Positions 1 to 57,026 of a DNA stretch of 57,026 bases are shown piece by piece. Position 1 is the stretch's first letter. Every line of letters begins with the position of its first letter. The notes under the pieces are model-generated. The model had not been told where the DNA came from, made no database searches, and saw nothing but the letters and a program-made list of their open reading frames with translations. The translations under genes and the position numbers were made by a program. Source of the DNA: Thermodesulfovibrionales bacterium (GTDB lineage Bacteria; Nitrospirota; Thermodesulfovibrionia; Thermodesulfovibrionales; SM23-35); contig JASEEX010000008.1 in assembly GCA_030019415.1 (NCBI GenBank), positions 1 through 57,026 on the forward strand, in the 5' to 3' direction.

Positions 1-1
1 T

Positions 2-739
2 GGCTCACCAGGTGAAAGCTGGGAGACCATACAAGACACCGTAGACTTGATACACGAGATAAAACCTCTGAGCACGATCTTTTATATCCTTGATATCTTC
101 CCGGGTACGGCTCTATATGAGGATTTTAAGCGGAAGACGGGGATTGGAAACGATGTCTGGTTAAAGAGGATAGAAGACATCATGTACTTTGAATCTGATT
201 CCCGGCTGTCTAAAGATATGATCTTGGCCTTTGGACAAAAGTTCAGATCTGATTATTATCATCATCTTCCTGAGTTTGCGGATGCAGTTGAGCTAATTGA
301 TGACAAGGACCTATACGGAAGCCATGCCGATTTTCTCTCAAGACTTGCTATGACCCTCAGCCATGGGGATTATGCGTCAATTGAAGCTATACCTGAAAGA
401 AATAAAGTTGCTCAACGGCTTTACGAGAGATCCTTATCGTACCATTCAAACCAGAGGGCCTATCTGGGATTAGGAATTATCAAGCAAAAGCAGGGGGAAT
501 ACGACGAATCTATACAGATACTCTCAGAGGGAATAAGACAATTTCCTGAGAGCGAACCTTTAGCCACGTGTATGGGCATAAGCTACATGAACCTGGGCTA
601 TTATGAAGAAGCGCTGAGATACTTTCAAAAATTTTCAAATTCTCCGGACGCTCTACGGTACACTGCCGCCTGTTATCGCACAATGGGAGAATTTGAAAAA
701 GAGTCATCAACGCTTAGAAGACTGGAAAAATTATGTTGA
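2..739 (+). CDS. Radical SAM protein with C-terminal TPR repeats (5' end off window)
   Basis: The frame is open to the left edge, so only the C-terminal part is present. The first visible residues, GSPGESWETIQDTVDLI, followed by IFYILDIFPGTALYEDF, match the end of a B12-binding/radical SAM domain, where this segment closes the SAM barrel. From about residue 120 of the visible part, repeated Y-L-G-x-G and Y-x-x-A/S motifs (YLGLGIIKQKQGEYDESIQ, SYMNLGYYEEALRYFQ) indicate at least three tetratricopeptide repeats. The catalytic CxxxCxxC cluster would be upstream and is not visible. A start near 47 is unlikely because the homology runs through it. The substrate cannot be told. Family assignment is fairly sure, function is not. 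Confidence 0.7.
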   Translation, partial: GSPGESWETIQDTVDLIHEIKPLSTIFYILDIFPGTALYEDFKRKTGIGNDVWLKRIEDIMYFESDSRLSKDMILAFGQKFRSDYYHHLPEFADAVELIDDKDLYGSHADFLSRLAMTLSHGDYASIEAIPERNKVAQRLYERSLSYHSNQRAYLGLGIIKQKQGEYDESIQILSEGIRQFPESEPLATCMGISYMNLGYYEEALRYFQKFSNSPDALRYTAACYRTMGEFEKESSTLRRLEKLC

Positions 740-880
740 CCGATCTAAAAAATCCTTGAAAGAATTTATGTAAACATGTTAACATTACTACATTTAAAAA
801 CTCTCAATGTAATAAGGTAACCAGAATATTTTTGACATTCAAACCCTATCAAAAATTAAAAATGAAAGGAGGTGATTTTA

Positions 881-1282
881 GTGAAGAAGATTATAATTAT
901 TCTCTTATCTGTAATCCTTGCATTTACTGTCTCCTCAATATCTCTTGCGGTAGAGAAGGAGGAGGAATTAAAAGTGTCAGTGCCTCCTGAACTATCGAAA
1001 CTCCCGACTGCAGCGAAAGTGCAACAAATTACCGGTGAGGTCAAGGCAATCAATATTTCTGCTCAATCAATCCTGGTAACCAAGAAAATCAGGGATAAAG
1101 TAGTAGAAGCTGTTATTAAGGTTAATGACACAACAAAGATTCAAAAGGAAAAAGAACAGAAAACCTTATCCGATATAAAGGTTGGTGATAAGGTAGTTGT
1201 CAGGTATACAAAGGTTGATGGAAAGAATATAGCAAAAAATATCGCTATCCAACCAGCAAGACCACAATCTGAAAAGAAATAA
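881..1282 (+). CDS. Small secreted protein, DUF5666-like OB-type domain
   Basis: A 133-residue protein starting at GTG 881. The start is set by a perfect AAAGGAGGTGA ribosome binding site at 865-875; a slightly longer frame from 872 would begin inside that site. Residues 1-24 form a signal peptide (KKIIIILLSVILAFTVSS, then LAVEKEE), so the protein is exported. The mature part contains QQITGEVKAINISAQSILV and KVGDKVVVRYTKVDGK, the pattern of small beta-barrel DUF5666-like domains that recur in exported proteins of unknown function. The C-terminus is lysine-rich. It stands alone between the radical SAM gene and the convergent hmc operon. Function unknown. Confidence 0.7.
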   Translation: MKKIIIILLSVILAFTVSSISLAVEKEEELKVSVPPELSKLPTAAKVQQITGEVKAINISAQSILVTKKIRDKVVEAVIKVNDTTKIQKEKEQKTLSDIKVGDKVVVRYTKVDGKNIAKNIAIQPARPQSEKK

Positions 1283-1284
1283 AG

Positions 1285-1319
1285 ACTTCTGCAAGGGGGA
1301 AATCCCCCCTTGCAGAAGT
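1285..1319 (-). terminator. Rho-independent terminator of the hmc operon
   Basis: A 15-bp near-perfect stem (ACTTCTGCAAGGGGG, loop AAAT, complementary arm) lies between the convergent hmcC and the small secreted protein. On the minus strand the stem is followed by CTTTATTTCTTTTC, a T-rich tail; on the plus strand there is no T run. It therefore best serves the hmc operon but could slow both transcripts. Confidence 0.75.
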
Positions 1320-1342
1320 TACCTTCCTAAGTCACCACAAAT

Positions 1343-2557
1343 TTAATGCGCTGATTCGTACTCAGGATGTTCATACAGTATGGCCATTCTGTTTACAATA
1401 AAACGATAAAAAAGAACTATTATTGTGACCACTCCAAGGGATAGTGCAACCTCGCTCCATAATGGATAGTATTTTTGTGAGGTGGGAAGATACCAGTTAT
1501 AAGCAATTATGCATACATTAAGCCGATTTAAAATAACGCCAAATGCGGTCAAAAAGCCCGTGAATCGAACAAGCTTAGCATTCCGGTTTCTTACAGCAGA
1601 TGTAAACAGGAGGGCCGGGAGGAGGACAAAACCAAGAATCTCAACTAAATACCAGTAACCATATGGAGTATTAAGATAAGCCCAATTATTATAATGAGCT
1701 ATATCAAATATTTTTAGTATGAAATAGATAAAAAGGGCAGATGCTGCAGCCATACCGAGGCCAATGGTACGACTATCATATTCAGCAGGGTCAAAGTGTT
1801 TCAGTTGTCTTCTAAAAACCCGATGGGTAATGGTACCTTCAACAATTACCATAGAAATTCCCGCAAAGACAGCCGATAAAAGGAAAAATACAGGTAGTAG
1901 CGTTGAATACCAGAGAGGATGTAGTTTAGCAGGGGCAACAAGATATAAACCACCGAGTGCAGACTGATGGCCACCAGCTATTATCACCCCGAAGATAGTT
2001 GCCCAGACAGCCATCTTGGTGAAGAATTCACGAAGTTTCCTCAGATTCAGCCATTCAAATAGGGCAGGGCTCCACTCAATAAGGCATATAATTGTATAGA
2101 GGAAGAAATGCCAGCCTATTAGAAACAGGATTGAGGTAAATCCCCATGACCCGCCTATGAGGTAAGGGACACGATAGTAACGACCAAGGTCAAACATAAG
2201 CGCATATATAGCAAATACATAACCGAGAAGGCTTGAAAGAATAGCAGGCCGGGCAAAATGATGATACTCTTTCATCCCGAAGAGATGAACTGCTGTACCG
2301 AGGGTAAGGCCAGGAGCTGCTAAGGCGATTCCGACAAGTATATCAAACCCGATCCATAATCCCCAGGGGTAGTTATCAGAAAGATTTGTCGTCGGGCCAA
2401 GTCCGAAGAGGAGTCGATAAATCATTACACCGACTCCAGCGCTCAGAAAAATCGCTGCGATTAAATTGGGAACATTGAAATTACTGATGATATAATCTCG
2501 TGGGGTCATTCCAAGAAGTATCTTTTCTCTAAACCATGTATTAGTGCTTTTCGCCAT
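1343..2557 (-). CDS. hmcC: HmcC-like NrfD-family integral membrane quinone-binding subunit
   Basis: A 404-residue polytopic protein of the NrfD/PsrC family, with about ten hydrophobic helices and the family-typical GLWIGFDILVGIALAAPG early in the chain. In Hmc complexes this subunit exchanges electrons between the menaquinone pool and the partner iron-sulfur protein. The start is taken at ATG 2557 (MAKSTNTW), which has an AGAAGGGAG site 6-8 nt upstream; a longer frame begins at 2587. It overlaps the 3' end of hmcB, so the two are translationally coupled. It is the last gene of the operon and is followed by the terminator. Length matches known HmcC proteins (about 390-400 residues). Confidence 0.9.
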   Translation of the reverse strand: MAKSTNTWFREKILLGMTPRDYIISNFNVPNLIAAIFLSAGVGVMIYRLLFGLGPTTNLSDNYPWGLWIGFDILVGIALAAPGLTLGTAVHLFGMKEYHHFARPAILSSLLGYVFAIYALMFDLGRYYRVPYLIGGSWGFTSILFLIGWHFFLYTIICLIEWSPALFEWLNLRKLREFFTKMAVWATIFGVIIAGGHQSALGGLYLVAPAKLHPLWYSTLLPVFFLLSAVFAGISMVIVEGTITHRVFRRQLKHFDPAEYDSRTIGLGMAAASALFIYFILKIFDIAHYNNWAYLNTPYGYWYLVEILGFVLLPALLFTSAVRNRNAKLVRFTGFLTAFGVILNRLNVCIIAYNWYLPTSQKYYPLWSEVALSLGVVTIIVLFYRFIVNRMAILYEHPEYESAH

Positions 2558-3575
2558 GGCCTTCTCCCTTCTGAACGGATGTTTCATGGCTCGCTTTTAC
2601 TTTCTTACGAGCCTTTGAGATGGCATAATAGGCCCCAAAGACAAGGGGCCAGGCACCGACTATTTCGAACATCTTTACAGCAAAGAGAAACCCTTTGCTC
2701 GTTTTCGGTATCGGTGTCTTTCCGATGTCAGTTCTGAGACCAATCTCGTCGAAAGGAACTGAAGAAAGATACAACCAGCTTGTGCCTCCTACTTCATGTT
2801 CTCCATAGACATGGTCAACATATTTGCCAGGATTGTTTCTTATCCTTTCGTGAGCCAGGTTAATGAGTTCACTCATCTTGCCAAATCTTAATGCTTCTGC
2901 TGTACAGATCTCAACACACGCAGGGACACCACCCTCTGTAATCCTGTCATAGCACATAGTACACTTGGTAACCTGAGGATTTAAAGCCTCATAATACTCA
3001 TATGCCGGAATATCAAATGGACATGCAATCATACAGTAGCGGCATCCTATACACACAGCCGGGTTATGTAGTACCGAACCTTCTGGGGTCTTCTTAAAGG
3101 AGTCAACAAAGCAGGAAGAAAGGCAACCAGGTTCCTCACAGTGCATGCACTGTTTCTTTACATATATAGGTTTTCCATCTTTTGAGCTTATATAGCGATT
3201 GACAACTGTAAATTCCCCTGCATGAGTTCTTCTTACTTTATCAAAGACAGATTTTTCCTGATGCACTGATGCCTCAAACTCTTTTATTGGCCTGTTTGGA
3301 TTTTTGTTCCATTCATTGCATGCCCATTCACATCTTCGACATCCAATACACTTGGTTGTGTCGACAAGAACTGTATAAGGCTCTTCAGGAGGAGGTACCC
3401 TGGCCTCCTTCCTTTCAACCCATATCTTCCAGTTCTTTCTATTTGCGGTATTACCGGTAGAAAAGATAGAGGGGCCACCTTTTTCATATGCATGGGCGAT
3501 GGCACTACTGCCAAGCAGGGTAGTCCCCGCAATCGTTGCAGTCCGCTTTAAGAATTCCCTTCTGCTAATACCCAT
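2541..3575 (-). CDS. hmcB: HmcB-like ferredoxin-type subunit with Tat signal
   Basis: A 344-residue iron-sulfur protein. The N-terminus MGISRREFLKRTATIAGTT is a twin-arginine signal, placing the protein on the periplasmic side. Four [4Fe-4S] cysteine sets follow in order: CIGCRRCEWAC, CMHCEEPGCLSSC, CIGCRYCMIACPF and CTMCYDRI...CVEIC. A hydrophobic helix near the C-terminus (FEIVGAWPLVFGAYYAIS) anchors it, as in HmcB. It should wire electrons between the multihaem cytochrome HmcA and the NrfD-type HmcC. It follows hmcD by 15 nt and overlaps hmcC. Confidence 0.9.
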   Translation of the reverse strand: MGISRREFLKRTATIAGTTLLGSSAIAHAYEKGGPSIFSTGNTANRKNWKIWVERKEARVPPPEEPYTVLVDTTKCIGCRRCEWACNEWNKNPNRPIKEFEASVHQEKSVFDKVRRTHAGEFTVVNRYISSKDGKPIYVKKQCMHCEEPGCLSSCFVDSFKKTPEGSVLHNPAVCIGCRYCMIACPFDIPAYEYYEALNPQVTKCTMCYDRITEGGVPACVEICTAEALRFGKMSELINLAHERIRNNPGKYVDHVYGEHEVGGTSWLYLSSVPFDEIGLRTDIGKTPIPKTSKGFLFAVKMFEIVGAWPLVFGAYYAISKARKKVKASHETSVQKGEGHGEKH

Positions 3576-3590
3576 AGATTAGCCTCCGTG

Positions 3591-3728
3591 CTAATATTTG
3601 CGCTCTCCGCTTAGGATGAAATAAATTAATATAAATACAAACATCGCCAGAACGGCTACCGCATATTCATAGCCCTTAGTTGTAAAAATCTGATCAAAGA
3701 TGTGGAATTTTATCCCCAAAATCTCCAT
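3591..3728 (-). CDS. hmcD: HmcD-like 45-residue single-span membrane subunit
   Basis: A short gene between hmcA and hmcB. It starts at ATG 3728 behind an AAGGAGGATTTG ribosome binding site and ends at 3591. The product is 45 residues with one membrane helix (YAVAVLAMFVFILIYFIL) and a basic tail (SGERKY). Size, single span and position equal those of HmcD, a small subunit of unknown function in the Hmc complex. Sequence similarity itself cannot be judged at this length; the call rests on position, size and topology. Confidence 0.8.
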   Translation of the reverse strand: MEILGIKFHIFDQIFTTKGYEYAVAVLAMFVFILIYFILSGERKY

Positions 3729-3746
3729 TCAAATCCTCCTTTTTGC

Positions 3747-5366
3747 TTAACCAGGTTTCGAGATGATATCTACAGGCCTGATTTCTTTTTCTTCATGACA
3801 ATCTGTACATTTCTTTGGCTTTTCGAGTTCCATCTTCTCATGGCATTGTATACACTGACGATGATAAGCAGCGAGTAACCGAGGTCTGTTCGGGTGCAGC
3901 GGGTCAAAAGTGATAGTGTGGCAATTCCTGCAAAATGGAGGGGTGTCTTTCTTGGCTTCGGCTTCGGCTCGACTCTGATGATGGCACCCATCGCAGATAG
4001 TCTGCATCTTTGCATGGAAGTACCTTCCCATTTTGCTATCATTGGATATCTTTACGAGCTTCTCGATGATTTTACGATGTGGAAACTTAGCGGGTTTGAA
4101 TTCTTTTTCCAAAATCTTTACTTCTACCTCTTTTTTGACTACTTCTGGATCAAGCCCAACAACGGAAAGCTTTGGTGGTTCGGGCAGTTCCTTTTTACCC
4201 GTATGGCAACGAACACAGGTCTCTTTCTTAGGACCTTTTGTTTGTATATCCATTATAGGAAGTAGACCGTGGCATCCAGCACAATCTTTTTCTCTCTTCT
4301 TGACCCCATGGCAACCGGCACAGCTTTTTTCAGACAGGATATCATGATAAGCACTTGCAGTATTGACCCATCTTCCGTTTTGATTCCCTATGAGATCATG
4401 GCATTCTTTGCAGGCATATAATGTTTCATGGTGACAGCCTTTGCACGTTTTAGAATATTTTTCATGGGCCTTATGATCAAGAAGAACTCCCTTCATCTTT
4501 GCATTTTCAATATCTATGAGTGGTTTTTCTAGTTGACCACTGTCAGGTCGGGGGACCTTTTCAAGTTCAGCAACGGTTTTATACTTTTCTGTGTGACATT
4601 TTGAGCAGACAATAGGACCGGCCTTTTCCTCTTTTCCCATAAAATGGAGGTGGCAGTTGAGGCATCTTGTATGAGAAACCTTCTGTACAGTAAAGCCTTT
4701 CTTGGCTGTAACCTCATTTGGGGCTGCCAGGAGGGGGCTCCTCTTTTTACCGACATCATGGCAGCTGTAGCAGGACCACTCTCTCCCTTTTTCATACACT
4801 GGTTCTTCATTGTAAACATGGTGGCAGAGGTCACAATTGTCTTTAATCTTCTTTTCCTGCAATTCCTTATCATGGGTATCATGAACTGAAAAATCAAATT
4901 CAACGACTGGATATTTAAGTTTTACTAACTCGAATTCTTTCTTATGGCAATCCCCGCATGTAACAGGACCGGTTTTTTTGTCTTCTTTATACCGCTTTTT
5001 ATGACAATCGATACATTCATCATGGTATGCCTTCATTACTGAGTCTTCGTCTTTTTTCTCAACCTTCTTCGGGAATTCAAAAAGTATGAGACCCTTTTCT
5101 TTGTCGAGAGGGTGACATGTTTCACACCCTTCTTCTTTCAAAGCCCTGGTATGTTTATCATGATCAAACACTACTTGTGGCCGTTCTAAGGGACCGAAGA
5201 TTTCAGTATGAGCTATACCAATCTTGTTCTCGGGTTTGATCTCTTTTATCGGTTTAACTTCTTTAGGGGCAACAGGGCCTTCTGTAGAATAAACGCTTCG
5301 CAAACCATTAACAATGAAGAGCAGAAGACATATACTAATTACAAAAAATAATAACTTTTTCTTCAT
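3747..5366 (-). CDS. hmcA: HmcA: sixteen-haem periplasmic c-type cytochrome
   Basis: A 539-residue exported cytochrome. It begins with a signal peptide (MKKKLLFFVISICLLLFIVNG). Sixteen CxxCH haem-binding motifs can be counted between about residues 80 and 525: CETCH, CIDCH, CGDCH, CDLCH, CYSCH, CLNCH, CSKCH, CKGCH, CKECH, CAGCH twice, CVRCH, CDGCH, CRNCH, CIQCH and CTDCH. Sixteen haems and this length are the hallmarks of HmcA, the high-molecular-weight cytochrome that accepts electrons from periplasmic cytochrome c3 and hydrogenases and passes them to the membrane complex. The stretch around residues 390-450 is haem-free and lysine/glutamate-rich. It lies directly behind hmcF (21 nt). Confidence 0.93.
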   Translation of the reverse strand: MKKKLLFFVISICLLLFIVNGLRSVYSTEGPVAPKEVKPIKEIKPENKIGIAHTEIFGPLERPQVVFDHDKHTRALKEEGCETCHPLDKEKGLILFEFPKKVEKKDEDSVMKAYHDECIDCHKKRYKEDKKTGPVTCGDCHKKEFELVKLKYPVVEFDFSVHDTHDKELQEKKIKDNCDLCHHVYNEEPVYEKGREWSCYSCHDVGKKRSPLLAAPNEVTAKKGFTVQKVSHTRCLNCHLHFMGKEEKAGPIVCSKCHTEKYKTVAELEKVPRPDSGQLEKPLIDIENAKMKGVLLDHKAHEKYSKTCKGCHHETLYACKECHDLIGNQNGRWVNTASAYHDILSEKSCAGCHGVKKREKDCAGCHGLLPIMDIQTKGPKKETCVRCHTGKKELPEPPKLSVVGLDPEVVKKEVEVKILEKEFKPAKFPHRKIIEKLVKISNDSKMGRYFHAKMQTICDGCHHQSRAEAEAKKDTPPFCRNCHTITFDPLHPNRPRLLAAYHRQCIQCHEKMELEKPKKCTDCHEEKEIRPVDIISKPG

Positions 5367-5387
5367 AACCCTTCCCTTCCCGATTTA

Positions 5388-6758
5388 TTATCCTACTTTG
5401 AATTCCTCAGGAATCTCCATTACCTCGACCAGTATTTCACTGAAAAACTTAGTATGCATACCAAGCTTATAATATTTAATTATATCTTCTATGCCACTAT
5501 GACAGTTATGGCACGGGGTAATCACAATATGAGCGCCCGTTTCCTTCATTTGCTCGGCCTTTACACGGTTACTTATCGCTCGCTTCTTCGCCCAAGGTGG
5601 GCCACAGTTAATCACACCGCCCCCTGCACAACAGCAAAAATTATATTCTCTATTTGGTTGCATCTCTGTAAAATCTTCGCAGATAGCATTAGTAACATAA
5701 CGGGCCATCTCACCTAAGCCCCGACCCCTTATAACATTGCAGGGATCATGTAATGTAACCGGCTCCTTGAACTTTTTCGCAATCTTAATTCTTCCTTCGC
5801 GCAGGAGCTCATAATAAAATTGGATAGCATGGATTACAGGTACAGGGGGCATCTTCAAGCCCAACCACCTATTTCCTACATCATAAATAGAACGAAAGGC
5901 ATGCCCGCACTCACCCATAACTATTTTTTTTGCTTTGAGCCTAAAGGCGGCCTCAAAATGTGCCCTTTTAACACGTCCCATGATCTCGTGGTCACCTGAA
6001 TACATAGCCATGTCGCTATTATCCCAGCCGTCAAAAGAAGGGTACGTCCAGTTAATACCTGCTACGTTCATAATAATCGCTGCCTGACCCATTAACTGGG
6101 CCTGGAATTTAGGCTCAGGACCAATAACAGAATACATAATATCAGCCCCTTCCTTATCAATAGGGATACGGGGATTTTTTATTTCTGCCCGGATCTCCTC
6201 CTCTTGCCACTGCACGGTATCAATCCAGTCATCCTGTTTGACCCACATCTGATTCATGGTTACTGCATGGCTGTGGGCCGTATCCTGGAGATATAAAGGT
6301 GTCACACCAAGGAGATGACATATACGACGCACACTCAGCAGGATGTAAGCCATATCAATACCAAAGGGACAATACATACTACATCTTTTACACAGGTTAC
6401 ACTCAGTATAGGCGATCTCTGCTGCCCTTCTTATAAACTCTGGAGTTACACGTCCTTTATTCTTTAGAATCGGCCACATAGTCTGCTTGACCTTAGCTAC
6501 AGGAGCAAAAGAAGGGTCACGGTCGTTGGATAAATAATGGTGGCAGGCTTCAGAGCACAGACCGCAATGGATACAGGTATCCACGTATGTCTTTAGACGT
6601 GCACCACCCATTGCAGCCAGAGCCTTGTTTATCACCTTCTCTATTTTTTCAGGGGTAAGCTTTTTAATACCCTCGTCTAAACCTGCATCTACTATCTTTC
6701 CCCATGCTTTTTCTGTCTTTTTCTCAGCTACTGCCATCTTTTTCTCAGCTACTGCCAT
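5388..6758 (-). CDS. hmcF: HmcF/TmcB-like cytoplasmic heterodisulfide-reductase-type subunit
   Basis: A 456-residue protein related to HdrD/DsrK. Two ferredoxin-type sites near the N-terminus (CIHCGLCSEACHHYL and CNLCKRCSMYCPFGID) are followed by two CCG domains, seen as HDPCNVIRGRG...FCCCAGGG and ITPCHNCHSG. CCG domains hold the noncubane [4Fe-4S] cluster used in disulfide chemistry or as an electron relay. In Hmc/Tmc complexes this subunit sits on the cytoplasmic side with the cytochrome b HmcE. The start has an AAGGAGGAC site. The first 14 residues are an exact tandem duplication of MAVAEKK, encoded by a 21-bp direct repeat that duplicates the start codon. Confidence 0.9.
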   Translation of the reverse strand: MAVAEKKMAVAEKKTEKAWGKIVDAGLDEGIKKLTPEKIEKVINKALAAMGGARLKTYVDTCIHCGLCSEACHHYLSNDRDPSFAPVAKVKQTMWPILKNKGRVTPEFIRRAAEIAYTECNLCKRCSMYCPFGIDMAYILLSVRRICHLLGVTPLYLQDTAHSHAVTMNQMWVKQDDWIDTVQWQEEEIRAEIKNPRIPIDKEGADIMYSVIGPEPKFQAQLMGQAAIIMNVAGINWTYPSFDGWDNSDMAMYSGDHEIMGRVKRAHFEAAFRLKAKKIVMGECGHAFRSIYDVGNRWLGLKMPPVPVIHAIQFYYELLREGRIKIAKKFKEPVTLHDPCNVIRGRGLGEMARYVTNAICEDFTEMQPNREYNFCCCAGGGVINCGPPWAKKRAISNRVKAEQMKETGAHIVITPCHNCHSGIEDIIKYYKLGMHTKFFSEILVEVMEIPEEFKVG

Positions 6759-6800
6759 AATAAGTCCTCCTTGAAGACTCTTTTAATTATATCTAAATAT

Positions 6801-7478
6801 CTAATAATCCCTAACATGCCTCACCATCCCGAATTCAGAACCTGTATACGCCCTTGTAAACCAGCCGAATACCATATGGATTATTCTGCTAAAGGGAATG
6901 GCTATTAGCATAGCTTCTCCAAATAAGATATGAAGGATCGTCATTGCTCTATAGGGAAGAAGTAGTTGGTGATATGCTAAGAATCCTGTAATAAAAGGTA
7001 AAAACGCTATGGTAAGTATAAGGAAATCAGAAGGATAAGTAACAAATCTCACTTCGGAAGCGATAATCCTCCTAAATAAGAAGAAAACACAACTAAAAAC
7101 GACTATGAGGGTCATAATGTCTGCTGTGCTTTCAGGGAGTGTCCACCAGCTTATCCCCCAGGACTCATACCATAAAATGTTATGTGAGAGGAGGAATATC
7201 GGTGTAAAAACCAGGCATATATGAAAAAGAAAGGTAACGATTGTAATAATAGGATGCCTTCTCCAGTTGATACTTCCAAATGGAATGATCCAGTGAAGGA
7301 TGGACCGCAGGCCATATTTTAGACTAAGATAAGGTAATAATACTTTCTCCTTTTTTGCCAGAGAAATCATGGAGTATATTCTGTAGGCACTCCCTACAAT
7401 ACATACAAAAAACGCAATCCAGACTAAAGGTCCTCTCACAAATTTATAAACTGCTTCGCTCATAAGAAATTCAAACAT
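6801..7478 (-). CDS. hmcE: HmcE/TmcC-like membrane cytochrome b (NarI-type) subunit
   Basis: A 225-residue membrane protein with five hydrophobic helices and paired histidines (SILHWIIPFG, LFHICLVFTPI, LLSHNILWY, ILHILFGEAM, RIIHMVFGW). This is the layout of NarI/DsrM-type dihaem cytochrome b subunits. It would pass electrons between menaquinol and the HmcF/TmcB iron-sulfur protein. Length equals HmcE (about 226 residues). It is 16 nt behind tmcD and 42 nt ahead of hmcF. Confidence 0.87.
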   Translation of the reverse strand: MFEFLMSEAVYKFVRGPLVWIAFFVCIVGSAYRIYSMISLAKKEKVLLPYLSLKYGLRSILHWIIPFGSINWRRHPIITIVTFLFHICLVFTPIFLLSHNILWYESWGISWWTLPESTADIMTLIVVFSCVFFLFRRIIASEVRFVTYPSDFLILTIAFLPFITGFLAYHQLLLPYRAMTILHILFGEAMLIAIPFSRIIHMVFGWFTRAYTGSEFGMVRHVRDY

Positions 7479-7494
7479 TTTTTACCCCTCTTTT

Positions 7495-8796
7495 TTAAAT
7501 TTCACCTATTGGGACTACCCTCCGATAATACTTGCCGCCCTCTACACATCTTATCAGTAGTTTTTCTCCATCCGGGCTGAAAACTGGATTCCAGAGGGCT
7601 TCAAAACCCCGCCTGCCTACCCTTCCATCTATAGCAATGAAATACCTGCCATTTTTTTCAACCTTTGTTAACACTTTATCACTCCCTGGGCTGAAGATCG
7701 GATCCCATACCATGTCGAAATCCTCTGCCCACGGCGTACCATCTACAGCAATTGTGTATCTATCATTTCCAGGGATATTATGAAGGGCGGATTGCATATG
7801 AAAAGGATACTTTGATTCTTTAGCAGCAGCCGCAACTCTTTTGCTGTCTGGACTAAAAATGGGAGGTAAAACGGCATCACTGAATGACCTCGCCCATGGA
7901 GAACCATCTACGGCTATAGTCCATTTACCATATTCAGGGGCAACGATAGCGGCTATTCTTTTACCATCAGGGCTGTATTTCTGGTTCCATATTTGGATAA
8001 AGTTTCCCCATATTGGCTTTCCATTCATTGCCAGGGTCCATCCCTGAGGTGTTTTTATTGGAGCAACTACATCGTAGCTTCCAGGTTTAAAGACCGGCTC
8101 CCATACGCAACCAAAGGTTTCTTCCCAAGTCTTCCCATCCACTGCGATGGTATAATCATATAAATTTAACCTGACCTCTGCTGCCAGATGCTGGTTGTCA
8201 TGGCTGAAGGTAACACCCCATACATTTACAAAAGTTTTGTCCCACGTTACACCATCTACCGCAACCGTCCACACACCTTCCTGGAAACCAAAGATATCTC
8301 CTTCCTTGATCCTCTTTGTTGAGACAGCAGAAGCGGTCTTAGTTCCGTTAGGACTGATAATGAGATCTCGTGCTTCAACAAATCCATTCTCCCATGTTTT
8401 TCCATCCACCGAAACCCCGTAATCATCCCCCTTTTTTACATTAGCTGCTACTCTTCCATCTGGAGTAAACTGCATATTCCATATGAAATCGAATTTTTCT
8501 TCCCACATCTCGTGGTCGACAGCAACAGTCCACTCAAAGTCTCTAAATACAAGAGAAACTAATTTATTATCAGGTTTGAATTTTAGAGACCAGACTTTCT
8601 CAAATGTTTCATCCCAGACCTCTCCATTCACACAAGTAGTAAATCTTTTATCTTCTGGTTGAACTACAGCGGCTATTTTCTCACCATCATCAGAGGGGGT
8701 TAATTCACGGATGTCGATGAACTTCTTCTGCAATTCATTTAAGTCTACTAATAATTTTTCTTTTGTTTTCCAGTCCCAGTTTGCTGATTCGCTCAT
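7495..8796 (-). CDS. tmcD: TmcD-like tryptophan-rich repeat protein
   Basis: A 433-residue soluble protein without a signal peptide. It has about nine repeats of roughly 45 residues with the consensus WTIAVDGKTWEETF..VW.P.FSPDG, for example YTIAVDGKTWEETFGCVW and WTIAVDGSPWARSF. This PD40/WD40-like pattern suggests a beta-propeller. Tryptophan-rich proteins of this type are encoded as TmcD with the Tmc complex of Desulfovibrio; their exact role is unknown. Here it is the first gene of an hmc-type operon rather than a tmc operon. The ribosome binding site is AAGGGA and the promoter is at 8845-8872. Confidence 0.82.
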   Translation of the reverse strand: MSESANWDWKTKEKLLVDLNELQKKFIDIRELTPSDDGEKIAAVVQPEDKRFTTCVNGEVWDETFEKVWSLKFKPDNKLVSLVFRDFEWTVAVDHEMWEEKFDFIWNMQFTPDGRVAANVKKGDDYGVSVDGKTWENGFVEARDLIISPNGTKTASAVSTKRIKEGDIFGFQEGVWTVAVDGVTWDKTFVNVWGVTFSHDNQHLAAEVRLNLYDYTIAVDGKTWEETFGCVWEPVFKPGSYDVVAPIKTPQGWTLAMNGKPIWGNFIQIWNQKYSPDGKRIAAIVAPEYGKWTIAVDGSPWARSFSDAVLPPIFSPDSKRVAAAAKESKYPFHMQSALHNIPGNDRYTIAVDGTPWAEDFDMVWDPIFSPGSDKVLTKVEKNGRYFIAIDGRVGRRGFEALWNPVFSPDGEKLLIRCVEGGKYYRRVVPIGEI

Positions 8797-8844
8797 TTAA
8801 TATTTCCCTTATTTTCCTCTTAGCTGCTTGCCAAGTGTTGAACT

Positions 8845-8872
8845 ATTATAAAAATACGAGTTTAAATGTCAA
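8845..8872 (-). promoter_or_regulatory. Sigma-70-type promoter of the tmcD-hmc operon
   Basis: On the minus strand TTGACA (8867-8872) and TATAAT (8845-8850) are both perfect consensus hexamers with a 16-bp spacer. The -10 lies about 50 nt from the tmcD start codon. This is the strongest-looking promoter in the window and suggests vigorous basal expression. Confidence 0.75.
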
Positions 8873-8937
8873 TAGGTAATTGATCCCTCTTTAAAGTGAA
8901 CCTGAGTCAACTTCTTCAGGGGACCCTCGTTAGCAAA

Positions 8938-8965
8938 ATTATCACAGTCTTCTTAAAAAAGTCAA
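8938..8965 (-). promoter_or_regulatory. Possible second upstream promoter for tmcD
   Basis: TTGACT (8960-8965) and GATAAT (8938-8943) face tmcD with a 16-bp spacer, about 90 nt above the main promoter. Weaker than the main promoter and unsupported by anything else. Confidence 0.35.
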
Positions 8966-9078
8966 CAATTTTTTATAAAAAATTCCAATTAAAATTGCAG
9001 TTATACGATCCCCTATATATAAAAAATTGAGAGCTGTTTCCAAATCTGCCGAAAGACTTCAATCCCCTTGATTTATAT

Positions 9079-9156
9079 GTCATTGTGAGCACCTGAAAGG
9101 TGCGTGGCAATCCCTAATAATTTTGTCATTGCTTCGGCTTTGCCTCGCAATGACAA
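9079..9156. repeat. Paired REP-like hairpins (GTCATTG family)
   Basis: Two adjacent hairpins: GTCATTGTGA...GGCAAT around GCACCTGAAAGGTGC, and TTGTCATTGC (9123-9132) pairing with GCAATGACAA (9147-9156). Related GTCAT...GCAATC sequences recur near 11290 and 28500. The pair lies between merR and tmcD, both on the minus strand, and could end merR transcription. The rest of the 8797-9203 gap holds only the promoters listed. Confidence 0.6.
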
Positions 9157-9203
9157 TTTTCTATCGACAAATTTGGGTGTTTTCTCAATGCTCGAGGATA
9201 CTG

Positions 9204-9665
9204 TTATCTGTTGTTATTGTTGTTGCTCGGATTTTTTGAAATGGTCTTTTTTTGAAGGAAAATTACGCAGTCATCGCATCGGATTTTTGAGGAGTGCCTG
9301 CATATCATCTGACTCAGCTCCCAACAAGGTTTCATCCTATCCTTATAAGCAAGGCAATTGTTTTTCCTTTCTTCTGGACAGTCTGTGATCTCCCAACATG
9401 GCACATAATTAAGAAGCTTTTTAATTCCTTCGATGCTAATTTTCTTATTGTGTATTAACTCTCTTATACAAAAAAGCCATTTAATATCATTCTCGGAATA
9501 GAATCTATTCTTATTCTTACGAGATGGTTTTATTAGGCCATGTTTTTCATAAAGACGTAATGTCTGGTTTGTAGTTCCCAGTAGTTCTGAAACTACTCCT
9601 ATGGTATATAAGGGGATGTCACTTTTATTCTCGATGAATCTTCTTTTTTCTTTTTTATCTACCAT
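9204..9665 (-). CDS. MerR-family regulator with cysteine-rich C-terminal domain
   Basis: A 153-residue regulator. Residues 18-84 form a MerR-type winged helix (YTIGVVSELLGTTNQTLRLYEKHGLIKPSR.N..RFYSENDIKWL). The usual coiled-coil is missing. Instead residues 90-133 hold seven cysteines (90, 96, 104, 114, 122, 130, 133) in two CWE motifs, CWEITDC and CWELSQM...C..CDDC. This resembles the cysteine-rich two-CW type and suggests a metal, cluster or redox sensor. It is upstream of tmcD-hmc on the same strand, so it may control that operon. The C-terminus ends in an asparagine run. Target unproven. Confidence 0.75.
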   Translation of the reverse strand: MVDKKEKRRFIENKSDIPLYTIGVVSELLGTTNQTLRLYEKHGLIKPSRKNKNRFYSENDIKWLFCIRELIHNKKISIEGIKKLLNYVPCWEITDCPEERKNNCLAYKDRMKPCWELSQMICRHSSKIRCDDCVIFLQKKTISKNPSNNNNNR

Positions 9666-9695
9666 ATTTCTAAAAATTGCACCTCACGGAACTAT

Positions 9696-9724
9696 ATTAT
9701 ATAATAATTCGAATTTACAAACAA
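9696..9724 (-). promoter_or_regulatory. Promoter of the merR-type gene
   Basis: TTGTTT (9719-9724) and TATAAT (9696-9701) with a 17-bp spacer, about 30 nt ahead of the start codon. The AT-rich dyad around the -10 (ATATTATATAAT) could be an autoregulatory site; this is only suggestive. Confidence 0.5.
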
Positions 9725-9741
9725 ATTGATTAAGGAGTTAT

Positions 9742-9961
9742 GGAAGCATCTCTTTTTTCGTGATAAGGTTAACCATCAATCTATGAACGGCAATAAATGG
9801 CAGGATATAGTGTTTGAGCGGTTTCTTTTGCCGATCCTGAACTTGATTCAGGACCCAATGAGAATATTTATAATATAAAGAGGCAAAAGCCTCGGAGGTC
9901 GGAACGACCGAGAATGAGCGAAAATACTATATCCTGCCATAACGGAATTGGAGATGCTTCC
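9742..9961. mobile_element. MITE-like element, copy A, with 9-bp target duplication
   Basis: A 220-bp element bounded by perfect 11-bp inverted repeats (GGAAGCATCTC at the left, its complement at the right), with weaker pairing continuing inward (TTCGTGATAA / TTCCGTTAT). It is flanked by a perfect 9-bp direct repeat, AGGAGTTAT, at 9733-9741 and 9962-9970. It has no coding capacity. The centre (9798-9939) is a second inverted repeat that also occurs at 49646-49745. Copy B is at 51761-51977. A target duplication of 9 bp implies cut-and-paste mobilisation by a transposase encoded elsewhere. Confidence 0.85.
9798..9939. repeat. Inner stem element inside copy A
   Basis: TGGCAGGATATAGT at the left pairs perfectly with ACTATATCCTGCCA at the right. 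Inside are a GAGCGGTTT / GAATGAGCG arm, a TTTGCC / GGCAAAA arm, the small hairpin CCTGAACTTGATTCAGG, and an apical hairpin GGTCGGAACGACC. Shared with copies at 51761-51977 and 49646-49745. Confidence 0.75.
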
Positions 9962-9983
9962 AGGAGTTATCTATGAGTACTAA

Positions 9984-10079
9984 ATGCGAATACAAATACA
10001 TCCCATTGTTATGGGGACAAAAGAGTTTGACAAAGGTATGATGACGTATCAGTATGGCTATGGAGAACCTATTCCGTAA
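9984..10079 (+). pseudogene. N-terminal scrap of a metallo-beta-lactamase-fold (lactonase-like) protein
   Basis: A 31-codon frame reading MRIQIHPIVMGTKEFDKGMM and then TYQYGYGEPIP. The pattern I-x-P-I-V-x-G-x-x-x-x-D-K-x-x-x-T-Y-x-x-x-Y-G-x-x-I resembles the first strand region of N-acyl-homoserine-lactonase-type MBL hydrolases, before the HxHxDH motif. The frame stops at 10077 just before another repeat element, so only the start survives. The identification rests on a short stretch and is tentative. Confidence 0.35.
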
Positions 10080-10087
10080 GCTATTTA

Positions 10088-10187
10088 CCCCGTTAGAAAG
10101 CCCCGACATTTACCTTTTTAGATAGTAAATTACGGGGGTTCATTCCTTAATTGACGGCTGGGTTAAAGCCCGCCCTTTCTAACGGGG
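10088..10187. mobile_element. CCCCGTTAGAAA palindromic element, 100-bp copy, TTTA duplication
   Basis: Inverted terminal arms CCCCGTTAGAAAG (10088-10100) and CTTTCTAACGGGG (10175-10187) enclose about 74 bp without coding capacity. A perfect 4-bp direct repeat TTTA flanks it at 10084-10087 and 10188-10191. The right arm contains the stop codon of hemB. Confidence 0.8.
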
Positions 10188-11156
10188 TTTATTCAAAATC
10201 CTTGCTGCCTCTTTTGCAAAATAGGTAAGGATTAAATCAGCGCCAGCACGCTTGATTGATGTAAGTATCTCCATCATAACACGCTCTTCGTCAACCCAGC
10301 CGAGTCTCCCTGCTGCTTTCACAAGTGAGTATTCACCACTAACATTATAAGCTGCTACAGGAACATCAAAGGCATCTTTGACGTCCGAAATAACATCAAG
10401 ATATGCGAGTGCGGGTTTAACCATGATGATGTCTGCTCCCTCTTCTATGTCGAAGGCAACCTCTCTTAAAGCCTCCCTTCTGTTTGCTGGATCCATCTGG
10501 TATGAGCGCCTGTCTCCGGATTGTGGGGCTGACTCTGCTGCCTCCCTGAAAGGACCATAAAAAGCGGATGCGTATTTTGCAGCATAAGACATAATAGATA
10601 TTTCCTGGAATCCTTCTTCATCAAGGGCTAACCTGATTGCTCTGACTCTCCCATCCATCATGTCTGAGGGTGCGACCATGTCAGCACCTGCCTTTGCATG
10701 AGAAACAGCCTCTTTTGACAAAAGCTCAAGTGTCGGGTCGTTTTGAACCTCTTCATCTTTTACCACTCCGCAGTGGCCGTGGCTCGTATATTCACACATG
10801 CAGACATCCGTAATCACATATAATTCAGGAACGGCATCTTTTATAGCCTTTATTGCATCCTGGACAACCCCATGCTCACCGTATGCACTGGAGCCGATTT
10901 CGTCTTTATGTTCCGGGATCCCGAAGAGTATTACGGAGGGTATGCTGAGGGAATAAACTTCTTTGGCATTCTTGACTACCTCGTCAACAGATTCCTGAAA
11001 GCATCCAGGCATTGATGAAATCTCTTTTTTCACATCTTTGCCAAATGTAACAAAAAGAGGATATATGAAATTATCAGGGGAGACGGAGGTTTCTCTCACC
11101 ATTTTTCTGATGGTCTCGTTTTTTCTTAACCTCCTTGGCCTATGAATCGGAAACAT
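10179..11156 (-). CDS. hemB: Porphobilinogen synthase (delta-aminolevulinic acid dehydratase)
   Basis: 325 residues, full length. Joins two 5-aminolevulinate molecules to porphobilinogen in tetrapyrrole synthesis, which this haem-rich organism needs for its cytochromes. The zinc-type cysteine motif [12 protein letters not shown] is present, and both active-site lysines are visible ([14 protein letters not shown] and [12 protein letters not shown]). The final codons, AAT AAA CCC CGT TAG, run into the right arm of the element at 10088-10187: the last Pro-Arg and the stop codon come from the repeat, so its insertion reset the C-terminus. Confidence 0.96.
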
Positions 11157-11367
11157 CTGATTCTGATCCTGACTTATTAAGGGTTTTTCTATAGATTTTA
11201 ATTATATCAGATCTGTGAAATATATATTACGTATTATCTCATGCCCACCATTAACTCCGTAAGTAGAGGCACAACTACATTAAATGAACTGTCATGACGA
11301 GTGAAACGAAGCAATCTGACACTGTAAAAATATTTGGGTTACAAACAACCCCCTGCGTAATCCATGT

Positions 11368-12696
11368 TTAAAGAACTGGTAGATATTTTTCTATCTCATA
11401 AGGGTGAATCCTTATCCGGTAGTCATCCCACTCCACCTTCTTGCTGGTTATAAATTGCTCAAAGATATGGTCACCCAGGGTCTCCCTCAAGAGTTCGCTA
11501 TTTTCTGCATATTCTATGGCCCTATTAAGACTTCCAGGGAGGCAGTCTATGTTATATCTCTTCTTATCCTCATCAGAAAGGTGATAAACATCCATCTCAA
11601 TGGGTTCAGGGAGTTTATAGCCTTTCTCGACACCCTTTAGCCCTGCCTGAAGCATACAGGCAAATGCAAGATAAGGATTACAGGCAGGGTCAGGTGAGCG
11701 TAGCTCTATGCGAGTTGCCTTCTCTTTGCCAGGCTTGTAAAGGGGGACCCTCACAAGGGTTGACCTGTTTCGCCTTGCCCAGCAGATATACACAGGGGCT
11801 TCATAGCCAGAGACAAGTCTCTTGTAAGAATTAACCCATTGATTTAAAACAAGGGTAATCTCTTTTATATGGGTAAGGAGACCTGCAATATATTTCTTTG
11901 CTGTGTCTGAAAGAAAATACTGATCCTTCGGATCAAAGAAGGCATTTCTGTCGTCCTCAAAAAGTGACTGGTGTGTATGCATTCCGCTTCCATTCTGTCC
12001 GAATATGGGCTTCGGCATAAATGTGGCATAGACATCGTACTGTTTAGCTATCTCCTTCACGATTACCCTGTGAGTCATGACTATATCAGCCATTATGAGG
12101 GCATCTTCATACCTTAAATCTATCTCATGCTGTGAATGGGCGACCTCATGATGGGAATACTCTACCTTTATACCCATGGATTCAAGGGCAAGAATGGTAT
12201 CCCGACGAAGGTCCTCAGCAGCATCCAAAGGATAATCAAAATAGCCACCTTCATCGAGGGTCTCTGGACACCTGTCAGATTTAAAATAGAAATATTCAAG
12301 CTCAGGGCCGAGATAAAAGGTAAACCCCTTCTTTTTAGCTTTCTCAAGATTCATCTTCAGGACATATCTTGGATCACCCTTGTAAGGAGAACCATCTGGT
12401 TCATAGATATCGCAAAACATCCTCGCAACTGCCCTTTCCTTAGGCCTCCATGGAAGTATCGCAAAGGTCGTCGGGTCTGGCCTTGCTATCATGTCACTCT
12501 CGTCAATCCTCGCAAATCCCTTTATGGATGAGCCGTCAAATCCCATACCCTCATCAAAGGCAAATTCAAGTTCTTCAATGGGAATAGCAAAACTTTTGAG
12601 CTGGCCATGAATATCAGCAAACCAGAGCCTGATAAACTTCACATCATGCTTTTTTACCAACTCCATCACATCCTTTTTGTCTTTTGGTTTATCCAT
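11368..12696 (-). CDS. glnA: Glutamine synthetase type I
   Basis: 442 residues, the length of the shorter GS I-alpha class. Forms glutamine from glutamate, ammonia and ATP. The motifs GFDGSSIKGF, PKPIFGQNGSGMHTHQSL (ATP/metal site) and RIELRSPDPACNPYLAFA are intact, with the C-terminal end EKYLPVL. Ribosome binding site AGGAGGG, 8 nt from ATG. Ammonia assimilation would pair it with glutamate synthase, whose genes lie degraded upstream (14357-15664) and in altered form at 21877-23442. The adenylylation region typical of the longer GS I-beta form is not apparent. Confidence 0.96.
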   Translation of the reverse strand: MDKPKDKKDVMELVKKHDVKFIRLWFADIHGQLKSFAIPIEELEFAFDEGMGFDGSSIKGFARIDESDMIARPDPTTFAILPWRPKERAVARMFCDIYEPDGSPYKGDPRYVLKMNLEKAKKKGFTFYLGPELEYFYFKSDRCPETLDEGGYFDYPLDAAEDLRRDTILALESMGIKVEYSHHEVAHSQHEIDLRYEDALIMADIVMTHRVIVKEIAKQYDVYATFMPKPIFGQNGSGMHTHQSLFEDDRNAFFDPKDQYFLSDTAKKYIAGLLTHIKEITLVLNQWVNSYKRLVSGYEAPVYICWARRNRSTLVRVPLYKPGKEKATRIELRSPDPACNPYLAFACMLQAGLKGVEKGYKLPEPIEMDVYHLSDEDKKRYNIDCLPGSLNRAIEYAENSELLRETLGDHIFEQFITSKKVEWDDYRIRIHPYEIEKYLPVL

Positions 12697-12789
12697 TTAA
12701 TGCCCTCCTATTAAGTTCTCTATTGATTGCTGAAAGATTCAGCTTTCAACCTCAGCTTTAGCCCATTCTTTATTTTTCCAACAGGTTAT

Positions 12790-12818
12790 ATTATCTAATT
12801 ATTTAATTATAAATTCAA
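12790..12818 (-). promoter_or_regulatory. Probable glnA promoter
   Basis: TTGAAT (12813-12818) and GATAAT (12790-12795) with a 17-bp AT-rich spacer. The leader of about 90 nt contains a small hairpin (GCTGAAAGATTCAGC). The promoter lies inside the tail of the fragment at 12799-13105, so glnA no longer depends on read-through. Confidence 0.5.
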
Positions 12819-13105
12819 CGATACTATTACCCTTTTGGAAAAAGGCCTTATAAAAATTTATCGCCCTGCCTGTGTACTCTTCACATATCTTTTCTGTTTC
12901 CTCTATTATGTGGTTTATTTCAGGGCTGTCTTTAAACCATTCAAGGAAAACAGACCCTCTTTTCATCTCCAGACTCCAGAAAATCTCCAAGGACATGCAT
13001 GGTCCGTGAGAGATTCTTCTCAATATCAAAGGAAGAGTTCAGAACCCTGCTCACCTCAAGAAGCGCTGAAAGTATACGATTTTCTCTTATGAGGGATAGG
13101 GTCAT
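12799..13105 (-). pseudogene. Start of a NifA/NtrC-type GAF regulator joined out of frame to an unknown tail
   Basis: Starting at ATG 13105, which overlaps the hisH stop (ATGA), the frame reads TLSLIRENRILSALLEVSRV and then LNSSFDIEKNLSRTMHVLGDFLE. This is the N-terminal GAF start typical of NifA-like activators. After about residue 45 the frame ends within a few codons. A second frame, shifted by one and running to 12799, continues as SVFLEWFKDSPEINHIIEET and beyond to GNSIVEFIIK, which I do not recognise. Neither AAA+ nor Fis domains are present. It is best read as two gene ends joined by a deletion near 12960. Confidence 0.55.
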
Positions 13106-13731
13106 CTGAATGCCCACTCGCAAAAGTTTTTCAGAATCTTGAGGCCGGGCTTGCCGCTTTTTTCTGAATGGAACTGTGAGGCCACAAAATTCTTGCGAGC
13201 GATCACCGAGGCAAAGGCTATTCCGTATTCAGTTTTTCCCAGCACATATTCTTCCGAGGCGGGCGCTGGATAATAAGTGTGAACGAAATAGAACTCATTA
13301 TTGTCTGGAACTCCATCTATAACAGGATGTCTTTTGGTGAAAGTCACTGTATTCCACCCCATATGAGGAATCTTGAGTTTCTTCCCATCCGGTGAAAGGA
13401 GTGGATGCGGGAATCGCCTGACAGTACCTGGGATTAACCCTAGGCATTGGGTTTCGTCCTCTTCGCTTCTTTCCAGTACTATTTGAGCGCCGAGACAGAT
13501 ACCCAGAATTGGTTTACCCGTATAGAAGGCCCTTTTCAGGGCATCATCCAATCCCAATCTTTTGAGGCTGGCCATAGCTCGTCCTGCTGCTCCTACACCG
13601 GGAAAGATAATACTCTCTGCCTCCAATAGTTCCTCAGCTTTTTGGGTAATCCTGCATCTAAAGCCCAATTTTTTCACGGCTTGTTCAACACTGGTCAGGT
13701 TTCCTGCTTCATAATCGATGATGGCAATCAT
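13102..13731 (-). CDS. hisH: Imidazole glycerol phosphate synthase, glutaminase subunit
   Basis: 209 residues from ATG 13731 (MIAIIDYEAGNLTSVEQAVK); a longer frame exists but overlaps hisF. A class I glutamine amidotransferase: nucleophile cysteine in ILGICLGAQI, and a C-terminal His-Glu pair in SQFHSEKSG. It delivers ammonia to HisF for histidine synthesis. It appears intact, but its partner hisF, 8 nt upstream, has lost its N-terminus, so HisH may have no partner from this locus. Confidence 0.92.
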   Translation of the reverse strand: MIAIIDYEAGNLTSVEQAVKKLGFRCRITQKAEELLEAESIIFPGVGAAGRAMASLKRLGLDDALKRAFYTGKPILGICLGAQIVLERSEEDETQCLGLIPGTVRRFPHPLLSPDGKKLKIPHMGWNTVTFTKRHPVIDGVPDNNEFYFVHTYYPAPASEEYVLGKTEYGIAFASVIARKNFVASQFHSEKSGKPGLKILKNFCEWAFR

Positions 13732-13738
13732 AGATATC

Positions 13739-14332
13739 CTACCGCTCCAGGCGGACTTTAATCCCTTTTCGATGGAGGTAGTCTTTGATCTCCCCGATAG
13801 TATAATGCCCGTAGTGAACCATGGAGGCAATGAGGGCGGCATCAGCCTCACCCTTAGTTAAAACCTGGTATATGTGCTCAGGGGTGCCTGCACCTCCAGA
13901 GGCGATGACTGGAATGTTAACGTTTCCTGAGATAAGGGCGGTCAGGGTCATTTCGTATCCATTCTGGGTACCATCGGCATCTATGGAGTTAAGACAGATT
14001 TCCCCTGCACCTAAGCTTTCTGCCTCCATGGCCCATTTTAAGGCATCTATACCTGTATAGGTTCTTCCTCCGTGGATAACAATTTCGTAGCCGGAGGGGA
14101 TATTTTCTGATTTCTCAACCTTCTTTACATCCATCCCCAAAACGATGCACTGGCTCCCGAAAGACTTAGCTCCCTCGGAAATAATCCCTGGATTCTTTAC
14201 TGCCGCCGTATTGACGCCCACCTTCTCCGCCCCGGCCAGAAGAATCCGGCGCACATCCTCTGTTGTCCTGATTCCTCCCCCTACTGAGAAGGGAATGAAA
14301 ATCTCTTTAGCCACACTGCGAACTACATCGAT
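13739..14332 (-). pseudogene. hisF: hisF lacking its N-terminal quarter
   Basis: Homology begins at [20 protein letters not shown], which is about residue 70 of a normal 250-residue HisF, and runs to the normal C-terminus ([20 protein letters not shown] and on to KGIKVRLER). A stop codon (14333-14335) lies immediately before the homology. The missing part carries the first beta-strands and the catalytic aspartate (CLDV motif), so the cyclase should be inactive. The break coincides with the broken end of a gltD-like gene at about 14340. Confidence 0.8.
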
Positions 14333-14356
14333 TTAAAGCAAGCTGCCACGCAGCAC

Positions 14357-14743
14357 TCAATCCCCAGGACCTCCACCAATGACAGCTATTGTATGTCCTG
14401 ATGGTTTTTCCGTCTTTGGTGCTGGCAGGTCAATGGCAAGGCGTCCGTATTTATCAATGCTAAGAGGTTTGTCAAGCTGTCCCCTCGTGCAGCCCTGCAT
14501 GCAGAGGTTTGGACATATCTGTCCACATACCGTTGCAGGTAACGGGCTATATTGCAAAACCAGTTCCAGCGCCTCATGGAGTTTGCCCTGTCTTATAAGA
14601 GAAGCCCTTTTGTGTGAGGGTATATGTGTTGGGCATGCATACGCACATGGTGGCGCATACTTTTCATTTGCCCAGACCGGTTTATTTCGTCTATCCTTTC
14701 CTGTTGTTATATGCTGCAGCATTAAATGCACCATTGGTAACAT
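14357..14743 (-). pseudogene. N-terminal piece of a glutamate synthase small subunit (GltD/GltA-like)
   Basis: The frame has the cysteine-rich N-terminal region of GltD-type oxidoreductases (APPCAYACPTHIPSHKRASL...LPATVCGQICPNLCMQGC), which binds [4Fe-4S] clusters, then the first FAD-binding motif HTIAVIGGGPG. It stops there, so the whole FAD/NAD(P)H part is absent. The 5' end is out of frame with the GXGXG fragment upstream. It lies between the broken gltB3 and the broken hisF. Non-functional as an NADPH-linked subunit. Confidence 0.75.
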
Positions 14744-14894
14744 CTCCTAAAACAGTAATTTTTGCACCACAGTTAAGCCAGCCTATGTCGTCAGAGGCAC
14801 TTCCTTTTACAATAATCTCGGTACCGAACATTCCCATGCTTCCAAGCCTCTGACCAACAGGACCCTCTACAGTTATTTTTATAGTCTCCCCCTT

Positions 14895-14909
14895 TCCGCC
14901 TGAGGCGGA
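14895..14909. mobile_element. 15-bp palindrome TCCGCCTGAGGCGGA, CCTT duplication
   Basis: Perfect palindrome apart from the central base, flanked on both sides by CCTT (14891-14894 and 14910-14913). It lies inside the gltB3 fragment. Confidence 0.7.
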
Positions 14910-15077
14910 CCTTGGCCAGATTCTGCCACCAATGCCATGCTGCCCATCAGCTATTATATGCAGTTCTCTTGCACCATCCCTGACCGCTTGCTGTATCTGC
15001 TCTTCAAGTATACGTGAAGGTACCCTTTTACCATTTACATTACCGTAAATGGTGACAATATCTTTTTTGTATGTCTT

Positions 15078-15123
15078 TTGACTGTTGACTCCGCCTGAGG
15101 CGGATGACTGTTGACTGTTGACT
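15078..15123. repeat. TTGACTG heptad array interrupted by the 15-bp palindrome (TGAC duplication)
   Basis: The heptad TTGACTG repeats in phase; TCCGCCTGAGGCGGA (15090-15104) interrupts it with TGAC on both sides (15086-15089 and 15105-15108). Removing the palindrome and one TGAC restores uninterrupted heptads, which dates the insertion after the array. Confidence 0.75.
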
Positions 15124-15129
15124 AATTTG

Positions 15130-15664
15130 TTAGCACGCATAACTAATCTCTAACCTCTCTGCCATTGCCTTGTCGTCTATACTCAGTCCGTCAGACATGC
15201 CAATGGGTAATTCTGTGCTCCTGCCCATTGGTGCAAATATCTTCTTTAACTCCACATTAGCAGCCTTGAAGATCTCTACCAGACGTTCAGCAACCCTATC
15301 AGAGTCAAGCCTTCTATAAAGTTTTGGGTCCTGTATAGTTATACCTCTTGGGCACTTACCTGTATTGCAGATGTTACAGCGATTATATTCGTCTCCGAAA
15401 CAATCTGCAGCCGCCTGCATTATGTATTTCCCAATAGAAACTGCTGAGCTGAACAATTCTCTGAACCTTAACAGTGGGTTCGATAGCCTTAACAGGACAT
15501 ACGGCAGTGCAACTGCCGCACCTCTTACATCTGTCGTCTCTCCAACGGATTATATATGGGAACTCCTTTAATGAGAGTTTATGATTGTAGTCTAATTTTG
15601 GGCGTAGGAGGGACTCCGTCCCTCCTACGAGACCTCCCTGAATTTTCCCTTCTATACTTATCAT
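15130..15664 (-). pseudogene. FMN-domain subunit of split glutamate synthase with large internal deletion
   Basis: Two frames give the two ends of one gene. The 5' frame (to about 15466) encodes the N-terminal ferredoxin region (WRDDRCKRCGSCTAVCPVKA, then IEPTVKVQRIVQ). The 3' frame (15456 to 15130) encodes the C-terminal end (SIGKYIMQAA...CNICNTGKCPRGITIQDPKL...MGRSTELPIGMSDGLSIDDK). About 300 residues holding the FMN barrel are missing and the frame is lost at the join. A GGAGGGAC...GTCCCTCC palindrome near 15603-15628 adds a short loop near the start. Confidence 0.75.
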
Positions 15665-15803
15665 GATATCACCCCTTTTGTTTGTATTTTCAAGGGGATT
15701 TCAAAAGGGGGAGGCTTGACGATTACCATGTCATATTTCATTGGAAATATATCCTCACATATTGCTTTTTCTCCGGTTAACCTATCTAAATTTGCTTCAA
15801 ATC

Positions 15804-15817
15804 GGCAATCGGTTACC
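15804..15817 (-). promoter_or_regulatory. Candidate operator GGTAACCGATTGCC upstream of the split glutamate synthase genes
   Basis: On the minus strand the 14-mer GGTAACCGATTGCC differs at two positions from the palindrome GGTAACCGTTTACC in the promoter at 23574-23602. It lies about 140 nt ahead of the gltB2 fragment. GGTTAACC at 15775-15782 is nearby. Binding by the NrpR encoded next door is an inference. Confidence 0.4.
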
Positions 15818-15872
15818 GTATGTATATACTAAAAATTTTAAGGGCTTTTGTCAAATGAGGAGTTGGGACACT

Positions 15873-16874
15873 TCACAGAAGCTCTTTAAACTTTGTGAGG
15901 TCAGAAAAACTGTAGAGGGTTGACATCGCCTTGCTCTCAGTCGGTATGCCTGCCTCTTCAAGGGCAGCGATGGGGTTAAGGCCCCCGACTATTACCATTC
16001 CTGCCCTGTCCATAGAAACAGGCATTTCAAGGAGAGGTTGGTTTGGATTGCCAAGGAGTAGAATACCTCCAATACCCTTTTCCTTCATAACAGCGCTCAA
16101 TTCTTTTGCCTTTTCAAGGCTCACAACAGGTATTTCCCTGAAACTTGCGAGGATTTTTCCATTGTGGTTTTTTACAGCACCTAAGACATCTGTCATTCTG
16201 CTCTTTATAAATATCTCAAGCGGGTCAAGGGAAGAGCCTTCATAGCTTATAAGTGCGGTGAACCTTGATGGCTCAGAGTTTTCTATCTGCAGTACACCAC
16301 CAAACTTCGATGTGACAGGCACCCCCACCTTAAGGAATATCCCGTTTATTGTCACGCTGCATACAGTGCCAAATCCTATCTGCCCCTTAGGGATGAAGAT
16401 ATCCCTAATCTTTTCACCACCTCTATGTATGACAACTTTATCAGACATGATATGCGGTGATGAAAAAACGGGCTTCATTATCCGTAGTGCTTCTTTAAGT
16501 TTTTCTTCAGGGAAATAGGAAACATTAAGAATTATGTCACCCTCTTTTTTCTCGATATCAAAATTTGTTAGATATGAGAGGGTCTCTATCTTGCTTATTA
16601 CAAAACCGACCTTTTCGGATACAAGGGCTTGGGATAGCTCTTCCCTACCTTTTTGCGTAATCATTCTACCTTCCTTCCCAAATACCTTTGTAAGACCTCT
16701 CTCATCGAGTATTCTGAGATGGTATCGAACAGTCCTTTCAGTAAGTTCTACTCCGTGGAGTTTTAACTGTCTCGATAACTCTCTTGAACCGAGTATTTTA
16801 TCTGGTTGTTTGTCAAGAATCTTTAAGATTGAAAGCATTGTCTTATTCATGTCAGGACTCCTTTTGCGGAACAA
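15873..16874 (-). CDS. nrpR: NrpR-type nitrogen regulator (winged helix + DUF128 domain)
   Basis: 333 residues. The N-terminal winged helix (TMLSILKILDKQPDKILGSR...GVELTERTVRYHLRILDERG) is the NrpR HTH. The rest is one NrpR regulatory (DUF128) domain, e.g. GQIGFGTVCSVTINGIFLKV and VVGGLNPIAALEEAGI near the C-terminus. In methanogens NrpR represses nitrogen-assimilation genes and is released by 2-oxoglutarate. Here the gene overlaps the 3' end of the molybdopterin-subunit gene by 23 nt, so it is co-transcribed with the operon it may control, and it sits between two glutamate-synthase loci. Identity is well supported; target set is inferred. Confidence 0.85.
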   Translation of the reverse strand: MFRKRSPDMNKTMLSILKILDKQPDKILGSRELSRQLKLHGVELTERTVRYHLRILDERGLTKVFGKEGRMITQKGREELSQALVSEKVGFVISKIETLSYLTNFDIEKKEGDIILNVSYFPEEKLKEALRIMKPVFSSPHIMSDKVVIHRGGEKIRDIFIPKGQIGFGTVCSVTINGIFLKVGVPVTSKFGGVLQIENSEPSRFTALISYEGSSLDPLEIFIKSRMTDVLGAVKNHNGKILASFREIPVVSLEKAKELSAVMKEKGIGGILLLGNPNQPLLEMPVSMDRAGMVIVGGLNPIAALEEAGIPTESKAMSTLYSFSDLTKFKELL

Positions 16875-19530
16875 TCCTCACGGCACATATCTTTGTCTCT
16901 AAAGTCTTTGCAGCCGGATCAGGAGAAGGATTAATAAGTTGGTTAATCTCCTTTTCCAAAAGATACATAGTTACTAAACCAGGTGGAGAAGCAGTCGTCA
17001 CCACTGCCTGTCCCTCTATTTCTCCCCAACGCGAAATTACTCTTACCACTTCTCCATTCTTGATCTCAAAATCAGTTGCATCTTTTGGGTTTATATATAC
17101 AAGCCTTTTTGCTCTTAAGGCCTTGAGTCCATCAACTTTCTGTGATAAAATGCCGTCTGAGTAAATATCCCTCTCTGCAATTAAGATCAGTGGGTAATCA
17201 ACATCGGGGACCTCCGCAGGGGGTCTGTATTGTAATGGTGTAAATTTGTACTTTCCATTTTGACCAGTCAAGCTTGTTTCAGCAAGATCAGACCATTTTA
17301 AACTACCTTTTCTCAGGCTGTTGTAAGAGATGTTTCTATATATAGGTGTGACTGATGCAATCTCAGACATAATATCTTCAGGGTTATTAAAATCAAATCC
17401 TCTACTGCCCATCCTCTCTGCTAAATTACAGATAATCTCCCAATCTGGCCTTGAATTGCCAATCGGCTCCATCGCTTTATTGATAATTTGAACCCGTGTC
17501 TCCGTATTTGTAAAAGTTCCATCTTTTTCGGCAAAGCTTGCTGCAGGTAAGATGACATCGGCAAATTGAGCCGTGTCATTTAAGAAGATGTCCTGAAAGA
17601 TGATGAATTCTGCCTTTTTTAATGCCTCCTTAACTTTATGTGAGCCGGCTATATTTGATACAGGATCAGAGCCCATGATATAGAAGGCTTTTATCTTTCC
17701 TTCTAAGGTATCCTGTAGTATTCCGGTGAGGGTTAGCCCGGGATTTGGGTTTAGGTCCTTTCCCCAAATGGATTTAAATCTCTTTCTCATTTCAGGTTGG
17801 TCCACTGCTTGGTACCCAGGATAAAAATCAGGTAGACAACCCATGTCGCAGACACCCTGCGAATTATTGTGGTCCATGAGTGGGTTAATACCATAGGAAG
17901 GCTTTGTAATGTTTCCTGTGAGCATAGATAAATTGATAAGTCCAAGCACATTATCTGTGCCATGAGAGTATTGAGTGAGCCCACTGGACCAGAGTATCGC
18001 TGATGGTTTATTAGTTGCAAAAATCTTCGCAGCCGAAGCAACCTTATCCCTTGAAACACCGGTAATCCTTTCTACTTTTCCAGATGGGAAATCATCTAAG
18101 GAATTTTTGAAGTCCTCAAAATTCTCACACTTTTCCTGGATAAAGGCATTATCGTGTAATTCTCCATCTAAAATTGCTTTGCACATACCCATAAAAAGGG
18201 CTAAATCTGTTCCAGGATAAGGTCTCAGCCATACTTTGGCGAAGCCACATAGGTCAATCTCTATGGGACTGACAACGATGAGTATTGCTCCATTCTCCAC
18301 TGCCTTCTTTACCCTCAACCCTATCACAGGATGGGACTGAGTGATATTTGCTCCCACAATAAGGATACTGGCGGCATTCTCAATCTCACTAATAGAGTTA
18401 GTGAGGGCATTTATTCCGTTTGTCTTAAGAAGAGCAGTAATAGAAGGAGCATCGCATAGTCGAACAGAACTATCAATGTTATTCGTGCCCATTACTACCC
18501 TGGCAAATTTTTGTGCGATATAACTCTCTTCATTAGTGCACTTAGTTGATGCGATAAGGGCAAACTCATCTCCTCGATAATTTTTAAGTTTACTCGCAAC
18601 TAAATCCAATGCTTCATCCCAGGATACTTCTCTGAAAAGTGACGGGTGACGAGTGACGAGTGACGAGTTTTTATTAGAAGATATTCTTATAAGAGGTGAG
18701 GTCAGCCTATCCTGAGAGTTAACAAAACTCAAGCCGAACCTTCCTTTAACGCACAGACGTCCACTGTTAACGGAGCTGTCAGCATCTCCTCTCACATTTA
18801 CAACAACATTGTCACGGATGCCAAGAACGATACTACAACCCACACCACAATAAGGACAGATCGTCTTGACTTCGTGCGAAGGACGGCGAAGATTTTTTGG
18901 TACCAGAGCACCAACAGGACACCTGACCACACATTCTCCACAGGACTCACATCTGGACTGGGCTATGGGCTTGTCTCCGAGCGTGGCTATTTTGGTGGAA
19001 TAACCCCTACCTGCGAAGTCAATAGCACTAACCTTCTGTATTTCCTGACATGTTCTTACACATATCCCGCATAGCACACATTTATTATGATCTCTTATGA
19101 AAAATGGATTTGAGTCATCAAGAGGCAATTCCTCTTTTGGGAATCTCAGATTCTGTTGAATCCTCTTTTTGTCTATCTTCATATAACCCATGATTCTCTG
19201 TAATTCGCACCGTCCCTTTTTAGCGCAATTTTTGCAATCCATGTGGTGATTGGCGATTATCATCTCAATAATCGGCCGCCGCACTTTATCTAATTCAGCG
19301 CTCTTTGTCTTAATGACCATCTCTTCCTTGACAGGTGTTCTGCATGAAGTGACAAGCTTACCATCATCCAGTTCAACAAGACATACACGACAGCTTCCAG
19401 CAGGCTTCAAATCAGGATGGTAGCAGAGATGGGGAATATAAATCTTGTTAGCCAATGCAGTTTCTAAAATGGTAGCACCTTTGTGAGCCATAATATCTTG
19501 ATCGTTAATTTTTATTGAAATCTTTTCCAT
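16852..19530 (-). CDS. NuoG/FdhA-type molybdopterin oxidoreductase subunit, atypical active site
   Basis: 892 residues with formate dehydrogenase alpha architecture. [2Fe-2S] domain (Cys36, 47, 50, 63), NuoG-type cluster region (C99, C102, C108), two [4Fe-4S] sites (C151-C161 and C194-C204), then the bis-MGD domain with its own cluster (C225, C228, C232, C260). The metal-ligand position is Cys359 in SSVRLCDAPSITALL. FdhA proteins have Cys or Sec followed by the catalytic His; here Asp360 follows. The substrate may therefore not be formate. Residues 286-299 (SLVTRHPSL) come from an in-frame GTGACGA heptad array. It abuts the nuoF-like gene (1-nt overlap), so it should take or give electrons to NAD(P) through NuoEF. 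Confidence 0.85.
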   Translation of the reverse strand: MEKISIKINDQDIMAHKGATILETALANKIYIPHLCYHPDLKPAGSCRVCLVELDDGKLVTSCRTPVKEEMVIKTKSAELDKVRRPIIEMIIANHHMDCKNCAKKGRCELQRIMGYMKIDKKRIQQNLRFPKEELPLDDSNPFFIRDHNKCVLCGICVRTCQEIQKVSAIDFAGRGYSTKIATLGDKPIAQSRCESCGECVVRCPVGALVPKNLRRPSHEVKTICPYCGVGCSIVLGIRDNVVVNVRGDADSSVNSGRLCVKGRFGLSFVNSQDRLTSPLIRISSNKNSSLVTRHPSLFREVSWDEALDLVASKLKNYRGDEFALIASTKCTNEESYIAQKFARVVMGTNNIDSSVRLCDAPSITALLKTNGINALTNSISEIENAASILIVGANITQSHPVIGLRVKKAVENGAILIVVSPIEIDLCGFAKVWLRPYPGTDLALFMGMCKAILDGELHDNAFIQEKCENFEDFKNSLDDFPSGKVERITGVSRDKVASAAKIFATNKPSAILWSSGLTQYSHGTDNVLGLINLSMLTGNITKPSYGINPLMDHNNSQGVCDMGCLPDFYPGYQAVDQPEMRKRFKSIWGKDLNPNPGLTLTGILQDTLEGKIKAFYIMGSDPVSNIAGSHKVKEALKKAEFIIFQDIFLNDTAQFADVILPAASFAEKDGTFTNTETRVQIINKAMEPIGNSRPDWEIICNLAERMGSRGFDFNNPEDIMSEIASVTPIYRNISYNSLRKGSLKWSDLAETSLTGQNGKYKFTPLQYRPPAEVPDVDYPLILIAERDIYSDGILSQKVDGLKALRAKRLVYINPKDATDFEIKNGEVVRVISRWGEIEGQAVVTTASPPGLVTMYLLEKEINQLINPSPDPAAKTLETKICAVRIVPQKES
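18638..18665. repeat. Four 7-nt repeats (AGTGACG) inside the molybdopterin subunit gene
   Basis: AGTGACG, GGTGACG, AGTGACG, AGTGACG in tandem. The same family occurs at 45185-45212. In the gene it encodes the surface-loop peptide SLVTRHPSL between the cluster domain and the bis-MGD domain. Confidence 0.75.
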
Positions 19531-21179
19531 CAGTCACTCCCCTTCCGAACCCTACACACGCCGGATGGACACCTTTTTTCGTATATATGTGCTTCATACT
19601 CATCGCGAAAGTAACGCAGGGTAGTTAGCACAGGGTTAGGGGCCGTCCTGCCGAGACCACAGATGGAACTCCTCCTTATTGCCTCACCTAATTCTATGAG
19701 GAGGTCCATATCCTCAGGCCTGCCCTCGCCTTTAGTTATATCATCTAAAATCTCGAACATCTGTTTTGTTCCCAGCCTGCAAGGGACACACTGACCGCAG
19801 GACTCCCTCCGGGTAAAATCGAGAAAGTAACGTGCTACATCGACCATACAGGTATCTTCGTCCATCACTACCATACCTCCAGAACCCATTATTGAGCCAA
19901 TTTTGGTAAGAGAATCAAAATCTACAGGCGTATCTATCATATCTGCTGGTATACATCCACCAGAAGGTCCGCCTGTTTGAACAGCTTTCAGGGCTTTGCC
20001 TCCTGGTATTCCGCCTCCTATATCGTAGATGATTTTTCGAAGGTTAATCCCCATGGGAACCTCTATGAGACCGCAGTTTACAACCTTACCTGTCAATGAA
20101 AATATAGCAGTACCTTTACTTTTCTCAGTACCTTTTTGAGCAAACCACTCTGATCCATTCGATATTATTAAAGGGATATTGGCAAAGCTCTTCACATTAT
20201 TGAGAAGGGTTGGCCTGTTCCATAATCCTATCTCTGTTGTTCGAGCACGAGGCATCGGCTTAGGTCTCCCCCTCTTCCCCTCGATAGAGCGTACTAATGC
20301 AGTAGATTCACCACAAACAAAAGCACCTGCTCCCTGAAAGATCTCTATATCGAAATCAACCTCACTGCCCAAGATATGGCCACCAAGAAACCTGTTTTGC
20401 CTTGCCTGCTCAATAGCAATCTTTAGCCGCTTCACTGCTAATGGGTATTCTGCCCTCACATAGATAAGGCCGTTTCTGGCCCCTGTGGCATAACCTGCAA
20501 TTATCATCCCCTCCAAGACTGAATGGGGGTTTCCTTCCATAACAGAACGGTCCTGGAATGCTCCAGGGTCGCCTTCATCAGCATTGCATATTACATACTT
20601 TTCTTCACATGTTGTTCTGCGGCATGCCTCCCATTTGAGGCCAGTAGGAAAACCAGCGCCACCAAGACCCCTTAGCCCTGAGCCCTTAACTTCAAGGATA
20701 ATTTCTTCAGGGGTCATTTCAAGAAGGGCCTTACGAAGTGCCTGATAGCCCCCAACAGTAAGATAATCATCAATGTCTTCAGGGTCAATTTTCCCACAAT
20801 TTTTTAGGAGAATTCGTTCTTGTTTACTATAAAATGGAATATCCCGATAATGTGGTATTGGCTTGCCAGTGATAGGTTCTCGATAGAAAAGACGCTCTAA
20901 TGGCTTCCCTCCAAGTAAAATGGAATGGGCAATCTCAACGGCATCATCAGGGTTTACTTTTGTATAGAAAAAACCTTCAGGTTCTATTACAACAATAGGT
21001 TCTTGTTGGCAGAAACCTTGACAACCAGTTCGTTTAACATGGATATTTTCTGTGAGGTTCAAATTGCTTACTTCTTTTTCTAAGGAGGAAAAAACTTTTT
21101 CGGCTCCCACAGATATCCCACATGTTCCAAGGCCGACTAAAATACTCTTCTGTTCATTGGTCATTCTTAACTCCTTCAA
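19530..21179 (-). CDS. NuoF/HydB-like NAD(P)H-binding flavoprotein subunit
   Basis: 549 residues. The N-terminal thioredoxin-like [2Fe-2S] domain (GLGTCGISVGAEK...GCQGFC) precedes the NuoF core: NADH/FMN glycine motif GLRGLGGAGFPTGLKW, NADEGDPGAFQDRS, and the [4Fe-4S] ligands ESCGQCVPCRLGTKQM with a later SSICGLG. The C-terminus ends with CPSGVCRV instead of the two ferredoxin clusters found in HydB/HoxF relatives. It should accept NAD(P)H or reduce NAD(P)+ for the complex with the adjacent NuoE and NuoG/FdhA-like subunits. Its 5' end overlaps the nuoE-like gene by 26 nt. Confidence 0.88.
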   Translation of the reverse strand: MKELRMTNEQKSILVGLGTCGISVGAEKVFSSLEKEVSNLNLTENIHVKRTGCQGFCQQEPIVVIEPEGFFYTKVNPDDAVEIAHSILLGGKPLERLFYREPITGKPIPHYRDIPFYSKQERILLKNCGKIDPEDIDDYLTVGGYQALRKALLEMTPEEIILEVKGSGLRGLGGAGFPTGLKWEACRRTTCEEKYVICNADEGDPGAFQDRSVMEGNPHSVLEGMIIAGYATGARNGLIYVRAEYPLAVKRLKIAIEQARQNRFLGGHILGSEVDFDIEIFQGAGAFVCGESTALVRSIEGKRGRPKPMPRARTTEIGLWNRPTLLNNVKSFANIPLIISNGSEWFAQKGTEKSKGTAIFSLTGKVVNCGLIEVPMGINLRKIIYDIGGGIPGGKALKAVQTGGPSGGCIPADMIDTPVDFDSLTKIGSIMGSGGMVVMDEDTCMVDVARYFLDFTRRESCGQCVPCRLGTKQMFEILDDITKGEGRPEDMDLLIELGEAIRRSSICGLGRTAPNPVLTTLRYFRDEYEAHIYEKRCPSGVCRVRKGSD

Positions 21180-21627
21180 TCACGGGAGGAAATAGCTCAT
21201 CGACTTTTTCTGAGGTCATTTCACCTACGACGTCCATATTTACCCGTATACATGGCGCAAGGGCACAACAACCAAAACAGGCAACGGTCTCGAGGGTATA
21301 CTCAAGGTCATCTGAGGTTTCCCCCTCTTTTAAGCCAATCGTTTTTTCTATCCTGTTAAGGATTTGAGGTGCACCTCGAATATGACATGCAGTTCCCCTG
21401 CATACTGCAATTCGCTTCCTCCCTAAAGGTAAAAGTCTGAACTGTGCATAGAAAGAGGCGACAGAGTAAACATGGCTTTCAGGAACACCGATAAATTTTG
21501 CAATATCTACCATTGACTTCTCTGGCAGATAACCAAGATTATCCTGCACCTCCTGAAGAATAGGTACAAGCTCGCCCCTATCACCTCGATAGGATGCTAA
21601 AATCTCTTCTAAAAGCTCCTCTTCCAT
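21154..21627 (-). CDS. NuoE-like [2Fe-2S] thioredoxin-fold subunit
   Basis: 157 residues. The four cluster cysteines are in ICRGTACHIRGAP style (VCRGTACHIRG) and CFGCCALAPCIRVN. The helical N-terminus (YRGDRGELVPILQEVQDNLG, then YLPEKSMVDIAKFIGV) is standard NuoE. It forms the NAD(P)H module with the next gene. It is 8 nt downstream of the ferredoxin gene. Confidence 0.9.
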   Translation of the reverse strand: MEEELLEEILASYRGDRGELVPILQEVQDNLGYLPEKSMVDIAKFIGVPESHVYSVASFYAQFRLLPLGRKRIAVCRGTACHIRGAPQILNRIEKTIGLKEGETSDDLEYTLETVACFGCCALAPCIRVNMDVVGEMTSEKVDELFPPVIEGVKNDQ

Positions 21628-21635
21628 ATCTTTAA

Positions 21636-21866
21636 CTAACGAGCCTTGGGTCTAACCCAATCTTCAGGAACCCATGGCCTCTTAGCCTCAAGATTTCTAT
21701 CAAAGCTTAAAGAAATACACACCGCACGGCAGATACCGCATCTATTGCACTTATCTGTGTCGGCATAAACGTTATTATCTCTCTCAGATATACTTATTGC
21801 CCCTGTAGGACAGCTAACCTCACAGAAAGGTGATACACAGTATTTATAGCAAATTAAATTCAGCAT
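21636..21866 (-). CDS. Small 4Fe-4S ferredoxin-like protein
   Basis: 76 residues with two cysteine groups: CYKYCVSPFCEVSCPTGAI and CNRCGICRAVC. This is a 2[4Fe-4S] arrangement of the type found in electron-transfer subunits such as HycB/HydN pieces. The tail EAKRPWVPEDWVRPKAR is basic and aromatic and may be a docking segment. It lies 10 nt behind the glutamate-synthase-like gene and 8 nt ahead of nuoE, and probably links the two. Confidence 0.8.
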   Translation of the reverse strand: MLNLICYKYCVSPFCEVSCPTGAISISERDNNVYADTDKCNRCGICRAVCISLSFDRNLEAKRPWVPEDWVRPKAR

Positions 21867-21876
21867 CTTTACCTCC

Positions 21877-23442
21877 TTATCCTAAGATTTTTTCTACTTC
21901 TTTCATGTCTGCTTCCATTACATATGGTATGCCAGAGACATCCGCTGCTTCGCGAGTAAGGGACATCAAGTCACCTCTATCTACTAAATTAAGAACAAAT
22001 TTACGAGCCCCTGCCATGAGCTGCTTGAGCCCCACCGCGAGTCTGTCATAATAAGTATAGACACCTATTGCTGCTGGAGGTATTTTCTTAAAATCTCCCC
22101 CATATTTTTCCTTGAGCGCTGCGGCACCGGCAAAGGTGCGAAGAAGGGCATCCTCATATTCCCTGCCCTTTCCATAAGTCTCTTGTAGAAGTTTTCCCTG
22201 CGTCTTTCCTACCATGCCTGCTGTGAGGGTAGCCCGCCCCATACATACCGCTTTCACGTAAGGGGCTCCAAGTGCTATAGCCTTGAAAATCTGGTCCTCA
22301 AGGACAATACCACCAGCTATGGCGACGCTGGGGATAAATTTACCCTTTTCTTCGAGTCTTTTTAAAAATTTATAAAGGAGGCTTTCGAGATAGACCGTGG
22401 GGATTCCCCATTCATTCATCATCCGCCAGGGGCTCATACCAGTCCCTCCGCCGGCTCCATCCACAGTTAGAAGGTCTATTCTGGCCTCCGATGCAAACTT
22501 CACTGCACGGGCTAAATCTGCTGGCCTGTAAGCACCTGTTTTGAGGGTAACATACTTAGCACCTATACTCCTCAGCCTTTCCACCTCTTCTAAGAATGAT
22601 TCTTCATCTACCATTCCGAGGCGGGAATGCCTCTCAAATTCTGGTATCCCTCCAAGTTTATGTGCCTCCTGGACTACAGGATTCTCAGGGTCAGGGATAA
22701 CGATATATCCCCTTTGCTTAAGTTGTATCGCCCTTTCGAGGATTGGTAGCTTAACCTCCCCACCAATGCTCTTTGCCCCTTGTCCCCACTTTATTTCGAT
22801 ACCTTCAACCCCGAGCTTCTCTATCGCATATTCAGGGACGCCGAGACGGGTATCCTCCACATTTGCCTGAATGAGCATCGTCCCATAGCCTTCATACCAA
22901 TCCTTGTAAACCTTTACCCTTCTTTCAAGTTCAGGGGATCTCGAGATCCCTCCATTTCTAAACTCTGCATTTGGGTCCATTCCGCAAACATTCTCACCAC
23001 AGACAAGGACGGATCCACTGATAGCTATGCCAATGGCAGTACCTTCCCAGTTTACCCTCGCTATTTCAGTCGAACCGAGGGCTCCAGTGAAGAAAGGGAC
23101 TTTCATCGGAATTCTTTTTCCATCAGTCCCAATCTCTGAAGACACACTCACAGCAGGGAATGTGGCCTTGTCAGGGTCGGGCTCAATACCCATAGCCCCG
23201 ACACATGTGCCCTGAATATTGAAGTGCGAAAAATCTACTGGATAGTCCTTTTCTGACCCGGAGATAACCTTTCCAAAAGGCTGCGGGTAAATAACCTCCC
23301 TTCCCCGAAGGGCAGATCTTCCAACCTCGCAGTAACCAGGACAACCATCCACACAGTTAACGCATAACCCGGAGGTAGGCGAAGGCGCTACCCTCGTCGT
23401 TGTTACAGTTGCTGCACTTGCATTTGGCTTACTTAGACTCAT
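21877..23442 (-). CDS. FMN-binding glutamate synthase family protein
   Basis: 521 residues. The region from about residue 100 is the glutamate synthase FMN barrel: LGVEGIEIKWGQGAKSIGGE, YVTLKTGAYRPADLARAVKF, LLTVDGAGGGTGMSPWRMMN, IPSVAIAGGIVLEDQIFKAI. The N-terminus has its own cysteine motif CVNCVDGCPGYCEVG. It lacks both the amidotransferase and the GXGXG domain, so it is not a complete glutamate synthase; the reaction is unknown. As first gene of an operon with ferredoxin, NuoEF, a molybdopterin subunit and NrpR, it may belong to a nitrogen-linked redox enzyme. Confidence 0.85.
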   Translation of the reverse strand: MSLSKPNASAATVTTTRVAPSPTSGLCVNCVDGCPGYCEVGRSALRGREVIYPQPFGKVISGSEKDYPVDFSHFNIQGTCVGAMGIEPDPDKATFPAVSVSSEIGTDGKRIPMKVPFFTGALGSTEIARVNWEGTAIGIAISGSVLVCGENVCGMDPNAEFRNGGISRSPELERRVKVYKDWYEGYGTMLIQANVEDTRLGVPEYAIEKLGVEGIEIKWGQGAKSIGGEVKLPILERAIQLKQRGYIVIPDPENPVVQEAHKLGGIPEFERHSRLGMVDEESFLEEVERLRSIGAKYVTLKTGAYRPADLARAVKFASEARIDLLTVDGAGGGTGMSPWRMMNEWGIPTVYLESLLYKFLKRLEEKGKFIPSVAIAGGIVLEDQIFKAIALGAPYVKAVCMGRATLTAGMVGKTQGKLLQETYGKGREYEDALLRTFAGAAALKEKYGGDFKKIPPAAIGVYTYYDRLAVGLKQLMAGARKFVLNLVDRGDLMSLTREAADVSGIPYVMEADMKEVEKILG

Positions 23443-23459
23443 CTTCTTCCTCCTTAATT

Positions 23460-23487
23460 AAGTTGAAAGTTAAAAGTTTAAAGTTAG
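23460..23487. repeat. Four 7-nt repeats (AAGTTNA)
   Basis: AAGTTGA, AAGTTAA, AAGTTTA, AAGTTAG in tandem, between the glutamate-synthase-like gene and its promoter, in the 5' leader. Confidence 0.6.
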
Positions 23488-23573
23488 GACATGTCCCCCA
23501 GACCACATTGTCACCCGCATAGAGTAAGTCTATGAGGTTGTCGAGGTCATCTATGCCAGATGATATTTGACTC

Positions 23574-23602
23574 ATAATAGGTAAACGGTTACCTTTTGAC
23601 AA
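23574..23602 (-). promoter_or_regulatory. Promoter with palindromic operator in the spacer
   Basis: On the minus strand TTGTCA (23597-23602) and TATTAT (23574-23579) are separated by 17 bp. The inverted repeat GGTAACCGTTTACC (23580-23593; GGTAA-N4-TTACC) fills the spacer and abuts the -10. A protein bound here would block RNA polymerase. It drives the operon that ends with nrpR, and a two-mismatch copy lies at 15804-15817, so NrpR is the natural candidate. The site is not the GGAA-N6-TTCC operator described for methanococcal NrpR. Confidence 0.6.
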
Positions 23603-23726
23603 TCATTTTAAAGATTCGCAGAATATTTTTCAAGATGGTTCCTGCACTGCCTTCTTTTTTCTCGACGGTATGCAAAATGACTTTTGATGGTACTCGAAAA
23701 GAATTATTGTCCCCAGGAACTGCAAT

Positions 23727-24340
23727 TTGATAAACTTCCCCATGTTCAATAATCAAGCAGCTGAACTCACATTAGAAAAAAAATTGTACCAATTAGTTAT
23801 CAGCAGGCTTGATGGATACAATATCCATTCTCAGGCGTATAAGGAAAAGATATTTAAACTCGTAGAAAAAGGAATTGGTGGATTCGTAATCTTTGGTGGA
23901 AGAAGAAATGAGATAAAGGGTTTCATTAACAAAATCCAGTCCATCTCAGAGATTTCTTTATTCATAGCATCAGATGTTGAATGTGGCGTGGGGCAGCAGA
24001 TCAAGGATGCAACCCTATTTCCATGCCAGATGGCTATGGCAGCGGCAATCGGTAGAAATATACCCGGAGATGTCATACCCCCTGGAAATACAATAAAGGC
24101 TATAGCTCAGGAATCGACAGATATTGGAATAAATATGCCCCTCATTCCGGTCCTGGATGTTAATCAAAATCCTGATAATCCAATTATCTGCACAAGGGCC
24201 TTCTCTGACAATCCTGAGGATGTGGCGTGGTTCGGCTCAGAGTATATAAGAATATTGGAGGGATCAGGCCTTATAAGCTGTGCCAAGCACTTTCCAGGAC
24301 ATGGAGATACGGCTGCAGATTCTCATATATCCTATCAACA
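23727..24340 (+). pseudogene. nagZ: nagZ-like beta-N-acetylhexosaminidase, C-terminal part missing
   Basis: A GH3 family N-terminal region: KGIGGFVIFGGRRNEIKGFI, LFIASDVECGVGQQIK, NMPLIPVLDVNQNPDNPII, and the KHFPGHGDTAADSH signature near the end. Homology stops right after this motif, before the Asp-His catalytic loop and nucleophile aspartate, and runs straight into AmpG sequence at about 24340. NagZ releases GlcNAc from anhydro-muropeptides in murein recycling. The start is probably ATG 23742 (MFNNQ). Confidence 0.75.
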
Positions 24341-25003
24341 TTTTTGGGTTCCGAACCAGAGGAGAGAATAACTCCTCCTTTTAGCCTCCAGGAGGCTGTA
24401 TTAGGTCCGTTAAAGGATTATTTTTCGAGAAACGCTACCATTCCGCTGCTATTTTTAATAGTGCTCTACAAGTTAGGAGATGCCTATGCAGGTGTCTTAA
24501 CCACAGCCTTTCTTATAAAGGGCATCGGGTTTTCGGCAAGCGAGATAGGTACAATAAACAAAGGGCTTGGCCTCGTCTCCCTGATAGCAGGTGCCATGTT
24601 CGGAGGCTCCTTAATGGTACGCCTTGGCCTTTTCCGCTCTTTACTCAGCTTTGGCATATTGCAGGCATTATCCAATCTCTCATTCGTGTTTCTCACATGG
24701 ATAGGTAAGAGTTACGGGATGCTGATTTTTGCTGTTGCCTTCGAAAATCTGAGTGGTGGTATGGGCACGGCAGCCTTTATTTCACTCCTTATGGCAATGT
24801 GCAATCATCGCTACACAGCAACACAATATGCACTGTTGTCATCCCTTGCTGCCCTTGGGCGGATATTTATCGGCCCCACTTCTGGTTTTGTGGCTGAAGC
24901 ACTGGGCTGGGCCGGCTTCTTTTTCATTACAGCTCTGTCGGCTCTGCCCGGATTGTGGCTTTTGTGGTGGCTACGTCATGAGGTATCAGCTTTGGAAAAG
25001 TAG
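24341..25003 (+). pseudogene. ampG: C-terminal half of an AmpG-type muropeptide permease
   Basis: In a frame different from nagZ, the sequence FLGSEPEERITPPFSLQEAV, then LGPLKDYF and IVLYKLGDAYAGVLTTAFLI, matches the middle loop and second half of AmpG (the YKLGDA motif is typical). Six hydrophobic helices follow. The first six helices are absent. AmpG imports anhydro-muropeptides, the substrate of NagZ, so the two neighbours appear fused by one deletion that removed more than 1 kb. Confidence 0.75.
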
Positions 25004-25076
25004 AAGGGGTTAGTATATCTGAGAGTGGTTTGATATAATTGCGGAGGCCCTATGGACGAGATAATCAAAGAGGATC

Positions 25077-25985
25077 ATGAAAATGAAGACTATTGATATT
25101 CATACCCATGGCATAGGTGGTTATGATATAAGAACGACTGCTGAGGAGGACATTCTTAAAATAGCAGAAATACTTGGCTCCTACGGAGTCTCAGAAATCA
25201 TACTCACCGTATACTCTGCTCCCTTAAAGGTAATGATGGAAAGTATGATGGCAGTCAAAAAGGCAATGGAGAAGCAAAAAGACATTTCAAATCCCCCACC
25301 CCCCTTTTCTAAAAGGGGGCATGGGGGGATTAATCACCCATCACGAATAATCGGCGTTCATCTTGAAGGACCCTTTCTGAATCCATCAAAATGCGGTGCC
25401 CTCAATGCAATGACATTCATCGAACTAACAGAGTATAACCTCAGGGAACTCCTTGAAGGTTTTGAGGATATTGTAAAGATAATAACTATTGCACCAGAGA
25501 TAAAGGGGGCTACAGGGTTTATCAAAAAGATATCAGATAGGGGAATCATTGTCAGCATGGGTCATTCTGATGCGACCTTCTCAGAAGCAGAGGCTGGTCT
25601 TAATGCAGGGGCGAGAGGTATCACGCACATCTTCAATGCAATGCGAGGTTTTCATCACAGAGAGCCTGGAATTGCTGGTTTTGGCCTTTTAAATAAGGAC
25701 ATTTATATTGAGGTTATAGCAGACCCCTTTCATTTACACCCAAAGACACTGGAGCTGATATTCAGAACAAAGAATCCCGGAAGGATAATAATTGTTTCTG
25801 ATTCAGTAAAAGAGACACCCTCCCCCTCACTCCCTCCCTTTGCTATTACTGATACTCAAGGCAGACTTCGGGGTGGCTCGATGACAATTGTTGAATCCTC
25901 AAAGAGATTAATCCAGATGGGATTTGACAAAGTCGTTATTATGGGATGTATAACTACGAATCCCGAAAGATACCTATCAGTGTGA
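25077..25985 (+). CDS. nagA: N-acetylglucosamine-6-phosphate deacetylase, short at the C-terminus
   Basis: 302 residues against about 380 in typical NagA. Metal/substrate motifs visible: DIHTHGIGGYD at the start, GVHLEGPFLNPSKCGALN, SMGHSDATFSEAEAG, GITHIFNAMRGFHHREPG, IEVIADPFHLHP and VSDSVKE. The chain ends at TTNPERYLSV, where family members continue for 40-50 residues to close the barrel-associated beta domain, so it may be truncated. A C-rich/G-rich palindrome (CCCCC...GGGGGG, about 25285-25330) adds the loop NPPPPFSKRGHGGI. Part of a murein-recycling group. Confidence 0.75.
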   Translation: MKMKTIDIHTHGIGGYDIRTTAEEDILKIAEILGSYGVSEIILTVYSAPLKVMMESMMAVKKAMEKQKDISNPPPPFSKRGHGGINHPSRIIGVHLEGPFLNPSKCGALNAMTFIELTEYNLRELLEGFEDIVKIITIAPEIKGATGFIKKISDRGIIVSMGHSDATFSEAEAGLNAGARGITHIFNAMRGFHHREPGIAGFGLLNKDIYIEVIADPFHLHPKTLELIFRTKNPGRIIIVSDSVKETPSPSLPPFAITDTQGRLRGGSMTIVESSKRLIQMGFDKVVIMGCITTNPERYLSV

Positions 25986-26001
25986 ACCCGGGTTTTTAAA
26001 C

Positions 26002-26527
26002 TCACGGTGGTATCATCTTACCCAGAATCACCTCATGGGTGGCTCCTGTTGCAGAGGGAAGGTTTCCGGGCTTTAGATTCAGGGTTTGATATCCCAGGAT
26101 AGCAAAATTGATTGCCTCCTTAGACTCAGGAGGGAGTTGATCCTGCCTTTCTTCCAGACGGTGGGATATGGTATATATTCTGACCATGAGAGGCGATGGC
26201 ATCTATGTCTTCTGGTCTGAATTCCGTACCTTTAAGGAGAGTCAAAGCAGCCCTCGCAAAGACCTCTCCTAATTTAAAATTCAATCTACAAATATGCTCA
26301 ACATTGCCTTTAAATGCCATTCCTATCTCATTTCTTAAAGATCTGTTAAAAGGCAGATGAATATGGTTGATGAGCTTAATCTTTATCTTATTGGAGTTAT
26401 ATCCTTCACTTATTTTATTATTCAAACCTTCTCTTATCTCTACGAGAGCAGCATCGACGCCGTCATGGGATGTCCCTGACATGAGACCTATAATCCTTGC
26501 ATTTCTCTTTTTTGCAATCTTGAACAA
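26002..26527 (-). pseudogene. anmK: Anhydro-N-acetylmuramic acid kinase with central deletion
   Basis: The 5' frame gives the AnmK N-terminus (IIGLMSGTSHDGVDAALVEI ... IDAIASHGQNIYHIPPSGRK). A second frame from about 26150 gives the C-terminus (PPESKEAINFAILGYQTLNL ... GNLPSATGATHEVILGKM). Roughly 200 residues, including most of the ATP-binding core, are missing between them. AnmK makes MurNAc-6-phosphate, the substrate of the neighbouring MurQ. Two bases separate it from murQ. Confidence 0.8.
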
Positions 26528-26528
26528 A

Positions 26529-27413
26529 TTATCCTACCCCGAGAGCCTTCCTCAAAGAACCTCCCATTTTTTCAAGGAGATCTATTGCATCCTCATAGCT
26601 TAGCTTCTTTATATACATCACTATGGCAATCTTTGCATTACCACCTGATTTTTCAAGGAATGCCTTAGCATCTTCATGACCACATCCTGTTGTATCCTGA
26701 ATTATTCTTAAGGCACGACCTTTTAACTTTTTACTTGAAGGAACAACATCTACCATGTAGCCCTTATAAACTCTACCGAGCTTTATCATGGTAGTAGTAG
26801 AGACTATATTTAAGACTATTTTAGTAGCCGTTCCTGCCTTAAGCCTGGTTGAACCTGCAATAATCTCGGGTCCTACAGAGACCCTGATTACTCCATCGGG
26901 AAAATCATATTCCTTATTGCTACATGTCAAAAGCCAGCACTTAGCACCTCTTCGTTTACCCTCTCTTAAAGCAGATATTACAAAAGGAGTACTACCACTG
27001 GCAGTTATGCCTAAGAGCATATCCTTTTCTTTTATATCCGAAACAGCCTTCCTTCCAGCGTCTTCATCATCTTCTGCGCCTTCCACTGCTGTGGTAATAG
27101 CCTTTTCTCCTCCTGCTATGATTGCCCTGATTATATTGGTGGGCAGATTAAAGGTCGGCTGCATCTCTGAGGCATCAAGCATGCCGAGTCTGCCACTTGT
27201 TCCCGCCCCAACATAAACGATGCTCCCCCCGGAGACTATAGTGTTGATTGCATCCTTTGTAGCCATGGATATGGAGTCCTTTGCATCCTTAATAGCCTTT
27301 ACAACATGCAGGTCTTCACCATTCATGATGCCTATAATCTCTTCCACGGAAAAGAGATCGATGTCTGCAAAGCGGGGGTCAATATCCTCAGTAGACATAG
27401 GATATGGTAGCAT
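26529..27413 (-). CDS. murQ: N-acetylmuramic acid 6-phosphate etherase
   Basis: 294 residues, full length. A SIS-domain lyase that cleaves the lactyl ether of MurNAc-6-P to GlcNAc-6-P and lactate. Characteristic segments: ESFASLI-type SIS core VYVGAGTSGRLGMLDASEMQ (phosphosugar loop), AVEGAEDDEDAGRKAV with the catalytic glutamate region, GITASGSTPFVISALREG, and GSTRLKAGTATKIVLNIVST. C-terminal UBA-like helical end. It feeds NagA across the convergent gene pair. It appears intact although its supplier AnmK is broken. Confidence 0.94.
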   Translation of the reverse strand: MLPYPMSTEDIDPRFADIDLFSVEEIIGIMNGEDLHVVKAIKDAKDSISMATKDAINTIVSGGSIVYVGAGTSGRLGMLDASEMQPTFNLPTNIIRAIIAGGEKAITTAVEGAEDDEDAGRKAVSDIKEKDMLLGITASGSTPFVISALREGKRRGAKCWLLTCSNKEYDFPDGVIRVSVGPEIIAGSTRLKAGTATKIVLNIVSTTTMIKLGRVYKGYMVDVVPSSKKLKGRALRIIQDTTGCGHEDAKAFLEKSGGNAKIAIVMYIKKLSYEDAIDLLEKMGGSLRKALGVG

Positions 27414-27470
27414 AAAGTGATTTCATAGCGAATTTTTGCAAAATGTTACAGTTTAAATCATCAAGGGTCT

Positions 27471-27520
27471 GGTTATTAGTCATTACATGTTTGGTTATTG
27501 GAATTCGGTCATTGGTTATT
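27471..27520. repeat. GGTTATT heptad array upstream of prmC
   Basis: GGTTATT, AGTCATT, an 8-nt unit, GGTTATT, GGAATTC, GGTCATT, GGTTATT. It ends 10 nt before the prmC start codon, leaving no evident ribosome binding site. Same family as at 46950-47107 and 54666-54775. Confidence 0.65.
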
Positions 27521-27530
27521 ATAATAGTGT

Positions 27531-28412
27531 ATGAGAGCTCTCGAAAAATTGAGGGAAGCAACAGAATTTCTTAAAAAGTGTGATATCGAGGATGCCAGCA
27601 GAGAGGCGGAGATTATTATAACTCATTGCCTCGGAACAGATAGAGCGGCCTTTTTCAGAGATAATCCTGGAATTCGAGAAAACGAACTTGGAAAGATTGA
27701 TGAATTCCTGAATAGAAGGTCAAAAAGAGAACCTCTTCAGTATATCCTCGGATATGTAGATTTTTATGGATTGAAGATAAAGGTGGGCAAAGGAGTCCTT
27801 ATTCCGAGACCCGAGACAGAGCTGTTGGTTGAAGAAGCCATAAATATAATTTCGAATTTCGCCCTGAACTTGATTCAGGGTCGAATTTCGAATTTAAAGC
27901 TCCTTGATCTCTGCACTGGTAGTGGTTGTTTAGCCCTTGCTCTTGCCAAAGAGTTTCCCGATGCACAGGTCTATGGCACTGATACATCAGAGATTGCGAT
28001 TGGATATGCAAAGGAAAACGCAGAGTTAAACGGAATCAAGAATGTGAAATTTCTCAAAGGCTCATTATTTGAACCAGTCGAAGGGCTACTCGGCACCTTT
28101 GACCTGATAGTCTCAAACCCGCCTTATATTAAAAGGAATGATATAAAAAGTTTACAGCCAGAGGTTAAAGACTGGGAGCCTATAGAGGCGCTGGATGGAG
28201 GGGAAGACGGCCTCGATTATTGTAGGGCCATAATCCCCGAGGCAAAGAGTTATCTGAAAGAAGGAGGGTGCCTCATACTCGAACTCGGGTTCGACCAAGC
28301 AGATGCAGTAAGAAAAAATGCTCAGGATGCAAGCTTTATAAATATATCTTTAATAAAGGATTATGCAGGGATTGAGAGAATATTTGTGGCCGAATTACTA
28401 AGGAGGTCATAA
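27531..28412 (+). CDS. prmC: Peptide chain release factor N5-glutamine methyltransferase
   Basis: 293 residues. Methylates the GGQ glutamine of release factors. N-terminal helical domain, then SAM motifs LLDLCTGSGCLALALA and the substrate signature DLIVSNPPYIKRND. ALDGGEDGLDYCRAII and LILELGFDQ are typical of PrmC. Between VEEAIN and LKLLDL an extra stretch (IISNFALNLIQGRISN) is encoded by ATTTCGA heptads around the hairpin CCCTGAACTTGATTCAGGG; relatives have only a short linker there. The frame is preserved. Confidence 0.93.
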   Translation: MRALEKLREATEFLKKCDIEDASREAEIIITHCLGTDRAAFFRDNPGIRENELGKIDEFLNRRSKREPLQYILGYVDFYGLKIKVGKGVLIPRPETELLVEEAINIISNFALNLIQGRISNLKLLDLCTGSGCLALALAKEFPDAQVYGTDTSEIAIGYAKENAELNGIKNVKFLKGSLFEPVEGLLGTFDLIVSNPPYIKRNDIKSLQPEVKDWEPIEALDGGEDGLDYCRAIIPEAKSYLKEGGCLILELGFDQADAVRKNAQDASFINISLIKDYAGIERIFVAELLRRS

Positions 28413-28453
28413 GTAACAACACATAACGTTGTAATTCCTGTCATTCCCGCTTG

Positions 28454-28482
28454 CCCCGTTAGAAAGCTTATTTCTAACGGGG
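28454..28482. mobile_element. CCCCGTTAGAAA palindromic element, 29-bp copy, CTTG duplication
   Basis: Two 12-bp arms (CCCCGTTAGAAA and complement) around a 5-nt centre. Flanked by CTTG at 28450-28453 and 28483-28486. Removing the element and one CTTG restores a simple hairpin ATTCCCG-CTTG-TCGGGAAT, so the element sits in the loop of an older REP-like palindrome. Another hairpin (GATTGCGG...CCGCAATGAC) follows to 28532. Confidence 0.8.
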
Positions 28483-28587
28483 CTTGTCGGGAATCTTTCT
28501 TTTCAGAATGATTGCGGACAAGCCGCAATGACAAACAAACTGTCTTACTTAGTAACTAATGTTATAGTTTATCAAGGAGAATTACTG

Positions 28588-30000
28588 ATGGGTATTTTTG
28601 AAGAAAACAGACGACTTGAAGAGCTTGACAAAAAGTGCATCTGGCATCCCTTTACCCAGATGAAGGAATGGCTTGAGGAAAAGCCAATGATCATCTCTGA
28701 GGGTAGAGATTGTTTTATAAAGGACATTTATGGCAGATGGTATCTTGATGGTGTCTCATCTCTCTGGGTAAATATCTATGGGCATAGAAAGAAGGAGATA
28801 GATGATGCAATAAAGGAACAGATTGATAGCATCGCCCATAGCACATTACTCGGACTGAGCAACGCCCCTGCAATCAAGTTAGCAGAAAAACTCGTACAGA
28901 TAGTTCAGAGGTCATTTTCACTGAAATCTGAGATCCGATCCGCCTCAGGCGGACCGAAATCCGAATTATGCAAGGTTTTCTACTCTGATGATGGCTCAAC
29001 TTCTGTAGAGGTTGCCCTCAAGATAGCATTTCAGTACTGGAAGAATAAGGGAATTGATGGAAGGAACATATTTGCCTCCCTTAACAATGCCTATCATGGC
29101 GATACAATAGGTGCTGTAAGCGTTGGCGGTATCGATATATTCCATAAGACCTTTGAGCCGCTTCTCTTTAAGACCTATAAGGCACCTTCTCCCTATTGCT
29201 ATAGATGTGAACTCGGGATGGATTATCCAGGATGTAATCTCGCATGCCTTGATAAGATGGAAGAGATATTCAAGGCCAATCCAGGCGAGATAGCTGCAAT
29301 GATTATCGAGCCTATGATACAGGCAGCAGGTGGGATGATAACCTCTCCGCCGGGATATCTTAAAGGTGTTAGGGAATTGTGTACTAAATACGGTATCCTG
29401 ATGATTGCCGATGAGGTAGCAACAGGTTTTGGACGCACGGGAAAGATGTTTGCCTGTGAACACGAGAATATTGTGCCTGACATTATGTGTTTGTCAAAGG
29501 GAATTACAGGTGGATATATGCCACTCGCTGTAACTCTTACTACAGATGAAATATTTAATGCATTTCTTGGAGAGTTTAAAGACTTAAAGACATTCTTTCA
29601 CGGTCATTCGTATACAGGGAATCCGCTCGCATGTGCTGCAGCCCTCACATGCCTCGATCTATTCGAGAAAGAGGAGGTATTGAAAAATCTTAATGGAAAG
29701 AGCAAGATCCTTGAGGCATGGCTCAAGGAGGTTTTGAATCTCAGACACGTAGGAGATGTCAGGAATATAGGACTGATGGCAGGTGTAGAATTAGTGAGAG
29801 ACAAAGAAACAAAGGAACCCTACGACTGGGCAGAGAAGATGGGATGGCGCGTTGCATATCATGCGAGAGAGAATGGAGTCTTCATCAGACCTCTCGGAAA
29901 CATCATGGTCATCATGCCGCCGTTGAGTATAAGTCCTGAAAACCTCAATCAGTTACTCAAGGTAATTAAAGACTCTATAACTGCAGTAACAGAGAGTTAG
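28588..30000 (+). CDS. bioA: Adenosylmethionine-8-amino-7-oxononanoate aminotransferase
   Basis: 470 residues from ATG 28588, which has an AAGGAG site 8 nt upstream; an upstream in-frame ATG at 28528 lies in repeat DNA. A class III PLP aminotransferase of biotin synthesis: WHPFTQMKEW at the N-terminus, YSDDGSTSVEVALKIAFQYW, ADEVATGFGRTGKMFACEHE and the PLP lysine in CLSKGITGGYMPLAVTL. Between SFSLKS and LCKVFYS an insertion (EIRSASGGPKSE) is encoded by GAAATCC heptads and the 15-bp palindrome at 28939-28953. No other biotin gene is adjacent. Confidence 0.93.
   Translation: MGIFEENRRLEELDKKCIWHPFTQMKEWLEEKPMIISEGRDCFIKDIYGRWYLDGVSSLWVNIYGHRKKEIDDAIKEQIDSIAHSTLLGLSNAPAIKLAEKLVQIVQRSFSLKSEIRSASGGPKSELCKVFYSDDGSTSVEVALKIAFQYWKNKGIDGRNIFASLNNAYHGDTIGAVSVGGIDIFHKTFEPLLFKTYKAPSPYCYRCELGMDYPGCNLACLDKMEEIFKANPGEIAAMIIEPMIQAAGGMITSPPGYLKGVRELCTKYGILMIADEVATGFGRTGKMFACEHENIVPDIMCLSKGITGGYMPLAVTLTTDEIFNAFLGEFKDLKTFFHGHSYTGNPLACAAALTCLDLFEKEEVLKNLNGKSKILEAWLKEVLNLRHVGDVRNIGLMAGVELVRDKETKEPYDWAEKMGWRVAYHARENGVFIRPLGNIMVIMPPLSISPENLNQLLKVIKDSITAVTES
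28939..28953. mobile_element. 15-bp palindrome TCCGCCTCAGGCGGA inside bioA, CCGA duplication
   Basis: Flanked by CCGA on both sides (28935-28938 and 28954-28957). It interrupts a GAAATC(C/T)/GAGATCC heptad run in the coding sequence and encodes SASGG, as at the two copies near 15 kb. Confidence 0.75.
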
Positions 30001-30042
30001 GGAACTGCAAAAGGCGCCGCCTTACTGAAAATACTGTTGTGC

Positions 30043-30048
30043 TATAAT
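30043..30048 (+). promoter_or_regulatory. TATAAT -10 box of tRNA-Leu
   Basis: A perfect TATAAT 10 nt upstream of the mature tRNA 5' end. A weak TTACTG lies 15 nt further upstream as possible -35. Confidence 0.5.
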
Positions 30049-30057
30049 ATTTTTGGA

Positions 30058-30144
30058 GCCGAAGTGGCGGAACTGGCAGACGCGCTAGGTTCAGGGTCTA
30101 GTGGTTGAAAGGCCGTGCGGGTTCAAATCCCGCCTTCGGCACCA
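30058..30144 (+). tRNA. tRNA-Leu (CAG), CCA encoded
   Basis: 87 nt including CCA. The acceptor stem GCCGAAG pairs with CTTCGGC; the anticodon stem CTAGG/TCTAG encloses the loop TTCAGGG, giving anticodon CAG (codon CUG). There is a long variable arm, as in class II tRNAs, and a T-loop GGTTCAAATCC. moaC follows after only 24 nt, so the two are probably on one transcript. Confidence 0.95.
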
Positions 30145-30168
30145 TCAAAATTTTCATGTGGAGGATTA

Positions 30169-30678
30169 GTGAAAAAACTCACCCATATTGATCAAAAAGG
30201 CAGGGCAAAGATGGTTGATATTAGTAAAAAGCAGTTAACCCAGAGAGAGGCTGTCGCAAGAGGGTCTGTATATATGGAACCCGAGACCCTTATACTTATA
30301 AAAGACAGAAAGGTTCCAAAAGGCGATGTATTTTCCGTTGCAAGGGTCGCTGGTGTAATGGCAGCAAAGAAGACGAGCGAGCTTATCCCCCTCTGCCACC
30401 CGTTGAATATTACCTCTGTAGATATAGACTTCAACCTCAATAGCAGAAAGAATAAGTTAGAAATAGAGGCACGTGTGAAGGTTGTTGGACAGACAGGGGT
30501 GGAGATGGAGGCACTGGCAGCAGTCTCTGCGGCTGCTTTAACTATTTATGACATGTGTAAGGCAGTGGATAAGGAGATGGTTATATCTGATATTATGCTC
30601 ATGGAGAAAAGAGGTGGCAGAAGCGGGGATTTCAAACGAAAAATTTCAAATTACAAAGTCCAAAATCCAAAATCTTAA
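30169..30678 (+). CDS. moaC: Cyclic pyranopterin monophosphate synthase
   Basis: 169 residues from GTG 30169, behind a GGAGG site; the longer frame from 30115 would start inside the tRNA and is rejected. MoaC acts with MoaA in molybdenum cofactor synthesis, which the molybdopterin subunit at 16852-19530 needs. Motifs: [39 protein letters not shown] and [20 protein letters not shown]. The last 12 residues ([12 protein letters not shown]) are encoded by CAAAATC heptads and replace the usual short C-terminus. Confidence 0.93.
30647..30674. repeat. CAAAATC heptads forming the moaC C-terminus
   Basis: CAAATTA, CAAAGTC, CAAAATC, CAAAATC in tandem. The stop codon of moaC follows within the array. 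A second, different array is at 30752-30779. Confidence 0.65.
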
Positions 30679-30751
30679 AGTTAAAGTCTTTTTCTCGTTT
30701 TACCAAATAATCCTATTAACACAGAGAAATTGAAATTTAAATGCCGGAACA

Positions 30752-30779
30752 TTTGAACTTTGAGCTTTGAGCTTTGACA
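30752..30779. repeat. TTTGAGC heptad array
   Basis: TTTGAAC, TTTGAGC, TTTGAGC, TTTGACA in tandem, in the short gap between the convergent moaC and AMMECR1 genes. Confidence 0.65.
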
Positions 30780-30798
30780 TTTATGTATTCCTGGAGGG

Positions 30799-31305
30799 TT
30801 ATTTATATCTTTTAACCTCAAATCTGTAAATCTCTACCTCTTCTTGAGGTAGTATACCCGCCTTCATCCTCGCTATCCTTAACTGCTCTTCGACAGTATC
30901 AACTCCCTCAAGGTCAGGCAGGAGGAGCCCTTTCCTGCTTCCACTAACAAGGATTACCCCATATTTTTTGGGGTCGAGTTCTCTGAGGTCTTTTACCTTC
31001 TGGGGAGGTGAAAGGATATCAACGGAATATTCGAGCCCTTCGAGTTCATCTTCATGGACTGGATGAAACCTGGGGTCATGCATTGCCGTGGATATAGCAT
31101 TCCTTATGGTCTCAATCGCCACACACCCATGGCAGGGCGTAAAGGTTCCTATACATCCCCTGAGTTGCCCATGTTTTTTAATACAGACAAAAACCCCTGC
31201 CCTTTCACCCATTTCAGGCGAAAGGGGTTCAGGCGGTTCAATAATTCTGCCTTCCCTGACATATACTTCTATAGCCTTCTTTGCAAGCTCAACAATGGGA
31301 TGCAC
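30799..31305 (-). CDS. AMMECR1-domain protein (AmmeMemoRadiSam protein A type)
   Basis: 168 residues. The AMMECR1 signature [10 protein letters not shown] is present, with [19 protein letters not shown] and [12 protein letters not shown]. This family usually occurs with a MEMO1-like dioxygenase and a radical SAM protein; neither is beside it here. It is transcribed directly after the polyprenyl synthase (no gap). Biochemical role unknown. Confidence 0.88.
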
Positions 31306-32277
31306 CTATTTCCCTCTAAAGAGCATATGGTCAGCCACTGCAAAAAGCGCCTCTTTTGCAGGTGAATCAGAAAAGATTGCGAGCTCTGCCTTTGCATCAG
31401 AGATGAGATGGTGCGCCTTCTTAAAAGAGAGTTCGATTACATTGTGTTTTCTGAAAAACTCCAGTATCCTCTTGAGGTCATCCTTTTTGAAACCATCTTT
31501 AATTATGCCCTTGACCTCCCCTACCTCAGTATCTGCTGCGGTCTTCAAAAGATATATGATCGGGAGTGTTATCTTACCTTCTCTCAGGTCCTTGCCGAGG
31601 CGCTTGCCGAGTTTTCCCTCATCTGCCATATAATCAAGTATATCATCTGCTATCTGAAATGCAATCCCTGTCTTCATCCCGAAACGCGAGAGGGCATTCT
31701 CCTTATCTTCAGGCAGAGAACCGAGGATTGCACCTATTCTGCAGGCAGCAGAGATTAAGGCTCCGGTCTTTGCAGAGATAATATTAAGATATTCCTCTTC
31801 TGTTATATCAGGGTCTCCTATCTTTGTAAGCTGCAGGATTTCGCCTTCCGTCATCCTTGTTGTTGCCTCAGAAAGGGCCTCCATGATCTTCTGGTTTTTC
31901 TGCATGACAGCAAACCTTAAGGCATTGGAGTAAAGAAAATCACCAACAAGTATTACAACCTGATTACCCCATATAGAATGTGCTGGTAATTTGCCCCTTC
32001 TTACCTCTGCACCATCAATAACATCGTCATGAAGCAGGGATGCATTATGTATCGATTCAATAATCCCTGCAAGGGTTAAACGTACATCTCCTTTATAACC
32101 TGCTATCTCTGCGCTCAGGATGAGTAACAGCGGTCTAAGTCTCTTACCACCACTCTCTATAAGGTGCTCCCCAACAAGAGGGATTGGAGAGACGTTACTT
32201 TTGAAAAGTTCTTTAATCCTGTCTTCTATAATCCTCAGTTCCGGCTCGTATAATCCAAGGACCTCTTGTAAATCCAT
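31306..32277 (-). CDS. Polyprenyl diphosphate synthase (octaprenyl/heptaprenyl type)
   Basis: 323 residues from ATG 32277 (MDLQEVLGLYEPEL); a longer frame reaches 32463 but matches nothing. Extends farnesyl diphosphate to the side chain of menaquinone. First aspartate-rich motif LLHDDVIDGAEVRRG, second motif FQIADDILDYMADEGKLGK, lysine/arginine pocket GGKRLRPLLL. The quinone made with it would serve the Hmc complex. No good ribosome binding site is seen at any start, so the exact N-terminus is uncertain (ATG 32319 is the alternative). Confidence 0.9.
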   Translation of the reverse strand: MDLQEVLGLYEPELRIIEDRIKELFKSNVSPIPLVGEHLIESGGKRLRPLLLILSAEIAGYKGDVRLTLAGIIESIHNASLLHDDVIDGAEVRRGKLPAHSIWGNQVVILVGDFLYSNALRFAVMQKNQKIMEALSEATTRMTEGEILQLTKIGDPDITEEEYLNIISAKTGALISAACRIGAILGSLPEDKENALSRFGMKTGIAFQIADDILDYMADEGKLGKRLGKDLREGKITLPIIYLLKTAADTEVGEVKGIIKDGFKKDDLKRILEFFRKHNVIELSFKKAHHLISDAKAELAIFSDSPAKEALFAVADHMLFRGK

Positions 32278-32457
32278 TTTTTGATGATAGGATAGCTCCT
32301 GTTTTAAAGTCAAGGTCATAAAGTCTTCCATTGGGGCTGAGGGACTGCGCCGAGATCGGCTATGGGAAGATTGATGCAGCGGTTGAAGAAACCTTATTTT
32401 TTGGTATATTTTATAAGAAAGACATATCTGAAATTTTAAAAATAATACGGAAATGCC

Positions 32458-33507
32458 ATGCATGAAACATTAGTAAAATACCCGGAGTCTAATCCAACCC
32501 TTGCAAAATATAATCTGTCCGAAGAAGAGATCAATGAACTCGCAGGATACCTTAGAAAATTTTTCCTTCCAGCACAAGTAGAGGAGATAGTCAGGATAGT
32601 AGAAGAGGTAATAGGGATCAGTCCAACTCTGGACTGGAAAGAGATACTTGAGACCGTGGCAAAGAAGGTTGTTGAGTTTTTACATGCAGAGGCAGCTACA
32701 ATCCGCATTTTCGATCCTGAGACAGACAGACTCGTTGCTTTCGGTTCCTACCAATATTCAGAGACTGCCAGATTGAAAGATATTCCTGTTGAGAAGTCAG
32801 CAGCAGGGAAGGTCATAAGGAGTGGTAAAAGTTACCTTGTACCAAATATCCTGTTAGAACCAGACTACCTTAATAAGGATATAGTCAAAAAGCATGGGTT
32901 TAATTCTCTTATGGCTGTGCCGATAAATATCCCGAGATTTCTTGAAAATAAACCGGATATTCAGGGCACCATTCAGATCTATTACAAAGAAATAGACAGG
33001 GAGTTTGACCCCCTCGAGGTAACAAGCGCTGAATTGATGGCCAGAAGGGTCAGTTATGTGCTAGCCAAAAAACGTATTCTGGAACTTCAAAGACTTAATC
33101 TCCAGAAAGAGAAAATTGTCGAGAAGATCTTTGTAAAACTCAGCCATCGGGAAGGAATCAAGATAAAGGATGTATTCAGGCTGATGATTCCGGAACTGGC
33201 GGATATCATACAGGTACAGAGCTGCTCGCTATTTTCTGTCTCACCAGACAGGCAGCATGTCCAGCTTGAGATGGAGTATCCTGTGGTACAGGAAAGACAT
33301 AAGATACCGCATACCTTTGCAATAAAGGATCACCCTTATTTTGATGCCTTAATCAATGGTACAGAAAAACGTGGTGATTATGAATATGAGAGAATTAATT
33401 TGTCCTATATCCTGATCAAGGACCCTTCGAACAGCCGACTATCCAGCAAAGAATTGAAAAGATTTGCATCTGAGCATAATGTTAATTCTACCCAAATCCA
33501 GCGATAA
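32458..33507 (+). CDS. Tandem GAF-domain sensory protein, 3' end lost
   Basis: 349 residues. A helical N-terminus leads into a GAF domain (residues about 60-200: ILETVAKKVVEFLHAEAATI...YLVPNILLEPDYLNKD) and a second GAF-like domain after a coiled linker (ILELQRLNLQKEKIVEKIF...LADIIQVQSCSLFSVS). The second domain breaks off at ASEHNVNS; the last residues TQIQR and the stop are read from the inverted-repeat element that begins at 33490. Output domains (phosphatase, kinase or similar) are absent. Signal and target unknown. Confidence 0.7.
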   Translation: MHETLVKYPESNPTLAKYNLSEEEINELAGYLRKFFLPAQVEEIVRIVEEVIGISPTLDWKEILETVAKKVVEFLHAEAATIRIFDPETDRLVAFGSYQYSETARLKDIPVEKSAAGKVIRSGKSYLVPNILLEPDYLNKDIVKKHGFNSLMAVPINIPRFLENKPDIQGTIQIYYKEIDREFDPLEVTSAELMARRVSYVLAKKRILELQRLNLQKEKIVEKIFVKLSHREGIKIKDVFRLMIPELADIIQVQSCSLFSVSPDRQHVQLEMEYPVVQERHKIPHTFAIKDHPYFDALINGTEKRGDYEYERINLSYILIKDPSNSRLSSKELKRFASEHNVNSTQIQR

Positions 33508-33630
33508 ACGTGCAAACCATTGCTATTGTGTCACCCTGAGCGTGTCGAAGGGTGACACTGATGTCATGGTTCGACTGGCTCACCATGACATTATCGCTTC
33601 ATTACGACAAATTTATCGCTGGATTTGGGT
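33490..33630. mobile_element. 141-bp element with perfect 19-bp inverted repeats
   Basis: ACCCAAATCCAGCGATAAA at 33490-33508 and its exact complement at 33612-33630. Inside are two further hairpins: GTGTCACCCT...AGGGTGACAC and GTCATGG...CCATGAC. No obvious target duplication. It terminates the GAF gene on the left and abuts the stop codon of the methylase remnant on the right. Confidence 0.75.
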
Positions 33631-33631
33631 T

Positions 33632-33896
33632 TTATTTTATCTCTTCACCCTCAGCAGATTCTTCTGCCCCATCTCCTGTCCCGATTTCAAGCATCTTGAT
33701 TTGAGGCAGTGATGCTCCGATAATACCCTGCATATCGCCATACCAGCCTGTTTCTTTTCTTTCCACCTTGCGGGCAAAAATAAATTGAAGATGCTAAAGT
33801 TGCTGACTCCTTTGCTCTTGATCTTGCTCCCATTTTAGTATAGATAGGCCAGGATGCAGTAATAACCAAACCAGAATTCAGTAGCGAGTTTATCAA
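33632..33896 (-). pseudogene. C-terminal remnant of a DUF1156-type adenine DNA methylase, frameshifted
   Basis: The frame reads LLNSGLVITASWPIYTKMGA, then RSRAKESATLASSIYF, the C-terminal region of large DUF1156 methylases. Just after IYF the reading frame slips by one base at a T/C run (TTTTTGCCCGC), and continues in the other frame as ARKVERKETGWYGDMQGIIG and SLPQIKMLEIGTG to a stop at 33632. The catalytic parts are missing. Such methylases occur in phage-defence loci; only debris is left here. Confidence 0.55.
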
Positions 33897-33923
33897 TGTC
33901 TCGCAGCCAGAAGTTGGAAGTTT

Positions 33924-34274
33924 TCATTTTTGCATTCCCTTTAACTTTTCCAGCATTTTATTAATCAATGGCTTAATTCGAGGAATGTCTGTTTTAATGG
34001 TATTCCACACAAGGTCATACTTTACACCAAAATAAAAATGGATAAGCCTATCTCTCATCCCTGCCATATCTTTCCATGGAATCTGAGGATACATCTGTTT
34101 AATGTCTTCTGGAATATTTTTGGTTGCTTCTCCAATAATTTCAAACTTCCTTATAACCGCACTTGACCTCATATCCTCATTTTTAAAAGTTTCAAAATCC
34201 ACTCCTGTCACAAATTTTTCGATTGCTTCCATAGCCCCTAATATGTCTTTCAGGTATAGTGTGGGATTTCTCAC
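33924..34274 (-). CDS. hepT: HepT-like HEPN toxin (DUF86)
   Basis: 116 residues, helical. The RNase/AMPylation-target motif R-x4-H-x-Y is intact as RDRLIHFYFG, and EIIGEATKNIPEDIK is typical of the family. Its start overlaps the stop of the nucleotidyltransferase gene by 4 nt. In the HepT/MntA system the HEPN protein is the toxin, neutralised by AMPylation of the tyrosine. Looks intact. Confidence 0.88.
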   Translation of the reverse strand: MRNPTLYLKDILGAMEAIEKFVTGVDFETFKNEDMRSSAVIRKFEIIGEATKNIPEDIKQMYPQIPWKDMAGMRDRLIHFYFGVKYDLVWNTIKTDIPRIKPLINKMLEKLKGMQK

Positions 34275-34567
34275 AGGTAGATCGCCTCTTTCAGGACATT
34301 TTCCCTGATCTCTTCCCTGATAGTATCAGCAGGAACTATATCTACTTTCAAATTGAGTTTCTCTTCAAGGAAGTTTGCAAGACCAACAAGGTCAAGAAGT
34401 GATGCACCTTCAAGGAATCTCGCAAGGATATCCACATCGCTACTTTCTTTTTGCTCTCCACGTGTATAAGAGCCGAATATTCCGATAATCTCTGCCTTAT
34501 ACTCTTTTCTTATCTGTTCTTCCAGACTTTTTAGAGTTGTTATGATCCGCTCAAGTTCCTTATTCAT
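34271..34567 (-). CDS. mntA: MntA-like nucleotidyltransferase antitoxin
   Basis: 98 residues from ATG 34567, with an AAGGAGAG site about 10 nt upstream (ATG 34576 lies too close to that site). Minimal nucleotidyltransferase with the GS-x10-D-x-D motif (GSYTRGEQKESSDVDIL) and a downstream VDIVPADTI. MntA AMPylates HepT. Coupled to hepT by a 4-nt overlap. Confidence 0.87.
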   Translation of the reverse strand: MNKELERIITTLKSLEEQIRKEYKAEIIGIFGSYTRGEQKESSDVDILARFLEGASLLDLVGLANFLEEKLNLKVDIVPADTIREEIRENVLKEAIYL

Positions 34568-34572
34568 GCCTA

Positions 34573-34659
34573 TCATCTCTCCTTATATTTATCTTTCAGG
34601 CATGGAAGTTCCTTTCTTAAAATCTCTATAATTCTTTCTTTCGTAATTGCTTGTTTCAT
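34573..34659 (-). pseudogene. N-terminal scrap of a second MNT-type nucleotidyltransferase
   Basis: 28 codons reading MKQAITKERIIEILRKELPC then LKDKYKER and a stop. This is the usual lead-in helix of MNT-fold proteins, before the GS motif. The preceding end of the chaN frame (VNVYEVIVFGSRARE) looks like the GS-motif strand of the same family, so pieces of another MNT gene are scattered here. Confidence 0.4.
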
Positions 34660-34663
34660 GTTT

Positions 34664-35746
34664 TTAATACACTTCCCTTGCCCTTGAGCCAAATACAATA
34701 ACCTCATAAACGTTTACCCTCTGCGATACAAGGCAACTAAAAGAGGGACAAGCTCCAGATTTTTCAGCCAGGCCTCCTTTTTCCACTGCCTCAATAACGA
34801 GACCAGGCCTGGACTCCATTTTTCTCAATTTCAGGCCAATCTTTTGCCTTTCTTCCCTCTTTACTCGCTCTGTGATCCAGACAAAGTCGGCAATTTCCTT
34901 TTTCTCTATCTCGCTTCCCTTTTCCACGAGCAAAAGGGTCTTGTAAGGAAGCTTATTTCTTATATATGCCCTTTCAGGAACACCAAAGTGATAGGCAATG
35001 TGAGCATTCCCGATAAGGACAACCATCTTTTTGCTTGCCCCAGGTGAAGAAAGGTAGCGGGCAATAGTATCAGCCATCGTATCTTCCCAGGCGCATTGAG
35101 CATGGTAAAAAGAGTCGAAATCCCTGACCCAGTCCTTATGCTCATCAAAATATTTTCCAACATATCGCCTGTGTGCCTCATTAGATGTGTCCAAAAGAGG
35201 GATTAACCTTAGCTCTTCTTCGGTTAGACTTTCAATGCCCCTCTTTCCAATTTTTTGTACGATCTCTGACGGTGCATTTAAGGCGATAAGCTTTAAACTG
35301 TATCCCCTGGCAAAGTTGAATATGGGTTTATATAGATGATAGTCATATCCCCAGCACTTAGCCCATTGACTCTCCTTGAAGAAATCTTCTTCCTTTAACT
35401 GGCCTTTTGTCCAGCGGTCTAAAACCTCTTGATTCGTTCGCTCTAACATTTCAAGTCCAATGGAAATATTACTCTCTTTCTCATAAAGAGCTTTGATTAC
35501 CCTTAATTGAATTGCGTGGTGATCGGGGTTGTCATGGGTCTCTCCAACATAGATTACCCTGGCTGAATTTAAATGCTGAACTAATTCCGGGAAGGAAAGG
35601 CGTTTTCCGGTCTTTGTCTCAATGATCTGGCCTGGTTCAATTTTATAGGGAATGTCCGGGACCTTCATTCCACAACTATAACCAAAAATTACAGAGACCA
35701 TGAACACAGAAAATAAAGGTATGTGTTTTACTTTTCGCCACTTCAT
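34664..35746 (-). CDS. ChaN/Tiki-like haem-binding lipoprotein, PDZ domain cut short
   Basis: 360 residues. After an N-terminal hydrophobic segment ending in a possible lipoprotein cysteine (VIFGYSC), the ChaN-type domain runs from about residue 45 to 280: VIYVGETHDNPDHHAIQLRV, GLEMLERTNQEVLDRW, FYHAQCAWEDTMADTIARYL, VVLIGNAHIAYHFGVP. The histidines fit haem or metal binding. A PDZ-like domain starts (SRPGLVIEAVEKGGLAEKSG) but breaks after 'SGA', and the final 27 residues derive from unrelated DNA. Core domain probably still folds. Confidence 0.75.
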   Translation of the reverse strand: MKWRKVKHIPLFSVFMVSVIFGYSCGMKVPDIPYKIEPGQIIETKTGKRLSFPELVQHLNSARVIYVGETHDNPDHHAIQLRVIKALYEKESNISIGLEMLERTNQEVLDRWTKGQLKEEDFFKESQWAKCWGYDYHLYKPIFNFARGYSLKLIALNAPSEIVQKIGKRGIESLTEEELRLIPLLDTSNEAHRRYVGKYFDEHKDWVRDFDSFYHAQCAWEDTMADTIARYLSSPGASKKMVVLIGNAHIAYHFGVPERAYIRNKLPYKTLLLVEKGSEIEKKEIADFVWITERVKREERQKIGLKLRKMESRPGLVIEAVEKGGLAEKSGACPSFSCLVSQRVNVYEVIVFGSRAREVY

Positions 35747-35762
35747 GCTAAAGAAGCTTAAT

Positions 35763-36974
35763 TCACTTTGAATTTACCCTTAAAAACCTCCTCTTCCCTA
35801 CTTTAAATAGATAACTTCCCTTTTCAAGTTTCCCATCAGGGTCGGTATATTTCTTGTCATCAATGAGAACCCCTCCCTGTTTGATGAGCCTTACCGCCTC
35901 GCTTGTGCTCGTTGTTAAACCCGAGAGCTTCATGACCTTCGGTACCCACATCTCATCTTCTTCCCATCGAAGTTCAACTGACGGGATTTCATCAGGGAGG
36001 CCCTTTTCTCTGAAGATGCGCTCAAACTCTTTCTTTGCTTTAAGGGACTCATTTTTACTCCAGTATCTTTCAACAATCTCCAGGGCAAGATCTTCCTTTG
36101 CCTTCTTTGGATGAATCTTGCCTTTTTCTATCTCTTCTTTCAGTAAATTAAGCTCCTCTGTAGATATGCGGCTAAGCAATTCATAGTATCTGAGCATGAG
36201 TTCATCACTTATGGACATAATCTTTCCGAAGATCTCCTTCGGTGGTTCTGCTATGCCTATATAGTTCCCAAGGCTCTTACTCATCTTCTTTACACCATCA
36301 AGACCTTCAAGAAGAGGCATGATAACGAGAGATTGCGGTTCCTGTCCGTATTCCCTCTGGAGTTCTCTACCCACAATGAGATTGAACTTCTGGTCTGTTC
36401 CACCGAGTTCCACATCAGCCTTAAGTACAACAGAGTCATAACCTTGTATTAAAGGGTACAGAAACTCATGAATGCTGATGGGATTCTGGTTGACCCACCT
36501 CTCCCTGAAATCATCCCTTTCGAGCATCCTCGCAACTGTATATCTGCTCGCAAGGCGTATCATATCCCCTGCTGTCATATCTGACATCCACTCTGAATTA
36601 AAGACAATCCTGGTCCTTTCAGGGGCGAGGATTTTAAATATCTGTTCTTTGTAGGTCTCTGCATTTTCGAGGACTTCTTCTTTTGTAAGGGGTTTTCTTG
36701 TCTCACTTATGCCACTGGGGTCACCTATCATACCTGTGAAATCTCCGATAAGAAAAGTAACCTCATGTCCGAGTTCCTGAAACTGTCTCATCTTCTCAAG
36801 CAGAACCGTATGGCCAAGGTGGATGTCAGGGGCAGTGGGGTCAAAACCTGCCTTAATTTTGAGGGGCTCTTTTTCCTTAAATGATTTCTTAAGCTTTCTG
36901 AGGAGCTCATCCTCGATGATTATCTCAACAGCCCCCCTCTTTATAATCTCAAGCTGTTCTTCATGTTGTAGCAT
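35763..36974 (-). CDS. tyrS: Tyrosyl-tRNA synthetase
   Basis: 403 residues. Class I signatures: [14 protein letters not shown] (HIGH-type) and [12 protein letters not shown] (KMSKS). The tyrosine/tRNA middle region and a C-terminal S4 RNA-binding domain ([20 protein letters not shown]) are complete. It lies 16 nt upstream of chaN on the same strand and 60 nt from the ceramide-type genes. Confidence 0.96.
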
Positions 36975-37033
36975 GGTGATTATAATGATAAAACGTAAGG
37001 GCGATTACCGTCAATGCAGTGGAGTTCAGTTAC

Positions 37034-38146
37034 TTATAATCCTTTTTCATAGATCCTGTATTTTTTATACAATCTTGCTCCTATCATCTCGACAAGTCTC
37101 TGGACAGGTATGTTATCCTCGAGTATCCATGAGAATTCCACACGTTTGAATCTTTTATATTTCTCTTTAATGCCCATGAAGCCTTCCCTGAAAAGGAGGG
37201 CATCAACTCCCTTATTCCTGTATTCTGCCTTTATCCCGAGGAGAAGAAGCCTCAGGTCTCTTATCTTCTTTGAATAATAAATCGCCTTTACAATTGTTAT
37301 AGGATTGAGTTTACCTCTCATCTTTTTAAGGACAAAGTTAAAATCCGGTAATATTCCCATGAAACCTACGACCCCTCCATCTTTCTCTGCGATTAGAGTA
37401 AGCTCTGGCAACACTATCGATTTCAGCTTTTTTGCCATATAGTTGGCCTCTTCTTCTGTGATGGGTATGAATCCCCAGTTCTTTTCCCATGCTGAATTAT
37501 ATACATCCCTGAATATCCTCATATCGGAATCAAATTTTTTCTTGTTTATAGGCCGAACTCTAATCCCTCTTTTTTCGGCTATCTCTGCTACCCTGAATAT
37601 CTTTTCAGGTAATTCCTCCGGGACATCACATATATATGCGTAGAGGTCTTTTGCCTTTTCCATCCCATACCTCTCCATTAAATCATCATAGTATGGAGGA
37701 TTGTATGGCGTCATTAATAAAGGGGGCTCGTTAAACCCTTCTAACAGGAAGCCACATTCCTCATTGGTAGAGAAGTTCATAGGCCCGCGTATTCTATCCA
37801 TACCTTCTTTTCTGAGGATCTCCGAAACCTTATCAAGGAGGGCTGATACAACGTCATAGTCATTCGTAGATTCGAAGAAACCGAAGAAACCGACCCTATC
37901 TTTATGAAACTCATTATGCCTATGGTTAATGATAGCAGCTATCCTGCCAGAAAGCTTCGTTTCCTTCTCTGCGAGAAAGTATTTCGCCCTTGCGTGGAGG
38001 AAGAAAGGGTTTTTATAAGAGAATCTCTCCCGCATTTCCTTAATCAGGGGCGGAACAAAAAGAGAGTTTTTTGAATATAGGGTGAAAGGTAATTTTATGA
38101 AGTCATCGAGGTCTCGAGGGGTTTTAACCTCGATGATTTCTGTCAT
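37034..38146 (-). CDS. GNAT-fold acyltransferase, candidate bacterial ceramide synthase
   Basis: 370 residues. The C-terminal half has the GNAT core: [20 protein letters not shown], then [20 protein letters not shown] with the CoA/ACP pyrophosphate loop. The N-terminal part contains [20 protein letters not shown] and [20 protein letters not shown]. Its ATG overlaps the stop of the serine-palmitoyltransferase-like gene (ATGA). Proteins of this size and fold encoded beside spt and an epimerase-like reductase N-acylate the sphingoid base in Caulobacter-type ceramide synthesis. Fold assignment is firm; the role is inferred from context. Confidence 0.7.
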
Positions 38147-39372
38147 TTTATAAGACCCATTGTCTTTCCAACTTTCTCAAAGGCCCTGAGTACTCTGTCA
38201 AGCTGTTCATCCGTGTGAGTTGCCATGTAGCTCGTCCTTATAAGGGCCCTTCCATTAGGCACCGCAGGGCTTACAGCTACATTTGCGAATACACCCTCTT
38301 CCTGAAGCATCATCGCCGTGGTAAAGGCATTCTGATTTTCACCAACTACAATTGATATAATGGGCGTCTGGGTGGGCCCTACCTCGAAACCGAGCCCCTT
38401 GAAGCCATCGAACATCTTTCTCGTATTCTTCCATAGAAGTTCTCTCCTCTCAGGTTCTTCCTCTATAATGTCCAGGGCAGCACTAACAGAGGCAACGGAT
38501 GCGGGCGGCGGACTTGCACTGAAGATTAATGACCTTGCAAAGTGCTTTATGTAATGGATTACATCTGCTGACCCTGCAATAAAACCACCAATGGATGCGA
38601 GGGATTTACTATAAGTGCCCATTATGAGGTCAACCTCATCTTCGAGTCCGAAGTGCTCTGCTGTGCCACGGCCTGTTTTTCCGAGTACGCCTATACTGTG
38701 TGCATCATCAACCATTACCCTTGCACCATATTTTTTTGCAAGGGAAACAATCTCGGGCAGCTTTGCTATATCTCCCTCCATACTGAATACACCGTCAATA
38801 ACTATCAGCTTATCCTTGGATTCATATTCCTTGAGTATTCTTTCGAGATCAGCCATATCATTGTGCCTGAACTTCTTTATCTCACCGAAGGAAAGCCTGC
38901 ATCCGTCTATGATGCTTGCGTGATCCATCTTGTCGATTATTACAACGTCATCTTTGCCCACGAGGGCTGAGATAACACCAAGGTTTACCTGGAAGCCTGT
39001 CGAGAAGATAAGGGCAGCCTCTTTCCTTATGAAACGGGCAAGTTTTTCCTCAAGTTCGACATGGATGTCGAGGGTACCATTCAGGAACCTCGACCCAGCG
39101 CAGCCTGCACCATATTTTTTTATGGCCTCTATTGCAGCCTTTTTAACCTTAGGGTGGTTTGTGAGACCGAGATAGTTGTTAGAACCTATCATAATCATTC
39201 TCCGGCCATTCATAATAATCTCAGGTTCCTGGGCACTTTCGATAACTCTGAAATAAGGATATAGGCCCTGGGACATAAGTGCTTTAGCCTTATCAAATCT
39301 GAAACACTTATCAAATATGTCTGCTGATCTTTTTACAGCCATCTGTGAATTCTGTACCAATCTGCTGTCCAT
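38143..39372 (-). CDS. spt: Serine-palmitoyltransferase-like alpha-oxoamine synthase
   Basis: 409 residues. AONS-family PLP enzyme: [60 protein letters not shown] and the PLP lysine in [13 protein letters not shown]. Relatives include KBL, BioF and SPT; the N-terminal extension ([20 protein letters not shown], then GLYPYFR) and the partners favour SPT, which condenses serine with an acyl-thioester. Start at ATG 39372 is supported by GGAAGGG 7 nt upstream and lies inside the preceding gene; ATG 39342 is the alternative. Confidence 0.8.
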
Positions 39373-40295
39373 TTTATCCCTTCCTTTATTCCCACCCTTG
39401 GTATAAAACCAAGTTCTTCTCTTGCCTTTTTTGTATCACATATCCAGTGAGAATGACTCAGCTCGTTCATCTTATCCCTGTTGATTATTCCATGTCTATC
39501 TATTCTTTCCCCTATATATGCAAAAAAGGGCATAATAAATCTCGGCACCCTAAGGCGTATTACCTTCGCATCAAGTGCAGAGGATATCTCTGTAGCTATC
39601 TCCTCGTTTGTGTAAAACTTACTATCTGATAAGAAATATATCTCACCCTCTGCCCTTCTATTCTCTGCGGCTAATACTACACCCTGAATAAGGTCATCAA
39701 CATAGAGTAATGAATAATAACATTTTCCCCAATGGGGAAAGATGCCCTTTTTAAGCATCTTAAAGAATATAAATAGATCTCTGTCCCTCGGCCCATATAC
39801 AGCGGAGGCCCTGAGTATGGTTACAGGTATTGAGCCTTTATATCTCAAGACTGCCTTCTCACCCTCAAGCTTACTTCTGCCATAGCTTGAGACAGGCCGA
39901 GGCTCTGAATCTTCCCTCAAAGGAGACCCGTTCATACTCGGACCTGCTGCCGCAAGGCTGCTCAGATATACAAACCTTTTAAGTTTCGGATTCTTTTTAG
40001 CTACGGCCTTTATCAGGTTTTCTGTACCTTTTGCATTAACGCAGAAGAAATCATCCTCTGAACAGGCCTTCGTTAGTCCCGCAAGATGGAAAACATGGTC
40101 AAAACCAACAACTGCATCGAGAAGGGATTCTACACTCTCGCAATCGCCAGTAATGAATTTGAGAGCGATATCCTCGACCCATTTGAGGTTAGATGTCTCT
40201 CTTACGAGACAGGTAACTTCATAACCCCGTCTGACGAGTTCCTCACATAGGTGGCTTCCTATAAAGCCTGTAGCTCCTGTTACCAAGGCCTTCAT
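39333..40295 (-). CDS. NAD(P)-dependent epimerase/reductase, candidate ceramide reductase
   Basis: 320 residues, extended SDR. Rossmann motif [14 protein letters not shown] at the start, SSLAAAGPS with the catalytic Ser, and [10 protein letters not shown] with the Tyr-Lys pair. Ends with the epimerase-type [19 protein letters not shown]. In bacterial sphingolipid clusters an epimerase-like reductase reduces the 3-keto group (CerR). The order reductase - spt - acyltransferase, all overlapping, supports this. A sugar epimerase is the alternative but no sugar genes are near. Confidence 0.7.
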
Positions 40296-40366
40296 AAGTT
40301 AGAAATATTTTGAGCGATGGAGATGCTGAGAGTCAAGCCAAAACTTGTGCTGAACTTGTTTCAGCA

Positions 40367-40846
40367 TCAAAGGCTCATCGACTCAAGCCTCGCTATTCTC
40401 TCCTCTATAGGTGGATGTGTACTGAAGAGTTTCAGTATCCCACCACCTGATAATGGGTTGACTATAAACATATGGGATGTTGCGGGGTTGGCGTCCATTG
40501 GGATCTTCTGAGATGCCCAGTGTAGTTTTCTGAGTGCCCCTGAAAGGTATCTCGGGTTTCCGGCAAGCCTCGCACCACCTGCATCTGCAGCATATTCCCT
40601 TGACCTTGAAATAGCCACCTGCACTATCAGCGCAGCAATCGGCCCTACAATCATCATAATGAGGGCAGCTATGGGGTTACCTCCCTCTTCATCGTCTTCC
40701 CTGTGACCAAATATCATTGCCCACCGTGCCATCATTGCAAGGTAGCTGATAGCACCTGCGAGTGTTGCAGCAATGGTGCTGATGAGGATATCTCTGTGTT
40801 TAATATGTGCAAGCTCATGGCCTATTACAAAATGATAGCCTAAAAA
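40367..40846 (-). pseudogene. htpX: HtpX-like M48 metalloprotease lacking its N-terminus
   Basis: Homology begins at [20 protein letters not shown], just before the zinc motif, and runs through [20 protein letters not shown] (the third zinc ligand) to the normal end [16 protein letters not shown]. The first roughly 120 residues with two membrane helices are missing and a stop (40847-40849) lies before the remaining frame. The break is 25 nt from the stop of ccsB. Confidence 0.8.
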
Positions 40847-40871
40847 TCAGATTCTTTTCAAGACAGTCGCC

Positions 40872-41957
40872 TTATTCAATTCCCCCATATGCGTGGAGCC
40901 CTGAGAGTAATAAGTTTACGCCAAGGTAGGTAAATATTACTGTTAAGAAACCTATTACGGCAACGATTGCTACCCTTTTTCCTCTCCATCCTCTTATCAT
41001 GCGACTATGAAGATAGAAGGCGTAGACAAACCATGTTATTAAAGACCATGTCTCTTTCGGGTCCCAGCTCCAGTATGACCCCCACGCCTGATCAGCCCAG
41101 ATAGCGCCGAAGATGAGACCTCCTAATGTAAATACAGGGAACCCGACGGCAATACTCTTATAGGTGATCTCATCCAGAGTTTCAGCAGAGATGTTGAATT
41201 TCTCTATGACTGTTTTAAGAACAGATCCAAATCTCCAGGTAATAAATATAATGACTATCATTGATATCCAGCTGAGGACCTTAACCGCCGTTGACGAATT
41301 GAGAAACGAGGCCTTGAGCATATAGTTTTTTATAAATTCTTCAGGTCTAACAGCAACCTTGAATGTAAGGAAATCAATGCCCATTATAAGCAGTAAGGTT
41401 ACGAAGATTCCGAGTGTAAATGTCCAGAATATATATGCAGCCTGATTTCTCTTCTCGGTCTTCAAGATAAGGTACATGAGTCCTGTGCTAAAGGAAAGGG
41501 CAAATGCGGCGTAAGCTATAAAACTCATCGTCACATGGGCAAGCAGCCAGTTACTTTGAAGTGCTGGTATGAGGGGGTGTATCTCCTTTGACATACCTGA
41601 TATATCTATAAATGCCAATGCTAAACCTGCGACAGGTGTAACAAATGCTCCGAAAGAGCGGTTTTTATATCTGAACTCTAATATAAGATACCCTAATATA
41701 AGACACCATACAAAAAATACCATGGATTCATAAAGGTTTGTTAGAGGTGCTGACCTTATAATGCCCATTTCACTAACGTCATAGAATTCCTTCCACCTCA
41801 TTAAGATTGCCATTGTCTGGGAGACGAAACCTATAACTGTCACTGTTGTAGCTGCTATCCCGATCTGTGTTTTTCTGAAGGCGAGATAGGTTATATAGAT
41901 TATCATGGCAAGGATGTAGGACATGGTTGATATCCCGAATAAAAAGGAACTGTCCAT
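40872..41957 (-). CDS. ccsB: Cytochrome c biogenesis protein CcsB (CcsA/ResC type)
   Basis: 361 residues with eight or more membrane helices. The haem-handling WWD domain is present (WADQAWGSYWSWDPKETWSL), with conserved histidines in HVTMSFIAYAAFALSFSTGL and YLHSRMIRGW. Together with ResB it forms the system II haem export and ligation machine needed for the sixteen-haem cytochrome. Start and stop look normal. It abuts resB directly. Confidence 0.93.
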   Translation of the reverse strand: MDSSFLFGISTMSYILAMIIYITYLAFRKTQIGIAATTVTVIGFVSQTMAILMRWKEFYDVSEMGIIRSAPLTNLYESMVFFVWCLILGYLILEFRYKNRSFGAFVTPVAGLALAFIDISGMSKEIHPLIPALQSNWLLAHVTMSFIAYAAFALSFSTGLMYLILKTEKRNQAAYIFWTFTLGIFVTLLLIMGIDFLTFKVAVRPEEFIKNYMLKASFLNSSTAVKVLSWISMIVIIFITWRFGSVLKTVIEKFNISAETLDEITYKSIAVGFPVFTLGGLIFGAIWADQAWGSYWSWDPKETWSLITWFVYAFYLHSRMIRGWRGKRVAIVAVIGFLTVIFTYLGVNLLLSGLHAYGGIE

Positions 41958-43520
41958 CTAATCTCCTCCCTCCCGTCTCTTTCTGATAAGGAAAATCAAC
42001 TTGTCTATCTTCCTCTCAAAGGCAGACCTGTTCTTATTCGATGTCGCCCCCATATATACTCTTGTACTGTCCTTCTCTTCGACGATCCTTACCCATAACT
42101 TTTTATGGCTCATAAAGAAGGCCATGTAGAGTCCTATGGCAATTGTAATACAACCAAGATACACAATCCATACGCCGGGGTCTTTTCTGACCTGAAGGCC
42201 AGTATATTGAGTCCCCCATAGATCTATGAATTCCACAACATGGCTTTCTGGAAGCTTCCCTGTTATCGGATATCTCTTGAGTATCCAGCCAGAGTATTTC
42301 TTTTTTCCTCCCTCATTAAAATCTATAAAAACAGCAGGATTGTTCATCATGTTTGTGAACGTGAAAGGCCTTCCCTGATGATCAAAGGAAAGGGCAGGGC
42401 TGAAATCCTTTATAGTTCCTTCTAAATCTGTACCATGGATGGTGAATCTATCACCGAGATTTAATCTTTTAATTTCTGATACCCCGGAGTGAGAAGTTAT
42501 CCTTAGAATAAACCAGCCATGGGCATGAGACATCATGCCATAACTGGATTGATAGAAGGTGATGCCTTTATATTTAAGTGGGTCATTGACCTCTATGGCC
42601 TTTTTCAAAACCTCTTTTCCGTCCTCTATAACAGTTAGCCAGCTTCTATATTTCTTAGGCATGTCAGACCCTTCATAAAATTCAACATCAAAATCATCGC
42701 ATCTTATGCTGAACCCGAGTGGCTGTATGCCATATACGCGCAGCTTCTCTTTAAGAGACTTCTCTTTTATACCCAGTATCTCAGATGCCTTCGAGGTATT
42801 ACCCCAGGATGCCTCGAGGACATTTACTATCCTGTCTCTTTCTTGCTCCTCCGACTGGGTCAAAGGGGCTGAATGCAAAAAGGCTATAGAATAGCTCCTG
42901 CCTTCGGGAAGATTGAGGAATCCCTTAAAGCCGAAAGAAATCCCTACAAGGGCTCCTATCAGTATAAATATTATGCTTGTATGAGTTATGTAAACACCAA
43001 GCCTTGTATAATTGCCCTTCTGGGAATAAAACTGATAACCTTTATCTTCTTTAGACTCCACATAACTAAACCCTATGCCATTTATAGCCCCCGCAACACT
43101 GTCCTTTACTCTGTCAGGCTTTCCCCTTAATAAAAGTTCCCTTTTTATCACAGCCATTTCAAAACGCTCAGTGGCAAGCGGCCGAATCGGCTCCCTGACC
43201 ATCTTCCATATCCTTGGCAGCCTGTCGAGGGAACAGATGATAATATTGGCCGAAAGCAGAATCAGGAGGGTAATGAACCACCATGAATGGTACATATCCA
43301 TGAAACCGAGTTTTTCAAATACCCTGTAGATAATTGGTGCAAGGGATTCCCCAAAGAGTCTGCTTAATATCTGGATATTCCTGGCGGGTTCTGCACGTTG
43401 TTCCAGAACCGTTCCTATGATTGCAGTAAGGGATATTAAAGCAAAAATAACAATCGCAAACTTTATAGAAGCTAATAAACCCCGGATTTTATCAATTAAT
43501 GTCATTCTTTCTTCTGACAA
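41958..43520 (-). CDS. resB: Cytochrome c biogenesis protein ResB with an embedded Fis-type HTH segment
   Basis: 520 residues. Three N-terminal membrane helices, a large periplasmic domain (FSIRCDDFDVEFYEGSDMPK, YKGITFYQSSYG) and a C-terminal helix (VWIVYLGCITIAIGLYMAFF) are ResB hallmarks. Between LPEGRSYSIAF and PLGFSIRCDDF, residues about 222-266 read ERDRIVNVLEASWGNTSKAS then EILGIKEKSLKEKLRVYGI, the classic C-terminal Fis-type helix-turn-helix of NtrC-like activators. ResB proteins normally have only a short loop here. The reading frame is open throughout. Confidence 0.9.
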   Translation of the reverse strand: MSEERMTLIDKIRGLLASIKFAIVIFALISLTAIIGTVLEQRAEPARNIQILSRLFGESLAPIIYRVFEKLGFMDMYHSWWFITLLILLSANIIICSLDRLPRIWKMVREPIRPLATERFEMAVIKRELLLRGKPDRVKDSVAGAINGIGFSYVESKEDKGYQFYSQKGNYTRLGVYITHTSIIFILIGALVGISFGFKGFLNLPEGRSYSIAFLHSAPLTQSEEQERDRIVNVLEASWGNTSKASEILGIKEKSLKEKLRVYGIQPLGFSIRCDDFDVEFYEGSDMPKKYRSWLTVIEDGKEVLKKAIEVNDPLKYKGITFYQSSYGMMSHAHGWFILRITSHSGVSEIKRLNLGDRFTIHGTDLEGTIKDFSPALSFDHQGRPFTFTNMMNNPAVFIDFNEGGKKKYSGWILKRYPITGKLPESHVVEFIDLWGTQYTGLQVRKDPGVWIVYLGCITIAIGLYMAFFMSHKKLWVRIVEEKDSTRVYMGATSNKNRSAFERKIDKLIFLIRKRREGGD

Positions 43521-43709
43521 TTTTAAGACCCCTTTAAGAATGAATTTAGTATCATAATATTTTCAAAAGAGGCAATACAAGAACCCTTACCTTTTAACAT
43601 CCAAAATCTGCTTGATTATTTTCACATGGAAAATTTCCACCCTTCTTGTCGAAGTCCCCGAAGGGGGCGAATACTTTACAACACCCTGATATGGTGATTA
43701 TAATTAATA

Positions 43710-45179
43710 ATGAGAAAGAAGATACTCATTGGTATAGCGATTCTACTGTCAGGTTTTCTTTTAGGAGGACTCGCATTCTACGTCCTCAGTAAGACTACCG
43801 GACAACAGGGGTATTTGCCATACACTGTTACGCCTAATGTACCCCGACAGATAATGGAGACGAGCAGGGCTTTCTCTGAAATTGTCAGTACTGTTTCACC
43901 CGCCGTTGTAAACATTTCAACAACAAAGGTTTTCAAAAGAGATACAGAACCCTTTTTTGAGGATCCCTTTTTTGATTTCTTCAGGCCTTTCCATGATTTC
44001 AGAATGCCAAAAAAATGGAAGGAACAGAGCCTCGGCTCTGGCGTAGTTGTTTCACCAGATGGATACATAATTACGAATAACCATGTAGTTGAAAAGTCTG
44101 ATGAGATAAGGGTAACCCTTTTTGATAAAAGGACCTTCAGAGGCAGGATAGTAGGTGCTGACCCAAAAACAGACGTCGCTATAGTAAGGATAGATGCTAC
44201 GAACCTCCTGACAATTCCCTGGGGCGATTCTGAAAAGCTTCAGGTTGGTGAATTTGTCCTCGCTATAGGTAACCCTTACGGTCTCAGCCATACGGTCACA
44301 ATGGGTATAATAAGTGCTGTTGGAAGGGCCAATGTCGGAATTGTAGACTACGAGGACTTTATTCAGACAGATGCTGCTATAAATCCGGGGAATTCGGGTG
44401 GGCCCCTTGTAAACATCAAAGGAGAACTCATAGGTGTAAATACAGCAATATTCTCAAAAACAGGGGGATATCAGGGTATAGGTTTTGCGGTGCCCAGCAA
44501 CATGGCACGCCTTGTCATGAACCAGCTCATTCAAAAAGGGAAGGTTATGAGGGGTTGGCTCGGTGTTACCATACAGGAACTCACCCCTGAGCTTTCTCAG
44601 AAATTTGGCCTCGAAAAATCTAAAGGTGTCCTTATCAGTGATGTTGCAAAAGGTAGCCCGGCTGAGAAGGCCGGTATTATGAGGGGCGATATAATTCTTG
44701 AGTTTAACGGTAAGGAAGTAAAGGATGTAAGTAGCCTGCGAAATATGGTTGCCCAGAGTAAGGCTGGTGCTGAGGTATCAATGAAGATACTCCGGTCAGG
44801 GAAGGAACATACAGTCAGATTGGTTATTGTTGAGTTGCCGAGAGAAGTCGCAGAGGTTGTGCCAAACCAGATACCTGATGATTCAGAAGTAGGAGCACTT
44901 ACAGGCCTAACAGTTATTGATCTAACAAAAGAAATAGCAAGGCAGCTCGGGTTTACTAAAGACGAGAAAGGGGTTGTTGTTGTAAGAGTTGAACCTGCAA
45001 GTCCAGCAGATGAAGCCGGGATAAAAAAAGGCGATATCATAAATGAGGTAGATAGAAAACGGGTGGACAACCTGGAAGATTTTAACAGGATTGCCTCGAA
45101 TATAAAAAAGAATGAGACTGTCCTTCTTTTTATCACCAGGGGTAACAAAAAGTTTTATGTTACCCTCAAGGCATCTTAA
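43710..45179 (+). CDS. degP: Do/HtrA-family periplasmic serine protease
   Basis: 489 residues. N-terminal membrane anchor/signal (ILIGIAILLSGFLLGGLAFY). Catalytic triad: His in YIITNNHVVEKSDEIRV, Asp in KTDVAIVRID, Ser in NPGNSGGPLVN. Two PDZ domains follow (GWLGVTIQELTPELSQKFGL..., and LTVIDLTKEIARQLGFTKDE...). Handles misfolded envelope proteins. It is divergent from resB across 189 bp with no clear promoter hexamers. Confidence 0.93.
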   Translation: MRKKILIGIAILLSGFLLGGLAFYVLSKTTGQQGYLPYTVTPNVPRQIMETSRAFSEIVSTVSPAVVNISTTKVFKRDTEPFFEDPFFDFFRPFHDFRMPKKWKEQSLGSGVVVSPDGYIITNNHVVEKSDEIRVTLFDKRTFRGRIVGADPKTDVAIVRIDATNLLTIPWGDSEKLQVGEFVLAIGNPYGLSHTVTMGIISAVGRANVGIVDYEDFIQTDAAINPGNSGGPLVNIKGELIGVNTAIFSKTGGYQGIGFAVPSNMARLVMNQLIQKGKVMRGWLGVTIQELTPELSQKFGLEKSKGVLISDVAKGSPAEKAGIMRGDIILEFNGKEVKDVSSLRNMVAQSKAGAEVSMKILRSGKEHTVRLVIVELPREVAEVVPNQIPDDSEVGALTGLTVIDLTKEIARQLGFTKDEKGVVVVRVEPASPADEAGIKKGDIINEVDRKRVDNLEDFNRIASNIKKNETVLLFITRGNKKFYVTLKAS

Positions 45180-45184
45180 AAGAC

Positions 45185-45212
45185 AGTGAGCAGTAATAAG
45201 TGACGAGTGACA
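45185..45212. repeat. AGTGACG heptad array between degP and the PIN gene
   Basis: AGTGAGC, AGTAATA, AGTGACG, AGTGACA in tandem, starting 6 nt after the degP stop. Same sequence family as the array inside the gene at 18638-18665. Confidence 0.6.
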
Positions 45213-45234
45213 AACCCGGGGGAGGTGATAAGGA

Positions 45235-46242
45235 ATGTTTATTATTTTAAGGCTTGCAATCTTTTTACTCTTTGCATCTTCAGGTTACATCTTAGGTACA
45301 AAGTATAATTACGGTGCTTATGGTGTCCTGTTAGGGGGATTTTTAGGTCTTATCGCTATAGCTGCGGAGTTATTATTTAAGAAGGTCGAAATCGGAGCAA
45401 TTATCGGAGGGATATTAGGGATTTCTTGCGGGCTTTTGTTTGCCCACCTCCTTATGCTACCTTTAAAGCAAATCCTCGGTGAGGATATGACAACGGTATC
45501 TTTTGGACTGATGGCAGTATTTGGCTATGGAGGGCTTCTCCTTGGCCTGAGCAAGGGTAAGGGGATTTCGATTGCCGATGTCTTCAGGCTCTTCAGAGGG
45601 CAGGGTCCTGAAGAGAACCTCAAAGTCCTCGATACGAGTGTAATAATAGACGGACGCATTGCGGATGTATGCGACTCAGGATTCCTCGAGGGTGTTTTCA
45701 TACTCCCACAGTTTATTCTCCAGGAACTACAGCATATAGCAGATTCGGCTGACCCTGTGAAGAGGGCAAGGGGAAGACGCGGACTCGATATCCTGCACAA
45801 GATCCAGAAGATGTCCCATATAACAGTAAGAATAGTTGATGAGGATTTTCCAAAGATTAAAGAGGTTGATGCAAAGCTTGTTGCCTTAGCAAGGCTCTTA
45901 AACGCAAAAGTGATAACGAACGATTTTAACCTTAATAGGGTTGCAGAACTCCAGGGGGTAGCCGTCCTTAATATAAATGAACTTGCTAACTCCTTGAGAC
46001 CCGTTGTGCTTCCAGGTGAGACAATGAAAGTTTTTATACTAAAAGAGGGAAAGGAATACAATCAAGGAGTTGCATACCTTGATGATGGAACCATGGTAGT
46101 TATAGAAAATGGGAGAAGACTTACAGGAAAAAACGCAGATGTAACAGTTACGAGCGTGCTACAGACGACAGCAGGTAGGATGATATTCTCGAAGCTCAAG
46201 AAGGAAGAGTACGAGAGAGAGGAGTACAGGGCTGCTAAATAA
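45235..46242 (+). CDS. PIN/TRAM-domain membrane protein (PilT N-terminal type)
   Basis: 335 residues. Four N-terminal membrane helices, then a PIN nuclease domain (LKVLDTSVIIDGRIADVCDS, VKRARGRRGLDILHKIQ, KVITNDFNLNRVAELQGV with conserved acidic residues) and a TRAM-like C-terminus (VFILKEGKEYNQGVAYLDDG). This architecture is common just upstream of ispD/ispF in many bacteria and is probably a ribonuclease. Starts at ATG 45235 behind GGGGGAGGTGAT. Confidence 0.92.
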   Translation: MFIILRLAIFLLFASSGYILGTKYNYGAYGVLLGGFLGLIAIAAELLFKKVEIGAIIGGILGISCGLLFAHLLMLPLKQILGEDMTTVSFGLMAVFGYGGLLLGLSKGKGISIADVFRLFRGQGPEENLKVLDTSVIIDGRIADVCDSGFLEGVFILPQFILQELQHIADSADPVKRARGRRGLDILHKIQKMSHITVRIVDEDFPKIKEVDAKLVALARLLNAKVITNDFNLNRVAELQGVAVLNINELANSLRPVVLPGETMKVFILKEGKEYNQGVAYLDDGTMVVIENGRRLTGKNADVTVTSVLQTTAGRMIFSKLKKEEYEREEYRAAK

Positions 46243-46262
46243 TAGCCACCACCTTTGGTTAA

Positions 46263-46961
46263 ATGAACTACAAAGTTATAGCAATAGTGCCCTCGGCCGG
46301 GCGTGGCAAAAGGTTCGGTCCAAATATTAATAAGCCTTTTCAAGACCTCGGGGGTAAACCCCTTGTTGTCTGGTCAATCGAGACACTGGAGTCTGTTGAT
46401 GAAATAGCAGAGATAATACCTGTGCTCAGGAAAGAGGACATGGAGAGAGGGGTGGAGGTTTTTGAAAGGTACAAACTTTCAAAGATAAAGAGGATAGCAC
46501 CAGGCGGGAAAGAGCGACAGGATTCTGTATATAATGGCCTCAAGCTTGTAGAAGACAAAAATTGTATTGTCCTTATACATGATGGGGTTAGACCCCTCAT
46601 TGAGAAACCCCTAATACAAGAGGTAATAAAAGAATTAAAGGGTTTTGACGGGGTTGTCCTTGGGGTCCCTATCAAGGATACGATTAAAGAGGCAAAGGGA
46701 GGAATCATAAAGAAGACCCTGAGGAGGGATTCAATCTGGGCTATTCAGACTCCACAGGTTTTCCCTTACATTAATATTTTAACAGCATATGAGAGAGCGA
46801 TGAAGGAAGGCTTTTACTTAACAGATGATGCAGCCCTTGTTGAAGGATATGGAGGAAAGATAAAGGTTATAATGGGGTCATACAGGAATATTAAAATCAC
46901 CACTCCTGAAGACCTGAATATGGCGGAATTTTTTCTTAGCAGTAAAAGAAATAACCAATAA
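46263..46961 (+). CDS. ispD: 2-C-methyl-D-erythritol 4-phosphate cytidylyltransferase
   Basis: 232 residues. Third step of the MEP isoprenoid pathway. CTP-binding start VPSAGRGKRFGPNINKPFQD, then VLIHDGVRPLIEKPLI, RRDSIWAIQTPQVF and TDDAALVEGYGGKIKVIMGS. The last codons (RNNQ and stop) lie in the first heptads of the AATAACC array. Together with IspF downstream it supplies precursors for the polyprenyl synthase. Confidence 0.94.
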   Translation: MNYKVIAIVPSAGRGKRFGPNINKPFQDLGGKPLVVWSIETLESVDEIAEIIPVLRKEDMERGVEVFERYKLSKIKRIAPGGKERQDSVYNGLKLVEDKNCIVLIHDGVRPLIEKPLIQEVIKELKGFDGVVLGVPIKDTIKEAKGGIIKKTLRRDSIWAIQTPQVFPYINILTAYERAMKEGFYLTDDAALVEGYGGKIKVIMGSYRNIKITTPEDLNMAEFFLSSKRNNQ

Positions 46962-47107
46962 CCAAATCACAATAACCAAATAATAACCAATTACCAAACC
47001 TGTCCTGACGACAGGTGAGGATTCCAATAACCAGACATTTATTTGGTTATTGATTATTGGTTATTGGAGCTTATTTGGATTTTGGTTATTGGTGCTTGGT
47101 TATTTTT
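46950..47107. repeat. AATAACC / GGTTATT inverted heptad arrays
   Basis: AATAACC, AATAACC, AAATCAC, AATAACC and further units on the left; GGTTATTGATTATTGGTTATTG and similar on the right, in inverted orientation around a short non-repeat centre (CCTGTCCTGACGACAGG hairpin near 47000). It fills most of the ispD-ispF gap. Confidence 0.7.
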
Positions 47108-47154
47108 ATTTAGAAACTGGAGACGAAGAGTATTTGATTTGACAAAAATTAACC

Positions 47155-47643
47155 ATGGAGAATATAAACGACATAAGAACCGGTTTCGGTTACGACTCTC
47201 ACAGGCTTGTTGAGGGCAGAAGACTTATACTCGGCGGTGTAGATATCCCCTTTGAAAAGGGCCTCCTCGGCCACTCCGATGGAGATGTTTTATGCCACGC
47301 GATAATCGACTCCGTTATCGGTGCCATCGGCCTTGGCGATATAGGGAGACATTTCCCTGATACTGACCCGGAATGGGAAGACGCCTTTAGCATCGAGTTA
47401 CTTAAAAGCGTTATTGAGCTTGTAAGGCTGAGGGGTTTTGAATTCTTATGGTTAGATACCACCATCGTTGCAGAAGAACCCAAGCTCTCTCCTTACATCG
47501 AATCCATGAAAGAGGCAATATCAAAATCTGGAATCCCTTCAGGGTTAATCAATATTAAGGCCAAAACGAATGAAGGCATGGGATTCATCGGCCGTGGTGA
47601 GGGCATCGCAGCCTGTGCGGTTTGTCTGTTAAAAAAGGTTTAA
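47155..47643 (+). CDS. ispF: 2-C-methyl-D-erythritol 2,4-cyclodiphosphate synthase
   Basis: 162 residues, full length. Zinc-binding start GFGYDSHRLVEGRRLILGGV, then LLGHSDGDVLCHAIIDSVIG and DIGRHFPDTDPEWEDA, ending with KTNEGMGFIGRGEGIAACAV. Follows IspD in the MEP pathway (IspE is not in the window). Its stop overlaps that of the convergent rsmA. Confidence 0.96.
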   Translation: MENINDIRTGFGYDSHRLVEGRRLILGGVDIPFEKGLLGHSDGDVLCHAIIDSVIGAIGLGDIGRHFPDTDPEWEDAFSIELLKSVIELVRLRGFEFLWLDTTIVAEEPKLSPYIESMKEAISKSGIPSGLINIKAKTNEGMGFIGRGEGIAACAVCLLKKV

Positions 47644-48410
47644 TACCCCTTTAATAATATATTTGAAAGCCTTGCGAACTCTTCAATGCTTAAAGTCTCT
47701 GGCCTCCTATTTGAATCTATCCCTGCCTCGGCCAGCCTCTCTTTAATATCCTCCCTTAAACTTTTAAGAGAGTTGGAAAGCATTTTCCTCCTCTGGGAAA
47801 AGGCTGTCTTTACGACCCTGAAGAAAAATTCTTCATCCTTCACAAAGGCAGAGGGCCTCTCAAGGACCTTAATATGCACAACAGCAGAGTCAACCCTCGG
47901 CACTGGTCTGAATGCACCTTTAGGTATTATGAATTTAAGCCTCGGTTCTGTACAATACTGAACCATTATCGAAAGCAGACCATAATCCTTTCCTCCGGGA
48001 GCTGCTACTATCCTTTCCGCAACCTCTTTCTGGAGAGTCAGCGTTACGGAAATAAGATTTTTTTTCGCCCCAAGAAGCCTGAAGATAATAGGGGTTGTAA
48101 TATAGTAAGGTATATTTGCAACAACCTTAAATTCTGGAAGATTCTCATAAGAATATTTGAGGGCATCTCCATGTATTAATTCCACATTTTTATATTCAGC
48201 AAGTCCAGCTTTTAATTCCTCGAATAACTTATCATCAAGTTCGATGGCGATAACCTTTTTTACCTTTTCTGCAAGCATTCTCGTCAACCTGCCCGGGCCC
48301 GGGCCTATCTCGACAACGAGGTCTTCTCTGGAAAGCTGTGCTACCTGAACAATCCTTCTGAGGATTGATGGGTCATAAAGAAAATTCTGTCCTAAATATC
48401 TCTTTGCCAT
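47640..48410 (-). CDS. rsmA: 16S rRNA (adenine1518/1519-N6)-dimethyltransferase
   Basis: 256 residues from ATG 48410 (MAKRYLGQNFLYDPSILRRI). SAM motif VVEIGPGPGRLTRML and the catalytic VVANIPYYITTPIIF are intact; QRRKMLSNSLK follows as usual. The N-terminus overlaps the 3' end of the MFS gene by 38 nt, and a strong AAAGGAGGTGG lies 15-17 nt upstream inside that gene, so the start could be slightly further upstream (GTG 48428). Confidence 0.94.
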   Translation of the reverse strand: MAKRYLGQNFLYDPSILRRIVQVAQLSREDLVVEIGPGPGRLTRMLAEKVKKVIAIELDDKLFEELKAGLAEYKNVELIHGDALKYSYENLPEFKVVANIPYYITTPIIFRLLGAKKNLISVTLTLQKEVAERIVAAPGGKDYGLLSIMVQYCTEPRLKFIIPKGAFRPVPRVDSAVVHIKVLERPSAFVKDEEFFFRVVKTAFSQRRKMLSNSLKSLREDIKERLAEAGIDSNRRPETLSIEEFARLSNILLKGY

Positions 48411-49638
48411 TTTTAATGTTTGGTCCACCTCCTTTAACAGCTTTAAGAATGACCATGCCAATAAGGAAGAAGATAGCCACAGAAAGGATTGCAGGCCTCT
48501 GACTTCCTAAGGAGGAAGATATCAGGCCAAAGATGAGGGGGCCGAGGATAGCAGATGACTTTCCCACTAAAGAATACACACCAAAATATTCTGCTTCTTT
48601 CCCTTCAGGGATAAATTGGGTATACAATGCCCTCGTAGCTGCCCGAACAGTGCCAAGTCCGAGCCCGGCTAAAGAGGCCAGCACCCAGAACTGTGCCTTA
48701 GTCTGAACAAAGAAGGCAATAGTTGCAACAGATGTCCACATGAGAAGTGAAATCATGACAACCTTTTTAGGGCCCCTTAAATCAATAGGTTTTGCCATTA
48801 AAAAGGACCCGAGAAGGGCTGTTACCTGAACGATTATGTAAAGAGCAATCAGTTCCTGTGGTTCAAAGCCGAGGGTAGTGGCAGCAAAAATGCTCGAGAA
48901 TACTATCACCGTATTCAAACCATCTTCGTATATAAGATATGAAATCAAGAACTTCTTCAACTCCTTTTTTCCCCATATTTCCTTTAGGGTCCCTATGGTG
49001 AATCTAAGACCTCTGATTCCTGCACCGACTACTGAGAATTCACCCTTTGTATCCCCGGGTAGAAAAAGAAAGGCAGGTATAGAAAAGAGGCCAAAAAAGG
49101 TGGCAACCATAAGCCATGTTACCTCGAACTGACCGGCTCTTACTAATGGAATGGCAAATAGGAGCGAGATTATAGAGCCGGCATAACCAACCCCGAATCC
49201 CCACGCCGAGACCCTGCCCTGATATTCCTGAGGGGCTACCCTTGGGAGGAAGGAGTTGTAAAAGACAAGCCCTCCCTCCATGCCGATATTCGCAATGGTT
49301 GCAAGGGCGAATCCTTCAAGGATCATTCCTTTATCGAGGATAGAAAGGCCTGCAATGGCAGCTACACTTAAGGCGGTGTAAAGAAAGAGAAACCTCTTTC
49401 TGATACCACCGTAATCCGCTATACCTCCGAGAAAGGGGGAACTTAAGGCTACAGATGCCATGCTGACTGATATTACCCTTCCCCACCATAGATCCCCAAG
49501 CCCTGTTTCATTTCCAACAATGGTATTTGCATAATAAACAGGGAAAACAACTGAGGCTATTACAGCAGAGTAACTGGAGTTTGCAAAGTCAAAAAAGGTC
49601 CAGCTTATAATATGTTTTTTATTCAGGTTCATTACCAA
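48373..49638 (-). CDS. MFS transporter (UMF1/Atg22-like)
   Basis: 421 residues with about twelve hydrophobic helices. The N-terminus ISWTFFDFANSSYSAVIASV is characteristic of the UMF1/Atg22-like group. Other family traits are FLGGIADYGGIRKRFLFLYT and GLGTVRAATRALYTQFIPEG. Substrate unknown; relatives are annotated as amino-acid or general effluxers. The gene appears complete. Confidence 0.85.
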   Translation of the reverse strand: MVMNLNKKHIISWTFFDFANSSYSAVIASVVFPVYYANTIVGNETGLGDLWWGRVISVSMASVALSSPFLGGIADYGGIRKRFLFLYTALSVAAIAGLSILDKGMILEGFALATIANIGMEGGLVFYNSFLPRVAPQEYQGRVSAWGFGVGYAGSIISLLFAIPLVRAGQFEVTWLMVATFFGLFSIPAFLFLPGDTKGEFSVVGAGIRGLRFTIGTLKEIWGKKELKKFLISYLIYEDGLNTVIVFSSIFAATTLGFEPQELIALYIIVQVTALLGSFLMAKPIDLRGPKKVVMISLLMWTSVATIAFFVQTKAQFWVLASLAGLGLGTVRAATRALYTQFIPEGKEAEYFGVYSLVGKSSAILGPLIFGLISSSLGSQRPAILSVAIFFLIGMVILKAVKGGGPNIKNGKEIFRTEFSL

Positions 49639-49645
49639 TGGCTTT

Positions 49646-49745
49646 GGCAGGACATAGCATTTTCGCTCATTCTCGGTCGTATCGACCTCCGAGGTGAATT
49701 CTGTCTTCGACAGAATTCAAAACCGCTCAAATGCTATGTCCTGCC
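49646..49745. repeat. Solo copy of the inner stem element (copy C)
   Basis: 100 bp, inverted relative to copy A. Terminal arms GGCAGGACATAGC and GCTATGTCCTGCC pair perfectly; compared with copies A and B (GGCAGGATATAGT / ACTATATCCTGCC) both sides of the stem changed together. The inner CGCTCATTCTCGGTCG...CGACC and AACCGCTC arms are shared. An EcoRI-like hairpin GAATTCTGTC...GACAGAATTC replaces the middle. No outer GGAAGCATCTC arms. Lies between pdxA and the MFS gene. Confidence 0.8.
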
Positions 49746-49767
49746 TTTCCTTATCTGATCTGCTAAA

Positions 49768-50742
49768 TCATATCCTTAAAATCGCTGCCATTTTTATCGC
49801 CTCAATCATGCTTGATGGACTGGCAATACCTTTCCACGCAATATCGTATGCTGTGCCGTGGTCAGGAGAAGTTCGGATAATAGGCAGTCCTACTGTCAAA
49901 TTTACCCCTTCATCAAAGGCAATCATTTTTAAGGGAATCAACCCCTGGTCATGATACATGCAGACAATAATATCAATCTCACCTCTGTATGCCTTATGGA
50001 AAACAGTATCTGAAGGATATGGACCTGAAACAGGAACCCCTTCTCTTAACGCCTCTTTAACAGCGGGGATTATTTCTTTAATTTCTTCATCACCGAATAG
50101 CCCTGTTTCTCCTGCGTGAGGATTAAGTCCGGCAACAGCTATTCTCGGGGCCTTAATTCCGAGCATGTCGCATGCCTTCTTTGCGAGACGAAGGGTCTTT
50201 AATATCCTATCCTTTGTAATTAAAGCAGGGACGCTCTTCAATGGCGTATGGATTGTAGCAAGAATAATCCTCAATGGCCCACCAGTAAGCATCATTACAT
50301 AGTCTTTTGTATCAGTTAAATCAGCGAGCATCTCTGTATGGCCAGGCCATTCAAAACCAGCCATCTTCAATGCCTTTTTTGAAATTGGAGCTGTGACAAT
50401 TCCATCAACCTGCCTGTTCAATGCAAGCTCAACGGCCCTTTTTATGTAGCTCACACATGCCCTACCACCCTCTGCAGTCGGTTCACCTTTCTTATATTTT
50501 TCGATTATTCCCATATCAATAAGCCCAATTGTCCCAACAGATGGCTCAGATTCTTCAGGTGATTTGATTATCCCCAATTTTATTGGGAGATTAAGAAGTC
50601 TTAATGCCTCTTCCATAACAACCCTGTCACCTATAACCAAAGGAGTGCAGTAATCCTTTACCTCAGCACAGTAAAAAGCTTTTACAATTATTTCAGGCCC
50701 GACCCCCCCAGGGTCTCCCATTGTGATAGCGAGTTTCTTCAT
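49768..50742 (-). CDS. pdxA: 4-hydroxythreonine-4-phosphate dehydrogenase
   Basis: 324 residues from ATG 50742 (MKKLAITMGDPGGVGPEIIV); the frame is open further upstream but matches nothing. Metal/substrate motifs: GHTEMLADLTDTKDYVMM, TIHTPLKSVPALIT, AGLNPHAGETGLFG, and CMYHDQGLIPLKMIAFDEGV. Pyridoxal phosphate synthesis, cofactor for SPT, BioA and GlgP in this window. Ends normally. Confidence 0.95.
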   Translation of the reverse strand: MKKLAITMGDPGGVGPEIIVKAFYCAEVKDYCTPLVIGDRVVMEEALRLLNLPIKLGIIKSPEESEPSVGTIGLIDMGIIEKYKKGEPTAEGGRACVSYIKRAVELALNRQVDGIVTAPISKKALKMAGFEWPGHTEMLADLTDTKDYVMMLTGGPLRIILATIHTPLKSVPALITKDRILKTLRLAKKACDMLGIKAPRIAVAGLNPHAGETGLFGDEEIKEIIPAVKEALREGVPVSGPYPSDTVFHKAYRGEIDIIVCMYHDQGLIPLKMIAFDEGVNLTVGLPIIRTSPDHGTAYDIAWKGIASPSSMIEAIKMAAILRI

Positions 50743-50924
50743 AATTCCAAAATTTGAATCTTCTCCCGACCTACAGCGGTTTTCTTTATCAGTAGCCAGA
50801 CAGTTATAGTTTACCCTATTGTTGCAATAATACATATACGCAAAACTCTACGCTCACCCGTTAGAAAGGAAGCCCATCTTGTTACGAGAGCTGAGGAAAA
50901 AGTTAAATAAAGGAAGGCATACCT

Positions 50925-51707
50925 CTAAGGATTTGTATTGCCACGATACTCTTCGATGCCAGTCAAAGATTTAAGCCTCCTGTAGATAATATGTGCCATG
51001 CTGAAGAGATTTACGGTATCTTCTTTATTGTAAAGCACGAGTAAATCGAGGGCCCTGCTATTTCCCCTTTTTACCTCCTGCCATAGCAGGACCGCATCGT
51101 AACCGTCCATCTCTCTTACCTCATCCTGCCTCTGTATCCCAAAATATTGCTCAAGTCTTTTGAGACCACTCTTCAGAGCGAGTCTCCTCGCACCAAAACA
51201 GAGGTCGAAGTGCGGAATATTGAATCTGAGTCTGCGGAAGCAACTTCTTAGAAAGGGTATGTCAAATACAGAACCATAGAAGGTGATAAGATATTTATAT
51301 TTAGAGATCTCTTCATTCAGAGAATCCGCTGTTAGATTTTCTCCCCTCACAAAACACTTATAGTCTTTACCGTCGTATATTCCAACAAGGGTCACATATC
51401 CACCTCTGCCAAGGGGAAAACCATTCGTCTCTATATCGATGCAGACAGTATCATCTTTAAAGACCTCGAAGAGCCTCCAGTGTTCGCTCCTTTTCAGGGT
51501 TGTTGCGAAATACTCTGCATTGCCCTCATTTAGCTCTGTATATGCGGAAAATAGTGCCTCATCAAAGAGCCTTTTTTTCTGCGGATTTATGAACGAAAGG
51601 TTATTTGAATCAAGAAAATGAGTCCATGTAAGAATGCCTTCTCTCCAGAGCCTCCTTTCAAGCCTCTGGCCTATTCCATTAAGTATGGTAAATGTGCTCC
51701 TTATCAT
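50925..51707 (-). CDS. Ribonuclease-H-like exonuclease (YprB type)
   Basis: 260 residues. A helical lead-in (GIGQRLERRLWREGILTWTH) precedes a DEDD-type exonuclease core: VCIDIETNGFPLGRGGYVTL, YLITFYGSVFDIPFLRSCFR and LLVLYNKEDTVNLFSMAHII. This matches the YprB/RNaseH_2 family of predicted 3'-5' exonucleases. Substrate not established. Confidence 0.82.
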   Translation of the reverse strand: MIRSTFTILNGIGQRLERRLWREGILTWTHFLDSNNLSFINPQKKRLFDEALFSAYTELNEGNAEYFATTLKRSEHWRLFEVFKDDTVCIDIETNGFPLGRGGYVTLVGIYDGKDYKCFVRGENLTADSLNEEISKYKYLITFYGSVFDIPFLRSCFRRLRFNIPHFDLCFGARRLALKSGLKRLEQYFGIQRQDEVREMDGYDAVLLWQEVKRGNSRALDLLVLYNKEDTVNLFSMAHIIYRRLKSLTGIEEYRGNTNP

Positions 51708-51760
51708 GGCTCATATTATACCTTATTCAGTACCTTTAAACTTAGTAATCTTTTCCTCTC

Positions 51761-51977
51761 GTAAGCATCACCTTTTCCGTGATAAGTTAACCACGAATCT
51801 ATAAAAGGCAATAAATGGCAGGATATAGTATTTGAGCGGTTTCGTTTGCCGATAGTCCAACGAGAATATTTATAATATAAGGAGGCAAAAGCCTCGGAGT
51901 CCCGCACCATAACATGGTGCGGGACGAGAATGAGCGAGAATACTATATCCTGTCATCACGGAATTGGAGATGCTTCC
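51761..51977. mobile_element. MITE-like element, copy B, with 9-bp target duplication
   Basis: 217 bp, same orientation and organisation as copy A. Terminal repeats GTAAGCATCACC and GGAGATGCTTCC, then TTCCGTGAT on both arms. Perfect 9-bp direct repeat TTTCCTCTC at 51752-51760 and 51978-51986. The inner stem is present (GGCAGGATATAGTATTT), with a different apical hairpin, CCCGCACCAT...ATGGTGCGGG. It fills most of the gap between the exonuclease and the nucleotidyltransferase pair. Confidence 0.85.
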
Positions 51978-52028
51978 TTTCCTCTCTTGACCTTTTGTCT
52001 ATGTCCCTCGGAAGGAATCGGGATAGAA

Positions 52029-52253
52029 TTAAAGGGAAAATGGAATTTTCAGTCTCCTTCTCTTGTATCCAATGAGTATAAAGTCATCTTTTTCCTTCTC
52101 CTTTATCTTTTTGATCGCCAGGTCCATGAGAATCTCCTTTTCCTCAGCATTTCTTTCGACCTGCTTCCTGTATCTTTTAAATCCTAACTCTTCTCTCAGA
52201 AGAAGAAAATCAATTGGAGATGCATCCTCATATTTTTTTATTCTTACCTTCAT
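52029..52253 (-). CDS. Small basic protein paired with a nucleotidyltransferase-like gene
   Basis: 74 residues, lysine/arginine-rich, predicted helical (LLLREELGFKRYRKQVERNA, LAIKKIKEKEKDD). Its start overlaps the stop of the nucleotidyltransferase-like gene by 4 nt, so they are co-translated. I do not recognise the family. The arrangement resembles a two-gene toxin-antitoxin or addiction unit, but nothing in the sequence proves that. Confidence 0.55.
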   Translation of the reverse strand: MKVRIKKYEDASPIDFLLLREELGFKRYRKQVERNAEEKEILMDLAIKKIKEKEKDDFILIGYKRRRLKIPFSL

Positions 52254-52816
52254 TTCTCAACTTTTCTCTTTAATTCCAAAAGCTCTGATACTGTATTATT
52301 TTCAGGTCTTGTTGCCTTCCTTTCCAGATAAAGCCAGTCTAATTCTTTTGTATACCTTCTAACAAGAAGCTCTGCCATCTCGCAGTCTATCTCTGATTTC
52401 CAGTATTTGCACGCGTTCAGGCGGTCTATTATCAAGTCTTCTATTCCGATAATCCTGCATTGAAGGCCCTCGCCAAATTCAACGATTTCGATGGGCGCCT
52501 CTTCATCTGCCAAAACAGATGCTGGTGCCTCTACTGCTATCTTCAGGTCCTCATTAATCCAGTATCTGCCTCTCTTATTAAATCCTATGCTTTTTAAGAC
52601 ATCGTCAAGGGCCTCTCTATCTGCATAAGCCAGATCTATATCTGCCGTAAAATAAACCTCCCTTGAGTAATAGGATAAAGCACACCCCCCTATAATTATG
52701 GGGCCATCTTTACCCTTTTCATTAAGCAGATTGGTAATCAATGCAACCATAAGAAGTTGCCTCTTTAAAGGAGATTCTGTATGTCTTATTTTCTCGACTA
52801 TTTCATTTGCATCCAT
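52250..52816 (-). CDS. Nucleotidyltransferase-fold protein (DUF6036/AbiEii-like)
   Basis: 188 residues. The N-terminal half has a nucleotidyltransferase pattern, IIIGGCALSYYSREVYFTAD then IDLAYADREALDDVLKSIGF, with G-G and D-x-D in the expected spacing. VEAPASVLADEEAPIEIVEF and IGIEDLIIDRLNACKYWKSE follow, as in AbiEii-like or DUF6036 proteins. Many such proteins are one half of toxin-antitoxin pairs. It is followed by a coupled small basic protein. Confidence 0.65.
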   Translation of the reverse strand: MDANEIVEKIRHTESPLKRQLLMVALITNLLNEKGKDGPIIIGGCALSYYSREVYFTADIDLAYADREALDDVLKSIGFNKRGRYWINEDLKIAVEAPASVLADEEAPIEIVEFGEGLQCRIIGIEDLIIDRLNACKYWKSEIDCEMAELLVRRYTKELDWLYLERKATRPENNTVSELLELKRKVEK

Positions 52817-52940
52817 GAACTAAATAATAACAACTTCTCATCCCTACTACAAGTGAGTTCCTTGTCTTGGAATTAGAGAAAATCCCGCATCATTAAAAAT
52901 TTACAACCTTTGTGTCACTTTTGAGTTAAAATATAATTCT

Positions 52941-54665
52941 ATGAATTCCATATTCAACGAGCTTCTCGAGCTTACAAAAGAACCCAAGATAGCCTACTTC
53001 TCTATGGAGATAGGCATTCAGAATGACATCCCCACATACAGCGGTGGCCTCGGTGTGCTCGCAGGGGATACTATCAGGTCGGGGGCTGACCTTAAACTTC
53101 CGATGGTTGCTGTAACCCTTATTAGCAAAAAGGGATATTTCAGACAGGAGCTGGACGAGAGAGGAAGACAGACGGAGCACCCTGTCTCCTGGGATCCCTC
53201 TCAATATATGACACTCCTTCCCACCAGGATCTCTGTACAGATTGAAGGGAGGGATGTTGCGGTTCAGGCATGGCTACATAAAGTAAGAAGTCTGACAGGC
53301 GGGAGTGTACCAGTCTTCTTCCTTGATACAGATGTACAAGGGAATATGTTAGAGGACAGGGAGATTACCTCTTATCTCTATGGTGGTGACCAGACATACA
53401 GGCTGAAGCAGGAGATAGTCCTCGGGATTGGTGGGGTAAGGATGCTCCATGAGCTCGGCTTTGAGATAAAGAAATATCACATGAATGAGGGGCATTCAAG
53501 TCTGCTCACTGTTGAACTTCTTAATATGTATAAACGTCCAATAGAAGATGTCTGGGATGAAAGGCTGGTATGGGATGTAGATAGAGTAAAAGACCTCTGT
53601 GTATTCACAACTCATACACCTGTTGAGGCAGGGCATGATAAATTCCCTTACGAGCTAGTTAAAAGGATTGTGGGAGAACTGATACCTTTCTATGTCTTAA
53701 AGGAACTCGGTGGCCGTGATTACCTCAATATGACTCTTCTCGGACTGAATCTGAGCGAGTATATCAATGGGGTTGCAAAAAAACACATGGAGATTTCCCG
53801 AAATATGTTCCCTGGATATGAGATCAGTGCTATCACAAATGGTGTTCATTCATACACATGGACGTGTGATAGTTTTAAGAGGCTTTACGATAAATATCTC
53901 CCCGCATGGGCTAATGAACCAGAATTATTTGTGAGGGTTGGCCGGATACCCGATGAAGAGATCTGGAATGCCCATATGGAAGCGAAAAAAAATCTCTTCG
54001 ATTATATCAAGGCAGAAATAGGAATAGAGTTCGATCTCGAGACCTTTACCATAGGGTTTGCAAGGAGGGCGACAGCATATAAAAGGCCCGACCTCCTATT
54101 CAGCAATATTGAAAGGCTCGAGAGGATAGGGGCAGGGAAACTCCAGATTGTCTATGCTGGGAAGGCACATCCACAAGATGAGACAGGCAAAAGGCTGATA
54201 GAGAAGATATTCTCTTTCAAAGAAAGGCTAAAGGATAAGATTAAAATGGTTTATCTAAAAAATTATGACATGGAAATTGCCCTCAGGCTCATCTCCGGCG
54301 TTGATATCTGGCTTAATACCCCCTTGAGGCCGAGAGAGGCCTCTGGCACGAGTGGTATGAAGGCAGCACACAATGGTGTATTGAATTTCAGCGTCCTCGA
54401 CGGGTGGTGGATAGAAGGCTATATTGAGGGATTTACGGGTTGGTCTATTGGCCCGCCCCCTACTGAGACAGGACTTGTCGAAAACATGGATACAAGGGAT
54501 GCCGATGACCTCTACAATAAACTCGAATATATCATTATCCCCCTTTTTTACAATGACAGACATACATGGATAAGGATGATGCAGAACGCTATAGGTAAAA
54601 ACGCCTATTACTTCAATAGCCACAGGATGATGCGAAGGTACGTCCCAGAGGCATATATACGATAA
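52941..54665 (+). CDS. glgP: Alpha-glucan phosphorylase, short form
   Basis: 574 residues, the compact GlgP type. AYFSMEIGIQNDIPTYSGGL opens the catalytic domain; YHMNEGHSSLLTVELL, FTTHTPVEAGHDKFP, GFARRATAYKRPDL and the PLP lysine region REASGTSGMKAAHNGVLNFS are intact. Releases glucose-1-phosphate from glycogen. TTGTGT (52910-52915) and TATAAT (52932-52937) lie just before ATG 52941 with no ribosome binding site, so the mRNA would be leaderless or start a few codons downstream. Confidence 0.93.
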   Translation: MNSIFNELLELTKEPKIAYFSMEIGIQNDIPTYSGGLGVLAGDTIRSGADLKLPMVAVTLISKKGYFRQELDERGRQTEHPVSWDPSQYMTLLPTRISVQIEGRDVAVQAWLHKVRSLTGGSVPVFFLDTDVQGNMLEDREITSYLYGGDQTYRLKQEIVLGIGGVRMLHELGFEIKKYHMNEGHSSLLTVELLNMYKRPIEDVWDERLVWDVDRVKDLCVFTTHTPVEAGHDKFPYELVKRIVGELIPFYVLKELGGRDYLNMTLLGLNLSEYINGVAKKHMEISRNMFPGYEISAITNGVHSYTWTCDSFKRLYDKYLPAWANEPELFVRVGRIPDEEIWNAHMEAKKNLFDYIKAEIGIEFDLETFTIGFARRATAYKRPDLLFSNIERLERIGAGKLQIVYAGKAHPQDETGKRLIEKIFSFKERLKDKIKMVYLKNYDMEIALRLISGVDIWLNTPLRPREASGTSGMKAAHNGVLNFSVLDGWWIEGYIEGFTGWSIGPPPTETGLVENMDTRDADDLYNKLEYIIIPLFYNDRHTWIRMMQNAIGKNAYYFNSHRMMRRYVPEAYIR

Positions 54666-54775
54666 ATAACCAATTACCAAATTACAATAACCAAAAAACA
54701 CTTGAGTTTTGCGATTGGTAATTGGTTATTGGAACTTATTTGATGTTTGGTTATTGATTATTGGTGATTTGGTCA
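54666..54775. repeat. AATAACC / GGTTATT inverted heptad arrays
   Basis: Starts right at the glgP stop: AATAACC, AATTACC, AAATTAC, AATAACC on the left, TTGGTAATTGGTTATTGG and GTTTGGTTATTGATTATTGG on the right in inverted orientation. Same family as 46950-47107. Confidence 0.7.
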
Positions 54776-54798
54776 GGTAAAAATATTCTACTTTTGAA

Positions 54799-55695
54799 AT
54801 GAATAATATAAAGGAGATAGAGACAAATCTCGAGGTAACAGTGCGCTTTCTATCAGAAGAAATAGGGTCAAGGAGTTATAAGGATTTAGAGGAACTTGAG
54901 AGGTCCGCTGATTACATAGAAGAAAAAATGGTTTCCTCCGGGTGTGATGTAAAGAGACAGTCTTTCACATATATGGGAAACACCTATCACAATATCATTG
55001 GAGAAGTAAGCCCCGTTAGAAAAGATATTTCTAACGGGGTAAGAGGTGATAAGGAATCGGAAACCCTTATCATAGGCGCTCACTATGACACGGTCCCGGG
55101 CACACCAGGTGCTGATGATAATGCAAGCGGAATTGCAGGCTTGCTTGAACTCGCAAGGCTTGCTGCCCTGAAACCATCCCCAAGGACTGTTCGGTTTGTT
55201 GCCTTTACCCTCGAAGAGCCACCCTTATTCAAAACAAGACATATGGGTAGCTATATGTATGCAAAAAGCCTTAAGAAAGAGAAGGTAAAGGTTGAGGGTA
55301 TGATATCCCTCGAGATGATTGGCTATTTCTGTGAGAGAAAGGGATGCCAGTACTATCCCTTTCCTTTCTTCAAATTGTTTTATCCAGAAAAAGGTGACTT
55401 CATTGCCTTTGTAGGGAATATATCCTCGAGGGCATTCACAAAAAGGGTAAAAAATGCCTTTCAGAAAGCATCAACCTTGCCCGTAGAGTCCCTCAACACC
55501 GTATCCATTGTTCCTGGAGTTGACTTTTCTGATCACTCATCATTCTGGAGCTTTGGCTATCCGGCATTCATGATAACAGACACTGCATTCTATAGAAATC
55601 CTAATTATCATACTGCAGGGGATAGGGCTCATACACTCGATTATAAAACGATGGCACTACTAATCTATGGACTTAAATCCGCTCTTATTCCCTGA
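54799..55695 (+). CDS. M28-family zinc aminopeptidase
   Basis: 298 residues without a clear signal peptide. Metal-binding motifs: [20 protein letters not shown] (His, Asp), [16 protein letters not shown] (catalytic Glu pair), and [20 protein letters not shown] plus NYHTAGD. Matches the M28 Zn-peptidase family. Between IIGEVS and GDKESETLI the segment [11 protein letters not shown] is encoded by the 29-bp palindromic element plus its 4-bp duplication, an in-frame insertion of exactly 11 codons. Its 3' end overlaps that of the convergent murA by 11 nt. Confidence 0.88.
55011..55039. mobile_element. CCCCGTTAGAAA palindromic element, 29-bp copy inside the M28 gene, TAAG duplication
   Basis: Same 12-bp arms and 5-nt centre as the copy at 28454. 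Flanked by TAAG at 55007-55010 and 55040-55043. Element plus duplication is 33 bp, so the frame is kept and a peptide of 11 residues is added near the start of the zinc domain. Confidence 0.85.
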
Positions 55696-56938
55696 CCCTC
55701 CTGACATCTGCGCCGAGCCCTGGGAGCTTCTCTTCCATCTTTTCATATCCCCTTTCGAGGTGGTAAATCCTGTGTATAGTCGTCTCTCCCTCTGCTGCGA
55801 GTGCCGCTACAATGAGAGATGCGCTCGCCCTTAAATCAGTCGCCATGAGAGGCGCACACCTTAGCCTTCTAATTCCTTTCACCGTAGCAGTACAGCCCTC
55901 TACCGTAATATCAGCTCCCATCCTCCTCAGTTCTGCAACATGCATAAATCTGTTCTCAAAGATCGTTTCTTTGATTATGCTTGTACCCTCAGCGATGCTC
56001 ATAAGGGCCATAAACTGTGCCTGCATGTCTGTTGGAAAACCAGGATAGGGCATTGTCTTTACATCAGCAGCCTTTGGTCTGGGGGGCCCGATTACCCGCA
56101 TCCCCTCTGATACATTCTCGAAAACAAGGCCAGCCTCTATAAGCTTTATTATTGGAGCATCGAGATGTTCCAGCCTGCAGCCTTTAATAATGATATCACC
56201 GGCAGTAATACCTGCGATCGTCATGAAGGTCCCTGCCTCGATCCTGTCAGGGATTATGGAGTAGTTCAGGGGCCTCAATTCATCCACTCCCTCTATCTCT
56301 ATTACGCTCTCTCCAGCGCCTTTTATTTTTGCTCCCATTGAGATGAGGGCATTTGCAAGATCTACTACCTCCGGCTCCTTTGCAGCATTCTCCAGCAAGG
56401 TTCTGCCCTTTGCTAAAGAAGCAGCCATCATGAGGTTTTCGGTACCTGTAACAGTTGGTATATCAAGATAGATTAACGCACCTTTAAGTCTTTTTGCCTT
56501 TGCAATGACATAACCTGATTCGAGTTCTATTTTTGCACCCATCTTTTCGAGGCCCATCAGGTGAAGGTTTATGGGCCTTGCACCGATAGCACATCCTCCC
56601 GGAAGGGAAACCTTTGCCTTTCCGAATCTCGCAAGCAATGGCCCGATTACAAGGACGGATGCACGCATTGTCCTCACAAGCTCATAGGGTGCCTCGAATA
56701 TACCAATCCTCTCTGTATTTATGACAGCTTTTTTATCTTCATAATGAAATTCTGCGCCGAGATATTCAAGAAGCTGACCAATAGTAAGGATGTCTCTCAG
56801 ATCAGGAACCCTGCTTACAGTGCCGAATCCGGATGAAAGGAGGGATGCTAAGATTATGGGAAGGGCTGCATTCTTTGCACCACTTATCTCGACATCGCCC
56901 TTAAGTCTTCTGCCACCGCGAATTATGAGTTTATCCAA
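55685..56938 (-). CDS. murA: UDP-N-acetylglucosamine 1-carboxyvinyltransferase
   Basis: 417 residues, full length. First committed step of peptidoglycan synthesis. Start [20 protein letters not shown] with the substrate lysine in [10 protein letters not shown]; catalytic cysteine (fosfomycin target) in [15 protein letters not shown]; later [19 protein letters not shown] and [19 protein letters not shown]. Upstream DNA to the window edge holds a direct repeat but no clear promoter. Confidence 0.97.
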
Positions 56939-56983
56939 AGTTACACCCTTTAGTATCTATAAGATCGGCCTTTCAGTGTCACG

Positions 56984-57026
56984 TCCCAGGTAACCGATAC
57001 CACTTCATTCCCAGGTAACGGAGACC
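56984..57026. repeat. Direct repeat TCCCAGGTAACSGAKACC at the window edge
   Basis: TCCCAGGTAACCGATACC (56984-57001) and TCCCAGGTAACGGAGACC (57009-57026) differ at two positions and are spaced 25 bp start to start. More copies may lie outside the window. The GGTAACCGATACC core resembles the candidate operator at 23580-23593, one base shorter. Confidence 0.45.

What the first reader, a model, noticed from the sequence alone, without database searches (positions are those of the whole stretch)
42723..42857. Fis-type helix-turn-helix inside the periplasmic loop of ResB
Residues about 222-266 of ResB (ERDRIVNVLEASWGNTSKAS, EILGIKEKSLKEKLRVYGI) match the DNA-binding end of NtrC-family activators almost perfectly, including the G-N-x-S-K-A-x-x-x-L-G-I core. 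The flanks are ordinary ResB. A DNA-binding fold in a periplasmic domain makes no immediate sense, so this is a recombination product, a repurposed fold for protein or haem contact, or a lineage trait not described.
Basis: partly seen in the sequence, partly recalled or inferred. Interest (0 to 1): 0.7.

Follow-up and report, generated by a model that had tools for sequence, protein, structure and literature searches.

The report
DNA-binding fold domesticated in cytochrome builder
A cell-envelope protein that helps attach haem to cytochromes carries, outside the membrane, a small domain descended from the DNA-gripping end of gene regulators; many related bacteria share it, it has lost the chemistry for holding DNA, and it is most likely reused to touch other proteins.

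Summary
ResB (window 41958-43520, minus strand) carries a ~47-residue Fis/NtrC-type helix-turn-helix (aa ~219-265) in its periplasmic domain: Pfam HTH_8 29.8 bits, cut-off 22. AlphaFold gives three confident helices between two beta strands; the insert alone matches the NtrC1 DNA-binding domain at 1.2 A. It is neither a recent join nor an assembly error: 40 distinct ResB of one Nitrospirota class carry it at the same site, others lack it cleanly. Insert and backbone evolved together (Mantel 0.66, 0/2000) under purifying selection (dN/dS 0.21 against 0.125). The fold was kept while DNA-contact chemistry was lost: net charge +1.0 against +6.5 in real regulators of the same lineages, recognition-helix Arg 72% to 0%. 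Helicobacter CcsBA has a ~100-residue periplasmic extension at the same site, just before the 'beta cap' plug Phe/Tyr. Best reading: an ancient, domesticated HTH serving as a peripheral protein-contact module of the cytochrome c synthase; the contact role is inferred. A structural passenger is the main rival. New variant of a known kind.

The parts
41958..43520 (-). resB (ccsB) coding sequence, 520 aa, TTG start as listed (an in-frame ATG lies at residue 6)
   Evidence: ORF; PF05140 ResB E=1.2e-92 over aa 20-506
42726..42866 (-). inserted Fis/NtrC-type HTH module, aa ~219-265
   Evidence: HTH_8 hit aa 224-262, 29.8 bits; absent from insert-less relatives at the same site
42810..42857 (-). insert helix 1 (aa 222-237), the helix before the HTH in Fis/NtrC
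   Evidence: AlphaFold2 model, mean pLDDT 94.3; coordinates
42774..42797 (-). insert helix 2 (aa 242-249), first helix of the HTH
   Evidence: AlphaFold2 model
42735..42764 (-). insert helix 3 (aa 253-262), equivalent of the recognition helix; the Arg typical of regulators is Glu253
   Evidence: AlphaFold2 model; position statistics
42876..42896 (-). ResB beta strand before the insert (aa 209-215); residue 210 is Ser in 40/44 insert-less and 3/40 insert-bearing relatives
42678..42728 (-). ResB beta strand after the insert (aa 265-281), which leads to the beta-cap plug loop
   Evidence: alignment to H. hepaticus CcsBA
42675..42692 (-). Phe277 ... Tyr282, equivalents of H. hepaticus CcsBA Phe240/Tyr245 of the beta-cap loop over the haem site
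   Evidence: alignment with PMC10663686; both near-invariant
40872..41957 (-). resC (ccsA) partner gene, 361 aa, directly after resB
   Evidence: PF01578 Cytochrom_C_asm E=3.5e-50

Best explanation
A C-terminal Fis-type HTH of an NtrC-family regulator was inserted long ago into a surface loop of ResB's periplasmic domain, in an ancestor of a large part of this Nitrospirota class (Thermodesulfovibrionia by record titles). It was kept as a folded three-helix module, lost its DNA-contact surface, lacks the first dimer helix, was inherited with resB, and was lost again in several sublineages. Shown: presence, fold, homology, site, co-inheritance, purifying selection, loss of charge. Inferred: it extends the beta-cap domain of the ResBC cytochrome c synthase and works by protein contact (apocytochrome, a thiol-redox partner, or ResB/ResC itself), tuning access to the haem site rather than catalysis. 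Confidence about 0.95 for the origin and nature, about 0.5 for the protein-contact role.
For: HTH_8 above cut-off in the window; 30 of 40 insert-bearing ResB match HTH_8 at E<=1. The insert profile finds ZraR, NtrX, NtrC1 and Fis in the PDB at E 4e-7 and weaker. The insert model matches NtrC1 DBD 4l5e at 1.2 A, TMt 0.92, with Fis/NtrC filling nearly all top places. Forty distinct insert-bearing and 59 insert-less ResB share the same boundary; 35 of 396 sampled phylum genomes match across the insert, all in one class. Mantel 0.66, 0/2000; pooled dN/dS 0.21. HTH net charge +0.97 against +6.50, p=5e-16; recognition Arg 72% to 0%; K/R before AA 96% to 30%. The same site holds the ~100-residue PD1 extension of H. 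hepaticus CcsBA; C. jejuni is predicted to have an extra beta-sheet extension of PD1 (PMC11322641).
Against: No partner is shown and no surface patch of the insert is conserved. The insert evolves faster than its surroundings (mean pairwise identity 0.32 against 0.54), and many relatives do without it, so it cannot be essential to ResB in general. Its position relative to ResC was not modelled. Most inserts of family f4 and those of f8 no longer score clearly as HTH, so their homology rests on site and alignment.
Confidence: 0.55

Rival explanations
1. Structural passenger: the HTH was inserted by chance into a tolerant loop, folds on its own, does no harm and has no specific role; purifying selection only keeps it folded.
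For: Relaxed selection relative to flanks (0.21 against 0.125); no conserved surface residues; absent from many sister lineages; the same loop holds unrelated insertions in other lineages.
Against: Retained across families and, with f18, probably across orders, still folded, with dN/dS well below 1; flank residue 210 tracks presence of the insert; repeated absence shows that removal is possible, yet most carrier families keep it.
Confidence: 0.33
2. The module still binds nucleic acid, either in the periplasm or because ResB is inverted.
For: HTH fold intact; the window insert is more positive than the average insert (+3 against +1).
Against: Position between TM3 and TM4 by hydropathy, with the plug residues of the periplasmic beta cap right behind it; DNA-contact Arg/Lys lost or made acidic; a single HTH without its dimer helix.
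Confidence: 0.03
3. The insert contacts haem or helps load it.
For: It sits on the strand that leads to the beta-cap plug over the haem site.
Against: No conserved His, Cys or Met in the insert; the known haem ligands of CcsBA are elsewhere (PMC10663686, PMC11322641).
Confidence: 0.05
4. Recent recombination or an assembly or binning artefact joining a regulator fragment to resB.
For: The genome is a 166-contig assembly; GC3 of the insert is somewhat higher (0.53 against 0.43).
Against: 39 other distinct ResB sequences carry the homologous insert at the same point with diverged sequence; co-inheritance and purifying selection.
Confidence: 0.01
5. The insert is a copy of the HTH of the NtrC-family regulator encoded just downstream of resB-resC in many relatives (a claim about origin, compatible with any function).
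For: resB-resC-histidine kinase-NtrC gene order in several lineages.
Against: Inserts resemble unlinked regulators at least as well (mean best identity 0.354 against 0.292; profile scores higher for unlinked in nearly all inserts that score well). The test is weak for a 42-residue domain.
Confidence: 0.12

Closest known systems
CcsB/ResB of System II cytochrome c biogenesis, including fused CcsBA (PDB 7s9y, 7s9z; PF05140)
   Same: Full ResB profile; four hydrophobic segments; beta-cap strand with the plug Phe/Tyr; resC next to resB; best fold match is 7s9y/7s9z
   Different: Carries a helical HTH_8 module in the loop where CcsBA of Helicobacter has a different ~100-residue extension and most ResB have about 8 residues
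Fis-type HTH of sigma-54 activators and Fis (PF02954; 1ojl ZraR, 4l5e NtrC1, 1ety Fis)
   Same: Profile match, three-helix fold at 1.2 A to NtrC1 DBD, conserved HTH core and C-terminal YGI
   Different: No receiver or AAA+ domain, no first dimer helix, DNA-contact Arg/Lys lost, inside a membrane protein on the outer side
PD1 extensions of epsilonproteobacterial CcsBA (PMC10663686, PMC11322641)
   Same: Lineage-specific extensions of the same periplasmic domain; in H. hepaticus at the same insertion point
   Different: No sign there of an HTH; the C. jejuni extension is described as beta sheet

Membership tests
ResB/CcsB (PF05140) | Match to the ResB profile over its whole length | tested here: met
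   311.7 bits, aa 20-506, profile 2-486 of 486
ResB/CcsB (PF05140) | Beta-cap loop with Phe/Tyr plug (Phe240/Tyr245 in H. hepaticus) | tested here: met
   Phe277/Tyr282 aligned and near-invariant in 84 relatives; definition from PMC10663686
ResB/CcsB (PF05140) | Encoded with ResC/CcsA | tested here: met
   PF01578 gene directly downstream, window 40872-41957
ResB/CcsB (PF05140) | Cytochrome c synthase activity with ResC | not testable with these tools
   Needs reconstitution
Fis-type HTH (PF02954 HTH_8), as fold and homology | Score above the curated cut-off | tested here: met
   29.8 bits against 22; 30 of 40 insert-bearing relatives match at E<=1
Fis-type HTH (PF02954 HTH_8), as fold and homology | Three-helix HTH fold | tested here: met
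   Helices 222-237, 242-249, 253-262; 4l5e 1.2 A, TMt 0.92
DNA-binding Fis/NtrC domain | Basic DNA-contact surface and recognition-helix Arg | tested here: not met
   Mean net charge +0.97 against +6.50; recognition Arg 0% against 72%; window +3, with Glu at that place
DNA-binding Fis/NtrC domain | Binds DNA | not testable with these tools
   Needs a binding assay
NtrC-family sigma-54 activator | Sigma54_activat AAA+ domain | tested here: not met
   Only ResB and HTH_8 in the Pfam scan

The most novel reading that the evidence does not exclude
The DNA-binding domain of a transcription factor was moved outside the cell membrane and turned into a partner- or substrate-recognition module of the cytochrome c synthase, used by one class of Nitrospirota and dispensable in its sister lineages.
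Probability: 0.45. Interest if true: 0.72.

Novelty: new variant of a known kind. Interest (0 to 1): 0.58.

Why it matters
HTH domains reused for protein contact are known in general (own knowledge), but a Fis-type HTH inside an extracytoplasmic enzyme domain was not found described in the open papers searched. It gives a natural with/without comparison, in close relatives, of an accessory module on the poorly understood periplasmic domain of System II cytochrome c synthases, whose beta-cap role is only proposed. It also warns annotators that an HTH_8 hit here does not mean a regulator.

Tried and rejected
Recent recombination or artefact: rejected by 39 further distinct homologous ResB inserts and by selection. 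Donor = downstream NtrC of the operon: attractive but not supported by similarity. Single clade of insert-bearing ResB: rejected, 9 changes and at least 6 forced by starred branches. Correlated backbone positions: only residue 210 in the flank is convincing; the others are confounded by kinship, with five independent pairs. Foldseek with the whole ResB model shows only CcsBA and chance matches, not the HTH, so the insert was modelled alone. The first segment query had the wrong frame.

Full report
Observation. The resB frame lies at 43520-41958 on the minus strand, 520 aa, followed directly by resC at 41957-40872. Pfam finds ResB over aa 20-506 and, nested in it, HTH_8 over aa 224-262 at 29.8 bits, cut-off 22. 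NCBIfam gives only weak matches to the C-terminal ends of NtrC-family regulators and to Fis. The window's genome is a 1.94 Mb, 166-contig assembly with five other HTH_8 proteins above the cut-off. Against an HMM of 50 real regulator HTHs the insert scores 44.9 bits; 1695 scored shuffles of all inserts reach at most 9.9.

Relatives. ResB searches and alignments show two kinds of ResB in this order. One has about 47 extra residues between the strand after LPEG and PLGFSIRCDDF; the other has about 8 residues there. The tree set holds 40 distinct insert-bearing ResB, 59 insert-less, and two with a different, shorter insert at the same place. In a sample of 396 genomes of the phylum, 35 have a single match spanning the insert, in families f1, f2, f4, f5, f8, f9, f13 and f18, all in the window's class (my count from the listed rows; weaker matches are not listed there). 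Record titles name Thermodesulfovibrionales, Thermodesulfovibrionia and Nitrospirae.

History. On the ResB tree built without the insert columns the trait needs 9 changes, at least 6 forced by supported branches. In family f1 the RpoB tree agrees with the ResB tree: ten insert-less genomes form a supported clade, and the insert-bearing ones and one insert-less genome fall outside it. Insert and backbone distances correlate (Spearman 0.66, 0 of 2000 permutations). An old single insertion, mostly vertical inheritance and repeated loss is the simplest story; transfer between lineages is not excluded. One f13 genome, G336, has both an insert-bearing f5-like copy and an insert-less copy. Counts on a tree cannot by themselves tell gain from loss.

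Selection. Over 11 independent close pairs, dN/dS is 0.21 in the insert, 0.114 in the rest of the periplasmic domain and 0.125 in the whole rest. The insert is kept by selection, more loosely than its surroundings.

Fold. AlphaFold2 on the window ResB with 84 sequences gives mean pLDDT 94.3; the insert is three helices (222-237, 242-249, 253-262) between strands 209-215 and 265-281, with block pLDDT 96-98. The insert alone gives pLDDT 78, and Foldseek puts Fis and NtrC domains in nearly all top places, NtrC1 4l5e at 1.2 A over 45 columns; E-values are modest (0.02-0.1) because the domain is tiny, with probability 1.00. By sequence the insert profile finds ZraR, NtrX, NtrC1 and Fis in the PDB. 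The first dimer helix of Fis/NtrC is not part of the insert (inference from the aligned range).

Chemistry. In the aligned HTH core the inserts have mean net charge +0.97 and real regulators of the same lineages +6.50 (p=5e-16). The K/R before the paired alanines falls from 96% to 30%; the Arg at the start of the recognition helix from 72% to 0%, with Glu in 57%; the buried A, L, G, I positions mostly stay. The window insert has +3 and Glu at that place. This is the mark of a fold kept for something other than DNA. The comparison set is 40 inserts and 50 regulators, not corrected for kinship.

Place in ResB. Hydropathy gives four membrane segments, with the insert between the third and fourth, the large periplasmic domain by the known topology of CcsB (own knowledge; PMC10663686). 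The profile alignment to H. hepaticus CcsBA shows that protein with about 100 extra residues at the same point, and aligns its beta-cap residues Phe240 and Tyr245 with window Phe277 and Tyr282 (definition of the beta cap in PMC10663686; equivalence found by counting residues in the alignment). The beta cap is proposed, not proven, to cover the haem site. C. jejuni is predicted to have an extra extension of PD1 (PMC11322641). So this loop is a place where lineages add modules; here the module is a former DNA-binding domain.

Function. Shown: a folded, selected, weakly charged HTH module on the beta-cap domain. Inferred: protein contact (0.5). No conserved surface patch or haem ligand was found, so a lineage-specific partner, a spacer or lid, or a passenger all remain. 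Position 210 in the neighbouring strand is Ser in 40 of 44 insert-less and 3 of 40 insert-bearing ResB, the same way in about 4 of 5 independent pairs, a sign of local accommodation.

Origin. In several relatives resB-resC is followed by a histidine kinase and an NtrC-family regulator, but the inserts are no closer to those HTHs than to unlinked ones.

Limits. No reads, no coordinates of models, no complex with ResC. Collections outside the phylum were searched only by short patterns, so ResB with an HTH in other phyla may be missed. The literature search covers open papers only.

Noticed in passing
L254:3306-12998 (G014:C115, a relative in family f1): A 2296-aa single ORF is a fused RNA polymerase beta-beta' (Rpb2_3, _6, _7 then Rpb1_1, _2, _4, _5), followed by a 321-aa protein with a sigma-54 DNA-binding domain and a protein with a Sigma54_activat AAA+ domain. 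The genome also has a normal RpoB (L246). It looks like a self-contained sigma-54 transcription cassette, perhaps of a phage or mobile element; one paper search found no description. Worth its own study.
   Followed up: partly
L150 (G390:C62) and L151 (G151:C43), resB: A different insert of about 24 residues (EPMWDxIxxSLGxxKS) sits at the same ResB site in one member of genus g28, whose other sampled members carry the HTH insert, and in a ResB of another class.
   Followed up: partly
L163 (G057:C79), resB: An in-frame deletion runs from the middle of the HTH through the beta-cap strand, removing the plug Phe/Tyr; a real loss or an assembly error.
   Followed up: no
L119/L146 and L147 (G336): One genome has two resB copies, one with the HTH insert and f5-like, one without; suggests transfer of an insert-bearing resB.
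   Followed up: partly
L204-L223: resB-resC is followed by a HAMP/HisKA histidine kinase and an NtrC-family regulator in several families, suggesting two-component control linked to cytochrome c biogenesis; the window itself lacks this pair next to resC.
   Followed up: partly
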